This document shows, in pieces, positions 1-64,000 of a DNA stretch of 64,000 bases. The stretch's first letter is position 1. Each line of letters opens with the position of its first letter. The translations under genes and the position numbers were made by a program. The notes beneath the pieces were generated by a model. The model worked only from the letters and a program-made list of their open reading frames with translations. It was not told where the DNA came from and searched no databases. The DNA comes from Sutcliffiella horikoshii (GTDB taxonomy: Bacteria > Bacillota > Bacilli > Bacillales > Bacillaceae_I), in contig KV440964.1 in assembly GCA_001636495.1 (NCBI GenBank), forward strand, positions 2,620,666 to 2,684,665, given 5' to 3'.

Positions 1-378
1 GCTTTTGCATTAGCGATGACGTTGCCAAAAACAAATCTTCCTGATATTGGAGGAATTGATGGAGGACAATTTATCATTATCTTCCTTGGTGGGTTCATTG
101 GGGTGGTCATAATGCGTTTCGCGGCTACGATGTTTGTTAAGCTGTTGCAGGAAAGACCAAGTTTAGAAACGGCAGCATTCTTGATTGTCGGTTGGGTAGG
201 GTTTAAATTGGCGATTTACACATTAGCGCACCCTAGTGTCGGAGTACTTCCATACCATTTCCCGCATAGCCCACTATTTAAAGCGATGTTCTGGATTGTT
301 TTGATCGGTATCGCTGTCGGCGGTTGGATTGTATCAGGTAAGAACAAAGTCGTTCAAGAAGTGGACAGCATTAAGTAA
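1..378 (+). CDS. TerC family integral membrane protein (3' part only)
   Basis: The reading frame is open from base 1, so the gene begins upstream and only its last 125 residues are present. They hold about three hydrophobic segments and the stretch ETAAFLIVGWVGFKL near the C-terminus, typical of the TerC/YceF/YkoY family. TerC proteins are polytopic membrane proteins. In B. subtilis the YceF and YkoY members are linked to manganese export and metalation of secreted enzymes. Which paralogue this is cannot be decided from the fragment. A strong terminator follows at once, so it is probably the last gene of its transcript. An internal ATG at 16 is not the real start, because the open frame and the family alignment continue upstream. 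Confidence 0.85.
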   Translation, partial: AFALAMTLPKTNLPDIGGIDGGQFIIIFLGGFIGVVIMRFAATMFVKLLQERPSLETAAFLIVGWVGFKLAIYTLAHPSVGVLPYHFPHSPLFKAMFWIVLIGIAVGGWIVSGKNKVVQEVDSIK

Positions 379-428
379 AATAAACCTTTTCACTTCAAGA
401 AAAATGGAATAGTTGATATAATGTACTA

Positions 429-463
429 GGCTGTTGACAAACTATTGTCAGCAGCCTTTTTCA
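429..463 (+). terminator. Rho-independent terminator after the TerC gene
   Basis: GGCTGTTGACAA pairs with TTGTCAGCAGCC (one G-T pair), followed by a run of T. Confidence 0.85.
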
Positions 464-538
464 CTCTCGTAATAATAAATCAATACTCCACATAAATTGT
501 GAGATACTAAAAGTATTATGGAAAAAGGAGACGGAAAT

Positions 539-1411
539 GTGTTAAAAATAGATCAGTTACCAAAAGAAATTCAAGAAAAAATCAAAAGTAATAAAGATTC
601 GAATATGGAAAGTTCCCTTATTGGAACAGCAGGATATACGGCAACAGACAATACTATATTATTTGATTGCATCATTGCCTTAGCGATGGGGAAGAACGTT
701 CTTTTGAAAGGTCCTACAGGTTCGGGAAAGACAAAATTGGCCGAAACGTTATCTTCCATCTTTTATCAACCTATGCACAGCATTAACTGTTCAGTGGACC
801 TCGATGCAGAGGCTTTACTTGGTTTTAAAACTATACATAATGTTGATGGAAAAGCTTCGATTGAATTTGTACCAGGACCTGTCATCAAGTCGATGAAACA
901 AGGTCATTTGTTGTATATAGATGAAATTAATATGGCAAAACCTGAAACATTGCCTATTTTAAATGGAGTATTGGACTACCGGAAAACAATCACAAACCCT
1001 TTTACAGGGGAAGTTGTTAAAGCAGAGCAGGACTTTGGCGTCATAGCAGCTATCAATGAAGGGTATGTGGGAACGGTCCCACTTAATGAGGCATTGAAGA
1101 ACCGGTTTGTGGTCGTGGATGTCCCGTATGTGCAAGGAGATATTTTACTCCAAGTGTTAAATAGTCAATCCCGTTTGAATGATGAAAAACTGTTGAAGAA
1201 GTTTGTGACATTATCATCCGACCTTATTGCTTTGGTGGAAAATGGAAACCTATCTGAAGAAGCGGCCTCTGTCCGTGCACTATTAGACACGTGCGACCTT
1301 AGTGTGTACTTGCCACCAATCCGTGCAATCAAGCGTGGAATTGTAGAGAAGTTGGAAGATGATAGAGAAAAAGCAGCTATCTTGAATATCGCACAAACTT
1401 TGTTTGAATGA
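539..1411 (+). CDS. yojN: MoxR/CbbQ-type AAA+ ATPase (YojN-like)
   Basis: This is an AAA+ ATPase of about 290 residues in the MoxR/CbbQ/NorQ group, with Walker A GPTGSGKT near residues 58-65 and Walker B LLYIDEIN near 124-131. Such ATPases act with a vWA-domain partner to remodel or activate target proteins, and the next gene encodes that partner, as in B. subtilis yojN-yojO. The start is taken as GTG at 539, which has AAAGGAG eight bases upstream. An in-frame ATG at 518 would place that Shine-Dalgarno sequence inside the coding region. The stop overlaps the upstream part of the next frame, so the two are translationally coupled. The client protein is unknown. The family call is firm and the symbol is by resemblance. 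Confidence 0.82.
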
Positions 1412-1421
1412 GGGATTTATA

Positions 1422-3347
1422 TTGAGACCAATCGTTTTTAATGATAAGAAGATCGACTCATTCCTGTTTATGGAGCTATCCGACTTAGCTACTTCACTTT
1501 CTAAGAAAAAAAATTTAGAGGTGGAATACGCATTCAAGTCGTACTATGATCCTTACAATAATAAGCTGTTTATCAGCCTTTTCTGGGACAATCACCCACC
1601 ATACGAGAAATTGCACGGTATGAAAAGTGATGTCTATTTACGCAGCATCGGTTCTGTACCGCATACGGATTACCAAGTAATCCATGAACTATTTCAATTT
1701 ATAAAAAAAACTCATTTGAGCAGTTTTTGCCGCCAGCTGTTCATGCTTCTTGAAGACTTGAGGCTTGAGGAATACTGCAAAAGGGAACGACCTGGTACAA
1801 CCAGGACGTTTCTAATCAGAAGAGCCGAGTATCGAAAGTACTTTAGAAGCCAGTTAAAGGTAAATGCCGAAAGAAACATCTTGACTGATGCACTATTCAA
1901 CCTGCTTTACCTACTGTTGACTACAGATAATCCGTTGGAGGAAGTACCATCATTGAATAAGGATCTTGACCTTGCGCTACCTTTTTTAAGAGATGAAGCT
2001 TCCAAATGTTATGCCGCAAAAAACACCAATGAGATCCTCAGAAGCATAAAGCTTATCGTGGAGGTTATGGAAGAACTGTTGGAAAAGGACATGTTGAACA
2101 CGTATTTCTTCCTTCCCGATTTCACGGAGAAGATTGAAGAAGAGACAGGACCAACTTTCGATGAGATGAAACGTAAAAGTGAGCTGAAAAATGACGATAT
2201 AAAACAGAAGGATAATGAAGATGACGATGAGGATGTCCATGAAGACAAGCTTCCGACTTGGCATCGTGAATCGGAGAGCAACAATAAGAGCTTCCTCCAA
2301 TTCGATATGGAACAGGGGACAAAGACAGACTTGATGGGAGAAGGGGTACGAGAAGGTGAGGACGGAGACCAGGCGATGGGCTTCGTTCAAGGAGAGAGTC
2401 AACAGACAAATAGAAACGACTATTCCAAGCTTGAAGCGCTGGATGTGTTAAACGATTCAAAAAAAGAAGGAGGAAGCGGCGCTGAATTTGGGAAAGAAAA
2501 CAAGTACGCCTATCCTGTCTTTTTGAAACCTGACGTTGTTTCTAAAGAACAAAATCTTGAATATGAAGAATATAAGCAGTTTGTTGCTTCCTATCAAAAG
2601 AAGCTAAAGCAGTTGATTCAGAAAACGTTAGAACACAAAAAAATCCTGCCAAGAAGTGATCTTCCATTCGGCAGACTCAGCAAGAAACTCATCCCTTGGT
2701 TCACAGATGACAATCCAAGAGTCTTCTATAAAAAAGATAATCCTTCGATTGAAATTGATGCAGTGTTCTCGCTATTGGTCGATTGTTCGGCATCTATGTT
2801 CGATAAAATGGAGCAGACCAAATATGGCATTACCCTTTTCCATGAAGCATTGAAATCGGTATTTGTTCCTCATGAAGTGGTTGGATTCTGGGAGGACACC
2901 AATGATGCGACCTCAACAAGCCAACCGAACTATTTCAAAACAGTTATTGATTTCTCTTCCAGCTTACGACCTGCTTCAGGTCCTGAGATCCTACAGTTGG
3001 AACCTGAAGAGGATAATAGGGATGGTTATGCGATCAGGCATATGACCAAGAGACTTGTGCACCGAAGCGAAAAGCAGAAGTTTCTACTTGTATTCTCAGA
3101 TGGAGAACCAGCAGCGATGGATTATGAGAAGAACGGGATAGTAGATACCCATCAGGCGGTCATGGAAGCAAGAAAGAATGGCCTTGAAGTCATCAATGTG
3201 TTTTTGGCCAATGGTGAAATAGATGAGGGGCAAGTAAAAACCATTCAAAACATGTATGGAAAGTACAGTATTCTAGTTCCAGATATTGAAGAACTACCTG
3301 ATGTACTCTTTCCATTATTAAAAAAATTATTGTTGAAAAGTTTATAA
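1422..3347 (+). CDS. yojO: vWA-domain protein partner of the MoxR ATPase (YojO-like)
   Basis: About 641 residues. The C-terminal third is a von Willebrand factor A domain with a MIDAS motif DCSAS near residue 453 and FSDGE near 557, which would bind a divalent metal and a client protein. A very acidic linker, rich in Asp, Glu and Lys, lies around residues 240-300. It resembles CbbO/NorD and B. subtilis YojO, the partners of CbbQ/NorQ-type ATPases. TTG at 1422 is chosen because GAGGGA precedes it by seven bases. The earlier in-frame TTG at 1404 has no ribosome-binding site. It forms a two-gene operon with the ATPase, closed by a terminator. Several long antisense frames over the acidic linker are composition artefacts. 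Confidence 0.82.
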   Translation: MRPIVFNDKKIDSFLFMELSDLATSLSKKKNLEVEYAFKSYYDPYNNKLFISLFWDNHPPYEKLHGMKSDVYLRSIGSVPHTDYQVIHELFQFIKKTHLSSFCRQLFMLLEDLRLEEYCKRERPGTTRTFLIRRAEYRKYFRSQLKVNAERNILTDALFNLLYLLLTTDNPLEEVPSLNKDLDLALPFLRDEASKCYAAKNTNEILRSIKLIVEVMEELLEKDMLNTYFFLPDFTEKIEEETGPTFDEMKRKSELKNDDIKQKDNEDDDEDVHEDKLPTWHRESESNNKSFLQFDMEQGTKTDLMGEGVREGEDGDQAMGFVQGESQQTNRNDYSKLEALDVLNDSKKEGGSGAEFGKENKYAYPVFLKPDVVSKEQNLEYEEYKQFVASYQKKLKQLIQKTLEHKKILPRSDLPFGRLSKKLIPWFTDDNPRVFYKKDNPSIEIDAVFSLLVDCSASMFDKMEQTKYGITLFHEALKSVFVPHEVVGFWEDTNDATSTSQPNYFKTVIDFSSSLRPASGPEILQLEPEEDNRDGYAIRHMTKRLVHRSEKQKFLLVFSDGEPAAMDYEKNGIVDTHQAVMEARKNGLEVINVFLANGEIDEGQVKTIQNMYGKYSILVPDIEELPDVLFPLLKKLLLKSL

Positions 3348-3359
3348 AACAGGTAGTTA

Positions 3360-3395
3360 GGCTAACTCTAAGGTATATGGAGTTAGCCTCTTTTT
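3360..3395 (+). terminator. Terminator after the MoxR/vWA pair
   Basis: A perfect GGCTAACTC/GAGTTAGCC stem is followed by a T-rich tract. Confidence 0.88.
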
Positions 3396-3412
3396 ATCGG
3401 GAGTGAACATTT

Positions 3413-4069
3413 ATGAATTTTAATATAAGACCTCAAGCGCTTTTCAATACAAGTATCATTCTTTTTTTACTATTCCTATTGGTGGCAGGTTTAACATTGG
3501 TTGAGGGAGTCGCTTCTTGGGACAGTATGATTGGAGAAAGTGTATACAGGTTTGCAGCGATGGATCGATTCTTTATTTTTTTATCATTTATCGGATCAAG
3601 ACTGTTTTTTTATCCTGCTCTAATCACCATTTCAATCGTTCTATTTTATAAGAAAAAATGGGCATTTGCAGGATTCCTATGGTGTAACCTAGTTGGCGTT
3701 CGCCTTTTAAATACATTTTTGAAAAGCATATTTACGAGGGAAAGGCCAGCATTGGACCACATTGTTGAAGCTGGGTATTACAGTTTCCCTAGTGGACATG
3801 CCATGAATTCGATGGCATTTTTTGGTGCACTTGCCATCATGGTATTTTTAAAGGTTAAGATTGATTGGATTAGGAGAGCGGTCATTGCTACCTGTCTATT
3901 ATTGATTTTCCTGATAGGACTGAGCAGGGTATATCTAGGTGTTCATTACCCGTTAGATGTTCTTGGTGGCTTTTTTATGGGAGCATCATGGCTACTTTCG
4001 ATTACTGCAATATTAGTAAAAGCGGAACAGAAGAATAGAAAATTGTTTTCTTTCCATAATAATGGGTAA
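3413..4069 (+). CDS. PAP2-family membrane phosphatase
   Basis: A 218-residue polytopic protein with all three signatures of the PAP2 lipid phosphatase family: KSIFTRERP near residues 103-111, PSGH near 125-128, and SRVYLGVHYPLD near 170-181, which supply the catalytic histidines and the phosphate-binding Arg/Lys. Members dephosphorylate phosphatidic acid, undecaprenyl pyrophosphate or phosphatidylglycerol phosphate on the outer face of the membrane. The sequence alone does not fix the substrate. GGGAGTG lies upstream of the ATG. It stands alone between two terminators on the same strand. Confidence 0.9.
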   Translation: MNFNIRPQALFNTSIILFLLFLLVAGLTLVEGVASWDSMIGESVYRFAAMDRFFIFLSFIGSRLFFYPALITISIVLFYKKKWAFAGFLWCNLVGVRLLNTFLKSIFTRERPALDHIVEAGYYSFPSGHAMNSMAFFGALAIMVFLKVKIDWIRRAVIATCLLLIFLIGLSRVYLGVHYPLDVLGGFFMGASWLLSITAILVKAEQKNRKLFSFHNNG

Positions 4070-4116
4070 ATATGATACATCTGGTAAAAATAACTTTACA
4101 TACTTTAAGGAGTTGA

Positions 4117-4629
4117 ATGTTAATGGAATGGTTAGAGAAGAAGCCAATGATTGCAGTAATGAGTATTGTATTGACAGCAGGGATTGTCGCGGGTTGCGGG
4201 ACAAATAATGATTTATCTGCACCACCGGAAAATGCACCTGCTCAAAATCAGGCTACAGGTACAGAAGATGAAACAAACCAAGGGACACAAACGGATGAAG
4301 AACAGGGAGGAACAGGTCACAGTTTTACCAAGTTCGATCTTGAAGTGGAATATGATAAAGACGTCAAATACGAAGCGGAATACGAATCAGAAGGAAACGG
4401 AGAGGCTGAAATCGAGGATGATTTAAATGAAGTTTCCCTTAAAGGGGACGAGGCATACACCGAGCTTTCCCCTCTAATGGAGCAGTTGAATTTCGATAGC
4501 AGCTCAGACGACCAGGAAGTCATGACACAAGTATTGGAAGTGTTCGGGCTCCAGGATGACTATAAAGAGTTTGAATTGGAAGTCACTTTTGAAGATGGTA
4601 CAAAAAAGAAATACGAAGATAAACGATAA
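4117..4629 (+). CDS. YusW-like lipoprotein
   Basis: A 170-residue secreted lipoprotein. A hydrophobic signal ends in the lipobox VAGC with Cys27, followed by an acidic, Gln/Thr-rich linker and a compact C-terminal domain (about residues 65-170) rich in Asp, Glu and Lys, which I recognise as YusW-like. Function is unknown. The acidic surface suggests a cell-envelope location but no activity can be assigned. Two in-frame ATGs at 4117 and 4123 follow AAGGAG at spacings of 4 and 10 bases, and either could be used. Confidence 0.72.
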   Translation: MLMEWLEKKPMIAVMSIVLTAGIVAGCGTNNDLSAPPENAPAQNQATGTEDETNQGTQTDEEQGGTGHSFTKFDLEVEYDKDVKYEAEYESEGNGEAEIEDDLNEVSLKGDEAYTELSPLMEQLNFDSSSDDQEVMTQVLEVFGLQDDYKEFELEVTFEDGTKKKYEDKR

Positions 4630-4636
4630 ATCATAC

Positions 4637-4677
4637 AAACACTTGGAGAATGGGAATTCCTGATTCAAGTGTTTTTG
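4637..4677 (+). terminator. Terminator after the YusW-like gene
   Basis: AAACACTTG pairs with CAAGTGTTT across an AT-rich loop, followed by T residues. Confidence 0.75.
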
Positions 4678-4778
4678 TACGTTAAAATAAGTTAGGTAGG
4701 TAGAAATTTCGAGTGGCGAATGAATTCGTTCCATGATATAGTTGTTCTTACAACGACCAAGCGAACGGAGAAAAGTAT

Positions 4779-5984
4779 ATGTGGAAAAATCGTAATGTAT
4801 GGATTATTTTAATAGGTGAGTTTATAGCAGGGTTAGGTCTGTGGACAGGTATTATAGGAAACTTGGAATTTATGCAGGCTTTGGTTCCTTCTGACTTTGC
4901 CAAGTCACTCATCCTGTTTGCAGGGCTTCTGGCTGGAGTGATGGTAGGGCCGATTGCCGGACGGGTGATAGATTCTTCAAGTAAAAAAAGAGTGATGTTG
5001 ATTTCAGGTTTTGGACGGATGGTCAGTGTTGTGTTTATGTTCATGGCGATTGAATACCAGTCCATTATCTTCATGATTGTATTTATGATTGCCATCCAGA
5101 TATCAGCAGCCTTTTATTTCCCTGCATTACAGTCTTCTATCCCGATGATTGTAAAAGATAAGGATTTATTGGAAATGAACGGTGTCCACATGAATGTATC
5201 CACGGTTTCAAGAATTGCCGGTACAGCGTTAGCCGGAGCAATGCTTGTGGTAATGAGCTTGACATCTTTATATATGGCTTCCATGGTCGCATATGGAATT
5301 CTGTTTGCATTAACTTTTCTACTGAACTTTGAAGATGCCTCTAGTATGGAGAAAGTGGAAGGGAAGGGCAAGAAGGCAGGGAGTTTCAAAGAGGTGTTAC
5401 CAGTATTAAGAGAAACACCAATTGCTCTAACTGTTTTGATACTCACCTTTATTCCGTTTCTATTTATTGGCGGATTCAACTTGATGGTCATCAACATCAG
5501 TGAAATACAGGATGATCAAACCATCAAAAGTCTAATCTATACCATTGAAGGAATCTGTTTTATGATAGGTGCATTTTTCGTAAAACGAATATCCAATGAT
5601 AGAAACATGGTTCCATTGATGTTTGGATTTGTCACATTAATTGCAATATCCCACTTGAGTCTATATTTTGCTGATATTAAATGGGTGACCTTATTTTCTT
5701 TTGGTCTGTTCGGTTTGGCAGTCGGCTGCTTCTTTCCAATTGCAGCGACCATTTTCCAGACGAAGATTCCAAAAGAGTATCATGGCAGATTCTTTTCATT
5801 CCGAAATATGCTCGACCGTGTATTGTTCCAAGTGGTACTGCTCGGTACGGGGCTCTTTCTTGACACCATCGGGCTTCAGATGATGGCAATCGTTTTTGGA
5901 CTATTATCCTTAACCTTAATATTGTTCTATGGTTTAAGACTGTTGCGTCAGCCTGTTGCAATAGCCCAACAAAAAACACCGTAA
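4779..5984 (+). CDS. MFS transporter
   Basis: A 401-residue protein with about twelve hydrophobic segments and a basic loop after the second helix (GRVIDSSSKKRVM), the position of the MFS motif A. A charged central loop near residues 185-205 (SSMEKVEGKGKKAGSFKE) separates two six-helix halves. The layout resembles bacterial drug exporters of the MFS_3/macrolide-efflux type, but the substrate cannot be inferred. Start ATG 4779 follows CGGAGAA at about eight bases. The gene ends within its own terminator hairpin. Confidence 0.82.
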   Translation: MWKNRNVWIILIGEFIAGLGLWTGIIGNLEFMQALVPSDFAKSLILFAGLLAGVMVGPIAGRVIDSSSKKRVMLISGFGRMVSVVFMFMAIEYQSIIFMIVFMIAIQISAAFYFPALQSSIPMIVKDKDLLEMNGVHMNVSTVSRIAGTALAGAMLVVMSLTSLYMASMVAYGILFALTFLLNFEDASSMEKVEGKGKKAGSFKEVLPVLRETPIALTVLILTFIPFLFIGGFNLMVINISEIQDDQTIKSLIYTIEGICFMIGAFFVKRISNDRNMVPLMFGFVTLIAISHLSLYFADIKWVTLFSFGLFGLAVGCFFPIAATIFQTKIPKEYHGRFFSFRNMLDRVLFQVVLLGTGLFLDTIGLQMMAIVFGLLSLTLILFYGLRLLRQPVAIAQQKTP

Positions 5985-5999
5985 CTGGTGTTTTTTTCT
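5971..5999 (+). terminator. Terminator overlapping the stop of the MFS gene
   Basis: AAAACACC and GGTGTTTT flank a short loop that contains the TAA stop, followed by a T run. Confidence 0.8.
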
Positions 6000-6076
6000 T
6001 TTCAATAAAGGGAATGTCCAATAAAGAGTGAATATATAAAAGAGTATTATCTGACATTTTGCTAGGAGGGAAAAGA

Positions 6077-7492
6077 ATGAAACAATATTCAATGTACATA
6101 AACGGTGAATGGGTAAACACCGATGAAGTGATTGAGGTGACCAATCCTGCAACAGGTGAAGTGATCGGTACGGTACCAAGCATCTCTGAAAAACAACTAG
6201 AAGAAGTGGTCCAATATGCAAATGAAGCCTTTCAAACATGGAGAAATTATACAGCATATGAGCGGGCCGATTTATTGAACAAATGGTTTATGCTATTGGA
6301 GGAAAATAAAAAGCTGATTGCCGAAACCTTAACAAAAGAACAAGGGAAACCATTCCGGGAAGCACTTGGAGAAGTAGGGTATGCCAATAGTTTTGTAGAA
6401 TGGTATAAGGAAGAAGGAAAAAGAATCTACGGGGAAACCATTCCTTCCTCTTCAAAAGATAAGCGAGTCCTAATACAGAAACAGCCGGTTGGTGTTGTGG
6501 CGGCCATTACACCATGGAATTTCCCTGCTGCTATGATTACAAGAAAAGTGGCTCCTGCCCTTGCTGCAGGGTGTACGGTTATTGTAAAGCCTGCAGGTCA
6601 AACTCCACTCACTGCACTGTTGTTAGCGAAATATGCAGATGAGGCAGGGATACCAAAAGGAGTCCTTCAGGTTGTAACAGGAAAATCCAGTGTGATCGGC
6701 GAGTCCTTGATGAAACATCAGGATGTGAAGAAGCTGACTTTCACGGGCTCCACGGAAATTGGGAAGAAACTGATGGAGCAAGCGGCACATACCGTTAAAA
6801 AGCTATCATTGGAACTTGGAGGGCATGCCCCGTTCATAGTCTTTGAGGACGCTGACCTAGAAAAGGCAGCGAAAGGGCTTGTTCAATCAAAATTCAGAAA
6901 TGCAGGCCAAACATGCATTTGTGCTAATAGAATCTACGTGCAAGAGAGTGTTGCAGAGAAGTTCACCTCCCTCTTTGTTAATGAGGTGTCCAAATTGAAA
7001 GTAGGCAACGGTATGGAACGAGGCATTGACCTTGGACCACTGATTGATGAAGATGCCCTTGATAAAGTGAAGGAACACCTAAATGACGCGAAAGGGAAGG
7101 GTGCTTCTGTTGCGTATGGTGGAGAGGTGAAGGATAGAACGTTCATGGAACCAACTGTTATCACAGGTGTCAATGATGACATGCAATGTATGCAGGAGGA
7201 AACCTTTGGGCCGCTTGCGCCTATTTCAACTTTTAAAGACGAAGAAGAAGTTATACAACGAGCAAACAACTCGCCATATGGTCTTGCAGCTTATGTATTT
7301 ACGGAAAAAATGTCAAGAATTTATCGCGTAACCGAAGGCCTGGACTATGGTATCATCGGTGTTAATGATGGCGGGCCTTCTATCGCACAAGCCCCTTTCG
7401 GCGGACTGAAAGAAAGTGGAATAGGGCGTGAAGGTGGACACCACGGCCTGGAAGAATATCTTGAAGTGAAATATGTTTCAATTGGAATTTAA
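6077..7492 (+). CDS. gabD: Succinate-semialdehyde dehydrogenase (GabD)
   Basis: A 471-residue NAD(P)-dependent aldehyde dehydrogenase that would oxidise succinate semialdehyde to succinate, the last step of GABA breakdown. The general base lies in LELGGHAP (Glu near 245) and the nucleophile in GQTCICANR (Cys279). The CICANR stretch is typical of SSADH. Length matches GabD. ATG 6077 has AGGAGGG six bases upstream, and the in-frame TTG at 6059 has no such site. No GABA transaminase gene lies next to it, and it has its own terminator. Confidence 0.9.
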   Translation: MKQYSMYINGEWVNTDEVIEVTNPATGEVIGTVPSISEKQLEEVVQYANEAFQTWRNYTAYERADLLNKWFMLLEENKKLIAETLTKEQGKPFREALGEVGYANSFVEWYKEEGKRIYGETIPSSSKDKRVLIQKQPVGVVAAITPWNFPAAMITRKVAPALAAGCTVIVKPAGQTPLTALLLAKYADEAGIPKGVLQVVTGKSSVIGESLMKHQDVKKLTFTGSTEIGKKLMEQAAHTVKKLSLELGGHAPFIVFEDADLEKAAKGLVQSKFRNAGQTCICANRIYVQESVAEKFTSLFVNEVSKLKVGNGMERGIDLGPLIDEDALDKVKEHLNDAKGKGASVAYGGEVKDRTFMEPTVITGVNDDMQCMQEETFGPLAPISTFKDEEEVIQRANNSPYGLAAYVFTEKMSRIYRVTEGLDYGIIGVNDGGPSIAQAPFGGLKESGIGREGGHHGLEEYLEVKYVSIGI

Positions 7493-7504
7493 CTCCTATA
7501 CTGA

Positions 7505-7537
7505 GAACCCTTGATCATAAGTATCAAGGGTTCTTTT
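7505..7537 (+). terminator. Terminator after gabD
   Basis: GAACCCTTGAT pairs with ATCAAGGGTTC, followed by T5. Confidence 0.88.
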
Positions 7538-7540
7538 TAG

Positions 7541-7680
7541 CTGTGGATTGGAGCAAATGGCGAAGACTCCAGCGGGGGAGTAGCGACAATCTTGAGACCC
7601 CTCAAGCGTTTGCGAGGAGGCTCAAGGTCGCCCCGCGGAAAGCGCAGCCATTTGAGGAAAGGAACAGCGGTGATTAACCA
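7541..7680. repeat. Dispersed structured intergenic repeat, copy 1
   Basis: About 140 bp, much richer in G and C than its surroundings, filling the gabD-xpaC gap. It shares with the copy at 53921-54101 (opposite strand) an ordered set of blocks: GAAGACTCC, GAGACCCC, GAGGAGGCTC, CGCCC and GGAAAGCG. The outer arms CAAATGGC (7554-7561) and GCCATTTG (7647-7654) are perfectly complementary. I recognise this type of element as widespread in Bacillaceae intergenic DNA, but have no firm name for it. It lacks a coding region of its own. Confidence 0.8.
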
Positions 7681-7860
7681 AACCACTAAATTATTTAGCT
7701 ATAAAAGAACCTGCGGTTTCTGCTGGGTTCTTCTTACTTTTAGAGTCTATACTCAACCGCTTTACAACAAAACATTTCGTATTCTATCTGTTATCCTATA
7801 TAATAAGTTATACATAAATGAAACCTTTTGCTTAGAGAATCGTAAGTAAAGGTACAGATT

Positions 7861-8541
7861 ATGAAATTTCTCAAGAAGGTGAGGAATGAGAAAATGAAAC
7901 GGTTTATGCTGCAGAGCTTCATTGTAATAGTTTCCTTCAATTTAGCGGTTGTAGGTTTTTTTATAGCATTTCTATTGACGGGTAACCAACTTCAATTAGG
8001 GGTATTGGGCGCTTTTGCTGGATTTCTTCTCAGTTATTGGGCATTCAAAAGGAAACTCCTCCCAAGCAATGATTTAGAGAAGATTGAACGGAAAGAAAAA
8101 AAGTATGTTCTTGCTCAATTGCGGGAAGCAAAGGAAAAAGCAAAGAAAATCAACAACTCCAGATTCAGGGTCCGATCCATCTTTGTCTATCAGACCATCA
8201 CAAAAATTTCAAAGATCTCAACCAAAATCATTAAAATGGTGGAAAAGGAACCTGTTCGTTACAGAACCGCACAAAATTTTTTCCATCAACATCTGGATTC
8301 ATCAGCAATTATTACAGAAAAATATGTACATTTATTAAATCAGCCGGTACGCAGCCATGAAGTTTCACTAGCACTTCGCGAAACAGAACAAGCATTGAAA
8401 CAATTGGAGCGGAACATGGAAAAAGAGATGATGTCGGTCCTATCCGGTGATATGAATCATCTGAATACGGAAATACGGCTAATGAACCAAACCAACTTTC
8501 AACAAATCGAGTCGAATAATAAAATTATAGATAAGAAGTAG
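7861..8541 (+). CDS. xpaC: XpaC family protein
   Basis: A protein of up to 226 residues with two hydrophobic segments near the N-terminus (about 18-60) followed by a charged, helical cytoplasmic part. It resembles XpaC of B. subtilis, named for hydrolysis of 5-bromo-4-chloroindolyl phosphate, although its real role is unclear. It is followed 18 bases later by a TelA-family gene, the same pairing as xpaC-yaaN. Two starts are possible: ATG 7861 after AAAGG, or ATG 7894 after AAGGTGAGG, which would give 215 residues, closer to the usual length. Both partners are associated with Ter-type stress-resistance neighbourhoods. Confidence 0.8.
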   Translation: MKFLKKVRNEKMKRFMLQSFIVIVSFNLAVVGFFIAFLLTGNQLQLGVLGAFAGFLLSYWAFKRKLLPSNDLEKIERKEKKYVLAQLREAKEKAKKINNSRFRVRSIFVYQTITKISKISTKIIKMVEKEPVRYRTAQNFFHQHLDSSAIITEKYVHLLNQPVRSHEVSLALRETEQALKQLERNMEKEMMSVLSGDMNHLNTEIRLMNQTNFQQIESNNKIIDKK

Positions 8542-8559
8542 CTTATGGGGTGATTGATA

Positions 8560-9780
8560 ATGAATAATAATAATAAATCAAAAGAACAAGTAAAAGAACA
8601 GCTCAAAGAAAACACCTTAAATGACCTCTTGAGCAATCCATTTTCCACTCCCAAGATGGAAAATGAGATGATACCTCATCAGGAAACAGAAACAGAAGAG
8701 CAGGCTCCACTTAAAAAAGAAAAAGTGATGGACTCCTTATCAGAGGAATACAAGGCACGCGCTTTGGAAATTGCAAAACAAATAGACCCTAATGATCAGC
8801 AGGCAATCTCCTCCTACGGGATAACTGCCCAGAACGAGCTTTCTACTTTTTCAAACTCTATCCTTTCCCACGTGCAGGCAAAAGATGCCGGACCAGTGGG
8901 GGAAGTCGTGTCAGATTTGATGAGGAAGATCAAAGAAGTAAAACCTGGGGAACTGGAACCTCAAAAGAAAGGCTTTTTTGGAAAGCTCTTCGGAAATGTG
9001 AACAACTCTGTCCAGCAGTTATTCGCAAAATATAGAAAAATCGGTTTTGAGATTGATAAGATTTCTGATCAGTTGGAAAGCTTTAAGAAAGTTCTTCAGC
9101 GTGACAATATTATGCTCGAATCCCTGTATGATAAAAACAAAGATTATTTCCAGGCATTAAACATCTACATTGCAGCAGCTGAACATAAATTTGATGAAAT
9201 ACAAACAACCATCATCCCGGAGCTTGAGCGAAAGGCACGGCAAACGAATGATCAGATGGATGTACAAGCAGTAAGTGACATGATGCAATTTGCAGATAGA
9301 CTTCAAAAACGAACACATGATTTAAAAATCAGCAGGCAGATCACCTTACAGATGGCTCCACAGATCAGAATGATTCAGCATACTAACCAAACATTGGTGG
9401 AAAGAATTCATTCTTCCATTCTTACTGCGATTCCATTGTGGAAAAATCAGCTTGTTATTGCAGTATCCTTGTATAATCAGCAAAAAGCGGTAGATACACA
9501 GAAGAATGTCTCTGAAACCACCAACGAATTGCTTCTTCGTAATTCCGAAATGCTGAAACAGAATACCATTTCTGCTGCAAGGGAAAATGAAAGAGGACTC
9601 GTTGACATTGAAACACTGAAGAAAACACAAGAGAACTTGATCGAAACCTTAGAAGAGACCCTGCAGATCCAGCAGGAAGGCCGTGAAAAACGTCATCAAG
9701 TCGAAGTGGAGCTTGTTCAAATGGAAAACGACCTGAAAAATAAGTTGCTAGAAGTCCGTTCCAAAGCAAAGAGAGACTAA
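8560..9780 (+). CDS. yaaN: TelA-family toxic-anion resistance protein (YaaN-like)
   Basis: A 406-residue soluble, largely helical protein of the TelA/YaaN family (toxic anion, tellurite, resistance), with long coiled-coil-like stretches in the central and C-terminal parts and a block KKGFFGKLFG near residue 140. ATG 8560 follows GGGGTGA at six bases, and the in-frame TTG at 8554 is less likely. It is cotranscribed with xpaC. Family members are linked to tellurite and cell-envelope stress resistance, but the biochemical activity is unknown. Confidence 0.85.
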   Translation: MNNNNKSKEQVKEQLKENTLNDLLSNPFSTPKMENEMIPHQETETEEQAPLKKEKVMDSLSEEYKARALEIAKQIDPNDQQAISSYGITAQNELSTFSNSILSHVQAKDAGPVGEVVSDLMRKIKEVKPGELEPQKKGFFGKLFGNVNNSVQQLFAKYRKIGFEIDKISDQLESFKKVLQRDNIMLESLYDKNKDYFQALNIYIAAAEHKFDEIQTTIIPELERKARQTNDQMDVQAVSDMMQFADRLQKRTHDLKISRQITLQMAPQIRMIQHTNQTLVERIHSSILTAIPLWKNQLVIAVSLYNQQKAVDTQKNVSETTNELLLRNSEMLKQNTISAARENERGLVDIETLKKTQENLIETLEETLQIQQEGREKRHQVEVELVQMENDLKNKLLEVRSKAKRD

Positions 9781-9837
9781 TCCTCCCAGTGATAATTATT
9801 TACTTTCTTGCAAAGAAAATTAATATTACTTTCAAAT

Positions 9838-9876
9838 AAAAACAAGAGGGAATCAAGCACTCCCTCTTGTTTTTTA
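9838..9876. terminator. Bidirectional terminator between yaaN and the YhcN-like gene
   Basis: AACAAGAGGGA pairs with TCCCTCTTGTT, with A residues before and T residues after, between convergent genes. Confidence 0.9.
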
Positions 9877-9892
9877 TTTCTTCTTATACCTG

Positions 9893-10429
9893 TTATCTAG
9901 ATGTTGGGAAAACACGTTGAACCATTTCCGTAAACTCATCAAAAATGCCTCGGATAGGACGACCGTCACGAACATCATTTGTATATCCTTCCATACGGTC
10001 AACAAATTCAGGGTTTACGGAAACATATACATTACGGATGTTACCATCTGATTGACGAACTTGATTCGCAATTTTCTCTTCCACTTCTTTGCTTAATTCC
10101 GTATTTTTAGGACCTTCTAATACAGCGGCAACATAGGCGTTACGGTTAGTAACTAAAACATTACTGCTCTTCACTTCATTAAGATCTGTAATTCGTTTGG
10201 ATGCCTCGTCTGCAACCTCCAGGCGTGGCTCGTTCGTTTCATTGACACGTCGAGGATTGACGCCGTCTCTTCTTACATTTTCTGTATAACGCCCCATGTT
10301 ATCATAATTGACATTAAGCGCATCATCTGTATTATTTCGTCTTGCCGTTCCATAATCATCCACATTCCCACAGCCAGTTGCAAGCATTGTGAGAGCAAGT
10401 CCTGTAACAACAATACCTTTGATCTTCAT
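9893..10429 (-). CDS. YhcN/YlaJ-family sporulation lipoprotein
   Basis: A 178-residue lipoprotein with signal peptide and lipobox ATGC (Cys20), an Asn/Arg-rich middle part (residues 25-70), and a C-terminal domain with VLVTNRNAYVAAVL and VYVSVNPEFVDRM, characteristic of the YhcN/YlaJ spore-lipoprotein family. These are made in the forespore and found in the inner spore membrane, where they influence germination. GAGGTG lies about nine bases upstream of the ATG. It stands alone and is convergent with the XpaC/TelA pair. Confidence 0.85.
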   Translation of the reverse strand: MKIKGIVVTGLALTMLATGCGNVDDYGTARRNNTDDALNVNYDNMGRYTENVRRDGVNPRRVNETNEPRLEVADEASKRITDLNEVKSSNVLVTNRNAYVAAVLEGPKNTELSKEVEEKIANQVRQSDGNIRNVYVSVNPEFVDRMEGYTNDVRDGRPIRGIFDEFTEMVQRVFPTSR

Positions 10430-10576
10430 TTACCTAAACACCTCTTTCTTAGCATTTACCGTTATGTTTTGACATTAAGAGATGAATTATACGATTTTTT
10501 GTTCATAATAAGGTAAGATGGTTAAGAAAGTTAAAAAAGCATTGTAACAATAGTTTTATTTTTGAGGATGATTCAT

Positions 10577-11440
10577 ATGGTAAGTTTTGAAAAAGATAAG
10601 TATTTGTCATTTTACGGTCTTGAACAGTGGTCTTCCATTCATGAAAGTGCTCGAATCTATCATGAAAATCTTGAAGTTTTTTGCCAATCCTTTGTACCTC
10701 AAACGAGAAAAGGACTAATAACCATCGTCCATGGCTATCTTGATCATTCTGGGGCCTTTACAAAACTGATTGATTTTTTATTGTCTGAAGGTTATGGAAT
10801 TGTAACATTTGATTTACCGGGACATGGCCATTCCTTTGGCGAGCGAGGAGATATCAATGATTTTAATGACTATACAGCAGCACTACATGCCGTACAGTGT
10901 CATTTTAGAGAACAAGGTTTAAACGATACGAACTGGTCTGTTATAGGACATAGCACAGGAGCTGCAATTGTTCTAAATTCTATCAACAGTGGAAGAAGTT
11001 CTTTCAACAAAACAGTCATGGTTGCGCCTTTAGTACAACCATATTGGTGGTCTTTTTCGAAAATTGGTGTTAAAATCATTGGGAAGAAAGTAAAGCATAT
11101 TAAAAGAACTTTCCGTAAAAACTCTTCGGATTTAGAGTATCTCCAATTCGTAAAAGATGACCCCCTTCAGTTTTCCCGTTTACCAGTTAACTGGCTACAT
11201 TCTTTCACGAAATGGCATAACAACCTTCCTAACTATCCTATTAGCGAAAAGCATCTATTCATCATTCAGGGGAATGATGATACAACAGTTGATTGGAAAT
11301 ATAACATACGCTTCCTCTTAGAGAAGTTTCCTACTTCGCAATGCATTCTAATAGATGAAGGAAACCATCAACTTTTTAATGAACGTGATGTAATTAGGGA
11401 AACAACTTTTTATCATATAAAAAGTTATTTAGCGGAATAA
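10577..11440 (+). CDS. Alpha/beta hydrolase, monoacylglycerol lipase/lysophospholipase type
   Basis: A 287-residue alpha/beta hydrolase. The nucleophile elbow is GHSTGA with Ser126. The acid is probably in QGNDDTTVD (about 230-235), and the base His in EGNHQLF (about 264). The oxyanion region HGYLDHSG and the DLPGHGHSFGERG loop are typical of monoglyceride lipase-like (serine aminopeptidase S33) members. No signal peptide is seen. ATG 10577 is preferred, with GAGGA eight bases upstream. In-frame TTG 10562 and ATG 10568 lie before or within that ribosome-binding site. Substrate is not known. Confidence 0.85.
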   Translation: MVSFEKDKYLSFYGLEQWSSIHESARIYHENLEVFCQSFVPQTRKGLITIVHGYLDHSGAFTKLIDFLLSEGYGIVTFDLPGHGHSFGERGDINDFNDYTAALHAVQCHFREQGLNDTNWSVIGHSTGAAIVLNSINSGRSSFNKTVMVAPLVQPYWWSFSKIGVKIIGKKVKHIKRTFRKNSSDLEYLQFVKDDPLQFSRLPVNWLHSFTKWHNNLPNYPISEKHLFIIQGNDDTTVDWKYNIRFLLEKFPTSQCILIDEGNHQLFNERDVIRETTFYHIKSYLAE

Positions 11441-11498
11441 GGGGATAATACAGGATAGATAGTAATAAAAACTGAGTAGATAAAGGTGGAATTTAATC

Positions 11499-11690
11499 AT
11501 GGAAGAAACCAAAACACCCAACGTTCAAGTGGGGGACATGATCCAGATTAATAAGGGATCAAAAAAAGGAAGCAAGGGAACTGTCATTGTTGTCCGTGAT
11601 AGCTCTGTCATTGTGGAGCTTGGTAAAAACCCGAATACAGGAGAACCGATAAGAACGGTCATTAACCATAAGAATTATAAAGCGATATAA
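11499..11690 (+). CDS. ykvS: Small DUF2187 (KOW-like) protein, YkvS-like
   Basis: A 63-residue soluble protein. VGDMIQINKGSKKGSKGTV has the look of a KOW-type SH3-like barrel (DUF2187). B. subtilis YkvS belongs to this family and sits next to ykvT, and here too the neighbour is a YkvT-like hydrolase, in convergent orientation. Function is unknown. AAAGGTGGA lies upstream of the ATG. Confidence 0.75.
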   Translation: MEETKTPNVQVGDMIQINKGSKKGSKGTVIVVRDSSVIVELGKNPNTGEPIRTVINHKNYKAI

Positions 11691-11696
11691 AAAAAC

Positions 11697-11730
11697 GAGG
11701 TGCCGGAATAAGATCCGGCACCTCATTTTT
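11697..11730. terminator. Bidirectional terminator between ykvS- and ykvT-like genes
   Basis: Perfect GAGGTGCCGGA/TCCGGCACCTC stem with A residues before and T residues after. Confidence 0.92.
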
Positions 11731-11741
11731 ATTTATTATTA

Positions 11742-12329
11742 TTACTGGGCAAAAACATGGTTACCAATAGTTTTCGTTACTTTTCTAGTACGAATCCATT
11801 CGTCGCTTGTTTTATCCGGGTTAAAGAAGTATAGAGAGTTGTTGCCATCTCCGCGGAAGGCAATTGCTTCTTCCACTGCTTTTAATGCTTCTTCATCAGC
11901 AGCTTTGTCTATTTGACCGTTACCGACTGGAGAAAATTGATAGATGCCACCTGGGGATGTTTCGTAAATAACTTCCTTGATGGAATCAGGGAAAATGTCG
12001 CTATCGACACGGTTTAATACAACCGTTGCCACTGCTACTTTCCCTTCATAAGGTTCGCCTTTTGATTCAGCATGTACAAGACGTGCCAATACTTCCTTTT
12101 CATCCTGTGAAACCTTTTCTGGTAGTTGTAATGCTTCTCCAGGGAAAATCAAATGGTTATTTTTATTGTTTAATTCCTTCATATCCTTCACGGAAACCCC
12201 GTACGTTTTACCTATATTCCACAGCGAATCGCCGGATTGTACTTTATGTGATCCCGCTGCCTGTGCATCAAAGCCTGTTCCTGCCAATAATGCTACAGCC
12301 GCAGTTGAAATTGCAATTAGTTTTTTCAT
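11742..12329 (-). CDS. ykvT: LysM cell-wall hydrolase of the SleB/CwlJ type (YkvT-like)
   Basis: A 195-residue secreted enzyme. The signal peptide (residues 1-25) ends AQA, a LysM repeat at about 27-71 (HKVQSGDSLWNIGKTYGV) binds peptidoglycan, and a C-terminal hydrolase domain of the SleB/CwlJ family (about 77-195) carries the likely catalytic Glu in HAESKGE (Glu88) and VVLNR. It would cleave spore-cortex or vegetative peptidoglycan. The same gene pairing in B. subtilis (ykvS-ykvT) supports the call. An inverted repeat lies 53-86 bases upstream of the start. Confidence 0.86.
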   Translation of the reverse strand: MKKLIAISTAAVALLAGTGFDAQAAGSHKVQSGDSLWNIGKTYGVSVKDMKELNNKNNHLIFPGEALQLPEKVSQDEKEVLARLVHAESKGEPYEGKVAVATVVLNRVDSDIFPDSIKEVIYETSPGGIYQFSPVGNGQIDKAADEEALKAVEEAIAFRGDGNNSLYFFNPDKTSDEWIRTRKVTKTIGNHVFAQ

Positions 12330-12381
12330 GAATAAGTTCCTCCTTGTGTTGTGTATTATTCATCAACTCTCGGACACTCTA

Positions 12382-12415
12382 TGAAACATATTAACAAGAA
12401 CATGAACATGTTTCA
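12382..12415. promoter_or_regulatory. Inverted repeat upstream of the YkvT-like gene
   Basis: TGAAACAT at 12382-12389 is matched by ATGTTTCA at 12408-12415. Inside the spacer and right arm the hexamer AACATG occurs twice. It could be an operator for the minus-strand hydrolase gene. No known regulator is assigned. Confidence 0.3.
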
Positions 12416-12559
12416 CTGTATAAATGTTGGCATGGGATGATATATATTGTAGATTTTACCTAGTTTTCACAGAAAAGAGGATAAAAATGGAATTTGTGTA
12501 GGAAAATAAAATCAAACTACCATGAATATCCTTATTTGGAAGAACTGGAGGACCATCAG

Positions 12560-13012
12560 ATGACTTACTCTGCTAAATATCCAACTGCCGTACACAGTTT
12601 TATCCTTTCATTAATGCTAGTTCAAGGGTTCTATCAGCTTTTACATGCGAATTATGGGAGAGGGCTTGTCCAGATTTCAATTGGTCTTATCATTATCTTT
12701 TCTTATTTTATCCGTTATCAAGTGACACTTCATAATACTTCCATCCTATATAATGTAATGTTTTTACGTTTTGTCATTTTCTCAAGGAAATTAGTCTGCT
12801 CAGATATTCGTAAAATTATCTTTAAACCAATTGGACGATCCCAAAAAGGGGCTTTTATTTATACAAACAAAGTATTACCTATTAGGTTGGTTAATTTTAA
12901 GCCAGAGTGCATGTATGAAGAACTACAATTATTCGCGAAAAGGAATCTACTTACCATAGTAAGGAAGGATGGGCTGAAGGCTAATCAGCAAGAAATGACA
13001 AAAGAAAGCTAA
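12560..13012 (+). CDS. Small membrane protein of unknown function
   Basis: A 150-residue protein with two hydrophobic segments (about residues 12-28 and 38-52) and a C-terminal cytoplasmic part of about 95 residues that alternates short beta-like stretches (YQVTLHNTSILYN, FRPIG-like turns). That pattern hints at a PH-like fold, but I do not recognise the family. ATG 12560 follows GGAGG at eight bases. The open frame extends back to a GTG at 12494 without a ribosome-binding site. It stands alone and is convergent with a methyltransferase. Confidence 0.65.
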   Translation: MTYSAKYPTAVHSFILSLMLVQGFYQLLHANYGRGLVQISIGLIIIFSYFIRYQVTLHNTSILYNVMFLRFVIFSRKLVCSDIRKIIFKPIGRSQKGAFIYTNKVLPIRLVNFKPECMYEELQLFAKRNLLTIVRKDGLKANQQEMTKES

Positions 13013-13038
13013 AGCCTACGAACGCAGCTTTAGCTTTC
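13004..13038 (-). terminator. Terminator shared by the ends of convergent genes
   Basis: GAAAGCTAAAGC pairs with GCTTTAGCTTTC. The T-rich tail is on the minus strand, so it mainly serves the methyltransferase gene. Confidence 0.6.
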
Positions 13039-13738
13039 AGCGATGTGCCCTAATAATGCTTAGTGCTATGTGGGTCTGAGATTCTTTCGTTAATTTTTCA
13101 TGCTGATGCATAACCTCAAAAAATGCTTCGTCTATATCAGAAGAAGGATCGATGTCTGGTTCCGCAGGTTCTAGGTCTTCTAATGAATAGGTGGAAATAT
13201 CTACGCCTTTGAAACCAGACGTAACAAATTGGTTTTCCCATTCCTGTTTTGTCATAATGGCAGGCATACCATAGAATTTCTTCATCCTGGATTCTAGTTC
13301 AGTAGGAAGCGTTGATTTCTTTGTCATTTCTATTGCAATAATCGTCCCGTTTTCTCCGAGCACCCGCAAAAGCTCAGGTAGAGAGTTGTTTGTGTTGGTA
13401 AAAGATAAAACAGATTCAGCAAGGATGAAATCAAAGGAGCCATCTTCCAATCCACACGCTTCTATATTCATCTTCAGCGCTTGCAACTCTAAATTCTGTT
13501 CGGCGAACCTCTTATTAGCCTTTTCAATCATGAGTGGGTGGTAATCGATTGGAGTGACTTCAATTCCCAGTGACTTGATAAACAAGGAGGACTGCCCTGT
13601 ACCACATCCCACTTCAAGCAGTTTCTTGCCTGAGAGATTCTCTTTCAATAGTATGGTTTTAGTAAGTTCAAGCCCGCCAGGATGTGCTCCACCAATTCCA
13701 AACAATGCTAGCAGATCCGTATAAACATGTTTTTTCAC
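13037..13738 (-). CDS. Class I SAM-dependent methyltransferase
   Basis: A 233-residue Rossmann-type methyltransferase. Motif I LLEVGCGTGQ at residues 40-49 binds S-adenosylmethionine, PIDYHPLMIEKA (about 62-73) gives the acidic ribose-binding strand, and DGSFDFILAESVLSF (about 97-111) is motif IV. The layout is that of the UbiE/Methyltransf_11 group, which methylate small molecules. The substrate is unknown. Its stop falls in the terminator hairpin shared with the upstream plus-strand gene. Confidence 0.8.
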   Translation of the reverse strand: MKKHVYTDLLALFGIGGAHPGGLELTKTILLKENLSGKKLLEVGCGTGQSSLFIKSLGIEVTPIDYHPLMIEKANKRFAEQNLELQALKMNIEACGLEDGSFDFILAESVLSFTNTNNSLPELLRVLGENGTIIAIEMTKKSTLPTELESRMKKFYGMPAIMTKQEWENQFVTSGFKGVDISTYSLEDLEPAEPDIDPSSDIDEAFFEVMHQHEKLTKESQTHIALSIIRAHR

Positions 13739-13841
13739 TGAATCTTCACCTCATGTAATCATATGTATTAGGGGTTGTTATTGTTCTCAAGCAAAGGATA
13801 AGGTAAAATAAAATGGTAATGAAGTTGGAGGTGCTCAGCAG

Positions 13842-14045
13842 ATGATACATAATACTTGGGATAATAAAGAAACGGCAAAACAAGTGAAATGTGTCCATAC
13901 GGATGCAAAAAAATATCTTGTAAGCAATATGCTTACTGTCGGAAAAATATACGACGTGAAAAATGAAACGGAAGAATTCATCTTTGTGAAAGATAATAGC
14001 GGTCATATTGGTGGATATTATAAAACATACTTTGAACAGGTTTGA
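13842..14045 (+). CDS. Small DUF6501-like protein
   Basis: A 67-residue soluble protein with CVHTDAKKYLVSNMLTVG and a C-terminal GGYYKTYF. This pattern matches the small conserved Bacillaceae proteins that I recall as DUF6501. Function is unknown. A strong GGAGGTG lies upstream of the ATG, and a terminator follows directly, so it is a genuine single-gene unit. Confidence 0.7.
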   Translation: MIHNTWDNKETAKQVKCVHTDAKKYLVSNMLTVGKIYDVKNETEEFIFVKDNSGHIGGYYKTYFEQV

Positions 14046-14051
14046 CTTTGG

Positions 14052-14087
14052 AAACAAGACGCGAAAAAACGTCTTGTTTTTTTGTAT
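14052..14087 (+). terminator. Terminator after the DUF6501-like gene
   Basis: AAACAAGACG pairs with CGTCTTGTTT, followed by T7. Confidence 0.88.
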
Positions 14088-14148
14088 TTTCCTGTGAATA
14101 TTGGATTAGACTTTTAAAATGCAGGGAAAAGAATAGAGGGGTGAATCT

Positions 14149-15264
14149 GTGATAAAAAAATTATTTATTATTGCTATCTTTACATGTTCCCTATTAAGTG
14201 GTTGTATGTCTGGAAACCAGCCAGAAAACGGAAACGGCAAAGAATCGAAAGAGGCAACCGCTTCACCGGAAAAAGACCTACAAGAGTTGATATATAGTGT
14301 CACGAATAAGAAGGTGCTTGCAACGAACCTTGATGTTCCATGGTCTATCAGTAAATATAAAGATACTTTCTTCATTACGGAACGCTCAGGTCATATAGTA
14401 AAAGTGGATGAAGACGGGCTAAGAAGAGAGGATGTCAATCTCAGTGAACCACTATTGGTCTATGGAGAAGGTGGCCTGCTTGGCATGGTGTTGCATTCTG
14501 AATTTGAAAAAAATGGACTTGCATTCATTTATCACACATATGGAACAGAGCAGGAAGTGAAGAATAGGATTGTATTGATAAAGTACGACCAAGATAAATG
14601 GTCAGAGCAAGACGTGCTATTAGAGGACATAGAAGGGGCAGTCTTTCATAATGGTGGTCGATTAAAAATTGGACCTGACAATAAATTATATGCAACAGTA
14701 GGGGATGCAAATAAGCCAGACCTTGCTCAGGATACCGATTCTCTGCCAGGGAGCATACTCCGCTTGAATCTGGATGGCTCTGTGCCTGCCGATAATCCTT
14801 ATCCTGATTCTTATATTTATAGCTATGGGCACCGCAACCCCCAAGGACTATCTTGGGACATGGAGACGGGAGAGATGTATGCCTCTGAGCATGGCCCATC
14901 CGCTTATGATGAAATTAATAAAATTGAAAAAGGGGGAAATTACGGTTGGCCCATTGCTACAGGTGATGAACATCCTGAAGGAATACAAGCACCATTATTC
15001 CACTCCGGAACAGATACATGGGCACCATCAGGGATTGCCTTTGACGAAGGTGTATTATTTGTTGCCAGTCTAAGAGGTGAGATGGTCAGGGAATTCCAGT
15101 TAGACTTTGGACAGCAAGCAACACTTTGGAATGAAAATGGAAGAATACGGGATGTCTTTAAAGACGCTAATTACCTTTATATCATATCCAATAATACGGA
15201 TGGAAGAGGGAACCCCGGACCTGATGATGATCAGTTGATAAGGCTTGAAATCAGCTCTGAGTGA
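14149..15264 (+). CDS. Glucose/sorbosone dehydrogenase-like (PQQ-type beta-propeller) lipoprotein
   Basis: A 371-residue lipoprotein with lipobox LSGC (Cys19), followed by a six-bladed beta-propeller. Hallmarks are HNGGRLKIGPDNKLYATVGD (about 165-184), YGHRNPQGLSWD (about 226-237) and EHGPSAYDEINKIEKGGNYG (about 247-266), typical of the soluble glucose/sorbosone dehydrogenase family, which in some bacteria uses PQQ. PQQ synthesis is not expected in Bacillaceae, so it may take an imported cofactor or have another role. The start is GTG 14149 after AGAGGGGTG. It is anchored on the outer face of the membrane. Confidence 0.85.
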   Translation: MIKKLFIIAIFTCSLLSGCMSGNQPENGNGKESKEATASPEKDLQELIYSVTNKKVLATNLDVPWSISKYKDTFFITERSGHIVKVDEDGLRREDVNLSEPLLVYGEGGLLGMVLHSEFEKNGLAFIYHTYGTEQEVKNRIVLIKYDQDKWSEQDVLLEDIEGAVFHNGGRLKIGPDNKLYATVGDANKPDLAQDTDSLPGSILRLNLDGSVPADNPYPDSYIYSYGHRNPQGLSWDMETGEMYASEHGPSAYDEINKIEKGGNYGWPIATGDEHPEGIQAPLFHSGTDTWAPSGIAFDEGVLFVASLRGEMVREFQLDFGQQATLWNENGRIRDVFKDANYLYIISNNTDGRGNPGPDDDQLIRLEISSE

Positions 15265-15292
15265 CATTTTGCATTTATGGAGAGGGATTATC

Positions 15293-15337
15293 ATGAATGA
15301 TATAGAGAAAACAATGTATGTAAGAACCATCATTTGA
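15293..15337 (+). CDS. Possible 14-residue small ORF
   Basis: ATG 15293 is preceded by GGAGAGGG at a suitable distance and encodes MNDIEKTMYVRTII before TGA, directly followed by a terminator. It could be a real micropeptide, a leader, or the decayed start of a longer gene. No homologue is recognised. Confidence 0.25.
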   Translation: MNDIEKTMYVRTII

Positions 15338-15367
15338 AAAAGCTTGTAGATAGGCAAGCTTTTTTCT
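15337..15367 (+). terminator. Terminator between the sugar-dehydrogenase-like and phospholipase D genes
   Basis: AAAAAGCTTG pairs with CAAGCTTTTTT. Confidence 0.82.
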
Positions 15368-15404
15368 TATGTTTTAGTCGTTACTATTTCTAGGGGGACA
15401 CTAT

Positions 15405-16832
15405 ATGAAAAAACTAATTAAGAATAATAAAAACCTTACCATATTATTAGCACTTATTCTTGTTGTTGCTGCAACTAGTATATACCATAGCTATAAACCG
15501 TTACCTGAGGATGTTTCCTTTGAAGGGGATGTCCACTATGTGAAGGAAGTGGATTTTCTTTACGATTTAACTTACGGCCAGAAAGATAATCTTCAAAAGG
15601 AACATGAAATATTTGACCGAATTTACGAAGTAATTGAAGAAGCAGAGGAATTTATTGTAATTGATATGTTTCTCTTCAATGGATATAACGATGGTGAGAT
15701 GGATTACCCTCCATTGAGTGACACATTAATGAAGAACCTGTTGTCCAAAAAGAAAGATAATCCCGAAGTGGAAATTGTTTTTATTACTGATGAAATCAAC
15801 ACTACCTATGGTTCACACGAGGCAGAAGAACTTAAGACACTCGAAGAGAACGGAATAGAAGTGATTGAAACGGATGTGCATGTACTAAGGGACTCCAATC
15901 CATTGTATTCGGGTTTATGGAGGGTATTCTTTCAATGGTTTGGTCAGGGAGGTTCAGGTTGGTTGAAGAATCCAATGGCTAAAAGCGCACCAGATACAAC
16001 AGTCCGCTCCTATCTTAAACTAATGAATATCAAGGCGAATCACCGAAAGGTCATAGCGACTGATAAAAAAGCCATCATTTCATCTGCCAATCCCCATGAT
16101 GCCAGCGGACTTCATTCCAATACAGCATTTGAAGTTTCAGGACCGGTTATTCAGGATATTTTGGAAACAGAACAAGCAGTCCTTGATTTTTCAGGGGGGG
16201 GAACTCTACCTGAGTATAAAGGGGACGCTGAAGAAGGTGACATCGCCGTTCAGCTTTTAACGGAACGCAAAATTCTAGATCATGTTCTCAAAGAAATAAA
16301 AAGATCAAAGGATAAAGAAGAGATATGGGTGGGGATGTTTTATTTGGCGGAAAGAAGAATCATTGAGGAGCTGATTGATGCTGCCGACCGCGGTGTAACC
16401 GTCAATCTAATCCTAGACCCAAATGAACATGCATTTGGCCAGCAGAAAATAGGGCTTCCTAACAGGCCTGTAGCTGCTGAGCTTGTGGAAGAAGGACAAG
16501 GGAATATTGAAATAAGATGGTACAACACACAAGGGGAGCAATACCATCCTAAAATGATATACTTCAAAAGAGAGGAAGAATCAACCATCATCGGAGGATC
16601 TGCAAATTTCACAAGAAGAAATCTTTATGATCTCAATTTGGAAACCGATATTAAAATTACGGCCTCAAATGACGAACAAGTCATGATGGAGATGAACGAA
16701 TACTTCCTAAGGCTATGGAGTAACGAGGATGAGATGTACACATTGCCTTTGGAATCCTACAAAGATGAAATGACATTTATGAAAAAGGCCATGTATCGCA
16801 TTCAGAAGATATTAAGGTTTACCACATATTAA
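15405..16832 (+). CDS. Phospholipase D family protein
   Basis: A 475-residue protein with one N-terminal transmembrane helix (about 10-28) and two PLD half-sites. The first, HRKVIATD with SSANPHDAS, is a complete HKD motif (His212 region). The second, HPKMIYFK with GGSANFTRRN (about 381), keeps His and Lys but has Lys where the Asp of HxK(x)4D is expected. It resembles membrane-anchored cardiolipin synthase or phosphodiesterase-type members, and is probably extracytoplasmic. The substrate (phospholipid or nucleic acid) cannot be told. It stands alone between terminators. Confidence 0.83.
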   Translation: MKKLIKNNKNLTILLALILVVAATSIYHSYKPLPEDVSFEGDVHYVKEVDFLYDLTYGQKDNLQKEHEIFDRIYEVIEEAEEFIVIDMFLFNGYNDGEMDYPPLSDTLMKNLLSKKKDNPEVEIVFITDEINTTYGSHEAEELKTLEENGIEVIETDVHVLRDSNPLYSGLWRVFFQWFGQGGSGWLKNPMAKSAPDTTVRSYLKLMNIKANHRKVIATDKKAIISSANPHDASGLHSNTAFEVSGPVIQDILETEQAVLDFSGGGTLPEYKGDAEEGDIAVQLLTERKILDHVLKEIKRSKDKEEIWVGMFYLAERRIIEELIDAADRGVTVNLILDPNEHAFGQQKIGLPNRPVAAELVEEGQGNIEIRWYNTQGEQYHPKMIYFKREEESTIIGGSANFTRRNLYDLNLETDIKITASNDEQVMMEMNEYFLRLWSNEDEMYTLPLESYKDEMTFMKKAMYRIQKILRFTTY

Positions 16833-16845
16833 GAAGAATAGCGTG

Positions 16846-16890
16846 CAGTAAAAAACACCACGAGTTTTGTAAATTCGTGGTGTTTTACTG
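16846..16890. terminator. Bidirectional terminator between the PLD and hemolysin III genes
   Basis: CAGTAAAAAACACCACGA pairs with TCGTGGTGTTTTACTG across a short loop, between convergent genes. Confidence 0.85.
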
Positions 16891-16898
16891 CGTTTTTT

Positions 16899-17546
16899 CT
16901 ACTGGACAGGGAGAACATACAATATGACAAAAAAGAAATGCAGGACTGTGCCACCTAATACAAATAGGTGCCATACCGCATGATGATAAGGGAAAGCGCG
17001 CCAAACATAAAAAATTGCGCCAACACTGTACACAACCCCTCCCAAAACAAGGAAAGCGATGCCGGTAGTACTAATCTTAGAAGTGATTTCTCCCCAACCA
17101 AAGATAGCGAGCCAGCCCATCAGCACATACAAAAGGGTGGAAGCAAAAACAAATCTTTTCACAAAGAAAACTTTGAACACAGTACCACCAATAGCCAATG
17201 CCCAAACAATCCCGAAAAGCGTCCAGCCCAAGACACCATCCATGACAATGAGCGTAATGGGAGTATAACTACCGGCGATGAAAAAGTAGATGGAGGAATG
17301 ATCTAGTATCTCAAAGACATTCTTGGCTTTTCCTTTTGGCAAGGCATGTAACAACGTGGAGGCGGTGTAGAGCAACAGCATAGTTACTCCATACACAATG
17401 AAAGTTAAAACATGAAGCGATGTGCCGTTGATGGCGGAAAAAACAATGAGCAAAACGAGTGCTGCAATACTTGTTAAAATACCGATACCATGTGTTATGG
17501 AGTTGGCGATTTCCTCCCCCTTTGAGAAGGTGTGTGTTTGAGCCAT
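16899..17546 (-). CDS. Hemolysin III/TrhA family membrane protein (YplQ-like)
   Basis: A 215-residue protein with seven hydrophobic segments and the conserved residues of the hemolysin III/progestin-adiponectin receptor family: NSITHGIG near 16-23, DHSSIYFFIAGSYTP near 84-98, and HHAVWHLFVLGG near the C-terminus. The conserved His and Asp residues bind a metal in the superfamily. Some bacterial members (TrhA) influence membrane energetics. Bacterial members are widespread and mostly uncharacterised. Single gene on the minus strand. Confidence 0.86.
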   Translation of the reverse strand: MAQTHTFSKGEEIANSITHGIGILTSIAALVLLIVFSAINGTSLHVLTFIVYGVTMLLLYTASTLLHALPKGKAKNVFEILDHSSIYFFIAGSYTPITLIVMDGVLGWTLFGIVWALAIGGTVFKVFFVKRFVFASTLLYVLMGWLAIFGWGEITSKISTTGIAFLVLGGVVYSVGAIFYVWRAFPYHHAVWHLFVLGGTVLHFFFVILYVLPVQ

Positions 17547-17626
17547 CTATTATCATCTCACTTTTATCATTTAATGAACTAAACTAATTACAACCATCAT
17601 ATCAATAATACTTACTTTTTGCCATT

Positions 17627-17675
17627 AAAAAAGCATGACAGGGAAGAGTGGTGCTTCCTTTGTCATGCTTTTTAA
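17627..17675 (-). terminator. Terminator after the AI-2E-type permease gene
   Basis: AAGCATGACA with an inner GGAAG/CTTCC pair against TGTCATGCTT. The T run lies on the minus strand. Confidence 0.82.
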
Positions 17676-17689
17676 GTATTAGCATTTTA

Positions 17690-18790
17690 TTATAACAGGG
17701 AATCTTCTGTTACTTTTACTTTTCTTAGCTTAATAAACCGTATAGTATGCAAAACAATCACTTTAGACACCGCATAGGTTGGTACAGCTAGAAGTAGTCC
17801 TAATAGGCCGGCAAACTTACTTGCAACCAAAAGTAATAGAATGATTGTCAATGGATGTACATCCAATTTTTTTCCCATTACTTGTGGTGAAATAAGATTG
17901 CTCTCGATTTGTTGCACAACGATGACGACAAGTAGTACCCAAAAAGCCATGATTGGTCTGTCAAAAAAGGCCACTACCACACTTGGAATCGTTCCAATGA
18001 ATGGACCGATGAAAGGGATGACATTGGTGAACATCGCTATCAAAGCAAGAACAAGTGAATATTCCAAGCCGATGATCAAGAACCCTATATAGATCAGTAC
18101 ACCTACAAACACACTCACTATGATTTGACCTTGGATATAAGAACTTAATGCGATATCCATGTCCTTTAATACATTTCTTCCTTCACGTTCATGCTGACGC
18201 GGGATGAATTTAATAACTTGATCAGGTAATCTTTCGCCATCCTTTAGCATATAGAATAGGACAAACGGAATGACAACAAGTAATATTAAAAAGCCTGTAA
18301 TAGCACTGATCACATTTACTACATTAGATCCAAATGCAGTCAGATAGGCATTTAAGTTATCGGCAATTTTTCCTGATATTTCTTCGAGAGAAAATCTTTC
18401 ATCCTGTTGGAATCTCGCTATATACTCATTTTCTTGAAGTTCTACAGTGAATTTCTGAATCTCATTAACAATTTTAGGCGTGTTTTCAACTAAACTGTTC
18501 ACCTGTTGTTGCAAAGTCGGGCCAAAAAGGAAAAGCAATAACGTAATTAATCCGATAAACATTAGGTAAATGCTCAATATCGCTAATGCCCTTGGAATAT
18601 AACGGGCAGCTAAATTCACTAAAGGTCTTAGCAAATAGTAGAGCACGCCTGCAAGAATGATCGGTGCAAAGAGTGTACTGATCATCACTGTGATAGGAGT
18701 GAAAATAAAATCAACCAGTGATGCCAAGAAAATAATTAATAGAATTACTATAATGCCATAGCCAATCCTGAACCACTTCGTTTGTGGCAT
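17690..18790 (-). CDS. AI-2E family (PerM/UPF0118) transporter
   Basis: A 366-residue membrane protein with about seven or eight hydrophobic segments and a long amphipathic stretch around residues 90-150 before GFLILLVVIPFVLFYML. The C-terminal NVIPFIGPFIGTIPSV, QQIESNLISPQVMG and HPLTIILLLL are signatures of the PerM/AI-2E exporter family. Members include Na+(Li+)/H+ antiporters and putative autoinducer exporters, so the substrate is open. The start is ATG at 18790 with AGGTG upstream. The in-frame ATG 15 bases earlier overlaps that site. Confidence 0.86.
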   Translation of the reverse strand: MPQTKWFRIGYGIIVILLIIFLASLVDFIFTPITVMISTLFAPIILAGVLYYLLRPLVNLAARYIPRALAILSIYLMFIGLITLLLFLFGPTLQQQVNSLVENTPKIVNEIQKFTVELQENEYIARFQQDERFSLEEISGKIADNLNAYLTAFGSNVVNVISAITGFLILLVVIPFVLFYMLKDGERLPDQVIKFIPRQHEREGRNVLKDMDIALSSYIQGQIIVSVFVGVLIYIGFLIIGLEYSLVLALIAMFTNVIPFIGPFIGTIPSVVVAFFDRPIMAFWVLLVVIVVQQIESNLISPQVMGKKLDVHPLTIILLLLVASKFAGLLGLLLAVPTYAVSKVIVLHTIRFIKLRKVKVTEDSLL

Positions 18791-18911
18791 TTTTCCACAC
18801 CTCATCTACTTGAAAATAAAATAATAATTCTACTATACATGAATTGCAGTTAAAAGGTAGCAATCACACTTCATTCATACGAAAAGAAAGGACTAAAGGT
18901 TTCATCATTTT

Positions 18912-18935
18912 AAAAAAGCCCTTTATAAAAAGGGC
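18912..18935 (-). terminator. Terminator after the ABC-F gene
   Basis: GCCCTTT and AAAGGGC arms, with a T run on the minus strand. Confidence 0.78.
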
Positions 18936-18943
18936 CATAAAAA

Positions 18944-20599
<1,656 letters not shown>

Positions 20600-20661
20600 T
20601 TATACCATTAAATGAGGAGGTTGCAAAAGATTCATTTACTTTAGAAGCATTATTTATGTAA

Positions 20662-20696
20662 AAAAAATGACCAGTCACCCATTTGACTGGTCATTT
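20662..20696 (-). terminator. Terminator after the cupredoxin gene
   Basis: AAATGACCAGTCA pairs with TGACTGGTCATTT, with eight T residues on the minus strand. Confidence 0.9.
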
Positions 20697-20710
20697 AGAA
20701 ATTATATCAA

Positions 20711-21163
20711 TTAATAAACGTATATATATGCCACCATTGGAGGGCTATGATGTCCGTTATGATGAGAATGGGTGGAACAGATTAGTTTGTACACCCCAGC
20801 CTCATTAAAACGAACATCAATTAATGTTTCTTCTCCCTTTTTTATAACTCCATTAATATCGGTTCCTTCAATTGAGTATGGATGTTCACTTCCATTTACT
20901 CCAAATATACTTAGTGTTACTTCTTTGCCTCTTGGAACGGTAATTGTACCAGGATCGAAGCGGTAGGCTTCAATTTCTGTTCCGTCTTCCAATTTCGTCT
21001 TAAATTCAGAAGTAATCATGTTAAAAACCAATTTTTCTTCTTCAGAAGGTTTGCCGGTAGTTGGGACTACCCCTTTATTAACAACATACCATCCGCCTAA
21101 TCCAGCAATTAAACACAGTGCAAACATAATTAGAAAGTTTTTTTTAATCACAAAAAATCTCAT
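20711..21163 (-). CDS. Membrane-anchored cupredoxin-domain protein
   Basis: A 150-residue protein with one N-terminal hydrophobic helix (about 9-28) and an extracytoplasmic cupredoxin domain. Likely type I copper ligands are His94 (SEHPYSI), Cys129 (LICST), His132 and Met143 (PPMVAY), in the usual order His...Cys...His...Met. Five further His residues lie between Cys and Met (THSHHNGHHS), more than the fold needs. It could carry electrons or bind copper at the cell surface. No oxidase genes are adjacent. GGGGTGG lies seven bases upstream of the ATG. Confidence 0.78.
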   Translation of the reverse strand: MRFFVIKKNFLIMFALCLIAGLGGWYVVNKGVVPTTGKPSEEEKLVFNMITSEFKTKLEDGTEIEAYRFDPGTITVPRGKEVTLSIFGVNGSEHPYSIEGTDINGVIKKGEETLIDVRFNEAGVYKLICSTHSHHNGHHSPPMVAYIYVY

Positions 21164-21320
21164 GTATACGCCACCCCTTCTTTTGCTTGTCTTCTAATTA
21201 GATGTGTATGCTGCGAAGGGGAGAGGGTTGTCTACTTTTTTAAATAGAGACGTTTTTTAATAACAATATTTTTTGTGGGACATACTAAAAAAAAATTAAT
21301 CTTGGGAGGGGCAAGTCTAA

Positions 21321-22307
21321 ATGGATAAGCAGTTGTCATCGTCTGAAATAGGTAATCTGTGGATGACGTATCAACAAAAAACGATGCTGGCGAGGCTTTT
21401 AGAGCACTTTCTTGCGAACAAACAAAATGAAGAAGTACATAATTTAGTACAAACCTATTACGATCAAGAAATTAATTTTATAAATGATTTAACGATGCTG
21501 TTTAACCAAGAAAATATTGTAGTACCTGTTGGATATGTCGAAAGCGATGTAAATCCGTACACGAAACCATTATACGACCAGTACTTTGCTGCGCTTTTTC
21601 TAAGAGTCATGATGAAAATAACCATTGGACTTAACGCCTTACATGTTAGTATGTCTTACCGACAAGACGTAACCGAATTATATAAAAAATTTCTGGATGT
21701 AGCGCAAAATACATATAACGAGTCTACTCAGTTTTTATTGAAAGATGGAGTGCTCACTCGTCCACCAATGATCCCAATGCCAGAAAAGGTGGAGTTTGTA
21801 AAAGGGGAAGGCTATATGGCAGGCTTAAATATATTTAGTGAAAAAAGGCCATTAAATGCGATTGAACTTTCCTTACTGTATCAGGGCATTGAAACCAATG
21901 TACTTGGTTTTCAATTGTTAAGGGGCTTTGAACAGGTCAGCAAAGACAAAGAAGTAAAAAAATATTTTGAAAAAGGAAAAGACCTCGCGAAACAAATAAT
22001 CGATACTTTCAGCGATACACTCCTAAAGAGTGATATTCAGCCACCGGTAGTTGCTTGGGGAAATCCCACCTTGTCAACAGAATCCCCTTATTCAGAGAAG
22101 CTCATGATGTACCTGACAAACTTTTTAAGCAGCTTTGGACTTACAAGTAATGCCCTAGGCACATCGTTCAGCCTTCGCTCGGATTTACCGGCAAAGATGA
22201 CATTAATTGCAAAAGATATATTTGATTTTGCCAAAGAAGGCGGAAAGTTGATGGTTAAGAACGGCTGGATGGAAGAACCACCGCAGTCATTGAAAAGCAC
22301 AAAATAA
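21321..22307 (+). CDS. DUF3231 family protein
   Basis: A 328-residue soluble, helical protein made of two related halves (about 1-160 and 165-328), each with a four-helix-like pattern. I recognise it as DUF3231, a Bacillaceae family distantly like ferritin-like/CotF coat proteins. Function is unknown. GGGAGGGG lies about 11 bases upstream of the ATG. Single gene with a bidirectional terminator. Confidence 0.75.
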   Translation: MDKQLSSSEIGNLWMTYQQKTMLARLLEHFLANKQNEEVHNLVQTYYDQEINFINDLTMLFNQENIVVPVGYVESDVNPYTKPLYDQYFAALFLRVMMKITIGLNALHVSMSYRQDVTELYKKFLDVAQNTYNESTQFLLKDGVLTRPPMIPMPEKVEFVKGEGYMAGLNIFSEKRPLNAIELSLLYQGIETNVLGFQLLRGFEQVSKDKEVKKYFEKGKDLAKQIIDTFSDTLLKSDIQPPVVAWGNPTLSTESPYSEKLMMYLTNFLSSFGLTSNALGTSFSLRSDLPAKMTLIAKDIFDFAKEGGKLMVKNGWMEEPPQSLKSTK

Positions 22308-22347
22308 AAAGACGAAGGCGTCCATATGTGGACGCCTTTCGTCATTT
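22306..22347. terminator. Bidirectional terminator between DUF3231 and DUF779 genes
   Basis: GACGAAGGCGTCCA pairs with TGGACGCCTTTCGTC, with A-rich and T-rich flanks. Confidence 0.88.
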
Positions 22348-22671
22348 TGGGAAAACTTTTGATCTGGTTAGGAAACGGACTCCTTCTGGACCTTCTAAGG
22401 AAAACATGCCACCCCTTCCAGGAACAACATCAATAATGAGCTGTGTATGCTTCCAATACTCGTACTGCTTTTTATTCATATAGAAGGGAGCACCGCCTAT
22501 TTCACCAAGAAGAACATCGGAATCTCCAATCATAAAGTCTTCTTTTGGATAACACATAGGGGAGCTGCCATCGCAGCAACCCCCAGATTGATGGAAGAGT
22601 ACAGGTCCGTGTTTACCTACAAGCTTTTCAATTAATTCAAGGGCAGAATCGGTAGCCAGTACTTTTTCCAT
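22342..22671 (-). CDS. DUF779 protein, partner of aldehyde dehydrogenase
   Basis: A 109-residue soluble protein with HQSGGCCDGSSPMCY (about 27-41), the cysteine-rich core of DUF779. Genes of this family usually follow an aldehyde dehydrogenase gene, as here: the stop of the dehydrogenase and this ATG are one base apart, so the pair is translationally coupled. The role is not established. The conserved cysteines suggest a metal-binding or redox helper. Confidence 0.82.
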   Translation of the reverse strand: MEKVLATDSALELIEKLVGKHGPVLFHQSGGCCDGSSPMCYPKEDFMIGDSDVLLGEIGGAPFYMNKKQYEYWKHTQLIIDVVPGRGGMFSLEGPEGVRFLTRSKVFPK

Positions 22672-22672
22672 A

Positions 22673-24193
22673 TTAAAAGAATCCTAATTTCTTTGGACTA
22701 TAGCTTACAAGTAAGTTCTTCGTTTGCTGGTAGTGGGAAAGCATCATTTTGTGATTTTCGCGTCCAATCCCACTCATCTTATATCCGCCAAATGCCGCAT
22801 TTGCAGGGTAAGCGTGGTAGCAGTTAGTCCATACACGACCTGCTTCAATTTGACGACCGAAACGATATGCAGTGTTCACATCTCTCGTCCAAACGCCTGC
22901 TCCAAGTCCATATAAAGAATTATTGGCAATTTCCAATGCTTCTTCAGGCGTTTTAAAGGTGGTGACTGAAACAACCGGTCCAAAGATTTCCTCCTGGAAA
23001 ATCCTCATTTTGTTATCTCCTTTGAAAACGGTAGGCTTTACATAATAGCCGCTAGCAAGATCGCCCTCAAGCATGTTACGTTCTCCACCAGCAAGTAGTT
23101 CTGCACCTTCCTCTTTTCCGATCTCCAGGTAGGAAAGGATTTTTTCCATCTGTTCGGAGGAGGCTTGTGCACCAATCATTGTCTCGGTATCAAGTGGATT
23201 CCCTTGTTTAATCTGTGATACCCGTTCAAGGGCACGTTCCATGAATTTATCATAGATGGATTCATGGATGAGGGCACGGGAAGGGCAAGTACATACTTCT
23301 CCCTGGTTCAAAGCAAACATGACAAAACCTTCCACCGCTTTATCAAAGAAATCATCATCTTGGGCCATGACATCCTCAAAGAAGATGTTAGGGGATTTTC
23401 CGCCTAGCTCCAACGTTACTGGAATGATGTTTTGCGATGCATATTGCATGATCAGGCGACCTGTTGTCGTTTCACCAGTAAAAGCAATCTTTGCGATCCT
23501 ATCACTGGATGCAAGTGGCTTTCCTGCTTCCACCCCAAAGCCGTTAACAATGTTTAATACACCTGGAGGCAAAAGATCGGATATAAGTTCTGTCAGCACC
23601 ATGATGGAAGCAGGTGTCTGCTCAGCAGGTTTCAAAACGACACAGTTACCGGCTGCCAGAGCAGGGGCAAGCTTCCAAGTGGCCATTAGCAATGGAAAGT
23701 TCCAAGGAATGATTTGGCCGACTACCCCAAGCGGTTCGTGGAAGTGGTAGGCAATCGTATCGTTATCAATTTCGCCTAGGGAACCTTCTTGGGATCTGAT
23801 ACATCCTGCAAAATAGCGGAAATGATCCACAGCCAATGGAAGATCAGCTGCCATTGTTTCACGAACTGGTTTACCATTTTCCCATGTTTCCGCTACCGCT
23901 AGCATTTCGAGATTCTCTTCCATTCGATCTGCAATTTTATTTAATATATTGGCTCTTTCTGCCACAGAAGTCTGGCCCCATGCTGTTTTGGCCTTGTGTG
24001 CAGCGTCGAGTGCTAATTCGATATCTTCTGAAGTGGATCTTGCCACCTCGCAAAATACATTTCCAGTTACAGGAGTGACATTTTCAAAATATTCACCTTT
24101 AACTGGAGCGACCCATTCTCCGCCTATAAAGTTGTCATAACGACTTTTAAAAGAGACTTTTGAATCTTTCTCACCCGGATTAGCATAAATCAT
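22673..24193 (-). CDS. NAD-dependent aldehyde dehydrogenase (acetaldehyde type)
   Basis: A 506-residue aldehyde dehydrogenase. The general base lies in LELGGKSPN (about 265) and the nucleophile in GEVCTCPSR (about 300). Length, the VCTCPSR motif and the following DUF779 gene place it with the AldB/ExaC/AcoD group that oxidises acetaldehyde and similar short aldehydes, for example during ethanol or acetoin use. GGAGGAATTTTC precedes the ATG. The upstream region has a cre-like site and an inverted repeat, so catabolite control is plausible. Confidence 0.87.
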
Positions 24194-24226
24194 GAAAATT
24201 CCTCCTTCAATAAATTAATAGATTGT

Positions 24227-24344
24227 TAACCAACTATGTAAGCGCGTTCAAAGAGCTACAAAAAAAGAAAGAGGTTAGACAACCTATTGTAAGGTAAATT
24301 TTAAACATTCAGATAATAAAACGCAAGTAATATGTAGTTGGTTA
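24227..24344. promoter_or_regulatory. Operator-like repeats and cre-like site upstream of the aldehyde dehydrogenase gene
   Basis: TAACCAACTATGTA (24227-24240) and TATGTAGTTGGTTA (24331-24344) are inverted copies differing at two positions, and GGTTAGACAACC (24273-24284) between them uses the same GGTTA half-site. TGTAAGCGCGTTCA (24237-24250) differs from the CcpA cre consensus at about one position. No matching regulator gene is adjacent. Confidence 0.4.
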
Positions 24345-24496
24345 GAGAAAATAAGGGATATTAGTTTGGTTGCAGAGCCTGATATATTCAGTTAAAATGA
24401 AGGGGTCCTTTTAAGCATCCATGTTTCAAACTCCTTCTATCATTCTACTTCTTATAAAACTTCATCCATTTCATTCCCATAAAACGAGGTGTATTC

Positions 24497-26635
24497 ATGT
24501 ACGAACAAGGTAAAACTCTATTGCAAGAATATTATGGATATCAAGATTTCCGGCCAGGACAAAAGCAGATTATTTCCAGCATTTTGGACCAGTCCAATAC
24601 TTTGGGAGTGATGCCCACAGGAGGGGGGAAATCGATATGCTATCAAATTCCCGCACTTTTATTCGAAGGCTTGACGATTGTAATTTCACCTTTGATTTCA
24701 TTAATGAAAGACCAAGTAGATTCATTAATAGATTTAGGAATTAAGGCTACATATATCAATAGCTCTTTAGATGGAGTGGAGATAAGAGAAAGAATGGAAA
24801 GGGTGGAAGCGGGAAAGGTTAAACTGCTTTATCTTGCACCAGAAAGATTGGAATCCTACGATTTTAAAAACGTCCTATCTACCATAGACGTTTCCATGGT
24901 GGCTATTGATGAAGCCCATTGTATGTCACAATGGGGCCATGATTTCAGGCCAAGCTACAGGGAAGTGGGAACGTTTGTAAGGAAGATTCCAGGCAGGCCG
25001 ATTGTCACTGCTTTCACTGCAACGGCAACGGGACAGGTGATAGCAGATATCCAATCTGTGTTAGGCATTGCATCCGAGAACACTTTTATTACCGGTTTTT
25101 CTCGCGAGAACCTTAGCTTTTCTGTGCTGCGTGGTCAAAATAAATTCACCTATCTAGAAAGGTTTCTTAAATCAAATAAAGAAGAATCGGGTATCATCTA
25201 TGCAACTACCAGAAAAGAGGTAGATCAGATTCACTCTACCTTGAATAAAAAAGGCTTTCAGATTGGCAAGTACCATGCCGGACTATCAGAGGATGAGAGA
25301 AAGACATACCAGGAGGACTTCCTTTACGACCGACTTAAACTAATGGTTGCGACAAATGCTTTCGGTATGGGTATCGACAAATCTAATGTGCGATTTGTTA
25401 TTCATTACAACATGCCTAAAAATGTGGAATCGTATTATCAGGAAGCGGGACGTGCTGGAAGGGATGGAGAAGAGAGTGAATGCGTACTCTTATTCAATGC
25501 CCGCGATATTCAGATTCAAAAGTTCTTAATTGAGGAAAGTGTTCGGTCTCCTGAGCGAAAGATGCAGGAATATCAAAAGCTTCAAGCAATGATGGATTAT
25601 TGTTATACTCAACGCTGTCTACAGGGCTATATTGTACGTTATTTCGGACAGGAAACAGATGTAATGTGCGGAAAATGCAGCAATTGCTCTCAGGAGTTCA
25701 TAGAACAGGATATCACACTGGAAGCTCAGAAAATTTTCAGTTGTATCCACAGGATGAACGAAAGGTTCGGTGCATCCTTGATAGCAAAAGTTCTGAAGGG
25801 ATCTAAGGAAAAGCGCATTCAACAGTTTCGTTTTGACCAATTGCCAACTTATGGCTTAATGAAATCCTATACGGAAAAAGAATTGGTCGATTTAATCAAT
25901 ATCCTGATTGCAGAAGGATATTTGGTATTAACCGAAGGGCAATACCCTATTGTCAAGCTTGGTGTACGGGCAGTTCCGGTTCTCAAAGGACAGGAAAAGG
26001 TCCTATTCAAAATGAAAGAACAAGTGAAATCCATTGTAGAAGACGATGAGCTGTTTGAACGCTTAAGGGGCTTACGAAAAGATTTAGCGAAGCAGGAGAA
26101 AGTCCCTCCATACGTTATTTTCCCTGACAGTACGTTAAAGGAAATGAGCAAGCACGTCCCACAAGATGAAGCTGCCATGCTTGAAATAAAAGGGGTAGGC
26201 GTGTTGAAATATGAAAAATACGGGAATTTGTTCTTGAAGGAGATCATTAGCTTTTCTGATCCTGATCGAGTAATAGAGACGGTACCAACCCGTCCAGCCT
26301 CCATCAGACGAGCTGCTGAATTAACCCCTGATGATGGAGAATCGAGCCATATGTTTTCATATAGGCTATTTAAAGAGGGCATGTCTCTGAAGGATATAGC
26401 CAAGGGAAGGGATATGAGTCTTATCACCATTCAAAACCATCTCTTTAAATGCTCTTCAGATGAAGAGGTTGATGTAGATTGGGATGAGTTCATTCCATCT
26501 GAACACGAAAACGAGATTGTCAAAGTCATTGAAGAAATAGGCACAGAAAAATTGAAACCCATTAAGGAAAACCTACATGAAACTGTAGACTATATGGCCA
26601 TTAAAGCGGTAATGGTCAAGCATGGGTTGATTTAG
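24497..26635 (+). CDS. recQ: ATP-dependent DNA helicase RecQ
   Basis: A 712-residue 3'-5' SF2 DNA helicase used in recombination repair. PTGGGKS (about 36-42) is Walker A, IDEAHCMSQWGHDFRP is the DEAH motif with the RecQ aromatic loop, and NAFGMGIDK and QEAGRAGRDG are motifs V and VI. The zinc module is formed by Cys residues in CYTQRC and CGKCSNC. A winged-helix and an HRDC domain (about 510-590) follow, and a C-terminal helix-turn-helix extension (about 615-712) explains the extra length over E. coli RecQ. It is divergent from the aldehyde dehydrogenase gene. Confidence 0.93.
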   Translation: MYEQGKTLLQEYYGYQDFRPGQKQIISSILDQSNTLGVMPTGGGKSICYQIPALLFEGLTIVISPLISLMKDQVDSLIDLGIKATYINSSLDGVEIRERMERVEAGKVKLLYLAPERLESYDFKNVLSTIDVSMVAIDEAHCMSQWGHDFRPSYREVGTFVRKIPGRPIVTAFTATATGQVIADIQSVLGIASENTFITGFSRENLSFSVLRGQNKFTYLERFLKSNKEESGIIYATTRKEVDQIHSTLNKKGFQIGKYHAGLSEDERKTYQEDFLYDRLKLMVATNAFGMGIDKSNVRFVIHYNMPKNVESYYQEAGRAGRDGEESECVLLFNARDIQIQKFLIEESVRSPERKMQEYQKLQAMMDYCYTQRCLQGYIVRYFGQETDVMCGKCSNCSQEFIEQDITLEAQKIFSCIHRMNERFGASLIAKVLKGSKEKRIQQFRFDQLPTYGLMKSYTEKELVDLINILIAEGYLVLTEGQYPIVKLGVRAVPVLKGQEKVLFKMKEQVKSIVEDDELFERLRGLRKDLAKQEKVPPYVIFPDSTLKEMSKHVPQDEAAMLEIKGVGVLKYEKYGNLFLKEIISFSDPDRVIETVPTRPASIRRAAELTPDDGESSHMFSYRLFKEGMSLKDIAKGRDMSLITIQNHLFKCSSDEEVDVDWDEFIPSEHENEIVKVIEEIGTEKLKPIKENLHETVDYMAIKAVMVKHGLI

Positions 26636-26715
26636 AGGTTTTGCTTTCATGTTTAATTTTTTCAAAGCAGGGAATATCAAACCTATAAATAAAATCAACA
26701 ATCAGGAGGCGTTTC

Positions 26716-26988
26716 ATGATGAATGCACGTCAACTAAAAAAACCGTTATTAATAGCAGGGGCAGCCAGCCTGACAAGCGCAGGGTTGCTTGCATATAAGC
26801 CTTATAGGGAGAAATTCCTTCAATATTCAAAACGAATAAAAAATAAAGTCATTCCACTGAAGTTTAGAAATACAGATCTTCCAATAGAAAAGGCCGGGAA
26901 CCCTGATCCAGAAGATATCCAGGATAACAACATGGTAAGTGAGGGTGCTCAGTATTCGGTAGATTATTATAACAAAAAGATGCAATAA
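26716..26988 (+). CDS. Small membrane-anchored protein of unknown function
   Basis: A 90-residue protein with a basic start, one hydrophobic segment (about 10-26), a Lys/Arg-rich stretch (RKEK-type, about 30-50) and an acidic tail. AGGAGGCG lies upstream of the first of two adjacent ATG codons. I do not recognise a family. It follows recQ by 80 bases and may be cotranscribed. Confidence 0.65.
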   Translation: MMNARQLKKPLLIAGAASLTSAGLLAYKPYREKFLQYSKRIKNKVIPLKFRNTDLPIEKAGNPDPEDIQDNNMVSEGAQYSVDYYNKKMQ

Positions 26989-27025
26989 AAAAAGAGGCGC
27001 ACCGATTCCGGCGCGCCTCTTTTCA
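26989..27025. terminator. Bidirectional terminator between convergent genes
   Basis: AAAAGAGGCGC and GCGCCTCTTTT arms with A and T flanks. Confidence 0.87.
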
Positions 27026-27070
27026 TGTTTTCCATAATAGGGAGTGGAGGAATTTTTAATACCCTAATCT

Positions 27071-28600
27071 TTAAACGAAGAATATTGCGTATGCCACTCC
27101 AATTACTCCGATTAATGCAAAAGAATAAACCGGTTTAATCGGCATTTCTCCATTATTCTCCATCGCTTTTCCGAACATGAAGAACACAAGCGGATGAACT
27201 AAAAATGGCATGGAGAAAATGAATGGAATCAAGGCAGCAGCTTCTGCTCCGAACATATCACCTTGAATTGCAGCGAATAATCCAAAGTGAGAAATAGCGG
27301 ACGATTGCGCCATCGCAGCATAATCAATCGGCATGGTACTTAAGCTCAACAATGCTAATCCACCGAATACTGCACACATTTGCCAACCGAAAGAAAATTG
27401 CATCAATGCCTTCACTTCTTTTTTATCTTCACCATTGGATTTTCTAAGGTTGATTAAAGCAAGAACCGTTAAACCAACTCCGACAGCAACAATCAACAGG
27501 GAAGGAAACACCCAAAGGCTCCCACGTTCAGCGCTGATTGCTAGCACAGAAAATACAAAAATATGTCCAAAGAACGGGATGTTGATCATAATAGGAGCAC
27601 GTTGTGCAGCAGTCTTACCAAAGTCACCAGCTGTACATGCACCAGTCAACCCGGAATGGGAAAGGGATCCTGCCATACCAGGAGCAAGATTCCGCGCGTT
27701 AGCGGTTCTTGCAAAGAACATAATCAAAGCAATCCCACCAAACATCCAGAACAGTTGACCGAAGAATCCATAAGCAAGTACGGCATTCATCCCTTCAATA
27801 GCAAAGGCATCACCGATACGAGATCCGCCTACCATGAAGTTTGCGGCTAACACAATCGGGATACCGGCCACAAGAAGCGCTCGGATGGTTGGCCCAAAAC
27901 TCCAATTATAAAAGATTGCTCCTAAAGCTGCAGCAATCATCATGGCAAAGAATATCTGTGGTAAAGCAATTACAGGTTTAATGGTCATTGCAATGTGATA
28001 GGATATGACTAGCAGAATGATTATCGCAATCATTTCAACCAGCCCTTTTTTCATATATTGATGCTTGTTCGTTATTTTTGCTTTATTGTCTATGAAAAGA
28101 ATGGAACCAATAATCCCAATATATGCTATCAAAGGGTACACACCGTCAAATATACCGGTACCGTCTGAAAGAATCATTCGCGTTATCCCTTCAAGACCAA
28201 ACAAAAGGAAGAAGGCACGTACAATAAAAAATAATTGTGTTCTTGAAGTTCCAAGAAAAGTTTCTTCATCGTAAACTACTACAGTATCTTCTACAGCTAA
28301 CTCTTTATTGCCAAGTATTTTCCTTAACTCTTGTCCACCGACGAAAAAAGATACGGTTAACGCGATAATGGTCGTTCTGGCCATTAGATCAACGAATGGG
28401 AACTCCACTAATCCTGGGGTAGCAACTCCTGTAGAAACAAGCAGATAACCCATACCAAGTCCTAGAATGACAATAATTAAGATGGGAGAAAATCGTGTTC
28501 CTGCGACCACCATTCTTGAAATCAATACCATGGGTATGAGGAAAAAGAGTATTAACCAAAACTGGTTCAATAACTCCATATTTGAAAATTGCTCTAACAT
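27071..28600 (-). CDS. Multi-pass membrane protein, probable transporter of unknown substrate
   Basis: A 509-residue protein with about twelve hydrophobic segments. One soluble loop (about residues 90-120, ELRKILGNKELAVEDTVVVY) lies after the third, and a conserved-looking polar stretch SHSGLTGACTAGDFGKTAAQR (quoted in part, about 315-335) sits between helices and could line a transport path. It has the look of a secondary transporter, possibly related to sodium/glutamate symporters, but I cannot place it in a named family with confidence. AGGAG lies twelve bases upstream of the ATG. Single gene, divergent from msrA. Confidence 0.6.
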   Translation of the reverse strand: MLEQFSNMELLNQFWLILFFLIPMVLISRMVVAGTRFSPILIIVILGLGMGYLLVSTGVATPGLVEFPFVDLMARTTIIALTVSFFVGGQELRKILGNKELAVEDTVVVYDEETFLGTSRTQLFFIVRAFFLLFGLEGITRMILSDGTGIFDGVYPLIAYIGIIGSILFIDNKAKITNKHQYMKKGLVEMIAIIILLVISYHIAMTIKPVIALPQIFFAMMIAAALGAIFYNWSFGPTIRALLVAGIPIVLAANFMVGGSRIGDAFAIEGMNAVLAYGFFGQLFWMFGGIALIMFFARTANARNLAPGMAGSLSHSGLTGACTAGDFGKTAAQRAPIMINIPFFGHIFVFSVLAISAERGSLWVFPSLLIVAVGVGLTVLALINLRKSNGEDKKEVKALMQFSFGWQMCAVFGGLALLSLSTMPIDYAAMAQSSAISHFGLFAAIQGDMFGAEAAALIPFIFSMPFLVHPLVFFMFGKAMENNGEMPIKPVYSFALIGVIGVAYAIFFV

Positions 28601-28841
28601 TATCTAATCAGACTCCTATCGTTCATTTATTCACAAAGAATTATCGTACAATACTCTTATGGAAGTGTAAATGAGTGTAAACGCAATCATGAAAATGTTT
28701 AATTATTAAGTTAATATATTATAGACAATAATATTGTTATGTAAACTTAGTATTCGTAAAGCATAGTTATTGTAACTACTTAATGTATAGTGTAAAATTC
28801 CAACAAGCACAATTAAAGTATAGATGAAAGGGTGGAGAAAA

Positions 28842-29387
28842 ATGACAACAAGTAATACAGAAATTGCCACTTTTGCAGGGGGATGCTTCTGGTGCATGGT
28901 CAAACCTTTTGATGAAATGCCTGGAATTGAAAGGGTTGTATCCGGATATACCGGAGGAGAAGTTACTGATCCTACATATGAGGAAATTAAGAAGGGCAAT
29001 ACGGGGCACTATGAAGCGGTCCAAATTGAGTTCAATCCGGAACTTTTTCCATATGAAAAATTACTGGAATTATATTGGCCGCAAATTGATCCAACTGACG
29101 ATGAGGGCCAGTTTTTTGATAGGGGAAGCCAATATCGAACCGCAATATTTTACCATAATAAACAACAGAAAGAACTTGCAGAGAAGACAAAAGAGGAACT
29201 TCAATCAAGCGGTCGATTCCAGAAGTCGATTGTTACAGAAATAAAACCAGCAACGGCTTTTTATGAAGCGGAAGATTATCACCAGAAGTTTTATAAGAAA
29301 AACCCAGAAAAATATAAACAAGAACGTCAAGAATCGGGAAGAGACGCTCATATTAAGGAATATTGGGGAGAAGAATATACAAAGTAA
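28842..29387 (+). CDS. msrA: Peptide-methionine (S)-S-oxide reductase MsrA
   Basis: A 181-residue enzyme that reduces S-methionine sulfoxide in proteins. FAGGCFWCM (residues 11-19) contains the nucleophilic Cys15. YTGGEVTDPTYEEIKKGNTGH (quoted in part, about 37-57) and the EDYHQKFY block (about 145-152) are family hallmarks. No MsrB domain is fused. ATG 28842 follows GGTGGAG, and the upstream in-frame ATG at 28824 lacks a ribosome-binding site. The mature length matches MsrA. Confidence 0.93.
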   Translation: MTTSNTEIATFAGGCFWCMVKPFDEMPGIERVVSGYTGGEVTDPTYEEIKKGNTGHYEAVQIEFNPELFPYEKLLELYWPQIDPTDDEGQFFDRGSQYRTAIFYHNKQQKELAEKTKEELQSSGRFQKSIVTEIKPATAFYEAEDYHQKFYKKNPEKYKQERQESGRDAHIKEYWGEEYTK

Positions 29388-29452
29388 TATGTATGGACGA
29401 GCTGGTTTATTTGGCTCGTCACCGTAACGCATGATAATAAGGGGGACTATTT

Positions 29453-30646
29453 TTGATTCATTTATTTACCCACAATGATTTAGATGGGGTCGGCTGTGGT
29501 ATTTTGGCAAAGCTGGCTTTCAAGGAAAAGGTGAAGGTCCATTATAATTCTGTCGGCAGTCTCAATTATCAGGTGGCAGATTTTATGGAAGAAGCGACAC
29601 CTCAGCATCAAATATACATAACAGATCTTTCTGTAAACGAAGATAATGCCAAAAAGCTTGATTACTTTGTTAAACAGCAGGGTGGTAAAGTACAATTCAT
29701 TGATCACCATAAAACAGCCATACATTTAAACGAATTTAAATGGGCTGCTGTCACCGTGAAATATGAGGATGGCAGATTAACGAGTGCAACATCCCTATTT
29801 TATGAATACCTGTTAGAAGAGAACCTAATCAATAGAAGGGAAGCACTTGATGAGGTAGTGGAATTGATCCGTCAATATGATACATGGGAATGGGATCGTA
29901 ATAATAATACAAAAGCAAAGAGGCTGAACGATCTTCTTTATATGATTTCTATTGATGATTTTGAAGGACGGATGCTCCAGAAGCTTACGAAAGCTGACAG
30001 GTTTGACTTTGATGATTTTGAAACACAGATCCTCGATATGGAAGAACAGAAGCTAGAGAGATATTTGAGGAAAAAACGACGGGAAATTGTGCAAAAGCCT
30101 GTACTGGACAAATGGGTCGGGATTATCCATGCCGAATCGTTTCTCTCAGAGATAGGGAATGCGTTAGGCAAAGAAAATCCCCATCTTGACTATATTGCCA
30201 TGATTAATATGGGCAGCAAGCGAATCAGTCTAAGAACCATTCATGACGATGTAGATGTATCGCAAGTAGCAGGGAAGTTTGATGGTGGTGGCCATGCAAA
30301 GGCCTCAGGCTGTAACTTAAACGAACAGGCTTACAAACTCTTTGTTGCGGAAGCATTCCCTCTTGATCCTTTGAAACAGGATGCACAAAAGAACGTCTTT
30401 AATGTAAAAGAGTCACCTAATGGGGTACTTTATGATTCCAAAGAAAAAGGTGTACTGTTTCTTTTACCAAAGGAAGACGGAACCTGGCAAGTGGAAAACA
30501 AAGAAAAACTTATGGATAAGACTTTTTCATCCTTCCAAGAAGCAGAAACATTCGTTAAAAGAAGCTTTGCCGCTTGGCTGGTCAAAGACGAGGAATACGT
30601 GAAATTTTTAGTGGAAAACATCAGAAGATTACGTTCAGACTTATAG
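29453..30646 (+). CDS. nrnB: DHH-family oligoribonuclease NrnB (YngD-like)
   Basis: A 397-residue DHH phosphoesterase. HNDLDGVG (7-14), ITDLS (56-60) and DHH (84-86) hold the manganese ligands, and GGGHAKASG (about 279-287) is the DHHA1 substrate-binding motif. Length and layout match B. subtilis NrnB (YngD), which degrades short RNA oligonucleotides from the 3' end to mononucleotides. The start codon is TTG 29453, seven bases after GGGGGA, with no in-frame ATG near. Followed closely by the VOC gene, likely as an operon. Confidence 0.86.
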   Translation: MIHLFTHNDLDGVGCGILAKLAFKEKVKVHYNSVGSLNYQVADFMEEATPQHQIYITDLSVNEDNAKKLDYFVKQQGGKVQFIDHHKTAIHLNEFKWAAVTVKYEDGRLTSATSLFYEYLLEENLINRREALDEVVELIRQYDTWEWDRNNNTKAKRLNDLLYMISIDDFEGRMLQKLTKADRFDFDDFETQILDMEEQKLERYLRKKRREIVQKPVLDKWVGIIHAESFLSEIGNALGKENPHLDYIAMINMGSKRISLRTIHDDVDVSQVAGKFDGGGHAKASGCNLNEQAYKLFVAEAFPLDPLKQDAQKNVFNVKESPNGVLYDSKEKGVLFLLPKEDGTWQVENKEKLMDKTFSSFQEAETFVKRSFAAWLVKDEEYVKFLVENIRRLRSDL

Positions 30647-30668
30647 GAGAGTTGGGAGAGTGGTGGAG

Positions 30669-31061
30669 ATGGCCATTAAACGATTACAGCATGTTGGTAT
30701 TATGGTAGAGAATATTGAAACCTCCATAGAGTTTTATACGCAAGTATTAGGTTTTTCATTAAAGGGAAAGCTTGATCACCCAAACGGAATAATTAAACTG
30801 GCCTTTTTGGGCTTTAACGAAAATGATGAAACGGAATTGGAGCTTATACAAGGATATAACGACCAACTGCCTGCTGAAGGAAAAGTACATCATATAGCTT
30901 TGACAGTGGATAATGTGGACGTAGAATATGAGAGATTGAAAAAACTGAATGTAACGTTTATCGAAAAGGAAATTACGACATTGCCAAACGGGGCGAGATA
31001 CATCTTTTTCTCAGGTCCAGACGGAGAATGGATAGAATTGTTTGAAACCCCAGCGAAATAA
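30669..31061 (+). CDS. VOC/glyoxalase-family protein
   Basis: A 130-residue single-domain vicinal oxygen chelate protein with two beta-alpha-beta modules: LQHVGIMVENIETSIEFY at the start, HHIALTVDNVDVEYERL in the middle and a final GPDGEWIELFE. His8, the central His and the terminal Glu are the expected metal ligands. It resembles glyoxalase I and methylmalonyl-CoA epimerase, and the substrate is uncertain. ATG 30669 is preferred over GTG 30660, which lies within the purine-rich ribosome-binding region. It follows nrnB by 22 bases. Confidence 0.8.
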   Translation: MAIKRLQHVGIMVENIETSIEFYTQVLGFSLKGKLDHPNGIIKLAFLGFNENDETELELIQGYNDQLPAEGKVHHIALTVDNVDVEYERLKKLNVTFIEKEITTLPNGARYIFFSGPDGEWIELFETPAK

Positions 31062-31066
31062 GAAAA

Positions 31067-31103
31067 AAGGCCAGAAAGCTTTAATAAAGCTTCCTGGCCT
31101 TTA
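31067..31103. terminator. Bidirectional terminator after the VOC gene
   Basis: AAAGGCCAGAAAGCTTTA against TAAAGCTTCCTGGCCTTT, A-rich before and T-rich after. Confidence 0.85.
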
Positions 31104-31127
31104 ATATGTTAACTTTCCATCCACATC

Positions 31128-31250
31128 TTAATCTTTACTCATTGATTTCCCCTTGGCACGTGCACTTTTCAACATATGCTTATACGTAAATCCAAGACAG
31201 ATGATGCCTGTTAAAGAACATGCATACCGGATGATGGACATCCAATCCAT
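31128..31250 (-). CDS. 40-residue single-pass membrane protein
   Basis: A short frame that begins MDWMSIIRYACSLTGIICLG, a single hydrophobic helix, and ends in a basic tail (KSARAKGKSMSKD). AGGAG lies nine bases upstream of the ATG. It sits between a terminator and the DUF3900 gene on the same strand and could be cotranscribed with it. Good ribosome-binding site, plausible composition and position support a real gene. No function is known. Confidence 0.65.
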   Translation of the reverse strand: MDWMSIIRYACSLTGIICLGFTYKHMLKSARAKGKSMSKD

Positions 31251-31317
31251 TAATTGTCACTCCTAAAAGGTTTTATTCTTATGTTCTCATTAGCTATGAC
31301 AATTATTCATGGATAGG

Positions 31318-32385
31318 TCAGTTGCTGTATTTTTTATTCAGCCTTTCTAGAATCATGGTTAGTTCACTTGGCTTGAGCATTTCAACAGGAGATACGTTCT
31401 TTTCAAATTGTAGAAAGTCTCCTTCAAGAAGGACAACATACTTGTCATTGATTTTGGCGATATGAACATTTTCTCCGAAATCTGCCAACAGGCTTTTGAC
31501 GGCTATGTGATCTAGCTTGAATTTAAGTTCGATGTCTGGTGTTTGCTCAATGATGGACGATGAGGCCTCCATTACCTGTTCATCCGACCAGCGCTCCTGC
31601 AATTCACGTTTAGGTGAGGTTGCCCATGCTTCCATGGCTTGTTCCATTTTCTCTTTTTCTTCACTTTCATCTTGGTATGTTTCAGAAATCTCCTGGTGCA
31701 CCATTCCCATCACTTGATTCTTGATAATCTCGGGCAGTGACTCCCCGTATTCTACGTACTTCAGGAAATCCTCGAAGTAGCGGGAGTGGGAGGACTGGTG
31801 AATTTTCAATTCTCCTTCTTCCACCATCCCATCCTCCACCATGAAAGGATACTGAATGGATTTCATATTCTTTGTGGTGATGGCCATCTGAACATTATGA
31901 ATAAGTGTTCTTTCATCCGTAATGGATGCTACTTTCTGTTCGAAGTCACATTTTAATACGAAAACAAAAGGCTCATCAAAATATTTATTCAATTTAGCTC
32001 TTGCAACAATTAGAACACCACCTCTAACAGCTGTCGTATCTGTATAGGTAGTAGCAATTTCTTCCGCAGCCTGGGAAAACGAATCGAGCGTGTCGGCATT
32101 TTTAATTCGATTGAAAAGATTATAGTTGGGATTGGATCCCAAGTCATACCCAGGTTCCACTATGAACCTGCCGATTTTCGTTGGGACTTGTTCATTTTTG
32201 GGGTGGCGGTCAACCTTCCTTTTCGTAATCTTCATCAGTTCTCCATCAAGGAAGGGTTTTAATGCACTTTCTTCATATGTATCCTCATCTAATACTGCCA
32301 TCGGTTTATAAAGCTTTTTTGCACTATCTCCGCTGCCTTCCACTTCAATCAAGTAAAAGGCCAATGACTTTATATCAAAATCCAT
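31318..32385 (-). CDS. DUF3900 family protein
   Basis: A soluble protein of 355 residues that I recognise as DUF3900, a Bacillaceae family of unknown function. It has no signal peptide. A Glu/Lys-rich helical region lies around 230-280. The start MDFDIK at 32385 is preferred, with GGTGA six bases upstream. The frame extends 14 codons further back without a ribosome-binding site. Nucleoid-associated proteins of the 37-kDa type share a roughly similar layout, but I cannot support a link. Confidence 0.7.
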   Translation of the reverse strand: MDFDIKSLAFYLIEVEGSGDSAKKLYKPMAVLDEDTYEESALKPFLDGELMKITKRKVDRHPKNEQVPTKIGRFIVEPGYDLGSNPNYNLFNRIKNADTLDSFSQAAEEIATTYTDTTAVRGGVLIVARAKLNKYFDEPFVFVLKCDFEQKVASITDERTLIHNVQMAITTKNMKSIQYPFMVEDGMVEEGELKIHQSSHSRYFEDFLKYVEYGESLPEIIKNQVMGMVHQEISETYQDESEEKEKMEQAMEAWATSPKRELQERWSDEQVMEASSSIIEQTPDIELKFKLDHIAVKSLLADFGENVHIAKINDKYVVLLEGDFLQFEKNVSPVEMLKPSELTMILERLNKKYSN

Positions 32386-32438
32386 TATTATCACCATTTT
32401 CAGTAGATATATTTCAGCACCTAACAAGTATAGGCAAA

Positions 32439-32468
32439 AGAAAAGAAAGGGTCAACAGGAACCCTTTC
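32439..32468 (-). terminator. Terminator after the Fsr-like gene
   Basis: GAAAGGGT/ACCCTTTC stem with a T-rich tail on the minus strand. Confidence 0.65.
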
Positions 32469-32474
32469 ACCATA

Positions 32475-33716
32475 TTATTCATGCATTTCTCTGACCTTTT
32501 GATCTGTTGGTAGAAAGAAAGTCAATAGACCGATCAATGGCAGGCAGACCGTGAACATGATTGTATTCGTCAATCCAATCCAATCCGCCAGTACACCGAG
32601 TGCAACAGATCCCACTGCACCCATTCCAAACGCAAGCCCTACAATGAGTCCAGAAACCAACCCGATTCTTCCTGGTACAAGTTCTTGTGCATAAACCACG
32701 GTCACCGAGAAGCTCGAGAGAATGATGAATCCGATAATGGCAACAAGAATATATGCAAAGGTTGGACCGACAAATGGTAGGAGCAGGGCAAGTGGTGCAG
32801 AACCGAGCATGGATAGTGAAATGACCATTCTTTTACCGAAGCGGTCAGCCAAAGGCCCACCGAAGAACGTGCCAATAGCACCTGCACCCAAAAATACAAA
32901 AATATAAATTTGTGAATCTGCTATGGGAAGTCCATAGTTCTGAATCACATAAAAAGCATAGAAGTTTGTCATTCCTGCATGGAACCAGGAGCGTGCGAAG
33001 ACAAGAAAAATTAACAAGGAAATGGAGAATACAATGATTCGCTTATTTGCCTGCGATTTCTTCTTTTCTTTAGTTGGCACGGCTTTCTTCTTTTTTAGGG
33101 GTTTGTCATTTTCCATTACTTGCTGTTTATACCATGCTGCGATATATAAAAGTAAGATCACTCCAGCTGCCGCAACAATCGTGAACCAAAGCACCCCTTT
33201 TTGACCCAGTGGTAGAAGGATATAAGCGGCCATTAATGGGGCCAAGGCCTGACCGGAATTTCCCCCAACCTGGTAGATGGACTGGGCGAGTCCTCTTCGA
33301 TTGCCAGCCGCCATATATGCGACACGTGACCCTTCCGGATGGAAAGCGGCCGATCCTAGCCCAATGAATAATACGGACACTATTATGAGCCAGAAATCCT
33401 GTGCAAGAGCCAATCCGATAATTCCAAATAAGGAGAAGGTAAGCCCAATCGGTAATGCATAGGGGGAAGGCCTCTTATCGGTGTAAATGCCAACTACCGG
33501 CTGAATGAGGGAGGAAGTAGCATTCAATGCAAATGCAATCAATCCCAACTGAGTAAAAGTAAGCCCCATGGAGCTCTGTAGTACCGGAAAAAGAGCTGGA
33601 ACCACCGATTGAAGGGCATCATTTAACAAATGTACAAGTCCGATGATATAAAGAATGGGATAAACAGTTTTATCTTCTGGTTTTGATGTATCTAATCTAA
33701 TTTTTTGTGCCTGCAT
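32475..33716 (-). CDS. MFS exporter of the fosmidomycin-resistance (Fsr) type
   Basis: A 413-residue MFS protein with about twelve helices. HLLNDALQSVVPALFPVL (about 28-45) in helix 1 and GLGSAAFHPEGSRVA (about 118-132) are characteristic of the Fsr group of drug exporters. A Lys-rich loop (KPLKKKKAVPTKEKKKS) separates the halves. MFS motif ADRFGKR occurs in the second half. ATG 33716 has AAAGGAG eight bases upstream, and the frame extends upstream without a start signal. Native substrate unknown. Confidence 0.85.
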   Translation of the reverse strand: MQAQKIRLDTSKPEDKTVYPILYIIGLVHLLNDALQSVVPALFPVLQSSMGLTFTQLGLIAFALNATSSLIQPVVGIYTDKRPSPYALPIGLTFSLFGIIGLALAQDFWLIIVSVLFIGLGSAAFHPEGSRVAYMAAGNRRGLAQSIYQVGGNSGQALAPLMAAYILLPLGQKGVLWFTIVAAAGVILLLYIAAWYKQQVMENDKPLKKKKAVPTKEKKKSQANKRIIVFSISLLIFLVFARSWFHAGMTNFYAFYVIQNYGLPIADSQIYIFVFLGAGAIGTFFGGPLADRFGKRMVISLSMLGSAPLALLLPFVGPTFAYILVAIIGFIILSSFSVTVVYAQELVPGRIGLVSGLIVGLAFGMGAVGSVALGVLADWIGLTNTIMFTVCLPLIGLLTFFLPTDQKVREMHE

Positions 33717-33854
33717 GATAGGAACTCCTTTTATCGAGTAACTGATTAGATAATCATAGCATGGGAAAAGGAGGAGGTGGAAGAATATTTTACGGAATGC
33801 GAAATAAATAGGAATCTGGTACACTGTAATAAAAAAGTTAAGGGGACAAGAGAA

Positions 33855-34889
33855 ATGATTGATTTACGCAGTGATACTATAACAAAGCCAACAGAAGAGA
33901 TGAGAAAGGCGGCATATGAAGCGCAAGTTGGGGATGATGTATACGGTGAGGACCCGACAGTAAACCTATTGGAGGAAAAAGCCTCTGAGATCCTCGGCAA
34001 AGAATCAGCATTATTTGTTACTAGTGGTACTCAAGGAAATCAGATAGCAGTCTTGACTCATTGCCGCCCTGGAAATGAGATATTGCTAGAAGCCGAATCT
34101 CATATTTTCTATTATGAATCCGGAGCAGTAGCAGCTTTGGCAGGGGTTCAGACGAGAACGATTAAAGGGGTCAATGGGGTGATGAGTCCTTCCCATATCG
34201 AGGCGGCAATTCGTGTGGAAGATCAGCATTTTCCAGAAACAGGCCTTATTTGTATAGAAAATACTCATAATCGTGCAGGTGGAGCTGTCATACCTTCCTC
34301 TAATATGAAGGAGATTTATGCGATGGCCCAACGTTATTCCATACCTGTTCATGTGGATGGGGCACGTCTTTTTAATGCCGCAGCAAGTGCGGGCTGTTCC
34401 ATCAAAGAATTTACCCAGCATTGCGATACCGTTCAAATTTGTTTATCAAAGGGTCTAGGTGCACCTGTGGGTTCCATCATTGCCGGACCAGAGGAATTTA
34501 TCAAGAAAGCCAGAAAGTGGAGAAAAAGACTTGGCGGTGGATTAAGACAAGTTGGGATTATTGCTGCCCCAGCATTGGTTGCTTTAACAAAGATGACGGA
34601 AAGGCTAGCAGAGGATCACGAAAATGCCAATTTTTTAGCGGAAATCCTCAAAAACCATGACGGGCTGGAAATTGTCAATTCCGTTGATACGAATATCGTC
34701 GTCCTTAATGTTTCCGGTCTGTGCATGAATGCCGATGAATTTGTGGAAAGGTTAAAGGCGAAGGGGGTATTGGCAGTGACGTTTGGAACAACTCTCGTCC
34801 GTCTTACCACTCATTATGATGTAAATAGAAAAGATATGGAAAAAGTAGGGAGTATCATTGCCGAAATAGTGAAGGGGAAGAGGCACTGA
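33855..34889 (+). CDS. ltaE: Low-specificity L-threonine aldolase
   Basis: A 344-residue PLP enzyme that splits threonine or allo-threonine to glycine and acetaldehyde. MIDLRSDTITKPTEEMR at the start, GDDVYGEDPTVN (about 26-37), HVDGARLFNAA (about 163-173) and the PLP-binding Lys199 in LSKGLGAPVG are diagnostic of the beta-eliminating lyase/threonine aldolase family. ATG 33855 follows AGGGGACAAG. The frame extends back 26 codons without a start signal. Acetaldehyde made here could feed the aldehyde dehydrogenase at 22.7 kb, but that is only an inference. Confidence 0.88.
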   Translation: MIDLRSDTITKPTEEMRKAAYEAQVGDDVYGEDPTVNLLEEKASEILGKESALFVTSGTQGNQIAVLTHCRPGNEILLEAESHIFYYESGAVAALAGVQTRTIKGVNGVMSPSHIEAAIRVEDQHFPETGLICIENTHNRAGGAVIPSSNMKEIYAMAQRYSIPVHVDGARLFNAAASAGCSIKEFTQHCDTVQICLSKGLGAPVGSIIAGPEEFIKKARKWRKRLGGGLRQVGIIAAPALVALTKMTERLAEDHENANFLAEILKNHDGLEIVNSVDTNIVVLNVSGLCMNADEFVERLKAKGVLAVTFGTTLVRLTTHYDVNRKDMEKVGSIIAEIVKGKRH

Positions 34890-34898
34890 GCCTCTTCC
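34876..34898. terminator. Possible terminator between convergent genes
   Basis: GGAAGAGGC/GCCTCTTCC stem around the ltaE stop codon. The tail is only weakly T-rich. Confidence 0.4.
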
Positions 34899-34904
34899 TA
34901 TCTC

Positions 34905-36548
34905 TTAGTATTGATTAACCAGTGTCTTGACGGCATGTTCCTTGAGTTTGAACTTCTGTATTTTTCCTGATGCGGTCATCGGATATTCTTCTACAATCTC
35001 TATATAGTAAGGAATTTTGTATTTGGATATTTTCCCAGAACAATAATCTTTCACTTCTCGGCTGTCTAACATTTCCCCTGGTTTTACTTTTATGAAAGCA
35101 GCGACCTGTTCTCCAAATTTTTTATCAGGGACCCCAACGATTTGCACGTCAAAAACTTTAGGATGGGTGTAGAGAAACTCCTCTATTTCACGAGGGTATA
35201 TATTCTCGCCACCTCGGATGATCATGTCCTTCAATCTACCCGTAATGACCACATATCCTTCCTCATCCATCGTCGCCAAATCCCCTGTATCGAGCCAGCC
35301 ATCGGAATCAATTGCTTCACGAGTCTGATCTTCCATTTTATAGTATCCCTTCATGACAAGATAACCACGTGTACAAAGCTCACCTTGAACACCATTTGGA
35401 ACTTCTTTTCCAGTGGTGGGATCGACTATTTTTACTTCAACATTTTCTAATGCGCTTCCAACTGTAGAAACGCGTCTTTCAATACTGTCATATGGTCGGG
35501 TTTGTGTGATTACCGGAGAGGACTCTGTTTGTCCGTAAGCAATCGTTATTTCTTTTGCCCCCATATCATGTACCACTTTCTTCATTATTTCTGTGGGGCA
35601 AGGGGAACCGGCCATGATACCTGTTCTTAGACTTGATAGATTGAATTGAGCAAAATCCGGATGGTTCAATTCGGCAATGAACATGGTTGGGACCCCATAT
35701 AAGGCCGTGCATTTTTCTCTTTCTACCGCTTTTAATACTTCTAGAGGGTCAAACATGATGAGTGGCACCATGGTGGCACCGGTAGCTACTGCCGCCAAAG
35801 TCCCCATGACACAACCAAAGCAATGGAAAAATGGTACAGGAATACAAATCCTATCTTCAGCTGTGAGTCGCTGGCATTCTGCGACATTGATTGCGTTGTT
35901 GATGATGTTGGAGTGGGTAAGCATTACTCCTTTTGGGAAGCCCGTTGTTCCGGAAGTATATTGCATGTTAATAACTTCATCATAGTTGGTGCTTTGTTGG
36001 CATTCCTCTAATGCTATATCGGAAACAACGGACGACTTATCCAATAAATCATTCCAGACGAACATACCTGGATGCTTTTTGTCTCCCATATAAACAATAT
36101 TTTTCAATTTAGGTAATTTTTCGGCATGCAGTTCCCCTGGAGCACTGTGTTGAAGTTCAGGACAAAGTTCCATAAGCATGTCTAAGTAACTGACTCCTTT
36201 AAATTCATCCATCAACAAAAGTGTGGTAGAATCGGATTGTCTTAATAGGTATTCCAATTCCTTGGATTGATAGCTCGTGTTTACTGTCACAAGGACCGCA
36301 CCAATTTTTGCACTGGCATATTGAGCCACAAGCCACTCTGGTTTATTGGAAGCCCAGACCGCGATATGATCCCCTTTTTTTATGCCTAAACTCATAAGTC
36401 CCTTGGCAACTTTATTGCAGACTTCTTGAAATTCCCTATAAGTGTAGCGCAGACCTGTTTCAGGATATACGACAGCTTCTTTATTTGGATACAGTGATAC
36501 GGTTTCGTCCAATAGTTCTCCAATTGTTTTATGTACTAGCTCTGCCAT
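34905..36548 (-). CDS. yngI: Acyl-CoA synthetase (AMP-binding, YngI-like)
   Basis: A 547-residue adenylate-forming enzyme that activates a carboxylic acid with ATP and CoA. YTSGTTGFPKGV (197-208) is the phosphate-binding loop, GWLDTGDLA and GRLKDMIIRGGENIYPREIE (quoted in part) are core motifs A7-A8, and TASGKIQKF near the end has the catalytic Lys. Length and sequence character fit the medium- to long-chain fatty acyl-CoA ligases such as B. subtilis YngI. The exact acyl chain is not known. GGAGG lies upstream of the ATG. Confidence 0.85.
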   Translation of the reverse strand: MAELVHKTIGELLDETVSLYPNKEAVVYPETGLRYTYREFQEVCNKVAKGLMSLGIKKGDHIAVWASNKPEWLVAQYASAKIGAVLVTVNTSYQSKELEYLLRQSDSTTLLLMDEFKGVSYLDMLMELCPELQHSAPGELHAEKLPKLKNIVYMGDKKHPGMFVWNDLLDKSSVVSDIALEECQQSTNYDEVINMQYTSGTTGFPKGVMLTHSNIINNAINVAECQRLTAEDRICIPVPFFHCFGCVMGTLAAVATGATMVPLIMFDPLEVLKAVEREKCTALYGVPTMFIAELNHPDFAQFNLSSLRTGIMAGSPCPTEIMKKVVHDMGAKEITIAYGQTESSPVITQTRPYDSIERRVSTVGSALENVEVKIVDPTTGKEVPNGVQGELCTRGYLVMKGYYKMEDQTREAIDSDGWLDTGDLATMDEEGYVVITGRLKDMIIRGGENIYPREIEEFLYTHPKVFDVQIVGVPDKKFGEQVAAFIKVKPGEMLDSREVKDYCSGKISKYKIPYYIEIVEEYPMTASGKIQKFKLKEHAVKTLVNQY

Positions 36549-36613
36549 TATCTAAACCTCCAAGTTAAAAAGTTTGTACTCACTAAATATTATTATGAAT
36601 CTTCAGAAAAATC

Positions 36614-36651
36614 AATTAAAAACAAGAGCAGCCATAAGGCTACTCTTGTTT
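36614..36651 (-). terminator. Terminator after the 14-residue-repeat gene
   Basis: AACAAGAG-AGCC and GGCT-CTCTTGTT arms overlap the stop codon, with T residues on the minus strand. Confidence 0.82.
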
Positions 36652-37701
36652 CACTTCCACTTTATTTAACTCTTTGTTTGCCGTTTCTTGTGATGGTTTC
36701 TGAATGATTCTTTCCTTCAACCCCACCATACCGGCCAAGTATTGAAGGGTTTGTTTGTATTTACTATCAATGGATAATATGGCTGCCTCTAATTTTTCGA
36801 CTAGCGTCTGTCTTATCATATCCAGTTGTGCCGCCATTTTTTGTGAAGCAATGTCTTGACTATCCATTCTTTCCATCACGGATTGATGGAATATCTCTTG
36901 GATCTGAAGTTTGTCGTTGATCTCGAGATAAAAATGTTCCTGCTCTACTATTCTTGATTGTATATCCTCATAAAGTTCTTCATATTTTTCGAGCTTAGTA
37001 TGAATTCCTCTTGTCAGATCCTCTTGGAATGCTAACTGATCGATGGTAGCTTGGCTCAACAGCTTTTCTTCTTCTACTAACATTTCAAGCTTATCTAATC
37101 TTTTCTCTATTTGCATATTACAGGCTTCGGTTGACAAGATGCTCTCATGAAGTTCATCACTAATACTTGCTTGTGCTTTTAGCTGATCTTGAAGAAGTTG
37201 ATGATTATCGGCATGAGCATCCAATTTGTCAGTTATCTGGCGGTGGACATCGTCATGAACAGTCAACTTGTCAGTTATCTGCTGGTGAACATCGTCATGA
37301 ACAGTCAACTTGTCAGTTATTTGTTGGTGGACATCGTCATTGACAGTCAACTTGTCAGTTATTTGTTGGTGGACATCGTCATTGACAATTAACTTTTCAG
37401 TTATCTGTTGAAGGAAATCTTCATGAAAAAGTAGCTTGTCATTTACATGAAGGTAGTTACTATCATGAACGTTTATTTTTTGAAGCAAATGTTGATGGTT
37501 ATTGTCTTGAACAGTCAACCCTTGTTGAAGATCTTTATTTAATTCTGTGACAGTGGAAGTAAAAGCGAGATTGGTTTCTTCTTGTTGTTTTAAAACTTCA
37601 GTTAAATAATTTTTTCGGTACTCCTGCTGGTTGGACGTACATCCTGTATTTTGATGAAAGATCTTCGGTAGTGGTAGCAGGCCATTATTTTTCTCATTCA
37701 T
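36640..37701 (-). CDS. 14-residue-repeat coiled-coil protein, probably spore surface
   Basis: A 353-residue protein that I do not recognise. From about residue 65 to 176 it consists of eight consecutive 14-residue units, with the form (N/H)DDVHQQITDKLTV nearly identical in units 4-7. Weaker 14-residue periodicity continues to about residue 300 (for example QEHFYLEINDKLQI, QEIFHQSVMERMDS). Fourteen residues equal two heptads, so a long coiled coil is expected, with Ile/Leu core positions alternating with polar His/Asn. No signal peptide. AAGGAG precedes the ATG and a sigma-K-like -10 (CATAAGATA) lies upstream. Next to a CotX operon, so a coat or exosporium role is inferred. Confidence 0.7.
   Translation of the reverse strand: MNEKNNGLLPLPKIFHQNTGCTSNQQEYRKNYLTEVLKQQEETNLAFTSTVTELNKDLQQGLTVQDNNHQHLLQKINVHDSNYLHVNDKLLFHEDFLQQITEKLIVNDDVHQQITDKLTVNDDVHQQITDKLTVHDDVHQQITDKLTVHDDVHRQITDKLDAHADNHQLLQDQLKAQASISDELHESILSTEACNMQIEKRLDKLEMLVEEEKLLSQATIDQLAFQEDLTRGIHTKLEKYEELYEDIQSRIVEQEHFYLEINDKLQIQEIFHQSVMERMDSQDIASQKMAAQLDMIRQTLVEKLEAAILSIDSKYKQTLQYLAGMVGLKERIIQKPSQETANKELNKVEVKQE
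37216..37383 (-). repeat. Four near-identical 42-bp tandem repeats inside the coding region
   Basis: Four in-frame 42-bp units encode residues 107-162 of the repeat protein and differ by few bases. They would allow copy-number change by slippage or recombination without loss of frame. Confidence 0.9.
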
Positions 37702-37741
37702 AAGATAACTCCTTTTTTATCGTTAGGTTTCCGAGATACAG

Positions 37742-37750
37742 TATCTTATG
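37742..37750 (-). promoter_or_regulatory. Sigma-K-like -10 element upstream of the repeat-protein gene
   Basis: The minus strand reads CATAAGATA, a full match to the sigma-K -10 form CATANNNTA, about 40 bases upstream of the ATG. The -35 element is weak. Confidence 0.4.
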
Positions 37751-37808
37751 AGAGACTCTGGGTTTTGCCCGTCATTTAAGTAAAACTAGGCAAATAACTA
37801 GAATTTAA

Positions 37809-37842
37809 AAACAAAAAGAAGACCCTGTAAAAGGTCCTCTTT
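37809..37842. terminator. Terminator downstream of the coat operon
   Basis: AAAGAAGACC/GGTCCTCTTT with T-rich tails on both strands. It most likely ends transcription from cotX on the minus strand. Confidence 0.65.
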
Positions 37843-38019
37843 CTTTGACGAACTATTTGTAGGTGTGGTGGTGTAAGACAGGTAGTACAAGGAGGCAATA
37901 CTTTTTATGCTATTGCAGGAACAGGAGGCGGCCGTTCCCGGCGAAAGATAAGAAGGAGTGTAACATGACTTGATGCATAGATTTGAAAAATAGTTGAAGT
38001 GGGCAAATCTTCAACAATA
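37843..38019. other. Gap with no intact gene, possible remnant of a small gene
   Basis: On the plus strand there are three Shine-Dalgarno-like runs (GGAGG at 37891, 37927 region and AAGGAGTG near 37953) with only very short frames behind them. One frame without a start codon would encode a Gly/Arg-rich peptide (QGGNTFYAIAGTGGGR). It may be a decayed small spore-protein gene. Nothing firm can be called. Confidence 0.25.
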
Positions 38020-38505
38020 TTATAAGATGTCTACAGCTACAACCAGGGCAATCAATAGTTGAAGTAGTAGTTGGATGTTCAATACTAGGTCTGTATCAGT
38101 AGTTGTTACGCGTACACCACGAGAGTTCTGAATATACGTTTGTTGGTGATTAACTTGAACGGACTTGGAGCTTTGAAGCAATTCTTGGATTACTTGTTCC
38201 GCTTTGTTGCTGTCCGCAATGCTTACACTGATTACTAGAGCGATAGCTGCTTGGATTGCTGCTTGTAGTGATACCGCAATTTTTGTGTCAGTAGTTGTTA
38301 CTTCAATGTCGCAAGAATCTTTAATAACAATTTGCTCATAAGATTTTTGAATCATTTTGTTTACTTGGGCAGCTTCTTGGGCTACACCATCGTTGTCAAG
38401 TGGATGTCTGCAACCAGCTTCTAGAGCGTTCCAGCCACCGGTATCGAATCCACAACCCTTATCGTTCCCGCAGCTTCTTCCACCAAATAACCAATCTTTA
38501 CTCAT
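38020..38505 (-). CDS. cotX: Spore coat protein of the CotX/CotV family
   Basis: A 161-residue protein. The N-terminal 50 residues are Gly/Cys-rich (RSCGNDKGCGFDTGG), followed by two copies of the Coat_X domain, about 60-97 and 123-160, each with the core VTTTDT followed by a hydrophobic stretch (SLQAAIQAAIALVISVSI; NIQLLLQLLIALVVAVDI). CotX, CotV and CotW make up the insoluble outer crust of Bacillus spores. GGGGGA lies upstream of the ATG. It is 34 bases downstream of a small gene on the same strand and probably shares its sigma-K promoter. Confidence 0.85.
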   Translation of the reverse strand: MSKDWLFGGRSCGNDKGCGFDTGGWNALEAGCRHPLDNDGVAQEAAQVNKMIQKSYEQIVIKDSCDIEVTTTDTKIAVSLQAAIQAAIALVISVSIADSNKAEQVIQELLQSSKSVQVNHQQTYIQNSRGVRVTTTDTDLVLNIQLLLQLLIALVVAVDIL

Positions 38506-38539
38506 AATTTAAATCCCCCATTTTTTTGATTTTAATTTT

Positions 38540-38749
38540 TTATTTTTCTTCTTTTTGAAGTTTTTCCATCTTCCCGAAGGAATCTTGGATGTCTGCAACT
38601 AATTTTTTCAGTTGCGCTTTTTGCTCTTTGGAGAAATTTTCCCCGCTTAATTTAACATTGTTTTTCTTTAATACATTTTGAAGCATCATGTTGGTAGTTG
38701 CCTGGGTGAGTTTTGAAATCTCTCGTTGCATATCTTTACTATCTGCCAT
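38540..38749 (-). CDS. Small protein of the coat operon
   Basis: A 69-residue, charged, helical protein (Lys, Gln and Glu rich, no membrane segment) placed directly upstream of cotX on the same strand. AGGGGGTG precedes the ATG. Position and probable sigma-K promoter suggest a coat or crust component, perhaps a counterpart of CotW, but the sequence does not show a known family to me. Confidence 0.6.
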   Translation of the reverse strand: MADSKDMQREISKLTQATTNMMLQNVLKKNNVKLSGENFSKEQKAQLKKLVADIQDSFGKMEKLQKEEK

Positions 38750-38777
38750 TCTTACACCCCCTTTTTCTTATCTACCA

Positions 38778-38786
38778 CATACTATG
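38778..38786 (-). promoter_or_regulatory. Sigma-K-like -10 element of the coat operon
   Basis: The minus strand reads CATAGTATG, matching CATANNNT, about 28 bases upstream of the first coat gene. An AC-containing -35 lies roughly 18 bases further up. Confidence 0.45.
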
Positions 38787-38936
38787 TAATTGCTAGAGAA
38801 GAGAGTGGACGCATGTCCTCTATCAACCGTCCATTTTTGATAGATTTATTAAAATAGGCGTGAAATCTATGGGAAACATGGTATAAACGATAGTTTTTGA
38901 TTGGCCCCTGCTGAAGGAATAAATTCATCTTGTGAA

Positions 38937-39137
38937 ATGAGGACCTCTCTATGGCGAAAAAGGAGGGGAAGAGGTCTTCATCTGTGGGATGAGGACCTCT
39001 CTTGGGTGAAAAGGGAACAGGAGGGGTTTTCATCCGTGAAATGAGGACCTCTCTAGCTCGAAAAATGAACGAGTGAGGTCTTCATCCATGCAATGAAGAC
39101 CTCTTTACCCTGACTTCCGCTTCACTGAGGTCTTCAT
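38937..39137. repeat. Hairpin array A: four 52-bp palindromic units
   Basis: Left arms ATGA(G/A)GACCTC begin at 38937, 38989, 39041 and 39093, an exact 52-bp period. Each is answered by a right arm GAGGTCTTCAT (or its variant GAGGGGTTTTCAT in unit 2), ending near 38981, 39033, 39085 and 39137. Loops of about 20 bases vary but often contain CGAAAAA. Units are separated by a 6-7 base linker of the CGTGAA type. The rest of the 38750-39295 gap is AT-rich with nothing further recognised. Confidence 0.9.
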
Positions 39138-39295
39138 CTCTAATTTTAATTTTAACAAAGTGGTGTTTTAGCACTAAAAAAAGCGAAGATAGACTACTCT
39201 CCGCCCGCGCTTACTATTCTAAAAATTTATTTTATTTCCACATATTATTAAAACTCATAATAACTCCACTGATGCACACCTTTAGTATTCAAATG

Positions 39296-40162
39296 TTATT
39301 GAAGCACTCGCCGGATCACCCGCTTTGCAAGTTTCCCACAGCCCCAGTCATAAATCGCATTTGTAGTTATTTTTATCTCAGGAAACAGTACATTAAAATG
39401 ATGAACAATTCGTAAAATGCGTTTTTCCATCGTTTCTTTTTTCGAGCAGACCAAGCAATAACAGTAAGGTCCCTTAGTAGTAAATTCTAACGAGTCACAA
39501 TACGAGCAAGGGATACCTTTTTGAAGCTCTTCATATTGATAAGAAGGTGGAAGATAAAATGGAGCATTAGGGTTATGAAGGGACTTAAGTTTGTCTGCAA
39601 ATACGTAGTGGCTATTATCTAGTTTTAAAGAGATAGGACGAATGTTTTTTAGGAATCTATTGACCTGACCAGGGTAAACGATTTGTTTGTTGATGGGTGC
39701 TTGATATAGCGTGAATTCGGGGTTTACGAACACTACGTATGATTGAATAGTCATACTATTACCGAGCTGTTGTAACAGTTGTCGCAACAAAGATTCACTT
39801 CTATTAAGTTGAATTAGTGGGTTTGTTACTTCAGATTGTGGTGGAATTTTTGTATAAAGGCGGTCTTGTTCATAAAAATAATCCCCTTCAAAATTTTCCA
39901 CTTCTATTATGTAAAGGGTATCTGGGGCAATGATCAGTGAGTCAATTTGAAAAGTGTTTTTATTGTGGGGGAGAAGTAAGTCGTTAAGAATGAGGCAATC
40001 AGCTTTAATGAATGAAGTCATGCTGTCAAATAGCAATTCTCCCTCGTACCCTTTTTGAAGGGCATAAAGGTGCTTCCTCTCATAATCGAGTAGATTTTTG
40101 CGAGAATTAAGTAATTGATAAACTTCTAACTCGCGGGGTATAGTCCGAGCTTTATATATCAT
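39296..40162 (-). CDS. NERD-domain protein with C-terminal zinc ribbon
   Basis: A 288-residue protein. The NERD (nuclease-related) domain covers about residues 35-150, with KGYEGELLFD (about 37-46) and the core QIDSLIIAPDTLYIIEVENFEG (quoted in part, about 72-93). The usual catalytic ExK reads EVE here, so the Lys is replaced. Near the C-terminus, CSYC (about 219-222) and CYCLVC (about 233-238) form a probable zinc ribbon. NERD proteins are predicted DNA-processing enzymes. AAGGAG lies six bases upstream of the ATG. The gene stands alone between two arrays of the same hairpin repeat. Confidence 0.8.
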   Translation of the reverse strand: MIYKARTIPRELEVYQLLNSRKNLLDYERKHLYALQKGYEGELLFDSMTSFIKADCLILNDLLLPHNKNTFQIDSLIIAPDTLYIIEVENFEGDYFYEQDRLYTKIPPQSEVTNPLIQLNRSESLLRQLLQQLGNSMTIQSYVVFVNPEFTLYQAPINKQIVYPGQVNRFLKNIRPISLKLDNSHYVFADKLKSLHNPNAPFYLPPSYQYEELQKGIPCSYCDSLEFTTKGPYCYCLVCSKKETMEKRILRIVHHFNVLFPEIKITTNAIYDWGCGKLAKRVIRRVLQ

Positions 40163-40273
40163 GGCACACTCCTTTATTCTTTGTACTTCTTACTATACCA
40201 ATACTAGAGTGGAATAGGTAAGATTTTTGTTTGAAAATTCTTATTTTATACAGTGCCTATCGTTGTGGTAAAA

Positions 40274-40370
40274 ATGAAGACCTCTCTAACACGGAAAAAG
40301 AACGAGAGAGGTCTTCATCCGTGAAAAGAAGACCTCTCTAGCTCGAAAAAAGAATGAGAGAGGTCTTCAA
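40274..40370. repeat. Hairpin array B: two 52-bp palindromic units
   Basis: ATGAAGACCTCTCT (40274-40287) pairs perfectly with AGAGAGGTCTTCAT (40305-40318), and GAAGACCTCTCT (40328-40339) with AGAGAGGTCTTC (40357-40368). The second unit starts 52 bp after the first, the same period and arm sequence as array A. The loops share CGGAAAAAGAACG-type sequence. Confidence 0.9.
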
Positions 40371-40408
40371 ATTAAAAAGAACCGCCCTTGTGTAACAGGC
40401 GATTCTTT
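40371..40408 (-). terminator. Terminator after the Gfo/Idh/MocA gene
   Basis: AAAGAACCGCC pairs with GGCGATTCTTT, with a T-rich tail on the minus strand, directly abutting hairpin array B. Confidence 0.75.
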
Positions 40409-40421
40409 CATAAATAAACAA

Positions 40422-41408
40422 TTATTGCTGGTCCGCTGGATAAACCAGACCTATTTGAGCTCGAGCTTCTTCTATTAATTCCATCGTTTGCAGGGAGGCA
40501 GTGAGAGAATTGATGGAAGATTCCTTTTCACCAGATTTAATAAGTCGAATAAATTCTTCTGCTTCGTAATACATAGAGTGATCGATTTGAGGAACCGTAA
40601 TATCTTCTTCTGTCCCGTCTTTGTATCTAATCAGCACCTTCTCAGGCGTATGGATCGTATCCATAATGATGGTTCCTTCTTCCCCTTGTATTTCTGAAGG
40701 AAGGTAAGAGTTCGCTATTTTGGAATAGGCAACGGAAGCATCCATGCCATCATACTGGAACAAGATACTCCCTTGACCATCTACGCCCGATTCCAACATA
40801 TGGGCCATGGCATGCAATGCTTTCGGTTTCCCAAACAACGCCACCATCGGATAGATCGTATAGATACCGATGTCCATTAAAGCTCCATTGGAAAACTCAG
40901 GCTTGAAAGCATTAAGTACCGTACCTTCCTTGTACTTATCATAGCGAGAAGAATACTGACAATAACTTGCGACATAACGTCTGATTTTCCCGATTTTTTG
41001 AAGGTTTTCTTTAACTGCCAAGAAGTTAGGAAGGAGGGTGCTTTTCATTGCCTCCATAACAACTACGTTATTTCTTTTTGCCGTATCTATCATTTCCGAT
41101 AATTCTCTAGTATTTGATGCTACCGGTTTTTCGCATAACACATGTTTACCTTGGTTCATGCAGGCAATCGCTTGCTTTGCATGTAGAGAATTCGGGCTTG
41201 CTATATAAACTGCATCGAATTCGTTGCTTGTTGAAAACTCATTCAGGTCAGTATATGTAGTAGTTACATTGAATTTTCGTCCAAAATTCATTGCGGTTTC
41301 TTCTCTTCTAGAATAGACAGCTGTTAAACGGAAATCTTCAGACTCTAGTGCTGCATTGATGAATGATTCTGTTATCCAGTTGGTTCCTATTACGCCAAAA
41401 CGTATCAA
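40422..41408 (-). CDS. Gfo/Idh/MocA family NAD(P)-dependent oxidoreductase
   Basis: A 328-residue enzyme with an N-terminal Rossmann fold (FGVIGTNWITESF; the usual GxGxxG is G-T-N), IASPNSLHAKQAI (about 69-81) and the family signature GKHVLCEKPVASN (about 87-99). The C-terminal domain has GALMDIGIYTIYP (about 174-186), where Asp and the following residues contribute to catalysis on sugar-like substrates. It resembles YulF-type proteins of Bacillus. The substrate is unknown. No sugar operon is adjacent. Confidence 0.85.
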   Translation of the reverse strand: MIRFGVIGTNWITESFINAALESEDFRLTAVYSRREETAMNFGRKFNVTTTYTDLNEFSTSNEFDAVYIASPNSLHAKQAIACMNQGKHVLCEKPVASNTRELSEMIDTAKRNNVVVMEAMKSTLLPNFLAVKENLQKIGKIRRYVASYCQYSSRYDKYKEGTVLNAFKPEFSNGALMDIGIYTIYPMVALFGKPKALHAMAHMLESGVDGQGSILFQYDGMDASVAYSKIANSYLPSEIQGEEGTIIMDTIHTPEKVLIRYKDGTEEDITVPQIDHSMYYEAEEFIRLIKSGEKESSINSLTASLQTMELIEEARAQIGLVYPADQQ

Positions 41409-41468
41409 AATAAAACCTTCTTTCTCTAATAGATGTAGACAGTATAGCAGAAATGACGAAATGGTAGC

Positions 41469-41501
41469 AAAAAAAAGAAGGTACCTAAAAAGGTACCTTC
41501 T
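41469..41501 (-). terminator. Strong terminator ending the candidate small RNA
   Basis: Minus strand AGAAGGTACCT, short loop, AGGTACCTTCT, then eight T residues. No gene ends here, so it must serve a non-coding transcript. Confidence 0.9.
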
Positions 41502-41589
41502 GTGCGTATTGAGGCGAGGGACAGCATGACCACATTCATGCCTTGCTCAAAAGAGCGCGTCCATCGACTTACACAATTCAGCTCATCGC
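41469..41589 (-). ncRNA. Candidate small regulatory RNA of about 120 nt
   Basis: On the minus strand a promoter-like TTGCGT-16-TATATT (-35 at 41618-41623, -10 at 41596-41601) is followed by about 120 bases that end in a strong intrinsic terminator. Between them are two further perfect hairpins, GCTC-TTTT-GAGC (41545-41556) and GCATGA/TCATGC (41524-41541), and a C-rich segment GTCCCTCGCCTC (41511-41522) predicted single-stranded. That segment could pair with Shine-Dalgarno sequences. The longest frames in it are spurious. I cannot match it to a named RNA. The rest of the 41409-41803 gap is AT-rich. Confidence 0.6.
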
Positions 41590-41595
41590 ATAAAC

Positions 41596-41623
41596 AATAT
41601 ACCACAATAAAGTAAAAACGCAA
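41596..41623 (-). promoter_or_regulatory. Promoter of the candidate small RNA
   Basis: TTGCGT and TATATT with 16-base spacing on the minus strand, with no coding sequence behind it. Confidence 0.5.
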
Positions 41624-41803
41624 AATTAATTGTTTTTTCAGAAAGTATAACAGAATATAAAAAATAGGTTTGAAATTTTAAAATAGGTAGAATAAAGGAA
41701 ATATAGGATAAAGATAGTAGAAAAGGTATAATGGAAGAGACGAAAAAATATACGTAAATAAGGGAATTAGATTAATGCGTTTAATATGTCAGGAGAGAGT
41801 AAG

Positions 41804-42937
41804 ATGCAAGAGTTTTTACAGAACAATGAATCAGAGATGCTTGAACTGCTCGAGAAACTAGTGAATATTGATAGTGGCTCCACTTCCAAAGAAGGAATAG
41901 ATAAGATCGGGTCTATCTTATCAAAGGAGTACAGATCCATTGGATTCTCTGTTCAAGTGATAGAGGAAGAGAAGTATGGAAATCATCTAGTCATCCAGCA
42001 CCCCATGGCAAAAGAACCTAACATTATCATTGTGGCACATATGGATACTGTGTTTCCCAATGGGACGGTAGAGGCACGACCGTTCAAAGTGAAAGGTAAC
42101 AGGGCATATGGACCTGGTGTTATAGATATGAAGGCAAGCCAGGTTTCGATTCTATATGCGATGAAAGCATTGATGCATTCTCGTTCCAATGCATATCGGG
42201 ATGTTGTCCTTGTATTGAATAGTGATGAAGAGATCGGGTCCCCTTCCTCCAAAAGGATTATAGAGAACAAGGCGGCTGGGAAAGAATATGCCCTTATCAT
42301 GGAGCCTGCAAGAAAAGATGGATCCCTTGTATCGGCAAGAAGAGGAAAAGGAAAATACACGATAAGTGTAAAGGGTCGAGCTGCACATTCCGGGATCGAA
42401 CCGGAAAAAGGGAGAAGTGCGATTGAAGAATTAGCGCATAAAGTCATCCAGTTACATGCGCTAAATGACCATTCGAAAGGTATCAGTGTAAATGTAGGGC
42501 TAATTGAAGGAGGTTCTTCCGTTAATACAGTCTCCGATAGTGCCATTGCTCATGTGGATATCCGAATAACCGAACAGGATCAGGCCAGGCCAATTGAGCG
42601 TAAATTGGAAAAAATTTGTGCTTCCTCGGATGTCAAAGGGACAGAAGTGGAGCTTATCGGGGAAATGAACAGGCTTCCGATGGAAAAGACGGAGCGAACA
42701 GAATCCCTGTTACATGTTATCGAAAAAGTAGGAGTAGAGATTGGTCTAGAGGTAAAAGATACTGCAACTGGTGGTGGCTCAGATGCATCCTTTACTGCTG
42801 CTATGGGGATAGCGACAGTTGATGGAATGGGTCCGGTCGGGGGAAATGCCCATAGCGAACAGGAGTATCTCGAGATTCCATCACTGACACAAAGAACAGA
42901 GTTGTTGGCAAAGACCATTGCAGCTTTAGGAGAATAG
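41804..42937 (+). CDS. M20-family metallopeptidase (glutamate carboxypeptidase-like)
   Basis: A 377-residue zinc peptidase of the M20 (CPG2/ArgE/DapE) family. AHMDTVFPNGT (about 75-85), GPGVIDMKAS (about 105-114) and NSDEEIGSP (about 140-148) carry the metal ligands and the catalytic Glu, and the interrupting dimerisation domain spans about 180-290. ATG 41804 follows AGGAGAG, and the in-frame ATG at 41786 lies before that site. Close upstream of argC but separated by a terminator. Members include N-acyl-amino-acid deacylases, so a link to arginine metabolism is possible but not shown. Confidence 0.83.
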   Translation: MQEFLQNNESEMLELLEKLVNIDSGSTSKEGIDKIGSILSKEYRSIGFSVQVIEEEKYGNHLVIQHPMAKEPNIIIVAHMDTVFPNGTVEARPFKVKGNRAYGPGVIDMKASQVSILYAMKALMHSRSNAYRDVVLVLNSDEEIGSPSSKRIIENKAAGKEYALIMEPARKDGSLVSARRGKGKYTISVKGRAAHSGIEPEKGRSAIEELAHKVIQLHALNDHSKGISVNVGLIEGGSSVNTVSDSAIAHVDIRITEQDQARPIERKLEKICASSDVKGTEVELIGEMNRLPMEKTERTESLLHVIEKVGVEIGLEVKDTATGGGSDASFTAAMGIATVDGMGPVGGNAHSEQEYLEIPSLTQRTELLAKTIAALGE

Positions 42938-42949
42938 AGAAAAGATGAT

Positions 42950-42988
42950 GACCATAGGAGCATTAAGCTTCTGTGGTTATTTTTTTGT
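42950..42988 (+). terminator. Terminator between the M20 gene and the arginine operon
   Basis: GACCATAGGAGC pairs with GCTTCTGTGGTT (with G-T pairs), followed by T7. Confidence 0.8.
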
Positions 42989-43007
42989 ATCTTTTTAAAA
43001 AAACATA

Positions 43008-43044
43008 TTGTATTTTTATACATACGTAGTTATAATAATTCATA
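43008..43044 (+). promoter_or_regulatory. argC promoter with ARG box (AhrC/ArgR operator)
   Basis: TTGTAT (43008-43013) and TATAAT (43031-43036) are spaced 17 bases apart. The near-palindrome TTGTATTTTTATACAT (43008-43023) overlaps the -35 and fits an ARG box. A second, weaker AT-rich half lies at 43028-43044. The same 16 bases recur inverted upstream of argG. Confidence 0.75.
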
Positions 43045-43072
43045 TTATAAATCCATGGAGAGGATGAAGAAA

Positions 43073-44110
43073 TTGAAGGTTGGTATTATAGGAGCGAACG
43101 GTTATAGTGGGGCGGAACTAATAAGAATTCTACAGCTGCATCCGGAAGTGGAAATGAGCATTATGGCATCCCACTCAACGAGCGGGCAACTGATTACAGA
43201 ACAATACCCTCATTTACAAGGCATTGCAGAGAATAGGCTTGAAGAGATTAATATAGATGAAATGATGGGTAGTGCTGACTTGTTCTTTTTTGCAACACCA
43301 TCAGGAGTTTCCAAAAACTTGATTCATAGATTTATTGAACAGGAGATTCCATGTATAGATCTCTCAGGGGACCATCGGTTGAAAGATTGTGATTTATACG
43401 AAAAATGGTATAAATATTCACCGGCACCCGAGTCGGTCCTACAAAAATCTACATACGGACTGCCCGAACTTTTTCGAGAAGAAATCAAAAATTCTACCCT
43501 AATAGCAAATCCAGGTTGTTATCCGACTGCCACCTTGCTTGGTCTAGCACCCTTATTAAAGAACAAGAAGATCCATATGGATTCCGTCATTATAGATGGT
43601 AAGTCCGGGGTTACCGGCGCAGGAAGAAAAGCTTCCTTGGCTACCCACTTTTGTGAAGTGAACGAAAATATTAAAGCATATAAACTTGGAAGCCATCAGC
43701 ATATTCCAGAAATGGAACAAGTCATTCAAGCCTATTCAGGGGCGGCAGCCACCATCACTTTCACCCCACATCTCGTTCCGATGTCAAGGGGGATCATGTG
43801 TACGATCTATGCTGATTTAGTGGAACCTATGACCACTGAAGATACATTAAAACTTTATCAAGAGTTTTATCACGACGAATACTTTGTACGAATCCGGCAA
43901 GAAAACCAATGGCCTGCAACAAAAGAAGTTGTTGGTTCCAACTATTGTGATATTGGTGTGACAGTTGATGAAAGAACCAACAGAGTAATGATTGTTTCTG
44001 TTATTGACAATGTAATGAAAGGCGCTTCCGGCCAGGCAGTGCAGAATATGAACATTATGAACGGATGGGATGAGAATGCAGGGCTTATTATCACTCCTGT
44101 CTATCCATAA
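43073..44110 (+). CDS. argC: N-acetyl-gamma-glutamyl-phosphate reductase
   Basis: First gene of the arginine operon. It reduces N-acetylglutamyl phosphate to the semialdehyde with NADPH. VGIIGANGYSGAEL is the cofactor-binding start, and NPGCYPTATLL contains the catalytic Cys149. With TTG 43073 as start the protein has 345 residues, the usual length, and GGAGAGG lies eight bases upstream. In-frame ATG 43055 and 43064 lie before or inside that site. The operon order argC-argJ-argB-argD-carA-carB-argF is that of B. subtilis. Confidence 0.93.
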   Translation: MKVGIIGANGYSGAELIRILQLHPEVEMSIMASHSTSGQLITEQYPHLQGIAENRLEEINIDEMMGSADLFFFATPSGVSKNLIHRFIEQEIPCIDLSGDHRLKDCDLYEKWYKYSPAPESVLQKSTYGLPELFREEIKNSTLIANPGCYPTATLLGLAPLLKNKKIHMDSVIIDGKSGVTGAGRKASLATHFCEVNENIKAYKLGSHQHIPEMEQVIQAYSGAAATITFTPHLVPMSRGIMCTIYADLVEPMTTEDTLKLYQEFYHDEYFVRIRQENQWPATKEVVGSNYCDIGVTVDERTNRVMIVSVIDNVMKGASGQAVQNMNIMNGWDENAGLIITPVYP

Positions 44111-44148
44111 GGCTGATAAAACAACATCCATAATAAAGAGGTGAGCTA

Positions 44149-45387
44149 ATGAAAGTGGAGACTATAACAAAAAAAGAAAAATGGAAAGCGGTGGAAGAAG
44201 GAAATATCTGTACCCCTTATGGCTTTTTTGCGGGAGGGTTGCACTGTGGGATAAAACGCAAGAGAAAAGACCTGGGATGGATATACAGTAACGTACCTGC
44301 AAATGCAGCAGCAGTTTACACGACCAATCAATTCCAAGCACCCCCATTAAAGGTTACTCAAGAAAGTATCGCAAAGGATGGTACCCTTCAGGCTATCCTA
44401 GTGAATTCGGGGAATGCCAATTCGTGTACAGGTCAATTGGGGTTGGAAAATGCATATACAATGAGAAAAGTTTTTGCAGAGAAGGCTGATTTGAAAGAAG
44501 ACGATATTGCAGTTATCTCAACGGGTGTTATCGGAGAGCAGCTTCCAATTGGGAAAATAGCGGAGGGGGTGGAATCGATATCAGGGATAGCCAATATGGA
44601 AGATGCCATGTCTTTTGAAGAAGCCATCCTAACAACGGATACTTTTACGAAACATGTATGTTTTCAATTGCAGATCGAAGGTAAAACCATCACGATAGCT
44701 GGTGCTGCAAAAGGATCAGGAATGGTCCATCCTAATATGGCAACGATGCTTGGATTTGTCACGACGGATGCGAATATTGAACAGAGAGCTCTACATCAAG
44801 CCCTGAAAGAAGTTACTACAGATACATTTAATATGATTACGGTAGATGGGGATACAAGTACAAACGATATGGTCTTAGTGCTGGCAAATGGAATGGCAGG
44901 AAATAAAGAATGGCGACAAACTGACCTGGAGTATCAACTTTTTAAGGAGGGCCTTGAGCTGGTATGTCAATCTCTTGCACAACAAATAGCCCGTGACGGG
45001 GAGGGGGCTACCAAATTAATTGAAGTACATGTAAAGGGTGCACAAACCGTCGATGATGCCCAAGTCATTGCCAAAACCATTGTTGGATCAAGCTTGGTAA
45101 AGACGGCCGTTTATGGAGAGGATCCGAACTGGGGGAGAATTGTTTCCGCAGTAGGCTATAGCGGAATAAGAATCGACACAGAACAAATCTGGGTTAAAAT
45201 TGGGCCGATATCCGTTGTCGAGAACGGGATGCCAGTTCCATTTTGTGAAGAAGAAGCAAAAAACTATCTAACAAACGAAAAAATAGAAATACTTGTAGAT
45301 CTTTTCATAGGTGAACAGAAAGCGACGGCCTGGGGCTGTGATTTATCCTACGACTATGTACGGATCAATGCATCCTATCGAACTTAA
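44149..45387 (+). CDS. argJ: Bifunctional ornithine acetyltransferase/N-acetylglutamate synthase
   Basis: A 412-residue proenzyme that moves the acetyl group from N-acetylornithine to glutamate, so arginine synthesis is cyclic. Some ArgJ also use acetyl-CoA. It cleaves itself between Ala and Thr in HPNMATMLGF, making Thr199 the N-terminal nucleophile of the beta chain. NSGNANSCTG and SVLVKTAVYGEDPNWGR-type motifs (here GSSLVKTAVYGEDPNWGR) complete the family pattern. GAGGTGAG lies upstream of the ATG. Confidence 0.94.
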   Translation: MKVETITKKEKWKAVEEGNICTPYGFFAGGLHCGIKRKRKDLGWIYSNVPANAAAVYTTNQFQAPPLKVTQESIAKDGTLQAILVNSGNANSCTGQLGLENAYTMRKVFAEKADLKEDDIAVISTGVIGEQLPIGKIAEGVESISGIANMEDAMSFEEAILTTDTFTKHVCFQLQIEGKTITIAGAAKGSGMVHPNMATMLGFVTTDANIEQRALHQALKEVTTDTFNMITVDGDTSTNDMVLVLANGMAGNKEWRQTDLEYQLFKEGLELVCQSLAQQIARDGEGATKLIEVHVKGAQTVDDAQVIAKTIVGSSLVKTAVYGEDPNWGRIVSAVGYSGIRIDTEQIWVKIGPISVVENGMPVPFCEEEAKNYLTNEKIEILVDLFIGEQKATAWGCDLSYDYVRINASYRT

Positions 45388-45400
45388 AGGAGGGCAAGAG

Positions 45401-46198
45401 ATGAAATCACTCATTATCAAGTGTGGTGGAAGTACAATTGATCAGCTTTCCCCATCCTTTTATACGGAGCTTGTGGAATTGATGAACATTCATCATATCC
45501 AACCAATAATAGTTCATGGTGGAGGCCCTTCCATCTCAACGATTCTTTCCACGCTTAAAGTGGAGACCACCTTCGTTAACGGTTTGAGAAAGACAACAAA
45601 GCCAGTATTGGAAGTGGTGGAAATGATCTTATCAGGAAGTATGAACAAGCATCTTGTTCGTCAAGTGATGAAAGCAGGAGGTAATGCACTGGGCTTGAGC
45701 GGAGTGGATGGGAAATTTCTGATGGCTAAACCAATTTCCAATGCAGAAGAATTGGGCCTTGTCGGAGAGATAGTAGAAGTTAATAGACAACTATTGGAGC
45801 CATTCATGGCGCAGGGCATAATTCCTATCATCTCTCCAGTTGCTGTAGATAATTCAGGACAGCACTATAACATCAATGCAGACCTTGCAGCGGCCGCAAT
45901 AGCTGAGGCTTTCCATGCCCCGTTATGCATGGTAACAGATGTTGATGGGGTTTTAGTGGGAGACTCTAAAGCTGCTAAATTATCCAATACAGAAGTTAAC
46001 ATGCTAATAGAAGAAAGTCATATAACAGGAGGAATGATCCCGAAAGTTCGGGCAGCGGTATCCTGTTTAATGAAGGGTGTAAGCAAGGTAGGTATCATAA
46101 ATGGCTCCACGCCTGATGCCCTGACTCAATTCGCTTTAGACAAGGTCGGAGTGGGAACTACATTTTATCTGGAGGAGGTCATGGAGAAAAGTGTCTAA
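45401..46198 (+). CDS. argB: Acetylglutamate kinase
   Basis: A 265-residue amino-acid kinase that phosphorylates N-acetylglutamate, the second step of the pathway. IKCGGSTID (6-14) and VHGGGPSIS (about 41-49) bind ATP and substrate phosphate, and NINADLAAAAIAEA (about 157-170) is a family signature. ATG 45401 has AAAGGAGGG ten bases upstream. The frame continues back into argJ without a start signal. The last codons overlap argD. Confidence 0.93.
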   Translation: MKSLIIKCGGSTIDQLSPSFYTELVELMNIHHIQPIIVHGGGPSISTILSTLKVETTFVNGLRKTTKPVLEVVEMILSGSMNKHLVRQVMKAGGNALGLSGVDGKFLMAKPISNAEELGLVGEIVEVNRQLLEPFMAQGIIPIISPVAVDNSGQHYNINADLAAAAIAEAFHAPLCMVTDVDGVLVGDSKAAKLSNTEVNMLIEESHITGGMIPKVRAAVSCLMKGVSKVGIINGSTPDALTQFALDKVGVGTTFYLEEVMEKSV

Positions 46199-47387
46199 GT
46201 CTACACTGAAAAATTCACCCATAATGAATACATACAAGAGGCTTCCGCTTTCCATCCAGAAAGGAAAAGGGACGATTGTCTGGTCTGAGAACGGAGAAGA
46301 GTATCTGGACTTTACTTCCGGAATTGCCACATGCAATCTTGGACATTGTCCGTCTGATATCCAGACTGCTCTGCAAAAACAGTTGACGGAATTGTGGCAT
46401 ACATCCAATCTTTATCAAATACCGAAACAGGAAGAGCTTGCTCATTTATTAGTGAGAAACTCATGCTTCGATCAGGTGTTTTTCTGTAACAGTGGGGCAG
46501 AGGCGAATGAAGCTGCAATCAAGCTTATTCGTTCCTTTGCAAAACATAACGGTGGCAAGCAGGCAAGTATTGTGACATTTCAGCAAAGCTTCCATGGCAG
46601 AACCCTTGCCACAGTTGCTGCAACCGGACAGGAAAAGATAAAAGCCGGTTTTGAACCAATGTTGGAAGGGTTCACCCATATGCCCTATAACGATAATCAA
46701 ACACTCCGTGCAATTAGAGAACTGTCCCCAACCGCTGTCATGCTGGAATTACTACAAGGGGAAGGTGGGGTAATTCCTGCTGACTCTGATTGGATAAAGG
46801 AATTGTTCTCCATCTGTAAGCAAGACGGGATATTACTAGTAGTGGATGAAGTACAAACCGGGATGGGGCGTACAGGGAGCCTATTTTTATATGAACAGTA
46901 CGGCATAGAACCCGATATTATGACTCTTGCAAAAGGATTGGGATCTGGATTCCCGATTGGAGCCATGATGGCAAAAGAGGAGGTAGCGAATTCCTTTCAG
47001 CCAGGTATGCATGGTAGCACCTTTGGAGGCAATCCATTAGCATGCACTGCAGGTACAGCTACATTAAAGGTATTAAGTGAAACAGACGTCATAAGAAATT
47101 CTGTCGAGCAAAGCCACTATCTATGGACAGAACTTGAGTCCTTAAAAGCCACCTATTCTTTTGTGAAGGAAATCAGGGGAAGAGGCATGCTAATCGGAAT
47201 TCTGATCGAAGGTGATGCTATGAAACTTGTAAATAAAGCATTGCATGAAAAACTACTAATTTTAAGTGCAGGGGCAAATGTAATAAGGCTTCTTCCGCCT
47301 CTTACCGTTTCAAAAGAAGAAGTGGACTTATTTATTCAGAAATTCACCAAGGTATTACAGCATTTCAAGGAGGATCAGCATGGATAA
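46191..47387 (+). CDS. argD: Acetylornithine aminotransferase
   Basis: A 398-residue class III PLP aminotransferase that converts N-acetylglutamate semialdehyde to N-acetylornithine using glutamate. FCNSGAEANEAAIKL (about 100-114), DEVQTGMGRTG (about 219-229) and Lys248 in LAKGLGSGFP bind PLP. Start GTG 46191 overlaps the argB stop by eight bases, with GGAGGAGGT and GGAG upstream, so translation is coupled. The next in-frame ATG at 46224 has no ribosome-binding site. Confidence 0.92.
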   Translation: MSKSTLKNSPIMNTYKRLPLSIQKGKGTIVWSENGEEYLDFTSGIATCNLGHCPSDIQTALQKQLTELWHTSNLYQIPKQEELAHLLVRNSCFDQVFFCNSGAEANEAAIKLIRSFAKHNGGKQASIVTFQQSFHGRTLATVAATGQEKIKAGFEPMLEGFTHMPYNDNQTLRAIRELSPTAVMLELLQGEGGVIPADSDWIKELFSICKQDGILLVVDEVQTGMGRTGSLFLYEQYGIEPDIMTLAKGLGSGFPIGAMMAKEEVANSFQPGMHGSTFGGNPLACTAGTATLKVLSETDVIRNSVEQSHYLWTELESLKATYSFVKEIRGRGMLIGILIEGDAMKLVNKALHEKLLILSAGANVIRLLPPLTVSKEEVDLFIQKFTKVLQHFKEDQHG

Positions 47388-48456
47388 TGGATATTTAGTG
47401 CTTGAAACGGGGGAGGTTTTCCCCGGCATTTTAGTAGGAAGTAAGGAAGAAGCCGTGGGGGAAGTAGTATTTAACACCAGTATGACCGGGTACCAGGAAA
47501 TCATGTCAGACCCTTCCTACGCTGGACAGATTATTGTGTTCTGTTACCCGCTTATCGGTAATTACGGTATTAACCCTCATGATTACGAAGCGGATAAAAT
47601 ATATGCAAAGGGTGTGGTGATGGGAGAGGCATGCTTATTGCCTAACCACTATTCTTCCATTGGAGGTGCTCCTGAGCTTTTAGAAAAAATGCGTGTCAGC
47701 GGATTAAGTAATGTGGACACTAGGGAACTGGTGAAAACGATACGTAAACGTGGATCAGTGAAAGGGGTCATCACAGACTCTGTAAAAGACTTTCCGAATG
47801 TGGAGCATAAGGGTAATTGGGTAGAGCATGTGTCCTCTAAGGTGCAGAAAACCTATCAAGGAACAGGAGCACATATTGCTTTAATGGATTATGGCTACAA
47901 GAAATCCATATTAGACGCTCTTCTCCATGCAGGGTGTCAGGTAACGATTTTGCCTTATACGACAAGCTATGAAAAATTACAATCTCTTCAACCGGATGGC
48001 GTGCTTTTGAGTAACGGCCCCGGAGATCCAGAATTCCTTAAGGATCACTTACCTAAAATAAAAAAAATCGCGGAAGGCTTTCCTACCCTTGGAATATGCC
48101 TAGGCCATCAACTATTGGCACTCAGCTTTGGAGCAAAGACAAGCAAGTTGCTTTTTGGACATAGAGGCGGTAATCACCCTGTTAAAGATCTTGCAACAGG
48201 AAAAGTGTACATCACTTCCCAAAATCACAGTTATAACGTCTGTGAGGACTCTATAAATAAAGAAATCTTTGAAGTTACCTATAAAAATATCAATGATGGG
48301 ACAGTGGAAGGGCTTCGTCATAAAAAACTGCCTACCATAAGTGTCCAATTCCATCCGGAAGCACACCCCGGACCACAAGATACTAATTATGTATTTACAC
48401 AATTTCTGAAACTCATCAACGAAAAAACGGGAGTAATGTCATATGCCATTCATTAA
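47380..48456 (+). CDS. carA: Carbamoyl-phosphate synthase small subunit, arginine-specific
   Basis: A 358-residue glutaminase subunit that passes ammonia to CarB. The class I amidotransferase triad is Cys240 in LGICLGHQ with His and Glu in QFHPEAHPG. The N-terminal domain starts YLVLETGEVFPG and has NTSMTGYQEI. Its place in the arg operon marks it as the arginine-specific enzyme, distinct from the pyrimidine one (pyrAA) expected elsewhere. ATG overlaps argD by eight bases and has AAGGAGG upstream. Confidence 0.94.
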   Translation: MDNGYLVLETGEVFPGILVGSKEEAVGEVVFNTSMTGYQEIMSDPSYAGQIIVFCYPLIGNYGINPHDYEADKIYAKGVVMGEACLLPNHYSSIGGAPELLEKMRVSGLSNVDTRELVKTIRKRGSVKGVITDSVKDFPNVEHKGNWVEHVSSKVQKTYQGTGAHIALMDYGYKKSILDALLHAGCQVTILPYTTSYEKLQSLQPDGVLLSNGPGDPEFLKDHLPKIKKIAEGFPTLGICLGHQLLALSFGAKTSKLLFGHRGGNHPVKDLATGKVYITSQNHSYNVCEDSINKEIFEVTYKNINDGTVEGLRHKKLPTISVQFHPEAHPGPQDTNYVFTQFLKLINEKTGVMSYAIH

Positions 48457-51400
48457 AGAGATACAAAAAGTATTAGTAATCGGTTCTGGCCCCATTGTCA
48501 TCGGTCAAGCTGCAGAATTTGACTATGCAGGAACGCAAGCTTGCCTCGCCCTGAAAGAAGAAGGAATTGAAGTGATTCTTGTTAATAATAATCCAGCGAC
48601 CATCATGACGGATTCCGATATTGCAGACCATGTGTATATGGAGCCCTTAACAATTGAATCTTTGGAAAAAATAATCAAGAAGGAAAAGCCTGACGGAATT
48701 ATCGGAACGCTTGGTGGTCAAACTGCCTTAAACTTAATTGTGGAGCTTTCGAACAACGGGATCCTAGAGGAAAATAACGTTCAAGTCCTGGGTACATCTG
48801 TTAACTCTATCCAACAAGGGGAAGACAGAGAGCAATTCCGAAAATTAATGATGGATCTCAAAGAACCGATTCCCGAATCAAAAATAATCCATTCGTTAGA
48901 GGAAGGTGTTCGGTTTGTAAAGGAAATCGGCTATCCAATCATCATTAGACCAGCATATACATTGGGGGGAGAGGGTGGAGGCTTTGCTTATAACGATCAG
49001 GAATATGAGTCGTTACTAGTAAATGGATTAAACCTTAGCCCAATTAATCAAGTGTTAGTGGAAAAAAGTATCAAAGGCTGGAAAGAGGTGGAGTATGAGG
49101 TGATGCGTGATGACAATGATACGTGCATCATCGTGTGTAATATGGAAAACATCGATCCAGTCGGTGTCCATACAGGAGACTCCATCGTAGTGGCGCCTTC
49201 GCAAACGTTGACAGACAGACAGTATCAAATTTTGAGGAATGCAAGTCTAAAAATAATAAGAAGCTTAGGAATTGTGGGGGGCTGCAATATACAATTTGCT
49301 CTAGATCCATATTCGGATGATTACTATATTATTGAAGTGAATCCCCGTGTAAGCCGTTCGTCAGCTCTTGCTTCCAAGGCCACAGGATACCCGATTGCCA
49401 GAATTGCAGCCAAGTGTGCCATTGGCTACCATTTAGACGAAATCATAAATCCCATCACAGGTAGCACTTTTGCATCCTTTGAGCCTGCGCTTGACTATGT
49501 AGTAGTGAAGCTCCCAAGATTTCCGTTTGACAAGTTCCCCGAAGCGGATATAAGCCTGAGTACTCAAATGAAAGCGACTGGGGAGGTACTGGCAATCGAC
49601 CGTACATTTGAAGGGGCCTTAAATAAAGGACTCCGTTCTATGGAGATAAAAGTCCACGGGATCACGCATCCACTTATGGATAAAATGACCGAAGCCGAAT
49701 GGATGGAATTTCTCAGTCAACCGACACACATGCGGCTCTTTGCGATCACTCATGCTTTTAAACAAGGTCTATCCGTTCAAAGAGTACATGAAATAACCTT
49801 TATAGATGAATGGTTTTTATGTAAATTAAAGCAGATGATCTTGTTGGAGCAAGAGCTAGCCGCTGAGACATTGGCATCCATTTCTGTTGAGTTGTTGAAA
49901 ACCGCAAAGGTTCACAATATATGTAACGAACGACTTAGTATTCTTTTAGGATGTAAAAATCCTGACCTGAAAAAGGTTTTGAAAAATAATCAAATCGAAC
50001 CATCCTATAAATTAGTTGATACTTGTGCTGCTGAATTCGAAGCGATAACCCCTTACTACTATTCCACTTACAAGGGCAAGGATGAGGTAAATGTCAGCGA
50101 GAATAAAAAGGCTTTGGTCATAGGGTCCGGTCCAATCAGAATCGGGCAGGGGATTGAATTCGACTACTGTTCCGTACATGCGGTGAAAGCATTGAAAAAA
50201 GCAGGATTTGAGACGATTGTGGTAAACAACAATCCCGAAACCGTCAGCACAGACTTCTCGATAGCTGATAAGCTCTATTTCGAACCAATTACGGTGGAAG
50301 ACATTCTGCCGATTATCCAAAAAGAAAATGTCGACCTTGTCTTTATACAATTTGGTGGTCAAACTGCGATAAATCTTGCGGAAGGGTTGGAGCGTGAAGG
50401 AGTAAAAATTGCAGGAACAAGCATGGATTCCATTGATAAACTGGAGGACCGTTCCCGCTTCTATGCCTTGCTGGAAACAGAAAATATTCCTCACATTAAA
50501 GGGAAGATGGTGGAACATCCACACCAATTGAAGGCGACAGCAAAAGAAATTGGATTTCCGGTGCTTGTACGACCGTCCTATGTCATCGGAGGTCAATCCA
50601 TGTACACGCTCTATGAGGATAAAGAGTTGGATGATTTCATCGAGATGCATGAATCGAATGATTCGCTCTGGCCATTGTTGGTGGACAGTTTTATTCCAGG
50701 TCTTGAATGCGAACTGGATGTAGTATCTGATGGGGAGCAGATATTTGTTCCGGCAATTTTTGAACATATTGAACGAGCAGGTATTCATTCTGGTGACAGC
50801 CTTGCCGTATTTCCGCCACTGTCACTGACAGAACAGATGAAAGATACATTGATGAATTACACCAAGAGAATATGTACGAGAGCTGCAATCATTGGCATTG
50901 CCAACATACAATTTGTCATTTCGGATGACATTATTTATGTGCTGGAAGTCAATCCAAGAGCATCAAGGACCGTACCAATCATCAGCAAAGTAACCAACGT
51001 GCCAATGATAGAGCTTGCCGTAAAGGCACAATTAGGTGAAGATCTGCCTTACAAAGGATTAAAAGAAGAACCGGGTTTCTGGACAGTAAAAGCTCCTGTC
51101 TTTTCCGCTTCTAAATTGAAGAATGTTGATCATGTTCTCGGACCGGAAATGAAATCGACCGGCGAGATCATTGGACTAGGAATGACGGTAGATGAAGCGA
51201 TGAACAAAGCGTTGTTTCTTGGCCAAAAAAGTCCATTCGATGAAACGGGGGATAAAGAAGCCGTTTTTTGTTCCATTGCAGACCGTGAAAAGCATCATGC
51301 TCTCCCATTACTTACTGATCTTCAAAGAAAATCTTTTCCTTTGTTCGCAACAAAAGGAACGGCAGATTTTTTGAAAAATAATGGAATTGATGTGACAACA

Positions 51401-51667
51401 GTCTACCAGGAGGAAATTGCTTTTACTCTAAAAACGAAGAATTTTGCTGCAGCCATCATCATTCCTACCAAAGGACGTGACCAATCTCGTGAGGGTGCCA
51501 ATTATAGGGCATTATGTACGAAGCACGGTATTAAAACTTTTACATGCCTAGAGACTGCGTATCAAGCAAATAATTTAGACAAAACAATAGAGAAAAATTA
51601 TCAAACCATCAAAAATTATTTAAAAAACGAAAAAAGAGAGGTTGAATATTTATGCAAAGTGTACTAA
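48443..51667 (+). CDS. carB: Carbamoyl-phosphate synthase large subunit, arginine-specific
   Basis: A 1074-residue synthetase with two homologous ATP-grasp halves, beginning VLVIGSGPIVIGQAAEFDY (quoted in part) and ALVIGSGPIRIGQGIEFDY near residues 9 and 555. Each half has the GGQTALN/GGQTAIN motif and EVNPR metal-binding residues. The first makes carboxyphosphate and carbamate, the second carbamoyl phosphate. The C-terminal MGS-like domain (about 935-1074) is the usual allosteric site. It overlaps carA by 14 bases and argF by 16. Confidence 0.94.
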   Translation: MPFIKEIQKVLVIGSGPIVIGQAAEFDYAGTQACLALKEEGIEVILVNNNPATIMTDSDIADHVYMEPLTIESLEKIIKKEKPDGIIGTLGGQTALNLIVELSNNGILEENNVQVLGTSVNSIQQGEDREQFRKLMMDLKEPIPESKIIHSLEEGVRFVKEIGYPIIIRPAYTLGGEGGGFAYNDQEYESLLVNGLNLSPINQVLVEKSIKGWKEVEYEVMRDDNDTCIIVCNMENIDPVGVHTGDSIVVAPSQTLTDRQYQILRNASLKIIRSLGIVGGCNIQFALDPYSDDYYIIEVNPRVSRSSALASKATGYPIARIAAKCAIGYHLDEIINPITGSTFASFEPALDYVVVKLPRFPFDKFPEADISLSTQMKATGEVLAIDRTFEGALNKGLRSMEIKVHGITHPLMDKMTEAEWMEFLSQPTHMRLFAITHAFKQGLSVQRVHEITFIDEWFLCKLKQMILLEQELAAETLASISVELLKTAKVHNICNERLSILLGCKNPDLKKVLKNNQIEPSYKLVDTCAAEFEAITPYYYSTYKGKDEVNVSENKKALVIGSGPIRIGQGIEFDYCSVHAVKALKKAGFETIVVNNNPETVSTDFSIADKLYFEPITVEDILPIIQKENVDLVFIQFGGQTAINLAEGLEREGVKIAGTSMDSIDKLEDRSRFYALLETENIPHIKGKMVEHPHQLKATAKEIGFPVLVRPSYVIGGQSMYTLYEDKELDDFIEMHESNDSLWPLLVDSFIPGLECELDVVSDGEQIFVPAIFEHIERAGIHSGDSLAVFPPLSLTEQMKDTLMNYTKRICTRAAIIGIANIQFVISDDIIYVLEVNPRASRTVPIISKVTNVPMIELAVKAQLGEDLPYKGLKEEPGFWTVKAPVFSASKLKNVDHVLGPEMKSTGEIIGLGMTVDEAMNKALFLGQKSPFDETGDKEAVFCSIADREKHHALPLLTDLQRKSFPLFATKGTADFLKNNGIDVTTVYQEEIAFTLKTKNFAAAIIIPTKGRDQSREGANYRALCTKHGIKTFTCLETAYQANNLDKTIEKNYQTIKNYLKNEKREVEYLCKVY

Positions 51668-52626
51668 AATGGGAAACGAACAAGGATACCTATCAATTGA
51701 GTCAATCTCATTTTTTGACACTTGGATCCTTGACACAAAATGATATCCATTATTTATTGGCAGATGCTATTAAACTAAAAAAATATCATAAAGAAGGAAG
51801 ACCACACCCTTATTTACAAGGGAAAGTACTCGCCATGCTTTTTGAAAAATCTTCCACCAGAACCAGAGTTTCATTTGAAGTTGGTATGCTGCAGCTTGGT
51901 GGACATGCGATATTCTTGAGTTCCAATGATATTCAATTGGGACGCGGGGAATCTCCTTCCGACACTGCGAAAGTTCTGTCTCGTTACGTGGATGGGTTGA
52001 TGATCCGTACATTCAAACATCAAATTCTCGAAGAATTCGCACTTCATTCCAGCGTACCAATTATCAATGGACTGACCGACTCCCATCATCCAGCTCAAGT
52101 GTTGGCAGACCTACTAACCATTAAAGAGCATAAAGGAAAGCTGAAAGGTTTGAAGCTATGCTATTTGGGTGATGCGAACAATAATATGTCCCATTCGTTA
52201 ATAGAAGGTGCTGTAAAAGTGGGAATGGACATTTCAATAGCATGTCCTCCTGGTTTTGAGCCAGATACCTCCATATTAACAAATATGAGGGATGAGGCCT
52301 TTGTAACAGGCTCCACCATTTTGGTTGGTGAAAATCCTGAAGAGATGATCAAGAATGCAGATGTGGTAGTGACGGACGTCTGGACCAGCATGGGGCAAGA
52401 AGCCGAAACAGCAGAACGCCTAAAGGCATTTGCACCTTATCAAGTGAACAAGGAACTTTGCAAGCACGCCAAAAATGATTACATCTTTCTGCATTGCCTG
52501 CCTGCGCATCGTGGGGAAGAGGTTACGTCAGACATTATAGATGGCCCACATTCAGTGGTATTCGATGAAGCTGAAAATCGACTTCATGCACAAAAGGCCA
52601 TATTAAAAGCTTTACTTGGGAACTAA
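51652..52626 (+). CDS. argF: Ornithine carbamoyltransferase
   Basis: A 324-residue enzyme that joins carbamoyl phosphate and ornithine to give citrulline. SSTRTR (67-72) binds carbamoyl phosphate, [12 protein letters not shown] (about 144-155) is the second family motif, and [11 protein letters not shown] (about 280-290) contains the ornithine-binding Cys. The ATG lies inside the end of carB with GAGAGG ten bases upstream, so translation is coupled. Last gene of the operon. No terminator is evident before argG. Confidence 0.94.
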
Positions 52627-52642
52627 TTTTTTTTACAATTGA

Positions 52643-52677
52643 ATGTATAAAAATACAACAACGTAGATTTTTATACC
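52643..52677 (+). promoter_or_regulatory. ARG box upstream of argG
   Basis: ATGTATAAAAATACAA (52643-52658) is the exact reverse complement of the box at argC. A second partial copy, TAGATTTTTATACC, lies at about 52664-52677. Together they form a likely double AhrC/ArgR operator. Confidence 0.7.
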
Positions 52678-52694
52678 AGAGGAGGAATTTTTTT

Positions 52695-53906
52695 ATGGGG
52701 AAAGAAAAAGTGGTATTAGCATATTCCGGAGGACTTGATACCTCCGTTTCGGTTAAATGGTTACAGGAGAAATACGGGTATGATGTGATTGCCCTCGGAC
52801 TCGATGTTGGCGAGGGGAAGGACCTAGAATCCATTAGACAAAAGGCCTTGGATGTTGGAGCCATTAAAGCAATAATGGTCGATGCAAAAGAGATGTTAGC
52901 CAAAGATTATATTGTACCTGCACTGAAATCCAACGCGATGTATGAAGGCAAGTACCCTCTATCATCTGCATTATCACGTCCACTCATCTCCAAGCTTCTT
53001 GTTCAGGTGGCGGAAGAAGAGGGAGCAGTAGCAGTGGCACATGGTTGTACTGGGAAGGGGAACGATCAAGTCCGCTTTGAAGTTTCCATCCAGGCATTGA
53101 ATCCAAATTTGAAAGTTATTGCGCCTGTACGTGAGTGGGGCATGACTCGAGATGAGGAAATTGAATATGCGATGAAGCATAACATACCTATTCCAGTGAA
53201 TTTGGATAATCCATTTTCTATTGATGCTAATATATGGGGGCGAGCTTGTGAAGCGGGTGTGTTGGAAAATCCATGGAATGAAGCCCCTGAGGCAGCTTTT
53301 GACTGGACTAATCCAATTGAACTTACACCAGATCAAGCTGAATATGTAGAAATCACTTTTGAAAAAGGGGTCCCGGTTGCCCTCAACGATAAACAGATGG
53401 GACTTGTAGATTTAATTGAAGAATTGAATTTGCTTGGAGGAAAGCACGGGGTTGGAAGAATTGACCACATCGAAAATCGTCTTGTTGGAATAAAATCACG
53501 TGAAGTGTATGAAAACCCGGCAGCCCTTATACTTATTCAAGCACATAAAGAACTTGAATTCCTAACCCTTCCAAGAGAAGTTACCCAATTTAAAACGTCC
53601 GTTGATGAACAGATGGCAAAGGTCATTTACGAAGGACTTTGGTACTCTCCATTGGTGAATGCGCTTGGGGCTTTTATTGAAGAAACACAGAAAAATGTAA
53701 CTGGAAAGATTCGTGTCAAATTGCAAAAAGGGAACCACTCTGTTGTAGGCCGACAATCCGCATATAGTCTTTATAATGAAGAGCTTGCAACTTATTCTAA
53801 AGGTGATATGTTCGATCACAATGCAGCTGTCGGCTTCATTAAACTATGGGGCTTGCCGACAAAAGTGTACGCAGAAATCCACAACAAAGAAAAAGTGACA
53901 CTATAA
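52695..53906 (+). CDS. argG: Argininosuccinate synthase
   Basis: A 403-residue N-type ATP pyrophosphatase that condenses citrulline and aspartate. [15 protein letters not shown] (about 9-23) is the PP-loop, [15 protein letters not shown] (about 115-129) binds citrulline and aspartate, and YSPL near residue 318 is conserved. A strong AGGAGG lies upstream of the ATG. It has its own ARG box and is separated from argH by a 181-bp repeat, in contrast to the tight argGH pair of many relatives. Confidence 0.95.
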
Positions 53907-53920
53907 ATGACACGTTAACT

Positions 53921-54101
53921 GTTGATTTCCGTTCCAGGCGCTTCGCTTTCCACGGGCGGTCCGGGAGCCTCCTCACTTCGTTGCGGGGTCTCCCATGTCC
54001 CTTCCTCCCGTAGGACAAGGAAGGCTACGGCAGCAATTCATCGCACGAAGAAAATGCGTTAGCATTTTCGAGGAGTCTTCGCGCCTTCCACTACAATCAA
54101 C
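53921..54101. repeat. Dispersed structured repeat, copy 2, between argG and argH (MITE-like)
   Basis: A 181-bp element bounded by imperfect inverted ends: GTTGATTTCCG at the left, CACTACAATCAAC at the right. Read on the minus strand it has the same ordered blocks as copy 1 (GAAGACTCC, GAGACCCC, GAGGAGGCTC, GGAAAGCG) plus an extra segment of about 60 bases between the first two. Its outer arms AGGCGC/GCGCCT differ from those of copy 1 but are again complementary. GC-rich against an AT-rich background. Confidence 0.8.
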
Positions 54102-54152
54102 ATGGTTACTGCATTTTACACTTACATTATTACACTATGGGGAGGCAACAAC

Positions 54153-55523
54153 ATGACAAAGCTTTGGGGCGGAAGATTTACAAAAGAAACAAATAAACTA
54201 GTCGAGGAGTTTACAGCATCCATCGAGTTTGACAAAGAACTCGCACTTGAAGATATACAAGGAAGCTTGGCTCATGTACAAATGCTAAGTGACTGCGGCA
54301 TCATTGACCAAGATGACGCACAGACGATCAAAAATGGACTAAAAGTCATCGAAAATAAGATAGTGGCGGGGGAAGTGGAATTCTCCGTTGCACATGAAGA
54401 TATCCATATGAACATTGAAAAGTTATTAATAGATGAAATAGGACCGGTGGGAGGGAAGCTCCATACCGGAAGAAGCCGTAATGACCAAGTGGCTACAGAT
54501 ATGCACTTATATTTAAAGAAACAAACGAAAAGCATAATTTCATTACTGACAAATGTGCAACAATCCATATTAATGAAATCTAAAGAGAATGTGCATACCA
54601 TTCTTCCTGGTTACACTCATTTACAGCGTGCCCAGCCGGTATCTTTTGCTCATCATCTAATGGCTTACTTCTGGATGTTGGAGCGTGACAAGGAGCGTTT
54701 ACAAGATAGCCTAAAGCGAATCAATTGGTCACCACTTGGAGCAGGTGCCTTGGCTGGAACAACCTTCCCAATAGACCGCGAACAAACGGCTTCCTTACTA
54801 GGATTTAAAAAAGTCTACCCGAATAGCATGGATGCCGTCAGTGACCGTGATTTTATTGTGGAATTTCTTTCGCACGCATCATTAATCATGACACACATAT
54901 CACGCCTTTCGGAAGAATTGGTGATCTGGTCAAGTCAGGAGTTTCAATTTATTGAGCTCGACGACTCTTTCTGTACCGGATCAAGTATCATGCCGCAGAA
55001 GAAAAATCCAGACGTACCGGAGCTGCTACGGGCAAAGACCGGAAGAGTATATGGAAATCTTGTCGGCCTATTAACTGTATTAAAGGGACTTCCATTGGCA
55101 TACAACAAAGACATGCAGGAAGACAAGGAAGGCATGTTCGATACAGTTAAAACGCTTGATGGTTCATTAAGACTACTTGCACCAATGATTGAGACGATGA
55201 CAGTGAATCAGAAAAATATGTTTGACGCAGTCTCACAGGATTTTTCCAACGCAACAGATATCGCGGATTATCTTGTGACAAAGGGGCTACCATTCAGACA
55301 GGCTCATGAAATTATCGGCAACATTGTTCTTTATGCCATCAACCAAAACAAGTTTCTCCTAGGACTGACAATGGAAGAATATCAACAGTTTTCTCCTTTG
55401 TTTTCTGAAGATATATTTGAAATTCTTCAGCCGAAGCATGTTGTAGGTGCTCGTAATAGCGAAGGCGGAACCTCGTTTGAGCAAGTAAACAAACAGCTGG
55501 CTCTAGCGGAACAGTTTATATAG
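54153..55523 (+). CDS. argH: Argininosuccinate lyase
   Basis: A 456-residue enzyme of the fumarase/aspartase superfamily that splits argininosuccinate into arginine and fumarate. [11 protein letters not shown] (about 4-14), [13 protein letters not shown] (about 105-117) and the signature [12 protein letters not shown] (about 276-287), with the catalytic Ser loop, are present. ATG 54153 follows GGGGAGG. The frame extends upstream into the repeat element without a start signal. Its terminator hairpin holds the ribosome-binding site of the next gene. Confidence 0.95.
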
Positions 55524-55562
55524 GATTTACCCGAGATTCTTTGAATTTGCAAAACCGCTAGC

Positions 55563-55608
55563 CCTCCTTCACAATGGATATATATCATTAGAAGGAGGTT
55601 TTTCTTTT
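55563..55608 (+). terminator. argH terminator whose hairpin contains the next gene's Shine-Dalgarno sequence
   Basis: CCTCCTTC (55563-55570) pairs perfectly with GAAGGAGG (55591-55598), with an inner AATG/CATT pair, followed by T5CT4. AAGGAGG in the right arm is also the ribosome-binding site for TTG 55607. Confidence 0.72.
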
Positions 55609-56134
55609 GACTTTACATAACAAAAAAGTGATTCAATTGGTCAGCGATGATTTTGAGGACTTGGAGCTATGGTATCCTGTTTTACGTTTACGCGAAGAAG
55701 GGGCAAAAGTCATTATTGCTGGTGAAAAGGCTGATGCTACTTATGTTGGGAAATATGGGGTGCCTATCCAATCCGACATCTCATTTCATGATGCCGACCC
55801 AAACGATTTCGACGCCATCCTTGTGCCAGGAGGCTGGTCCCCTGATAAGCTTAGAAGGTATGATGATATTTTATCAATGGTTCGCACCATGAATGACCAA
55901 CAGAAGCCAATTGGCCAGATCTGTCATGCTGGCTGGGTACTTATTTCCGCAAAGATTCTTCAAGGTAAGAAAGTGACAAGTACACCAGGCATTAAAGATG
56001 ATATGATGAATGCAGGTGCAGAGTGGGTGGATGAAGCAGTAATCGTGGACGGCAACATAGTCTCTAGCCGCAGGCCACCAGACCTTCCCGACTATATGAG
56101 AGAATTTATCCGTGTGTTGGCTGATAAAAAGTAA
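55607..56134 (+). CDS. DJ-1/PfpI family protein (general-stress type)
   Basis: A 175-residue protein of the DJ-1/PfpI superfamily. The nucleophile elbow is QICHAGW with Cys106, Glu17 in DDFEDLEL would lower its pKa, and ILVPGGWSPDKLRR is the conserved GG loop. Bacillus members (YfkM/YraA type) are general-stress proteins proposed to act as proteases or deglycases. The start is TTG 55607, seven bases after AAGGAGGT. That site is buried in the argH terminator hairpin, so expression may depend on the structure or on a promoter within it. Confidence 0.86.
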   Translation: MTLHNKKVIQLVSDDFEDLELWYPVLRLREEGAKVIIAGEKADATYVGKYGVPIQSDISFHDADPNDFDAILVPGGWSPDKLRRYDDILSMVRTMNDQQKPIGQICHAGWVLISAKILQGKKVTSTPGIKDDMMNAGAEWVDEAVIVDGNIVSSRRPPDLPDYMREFIRVLADKK

Positions 56135-56146
56135 AACTTGTTGAAC

Positions 56147-56180
56147 AAGACAGCTTTCACCCAGAAAGCTGTCTTTTTTT
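56147..56180 (+). terminator. Terminator after the PfpI gene
   Basis: AAGACAGCTTTC pairs with GAAAGCTGTCTT, followed by T residues. Confidence 0.9.
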
Positions 56181-56193
56181 AGGGGGAAAAAAT

Positions 56194-57152
56194 ATGAGAA
56201 AGATATATAAAGTAGGAATTGTTGGGTTGGGAGTAATTGGCCAACGACTGATTTCAGAATTTAAAAAATCCTCAAACATTCAAATTGAAGCACTATGTGA
56301 TTATAATGTAGAGCTTCTCCAAAAAACAGCAGAACAATGTGAAGATCCCCAGTGTTTCAGAGACTACCGTGATTTATTACGACTAAAAGAAATCGATTTT
56401 GTTTATGTAGCAGTTCCACCTGCTGTCCATTATGAGGTCGTAATGGCAGCTTTTATGAATAACAAGCATGTCCTATGCGAAAAGCCATTGGCGAATTCCG
56501 AGCAGGAAGCAAAAGAAATGCTAGCAGCAGCAGAAAAGTCAGGGCTGATACATGCCATGCATTTTCCGCTTGTATATGAAAAAGCTTTTGCCTTCATTGA
56601 AAAACAGTTGAATGAAGCTGCGTTTGGCGAAATAAAACGGATTACATTAAAAATGCATTTTGATCAATGGCCAAGACCTTGGCAACAGACCAACTGGATA
56701 AATAGCCGTCTGCAGGGTGGATTCATCAGGGAAATTTCTCCCCATTATCTTCAAATAATCCTACATTTTTTTGGACAAATAATAGAAGTTTCCAGTATAG
56801 TCGATTATCCGCAAAATCCGGACCTTAGCGAGCAGGTGTCATTGCTATGTTGAAGCTCGAAAATGGAATTCAAGTACTTATCGACGGTCTTGCAGGACAG
56901 GCTGAAAAAGAAAAAATCGCCTTTACGATTCATGGTTCTAAGCAAAGTCTTTCATTAATTAACTGGAGACAAGTTAAAACTGCTGGCAAAGGAGAAGGTT
57001 GGACGGTGCTGGATGATTCCACATTGGAAACTTCTAACATCTCCATCGTAGAAGAATTTGTGAAAAGGTTAAATAAAGAAGAAGGAAAAGTAATTACATT
57101 TGATCAAGGTTTTGAGGTCCAGAAAGTACTCGAGAAATTGATTAAAGGATAA
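56194..57152 (+). pseudogene. Gfo/Idh/MocA oxidoreductase gene interrupted by a frameshift
   Basis: Two overlapping frames together make one oxidoreductase of about 319 residues. The first (56194-56853) has the Rossmann motif VGIVGLGVIGQRL, KHVLCEKPLAN and GGFIREISPHYLQ. The second (56847-57152, shifted by -1) continues the C-terminal domain with MLKLENGIQVLIDG. Reading the second frame upstream gives GVIAMLKL, which would follow DLSEQ if one G were added near 56836 in GAGCAGGTGTC. So a single-base deletion (real or a sequencing error) explains the break. The overlapping ATG at 56847 is probably not a natural start. GGGGG lies upstream of the first ATG. Confidence 0.75.
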
Positions 57153-57252
57153 CGGCATCCAAATATATCTCTTTTTTATCATTTTTACCAATAATACTTT
57201 CCAACAAAAAAGCAAAACTAAGGAAGTATTAACGATGAAAAGGAGATGCACC

Positions 57253-58074
57253 ATGAAAAAACTGATTAAAATCATGATAATTGCCGCATTTGCTTTATCT
57301 TTGATGGTAGGTTGTAACAACAACTACGCAAAGGATAATATGGATACAAACAATACCGCATTCAATGATAATAATTCCGCAAACGGTATTACACATGTAA
57401 GAAATGATGCAAGAGGAAAGGGTCAAAGTGCTGATGTCCAAGAAATTAATAATGGATACTTAACGATTGATCAAAACTCTTTCAGTACATCCATACCTAG
57501 TGAAGAGTTTCCACATGTGGAAAAATCCGAGGACCAAGGACCTTTTGCGATATACAAATTTCAGCAAGAAGCACCTCAAGGTCAGCCTGAGCAAGGTCAA
57601 GCACCACAAAATGAACAAGCTGCACCTCCAGAAAACCAACCTACTGAAGAACCAGCAGATGATAATCAACAACAAGCCGAAGAATCAACAGAAGGTATTT
57701 CTGAAACAGAAATGAAAGTTATCGAACTAACAAATGCAGAGCGCCGTAAGAACGGCCTATCCGATTTGAAGGCTGATGCATCTTTAAGCAATGTGGCACG
57801 TGACAAGTCAAAGGATATGCAAACAAACAATTACTTCTCACATACAAGCCCAACACACGGTTCTCCATTTGATATGATGAGGGATTATGGAATCTCTTAT
57901 AACACAGCTGGAGAGAATATCGCTATGGGCCAACGTTCACCCGAAGAAGTCGTTCAGGCATGGATGGAAAGTGAAGGTCATCGTAAAAATATATTAACCG
58001 GTGAGTTCACACATATCGGAGTTGGATATGTGGAAGAAGGTAACTATTGGACACAAATGTTTATCGGAAAATAA
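57253..58074 (+). CDS. ykwD: CAP-domain (SCP/YkwD-like) lipoprotein
   Basis: A 273-residue protein with a signal peptide and lipobox MVGC (Cys21), a Gln/Pro/Glu-rich linker (about 105-145) and a C-terminal CAP domain (about 152-273). ELTNAERRKNGL, FSHTSPTHGSPFDMM, GENIAMG and SEGHRKNIL are the conserved CAP blocks. Similar to B. subtilis YkwD. CAP proteins of Bacillus are secreted or spore-associated with unclear activity. ATG 57253 has AGGAG seven bases upstream. The in-frame ATG 57235 precedes that site. Confidence 0.84.
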   Translation: MKKLIKIMIIAAFALSLMVGCNNNYAKDNMDTNNTAFNDNNSANGITHVRNDARGKGQSADVQEINNGYLTIDQNSFSTSIPSEEFPHVEKSEDQGPFAIYKFQQEAPQGQPEQGQAPQNEQAAPPENQPTEEPADDNQQQAEESTEGISETEMKVIELTNAERRKNGLSDLKADASLSNVARDKSKDMQTNNYFSHTSPTHGSPFDMMRDYGISYNTAGENIAMGQRSPEEVVQAWMESEGHRKNILTGEFTHIGVGYVEEGNYWTQMFIGK

Positions 58075-58087
58075 ATAAATAATGATG

Positions 58088-58127
58088 AAAAGCAAATTTA
58101 ATTACTATAATTAGATTTGCTTTTTAT
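58088..58127 (+). terminator. Terminator after the CAP-domain gene
   Basis: AAAGCAAAT and ATTTGCTTT arms with an AT-rich inner stem, then T residues. Confidence 0.75.
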
Positions 58128-58209
58128 TATATAAAAAGGTTTAGGCTTTTCTTGGTTGAGGGAATACACACCATAGAACATACATATAAGTTGATCGGAG
58201 GATTTTAAA

Positions 58210-59073
58210 TTGACGATAAGCCTGGAACCAACTAATCATGCAATAAGACATACATGTACAAGTGAATTCGGTGAGTTGAAGAAGGTGGTTGTTTGTCCAC
58301 CGACACATATGAGTATCAGTGAAATTATTAACGAAACCCAAAAGCATTATGCTGAAGATAATATTGATGAAACACTGGCAACCAAGCAACACCGCACTTT
58401 CGTTCAGTCAATGCTGACAAATGGAATTGATGTGTACAGTCTTCCACCAACCGATAAATTGCCTGAACAAGTATTTACCAGAGATATCGGATTCACGCTT
58501 GGAGACACTGTTTTTGTCTCTCATATGGGAAGTGATATCAGAACTGGTGAGGAAGATATCCTTAAATCATGGTTAAACGAAAACCATTCCTCCTATACTC
58601 CGTTATCCGGCCATAGTGTGGAAGGGGGAGATGTTATGATTGACCGTGATATTGTCTATGTAGGAATTAGCGGCAGAACAAGTCAAGAAGGCCTGGATAA
58701 GATAAGCGATGCTCTTCCTGGCTATACCGTGTATCCAATCCCAATCGACAAATCATATCTCCACCTGGACTGCGTATTCAACGTCATCTCCCCAACAGAA
58801 GCGTTGATATTCTCTCCTGCACTTAGGGAAGAGGAAATCGAATTTTTATCCAAACGATATGAATTGATAGAAGTGTCAAAGGAAGAACAATTCACAATGG
58901 GGACCAATGTTCTTTCCATTGGAAACAAAAAGATTTTCAGTCTTCCATGTAACAAAAATGTAAATGTGCAGCTTAGAAATAGGGGATATGAAGTCATAGA
59001 AGTGGATATCTCTGAAATTATTAAATCCGGTGGTTCTTTCAGATGCTGTACACTACCTTTACTTAGAAAATAG
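58210..59073 (+). CDS. DDAH/amidinotransferase-family hydrolase (YkgA-like)
   Basis: A 287-residue enzyme of the guanidino-group-modifying superfamily (arginine deiminase, dimethylarginine dimethylaminohydrolase). FTRD (89-92) and VEGGD (137-141) bind the guanidino group, His185 in HLDCVF is the general base, and the nucleophilic Cys lies in GGSFRCC (279-280). It resembles B. subtilis YkgA. It would hydrolyse arginine or a modified arginine. Start TTG 58210 follows GGAGG. It lies 2.7 kb from argH but in a separate unit. Confidence 0.83.
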   Translation: MTISLEPTNHAIRHTCTSEFGELKKVVVCPPTHMSISEIINETQKHYAEDNIDETLATKQHRTFVQSMLTNGIDVYSLPPTDKLPEQVFTRDIGFTLGDTVFVSHMGSDIRTGEEDILKSWLNENHSSYTPLSGHSVEGGDVMIDRDIVYVGISGRTSQEGLDKISDALPGYTVYPIPIDKSYLHLDCVFNVISPTEALIFSPALREEEIEFLSKRYELIEVSKEEQFTMGTNVLSIGNKKIFSLPCNKNVNVQLRNRGYEVIEVDISEIIKSGGSFRCCTLPLLRK

Positions 59074-59098
59074 CCACGCGGAAAGGAAGGGGAAATTA

Positions 59099-59956
59099 AT
59101 GGGCCGTCTTATTCGGTTTTTAAAAAGACTTGGGAATGAAATGAAAAAAGATAGAGCAACAGGATTAGCGGCAGAACAAGCATATTACTATATGCTCTCG
59201 GTGTTCCCCTTACTTGTTTTAGCACTTTCGATAGTCCCGTATTTGAACATTGATCCACAGAAAGTGATAGAGTTTCTTCAGACGATTATGCCTCCAGAGA
59301 CTGTATCTATCTTTGAAGAAAATATAAATGAGTTTGTCAATAAACCTAATGGAGGCCTGTTGACCGTTGGAATCTTAGGAACCATCTGGTCTGCATCAAA
59401 TGGAATGAACGCCTTCATTGGAGCTATGAATCAAGCCTATAACGTAGAAGAATCCAGACCCTTCTACTTGGTAAGATTGCTTTCCATTGGTCTTACCATC
59501 GGTTTAATAGTTGCATTCCTGATTGCCTTCTTCCTTCCGGTTTTCGGGGGAATCATCATCGGTCAACTTGAAGAAATTATCGATATTCCGGGAAGCACCG
59601 CACTCATTCTTAATGTATTAAGGTTTATCATTGCCTTTTTCGTTATTTTTGCCATAATTACTACACTCTATAAGATTGCACCAGATGTGGACAAGACGTT
59701 CAAGGAGCTTTTTCCCGGCGCATTGGTGGCAACCATTATCTGGCAGATGGTTTCAATAGGGTTTTCCTTTTACGTAAGTAACTTTGGCAATTACTCTGCA
59801 ACATACGGAAGTCTTGGTGGAGTAATCATTCTGATGCTATGGCTCTTTTTAACGGGGCTTGCCCTTGTAATAGGTGGAGAAATCAATGCCATTTACCATA
59901 AGGACAGAATACACACTGATATTAATTATCATAATGAGAAATTTACAGCACTTTAA
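59099..59956 (+). CDS. YihY/BrkB-family membrane protein (YfkH-like)
   Basis: A 285-residue protein with about six hydrophobic segments. Hallmarks of the YihY/BrkB family are AAEQAYYYMLSVFPLLV (about 26-42), GGLLTVGILGTIWSASNGMNA (quoted in part, about 82-102) and the C-terminal ATYGSLGGVIILMLWLF (about 237-253). Once thought to include ribonuclease BN, the family is now seen as membrane proteins of unknown transport role. ATG 59099 follows AAGGAAGGGG. The earlier ATG at 59030 overlaps the preceding gene and lacks a ribosome-binding site. Confidence 0.86.
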   Translation: MGRLIRFLKRLGNEMKKDRATGLAAEQAYYYMLSVFPLLVLALSIVPYLNIDPQKVIEFLQTIMPPETVSIFEENINEFVNKPNGGLLTVGILGTIWSASNGMNAFIGAMNQAYNVEESRPFYLVRLLSIGLTIGLIVAFLIAFFLPVFGGIIIGQLEEIIDIPGSTALILNVLRFIIAFFVIFAIITTLYKIAPDVDKTFKELFPGALVATIIWQMVSIGFSFYVSNFGNYSATYGSLGGVIILMLWLFLTGLALVIGGEINAIYHKDRIHTDINYHNEKFTAL

Positions 59957-59960
59957 ACAA

Positions 59961-59996
59961 ATCAAAAACACCGACCATTCTGGTCGGTGTTTTTGA
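59961..59996. terminator. Bidirectional terminator between convergent genes
   Basis: Perfect CAAAAACACCGACC/GGTCGGTGTTTTTG stem. Confidence 0.92.
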
Positions 59997-60004
59997 TGGC
60001 TTGT

Positions 60005-60319
60005 CTACATACCACGCTCATACTCATTCAGCTTTTGTTTGGAGCTGCTTTTGAACGTATTTGGAAGCTTTTTTAGTTCAGTCAATGTGAAAGTGAATAC
60101 CGACTTCTTCCAATCAATATCATTTTTGATGGCTTCCTGTTTGTTCTTCATCTGTTCCATTTGTTCTTGTATGGCATGGTTTTCTTCCTGAATGCGTTCA
60201 CCGACAGATTGGAAGAATGAAAAAGTAGGTTGGGTTTTTTTCTTAAAATTAATAAACGAGACGATCATCAAACAGATTGAAACAACTAATATCCCGATAC
60301 TTACATAAACTAATAACAT
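60005..60319 (-). CDS. Small membrane protein with coiled-coil tail
   Basis: A 104-residue protein with an N-terminal hydrophobic helix (about 3-22) and a cytoplasmic tail with a Gln/Glu-rich coiled-coil stretch (ERIQEENHAIQEQMEQMK). GGAGG lies seven bases upstream of ATG 60319. The frame runs 28 codons further back without a start signal. The topology recalls DUF948-like general-stress proteins, but I cannot assign it to a family. Confidence 0.65.
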   Translation of the reverse strand: MLLVYVSIGILVVSICLMIVSFINFKKKTQPTFSFFQSVGERIQEENHAIQEQMEQMKNKQEAIKNDIDWKKSVFTFTLTELKKLPNTFKSSSKQKLNEYERGM

Positions 60320-60379
60320 CACAATTCCTCCTAAAGTTGATAATAAACAATACCCTTTAAGCGATAAAAATAACGAAAA

Positions 60380-60412
60380 AAGAAACCTGGGCAGATTGCA
60401 CAAGGTTTCTTA
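60380..60412 (-). terminator. Terminator after the 56-residue protein gene
   Basis: AGAAACCT pairs with AGGTTTCT, T-rich on the minus strand. Confidence 0.7.
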
Positions 60413-60443
60413 AAAACAACATCAATATATGTTTTTTGAAGGT

Positions 60444-60614
60444 TTAACTAGGTTTAATCTCTTCTTCAAAATAAAAAGTTTTTGGGTTTTCTTTTATAGT
60501 GTAGGAGTATCTTTTTAAATTGGGGACGTAGTTGAATTTTAAGATGGTAACTTCCTCGCCAGTGCTTTTCAGGATGACTTTCTCGTTGTCTTGGAACTTG
60601 TTTTTTTGTTTCAT
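60444..60614 (-). CDS. 56-residue small protein of unknown function
   Basis: A short frame starting MKQKNKFQDNEKVIL and ending FYFEEEIKPS. It has a charged, beta-rich look (EEVTILKFNYV, RYSYTI) similar to small single-barrel proteins that begin with a Lys-rich N-terminus. AAGGAA lies about six bases upstream of the ATG, and a terminator follows the stop. These signals on a stretch otherwise without a gene support it. No family is recognised. Confidence 0.65.
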   Translation of the reverse strand: MKQKNKFQDNEKVILKSTGEEVTILKFNYVPNLKRYSYTIKENPKTFYFEEEIKPS

Positions 60615-60853
60615 TTATGTTCCTTCTTTCCATTTGGAATTTCTAATCATTCTCTCATTATCTCATAAATAAGCGTATATTCCCACTTAATCCGTAAATA
60701 TATTTTCAAATGATAACGTATAATTATAGAAAATGGTGGTAGAAACTGGCTTGAGGGGTTACACTATATAGATAAGGTAAGTTCCTTTGGTATCCTGGTG
60801 TTAAGATTCACCGTCTAAAGGTGTGAAGCCGACACACAGAGAGGATGACCTAT

Positions 60854-61219
60854 ATGTCATGTCTATTATTTCAAGCAAAAGCTGGAGACGGAATTAAAAA
60901 AAGAGGATTGAAAAGATCTGATACGTTCCTAGGGACTGCTGAGGATGCCGTTTCAGAAGCACTTGGTTTAAAAGAAAGAATGGATAAGACCTACAAGAAT
61001 AATATTACATGGGACTATGAAGAACTGTTGAAAGGTTCTACTACTAAAGTGAAGATCCTTAAAGGATATTTGGATGGTGACAAAAGCTCGAATCCATTTT
61101 ATCTTGAAATTTCCACTTCGGAAAATGCTGATAAGACTGCCGTTGCTCCTATTAAACCTAAAAAAATAAGCAAACAAGACAAAAAGATATTAAAGAATGT
61201 TGTTAGTTTTTATAAATAA
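60854..61219 (+). CDS. Protein of unknown function
   Basis: A 121-residue soluble, Lys-rich protein (KKRGLKRSDTFLGTAEDAVSEAL near the start, PKKISKQDKKILKN near the end). No membrane segment and no family that I recognise. ATG 60854 follows GAGAGG at nine bases. The in-frame ATG 60845 overlaps that site. It has a leader of about 90 bases with two short inverted repeats and its own terminator. Confidence 0.6.
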   Translation: MSCLLFQAKAGDGIKKRGLKRSDTFLGTAEDAVSEALGLKERMDKTYKNNITWDYEELLKGSTTKVKILKGYLDGDKSSNPFYLEISTSENADKTAVAPIKPKKISKQDKKILKNVVSFYK

Positions 61220-61227
61220 AGAAAGAG

Positions 61228-61282
61228 AAAAAGCCATTGTTCGGCAACAACCCAGTTGTTGTTGTCCAATGGCTTTTTTATT
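61228..61282 (+). terminator. Two-tier terminator hairpin
   Basis: Outer AAAAGCCATTG/CAATGGCTTTT with an inner CAACAAC/GTTGTTG stem, then T residues. Confidence 0.88.
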
Positions 61283-61356
61283 TGAAGTTGGGTTGACTAG
61301 AAGAGTGTGATATAGTTTGAAAATGTAAAACAGCAGATTAATAAAGGAAGATTTGA

Positions 61357-63546
61357 ATGAAGACATCCTCATATATTATAGAGTGGAAAAAAGCGTTACA
61401 AGCGGAAATAATGCACTTAAAGAAATACGAAAGCACAAAGTATCTTATAAATAATGGTCATCTTGTAACCAAAGATAAAAACTTTACTTACTTCTTTGAA
61501 ACTTATGCTCCTGTTCGAATCCCTGTAGGTTCGTTGGTTAAAGTGGAATGGGGGGGAATAAAAACGGGAGGGAAGATCCTTTCTTCCGAAGGGAAAAATG
61601 TCATCATTTCATGTGAACAATCTTTAGGAGACATTATTACAGAAGCATACATTTTTCATGACCCTTGGGAACTGTTAGATCAGCTTATCCAAAGGTTGGA
61701 AGAAATAAAAGAAAGTAAGAAGAAGAGAGCTCGCATTAAAAGGTTGATGAATCCAGATATGATGACAAAGCATCCAACCAATATTATCAAAAGCAATGTC
61801 CATGAATTGATCCTCCGCTCAAAATACAATCCTGTTACCTTTGTTTGGGGCCCTCCCGGAACAGGAAAGACATACACCTTGGCAAGGGTTGCTGCCAACA
61901 AATATTTCAAGAAGAAAAAAGTTTTACTCCTTTCTCACAGTAATCAATCTGTAGACGTACTTATGCGAGAAATTTCTGCGTTCCTTTCCAAACAGGGACG
62001 ATACAAGGAAGGAGATGTGCTTAGATACGGTTCTCATAGCAGTGAACTGTTAGAAGACCTTCCTGCCATCACTTCGTCGCAACTACTCCAAAACCGTAAC
62101 CCCATGCTTGCAGAAGAAAGGGTTAATGTAATGGAAGAAAGGCGACATCTGAAATTAGATTTATCCAAATCATTCAGTAAACGAGACTCTGAAAGTTTAC
62201 TAAAACTTGAAACGAAGGTTGCAAGAATTCTGGAGAAGATTCGTGAAAAGGAATTGGATTTTTTACAAGATGCTTTCATTATCGGTACCACCCTGGCGAA
62301 AGCGGCGATGGATACTGCGATATATGAAAAAGATTACGATGTGATTATTTTGGACGAGGCAAGCATGGCCTATGTTCCACAAGCTGCTTTTGCAGCGTCG
62401 ATGGCTAAAAACATCATTATTTGTGGAGATTTTAAACAACTACCTCCTATTGCTTCTGCCAGACATGAGTTAGTGGGAAAGTGGTTGAGAGAGGATGTAT
62501 TTCACCGGACAGGAGTAGCAGATACCGTGCATTCGTCTAACCTGCATCCCCATTTATTTTTGTTGAAAGAACAGCGGAGAATGCATCCTGATATATCAGC
62601 TTTTACTAACAAGCATATTTATCACTCCTTAGTAGGTGATCATCCAAGTGTATTAAATGGTAGAAATCATATAGCAAGACAAAAACCTTTTCCCGAAAAA
62701 GCGTCGACTCTTTTAAGTACGAGTTATACTGGAGAGCATGCTTTTATAGAAAAAAGCAGCAGATCCCGCATAAATCTTTGGCATCTGCTACAATCATTCC
62801 AATTAATTCATGAAGCATATTTGGATGGATCACGTTCAATCGGTTATATCTCTCCATATCGCGCACAGGCACAATGGATGGACATCCTGTTGCAAGATTT
62901 GTATCAGCTTGAAAAAGGATCGGCGGATATCTTGGCCGCAACGGTTCATCGGTTCCAAGGAAGTGAGCGGGATGTCATCATATTCGACTCCGTTGACAGC
63001 TATCCCCTTGAGAGACCGGGGATGTTGTTGGTCGGTAAAGAGAGTGAGCGACTTTTGAACGTTGCTGTTACAAGGACTAAGGGGAAGTTTATTCATGTCA
63101 GTGACAGTCAATTTATAAAGAGGAACGTTTCCGCCAATAAAATGATTAGAAAGCTTGTGGATTTTCAGGAAAAATCTCAATACCATGTACGTCCACATGA
63201 AATAGGATCGTGGATCAAGCATCAGCACCCCCGGGTTCAATGGATGCATGCGAGAAAATGGGAAAGAGTATTTGATGATATGAAACAGTGCCACACTTCT
63301 ATTCTAATGGGAACACCTGATCAGGCCACTCTTCCCAAAGAGTGGGAAAACATATTAAGCAACAGGAAAAAAAGGGTTTCGAGGATATCGGAGAATGTAC
63401 CATTTCCTTTTATCATAATTGACAATCGCATTCTTTGGCTTGGAGTGCCGGTAGAAGCAACCAGAAATACAAAGGCTCCTTTTGTAAGTGTGAGGGTGGA
63501 CTCAGAGGCTTTATGTAGAGAGCTAATCCATCAGGTAGGGGTATAG
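61357..63546 (+). CDS. UPF1-like SF1 helicase with PLD-like C-terminal domain
   Basis: A 729-residue protein. An N-terminal beta-barrel region (about 30-100) precedes a superfamily 1 helicase core of the UPF1/DNA2 type: GPPGTGKT (about 166-173) is Walker A, VIILDEAS (about 328-335) Walker B, GDFKQLPP motif III, EQRRMHPDIS motif IV, TVHRFQGSERDVII motif V and NVAVTRTKGKF motif VI. The last 130 residues, ending LWLGVPVEATRN and VRVDSE, look like a PLD-nuclease-like domain without HKD residues. It probably acts on nucleic acids in repair or RNA metabolism. AAAGGAAG lies upstream of the ATG. Confidence 0.85.
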   Translation: MKTSSYIIEWKKALQAEIMHLKKYESTKYLINNGHLVTKDKNFTYFFETYAPVRIPVGSLVKVEWGGIKTGGKILSSEGKNVIISCEQSLGDIITEAYIFHDPWELLDQLIQRLEEIKESKKKRARIKRLMNPDMMTKHPTNIIKSNVHELILRSKYNPVTFVWGPPGTGKTYTLARVAANKYFKKKKVLLLSHSNQSVDVLMREISAFLSKQGRYKEGDVLRYGSHSSELLEDLPAITSSQLLQNRNPMLAEERVNVMEERRHLKLDLSKSFSKRDSESLLKLETKVARILEKIREKELDFLQDAFIIGTTLAKAAMDTAIYEKDYDVIILDEASMAYVPQAAFAASMAKNIIICGDFKQLPPIASARHELVGKWLREDVFHRTGVADTVHSSNLHPHLFLLKEQRRMHPDISAFTNKHIYHSLVGDHPSVLNGRNHIARQKPFPEKASTLLSTSYTGEHAFIEKSSRSRINLWHLLQSFQLIHEAYLDGSRSIGYISPYRAQAQWMDILLQDLYQLEKGSADILAATVHRFQGSERDVIIFDSVDSYPLERPGMLLVGKESERLLNVAVTRTKGKFIHVSDSQFIKRNVSANKMIRKLVDFQEKSQYHVRPHEIGSWIKHQHPRVQWMHARKWERVFDDMKQCHTSILMGTPDQATLPKEWENILSNRKKRVSRISENVPFPFIIIDNRILWLGVPVEATRNTKAPFVSVRVDSEALCRELIHQVGV

Positions 63547-63640
63547 GATGTCCGTTGTGCACATCGAGTCATCTGTTTCATTGGTAGAACTGCCTCATTT
63601 TAGATATCATCATGGTAAATAGGAGTGGGGGTTAATCGTA

Positions 63641-64000
63641 ATGGGGAAATTTGACTATGATCTAATTGTGATTGGTGGAGGGTCGGGTGGATTGACCGTA
63701 GCAGCTGGTGCAGCTTCACTTGGCGCAAAGGTAGCACTAATTGAAAAAGAAGCGCAACCTGGTGGAGACTGCCTGCACTTTGGATGTGTTCCGTCCAAAA
63801 CACTTATAGAAGAAGCAAATAAGTTGCATCAAGCAGTTTCGTTAGGATATCGCCCTGATTATGCACAGCATTATAAAAGAGTGCAACAACGAGTCAAAGA
63901 TGTTATTGGAACTATTCAGCACCACGACGATGCCGATCGATTTCGAAAAATGGGAGTGGATGTATTCCAAGGAATTGGGTCATTTATTTCCAAAAATGAA
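63641..64000 (+). CDS. FAD-dependent pyridine nucleotide-disulfide oxidoreductase (5' part)
   Basis: The first 120 residues of a flavoprotein disulfide reductase, cut by the window end. VIGGGSGGLTVA (10-21) binds FAD and GGDCLHFGCVPSKTLI has the redox pair Cys44-Cys49 in the form CLHFGC. The family includes dihydrolipoamide dehydrogenase, mercuric reductase and glutathione-type reductases. CLHFGCVPSK differs from the CLNVGC/CVNVGC of the first two, so the substrate remains open. AGGAGTGGGGG lies upstream of the ATG. Confidence 0.85.
   Translation, partial: MGKFDYDLIVIGGGSGGLTVAAGAASLGAKVALIEKEAQPGGDCLHFGCVPSKTLIEEANKLHQAVSLGYRPDYAQHYKRVQQRVKDVIGTIQHHDDADRFRKMGVDVFQGIGSFISKNE

Follow-up and report, generated by a model that had tools for sequence, protein, structure and literature searches.

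What kind of element is a tandem array of palindromes with an exact period, and what does its direction on the chromosome follow? Bacterial genomes commonly contain palindrome repeats between their genes, and both the spread of these repeats and their benefit to the host are unsettled. The question is raised here by a 64,000-nucleotide stretch of the genome of the soil bacterium Sutcliffiella horikoshii (the window), in which an earlier note, made from the letters alone, had described four palindromes with an exact 52-bp period.

Structure of the arrays in the window

The arm starts (38937, 38989, 39041 and 39093) and the end (39137) given for the four palindromes proved exact. The hairpin with a variable loop and a linker, also described in the earlier note, measures 11 bp in the arms, 23 nt in the loops and 7 nt in the linkers. 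The left arm is ATGARGACCTC and the right arm is GAGGTCTTCAT, with a T change in the second copy of the latter. TRF reported the array with a score of 190 and a period of 52. The single further TRF row in the rest of the window is a 42-bp repeat within an ORF (353 aa, 36640-37701, repeat at 37207-37427), which has no Pfam match. A second array lies 1.1 kb from the first, with a gene between them:

38937-39137, plus strand: array 1, four 45-nt units with 7-nt linkers, period 52 (TRF, arm parsing)
38937-38981, plus strand: unit 1, loop in the leading-strand orientation (loop consensus)
38989-39033, plus strand: unit 2, loop in the leading-strand orientation (loop consensus)
39041-39085, plus strand: unit 3, loop in the leading-strand orientation (loop consensus)
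39093-39137, minus strand: unit 4, loop reversed relative to units 1-3 (loop consensus)
39296-40162, minus strand: NERD-domain gene (PF08378; Pfam)
40274-40368, plus strand: array 2, two units at 40274-40318 and 40328-40368, the model match to the second spanning positions 3-43 only (DNA search, covariance model)

The genes flanking array 1 are both on the minus strand and the array is in plus orientation. By eye, a pyrimidine-rich terminal unit like unit 4 occupies the same place in five other genomes (G001, G003, G006, G007 and G008). Elsewhere in the window, a BsrF sRNA was detected on the minus strand (41477-41589) with a score above the Rfam gathering score.

A dispersed family in the host genome

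A DNA search of the 4.26-Mb genome that contains the window (G000) returned 80 matches to the array. A pattern search for GAGGTCTTCAT-N7-ATGAAGACCTC with up to three mismatches gave 158 forward matches and none for the reversed pattern, thus the window array is more than a chance arrangement. At least 42 arrays occur in the fetched G000 loci, which are the places found by the DNA and pattern searches, about a dozen further listed places being left out. Searching the genome for the arm with the 52-bp period, as the earlier note had proposed, revealed many intergenic copies and ruled out uniqueness to the window locus; with their conserved arms, these copies bear out its guess of a REP/BIME-like repeat family.

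Across 39 fetched G000 loci we parsed 149 units. The arm spacing is 34 nt in 145 of them, and the linker length is 7 nt in 119 of 123 cases. The unit consensus is ATGAAGACCTC-TGTGACGTGAAAATCGAAGTAGA-GAGGTCTTCAT. Loop identity is 0.81 within loci and 0.51 between loci, therefore the arrays are locally homogenised. The loops share a purine-rich polar consensus, so that each unit has a direction. Thus, the earlier statement that the arms are conserved stands, whereas the loops, which it took to be unconserved, are variable and yet carry a family-wide polar consensus. This polarity is the most informative feature of the family.

A matrix scan of four genomes (G000, G001, G013 and G015) identified 108 arrays with 443 units, and 105 of these arrays have at least two units. 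Unit spacing is 52 in 324 of 335 cases. Only two of the 105 arrays overlap an ORF, based on gene calls made in this analysis as codon-scored ORFs. Several G000 arrays (L010, L011, L014, L022 and L035) have beside them a GC-rich repeat of ~150 bp in inverted orientation, which is also present, by eye, in an array-free syntenic gap of G012 (L144, about 3380-3560) and had no Rfam match in the loci scanned.

Array orientation follows replication

The dnaA gene of G000 is on the minus strand at 553 kb; those of G001, G013 and G015 are on the plus strand at 0.7-1.9 kb. We took the antipode of dnaA, rather than a mapped dif site, as the terminus. Among the 105 arrays with at least two units, a set that is not independent as several are orthologous between the four genomes, 100 are oriented with fork movement. 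Three of the misfits (G000 357522, 400259 and 4056122) have loops that barely discriminate the strands, with mean strand differences of 10.7, 6.2 and 1.7 bits per unit, compared with mostly 30-55 elsewhere. The first of these (L024, contig C1) has loops that resemble a tRNA T-arm (GGGAATCGAACCC), and its orientation is ambiguous. The remaining two misfits, G000 2590899 and G001 2281742, are one orthologous site located ~90-130 kb from the antipode. Since this misoriented copy has been kept in two species, the wrong orientation is tolerated. The reversed unit 4 of the window array, ~20 kb from the dnaA antipode, resembles this misoriented near-terminus site.

A covariance model built from 73 units gave the same picture. 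Agreement with fork direction was found for 144 of 150 among the matches listed, and for 149 of 150 in a second search (the best 150 of 375 matches). When a loop matrix was trained on one G000 replichore, the leading strand scored higher in 327 of 336 test units, which were located by their symmetric arms. Base composition was considered as the sole cause of the polarity and rejected: the loops exceeded the mean of composition-matched shuffles in 322 of 336 units (mean z 1.64; 76 of 79 loci), with z >1.64 in 179 of 336, and their leading-strand purine fraction (0.773) is far above that of the 60-bp flanks (0.519) and the whole loci (0.535). Read on the lagging strand, the loops also beat their own shuffles (mean z 1.8-2.8, vs. 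3.3-4.0 on the leading strand), because the loop ends extend the palindrome; direction is therefore a matter of degree. The GC skew of the loci flips sign with array direction in most cases, the exceptions being 354500, 2547600 and near-zero values.

Array orientation tracks replication and not the flanking genes. Of 103 arrays that could be assigned to a gap (out of 105), 64 are between tandem leading-strand genes, 11 between tandem lagging-strand genes, 23 in convergent gaps and 5 in divergent gaps. Among the gaps of 150 bp or more that have no array in these loci, the corresponding numbers are 70, 10, 12 and 36. The ratio of tandem-leading to tandem-lagging gaps is similar with and without arrays (64:11 vs. 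70:10, p = 0.82), so the arrays have no preference for leading-strand gene pairs; convergent gaps are strongly preferred over divergent ones (p = 1.4e-6). Gene direction as the cause of the polarity was rejected on two classes of gap. Between tandem lagging-strand genes, 9 of 11 arrays point with replication and opposite to the genes (the other two have ambiguous loops), and 21 of 23 arrays in convergent gaps follow replication.

On the 5′ side, 73 of the 105 arrays have a terminator-like hairpin on the same strand within 220 nt, compared with 13, 12 and 13 in three control positions and with 42 of 600 random windows. We considered targeting of terminators and rejected it, as insertion limited to the free gap between terminator and promoter explains the asymmetry.

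Distribution and turnover

Copy numbers from the genome searches are lower bounds, and absence means that none was detected. With the best 62 or fewer candidates considered per genome, covariance model matches occurred in 10 of 101 genomes. All 10 are among the 16 Sutcliffiella genomes, leaving six of that genus and all 85 genomes from outside it with no array detected. Three perfect units in direct succession, used as a search pattern, matched 26 stretches in 84,980 named species genomes, all in Sutcliffiella horikoshii CH28_1T, biET1 and KcN35-3 and in Bacillus sp. RO1. A mobile carrier of the family was sought and rejected, as neither 72,556 plasmid records nor 50,697 phage records gave a match, and nor did the viral contigs, searched with an exact pattern.

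At the window locus, arrays are present in six of 15 relatives (G001, G003, G006, G007, G008 and G013), and the remaining nine have none there. Two arrays enclose the NERD gene in G000, G001, G003, G006, G007 and G008; G013 has an array at this locus and lacks the gene. In relatives the NERD gene block is lost or absent both with and without arrays. About 10 array sites are common to G000 and G001, which, together with the six Sutcliffiella genomes in which no array was detected, speaks for turnover and dispensability of the arrays. We found neither a clean empty site nor a target duplication for any array; the relatives are ~80% identical, and at the syntenic gap their flanks are too diverged to resolve exact array boundaries.

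Sister arrays and an insertion sequence

TRF, run on 227 fetched sequences (1.36 Mb, overlapping), revealed further 51-53-bp arrays with other arms. A joined query of these sister arrays has dispersed copies in G000, G001, G013 and also G009. The last genome is without the ATGARGACCTC-arm family, yet has sister arrays, including one with 20.6 copies and different arms (L276, C1 about 3849050-3850120). The sister set comprises 29 TRF rows, corresponding to 26 arrays of which three are split by an insertion sequence (IS). Judged by purine content, on which their orientation rests, the leading strand is the purine-rich one in 25 of 29 rows (23 of 26 arrays), the exceptions being L153, L225 and L264. 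Many sister arrays have GAAAA in the loop.

The IS is 1.5 kb long and encodes a Mutator-family transposase (PF00872); we take it to be IS256-type. We found five intact copies in G000 (C1 217830, 2232233, 2319921, 3972572 and 4033522), eight in G013 (L210-L226) and one degraded copy in G007, and none in G001, G008 and G015. Each of the 13 intact copies is bordered by an exact target duplication of 8-9 bp. Once the flanks are joined, 11 of the 13 prove to be inside a 52/53-bp array (or a 104-bp multiple); of the other two, L222 abuts an array end and L216 is about 50 bp from an array. Thus, the arrays apparently serve this IS as insertion sites.

Origin and possible function

A family that is dispersed, phased and locally homogenised, and whose polarity follows replication independently of gene direction, is best explained as a REP/BIME-like non-autonomous repeat with strand-specific insertion at replication forks and local amplification. 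We give this reading a probability of roughly 45%. The units would spread as non-autonomous mobile DNA via an enzyme that acts on one strand only, and the simplest substrate would be the single-stranded lagging-strand template, where hairpin formation by the unit is possible. Through slippage or unequal crossing-over the arrays could then lengthen and shorten, and copies near promoters may be lost to selection. In an excerpt of PMC6006769, IS608 and ISDra2 are described as inserting into the lagging-strand template. Of the features of IS200/IS605-type insertion, strand polarity is seen here, and the target and empty site are obscured by the divergence of the relatives.

A Y1 (IS200-like) transposase, encoded by a single gene in each genome, is only a candidate for the enzyme, and the evidence does not tie it to the arrays. 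Its gene occurs in all 16 Sutcliffiella genomes, including the six without detected arrays, and no units were found near it at 20 Y1_Tnp loci from the 16 genomes (~3.3 kb each; best score -13.1). With the gene alike in array-bearing and array-free genomes and no units nearby, we rejected a RAYT link. Structural details count against mobility through a hairpin. The arms lack compensatory changes, and their most frequent mispair, A.C at column 5/41, leaves 23 of 73 units unpaired there and breaks the pairing on the leading-sense strand, which is the expected single-stranded template. Moreover, near-invariant arms next to flanks with ~20% divergence are not predicted by selfish drift alone.

The strongest competitor, which we regard as possible though doubtful, treats the unit as a putative directional binding site for a translocase or chromosome-organising protein, with its orientation selected as in KOPS/SRS. 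With a period of 52 bp, or about five turns of DNA, the units would face the same side of the helix. The near-absolute polarity with exceptions close to the terminus, the nearly invariant arms and the likewise polar sister families (25 of 29 TRF rows, 23 of 26 arrays) are consistent with such a role. So is the purine content of the loops (77% on the leading strand vs. 52% in the 60-bp flanks), which has the same sense as GAGAAGGG, given as the SRS octamer in a portion of PMC5869595. However, this octamer is absent from the unit consensus and is polar outside the arrays by itself (12 leading vs. 3 lagging in 658 kb). Detection of arrays was also confined to 10 of the 16 genomes from a single genus (best 62 or fewer candidates per genome), and a misoriented array has been kept in two species. 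An insertion bias is favoured by the tolerance of a misoriented copy and by the patchy distribution. Selection is matched equally well by arms that hardly vary and by sister families that are polar too, hence our limited confidence in the mobile repeat. A protein-binding array, one of the options in the earlier note, is possible. Somewhat less probable again is a wider version, in which a putative genus-wide superfamily of phased 51-53-bp tandem arrays, differing in arm sequence and sharing a polar purine-rich loop, would mark replication direction on both chromosome arms via a dedicated protein and the Mutator-family IS would land there.

It is improbable that the arrays are topological elements resembling BIME-2, in which gyrase or a nucleoid protein on phased palindromes downstream of genes would relieve supercoils. 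This putative role draws on the binding of gyrase by BIME-2 tandem units, as stated in part of PMC2817692, and on the placement of the arrays between unidirectional or convergent genes, a 5′ terminator-like hairpin accompanying 73 of the 105. That asymmetry, however, is expected from any insertion restricted to the space that separates a terminator from the next promoter, and the arrays point with replication in lagging-strand gene pairs as well.

A structured non-coding RNA or 3′-UTR element, the last option of the earlier note, is very unlikely. The single-strand folding energies of the array are far below those of shuffles (z -8.7 and -7.2), as any tandem inverted repeat would show, yet there is no compensatory signal. 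Arm pairs are standard in 93.9% of cases vs. 94.2% in shuffles, and compensatory changes in the arms occupy two cells vs. 4.6 expected from shuffles. The RNAalifold consensus of the units is only -1.55 kcal/mol, no Rfam family matches the window array, and the arrays usually lie beyond the terminator. Within the ATGARGACCTC-arm family it is the sequence that is conserved, and not the pairing. A degenerate CRISPR array with a 29-bp palindromic repeat and 23-bp spacers is extremely unlikely despite the regular period, as there are dozens of arrays and the would-be spacers, far from being mutually unrelated, share one consensus within and between them (loop identity 0.81 and 0.51).

Comparison with known repeats

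In searches of an open-licence library we found no publication on this palindrome family, the listed papers with the arm strings being judged by their title and the start of the abstract. Among repeats of Bacillaceae, bcr1 and other Bacillus MITEs are dispersed and non-coding; by description they are set apart from the present family, as they are not tandem 52-bp palindromes. An excerpt of PMC3733652 names bcr1 among the Bacillus MITEs.

The closest kind is REP/BIME, described in parts of PMC3733652 and PMC2817692 as short palindromes with many intergenic copies, regular clusters and a preference for unidirectional and convergent gaps. Like REP, BIME and REPIN sequences with RAYT, the Sutcliffiella units are short, intergenic, clustered palindromes of high copy number in unidirectional and convergent gaps. 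They differ in lacking a conserved GTAG tag (GTRG occupies positions 30-33 of the unit in 49 of 424 cases, and most units have it in 11 of 101 loci) and in that the Y1 gene is not flanked by units. The exact 52-bp period and the orientation that follows replication also distinguish them from REP/BIME.

With KOPS/SRS the family shares the origin-to-terminus orientation on both chromosome arms (100 of 105 arrays) and a purine-rich leading strand. KOPS/SRS, however, are dispersed 8-mers in many genes, whereas the Sutcliffiella unit has 45 nt and occurs in intergenic tandem arrays in part of one genus. Strand-specific orientation relative to replication is likewise reported for IS200/IS605 elements in a section of PMC6006769; unlike them, the present unit has no transposase gene and forms tandem arrays. 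The Bordetella BRE repeat is also intergenic with a variable tandem copy number, but according to a passage of PMC3110155 it is not co-oriented with the replication fork, as the Sutcliffiella arrays are.

The near-uniform direction of the arrays suggests that replication either places them or uses them. As this polarity goes with replication in four genomes, whichever way the genes run, it becomes testable whether forks place such repeats or whether the repeats are marks of chromosome direction. The apparent insertion of the IS into the arrays provides a natural target system.
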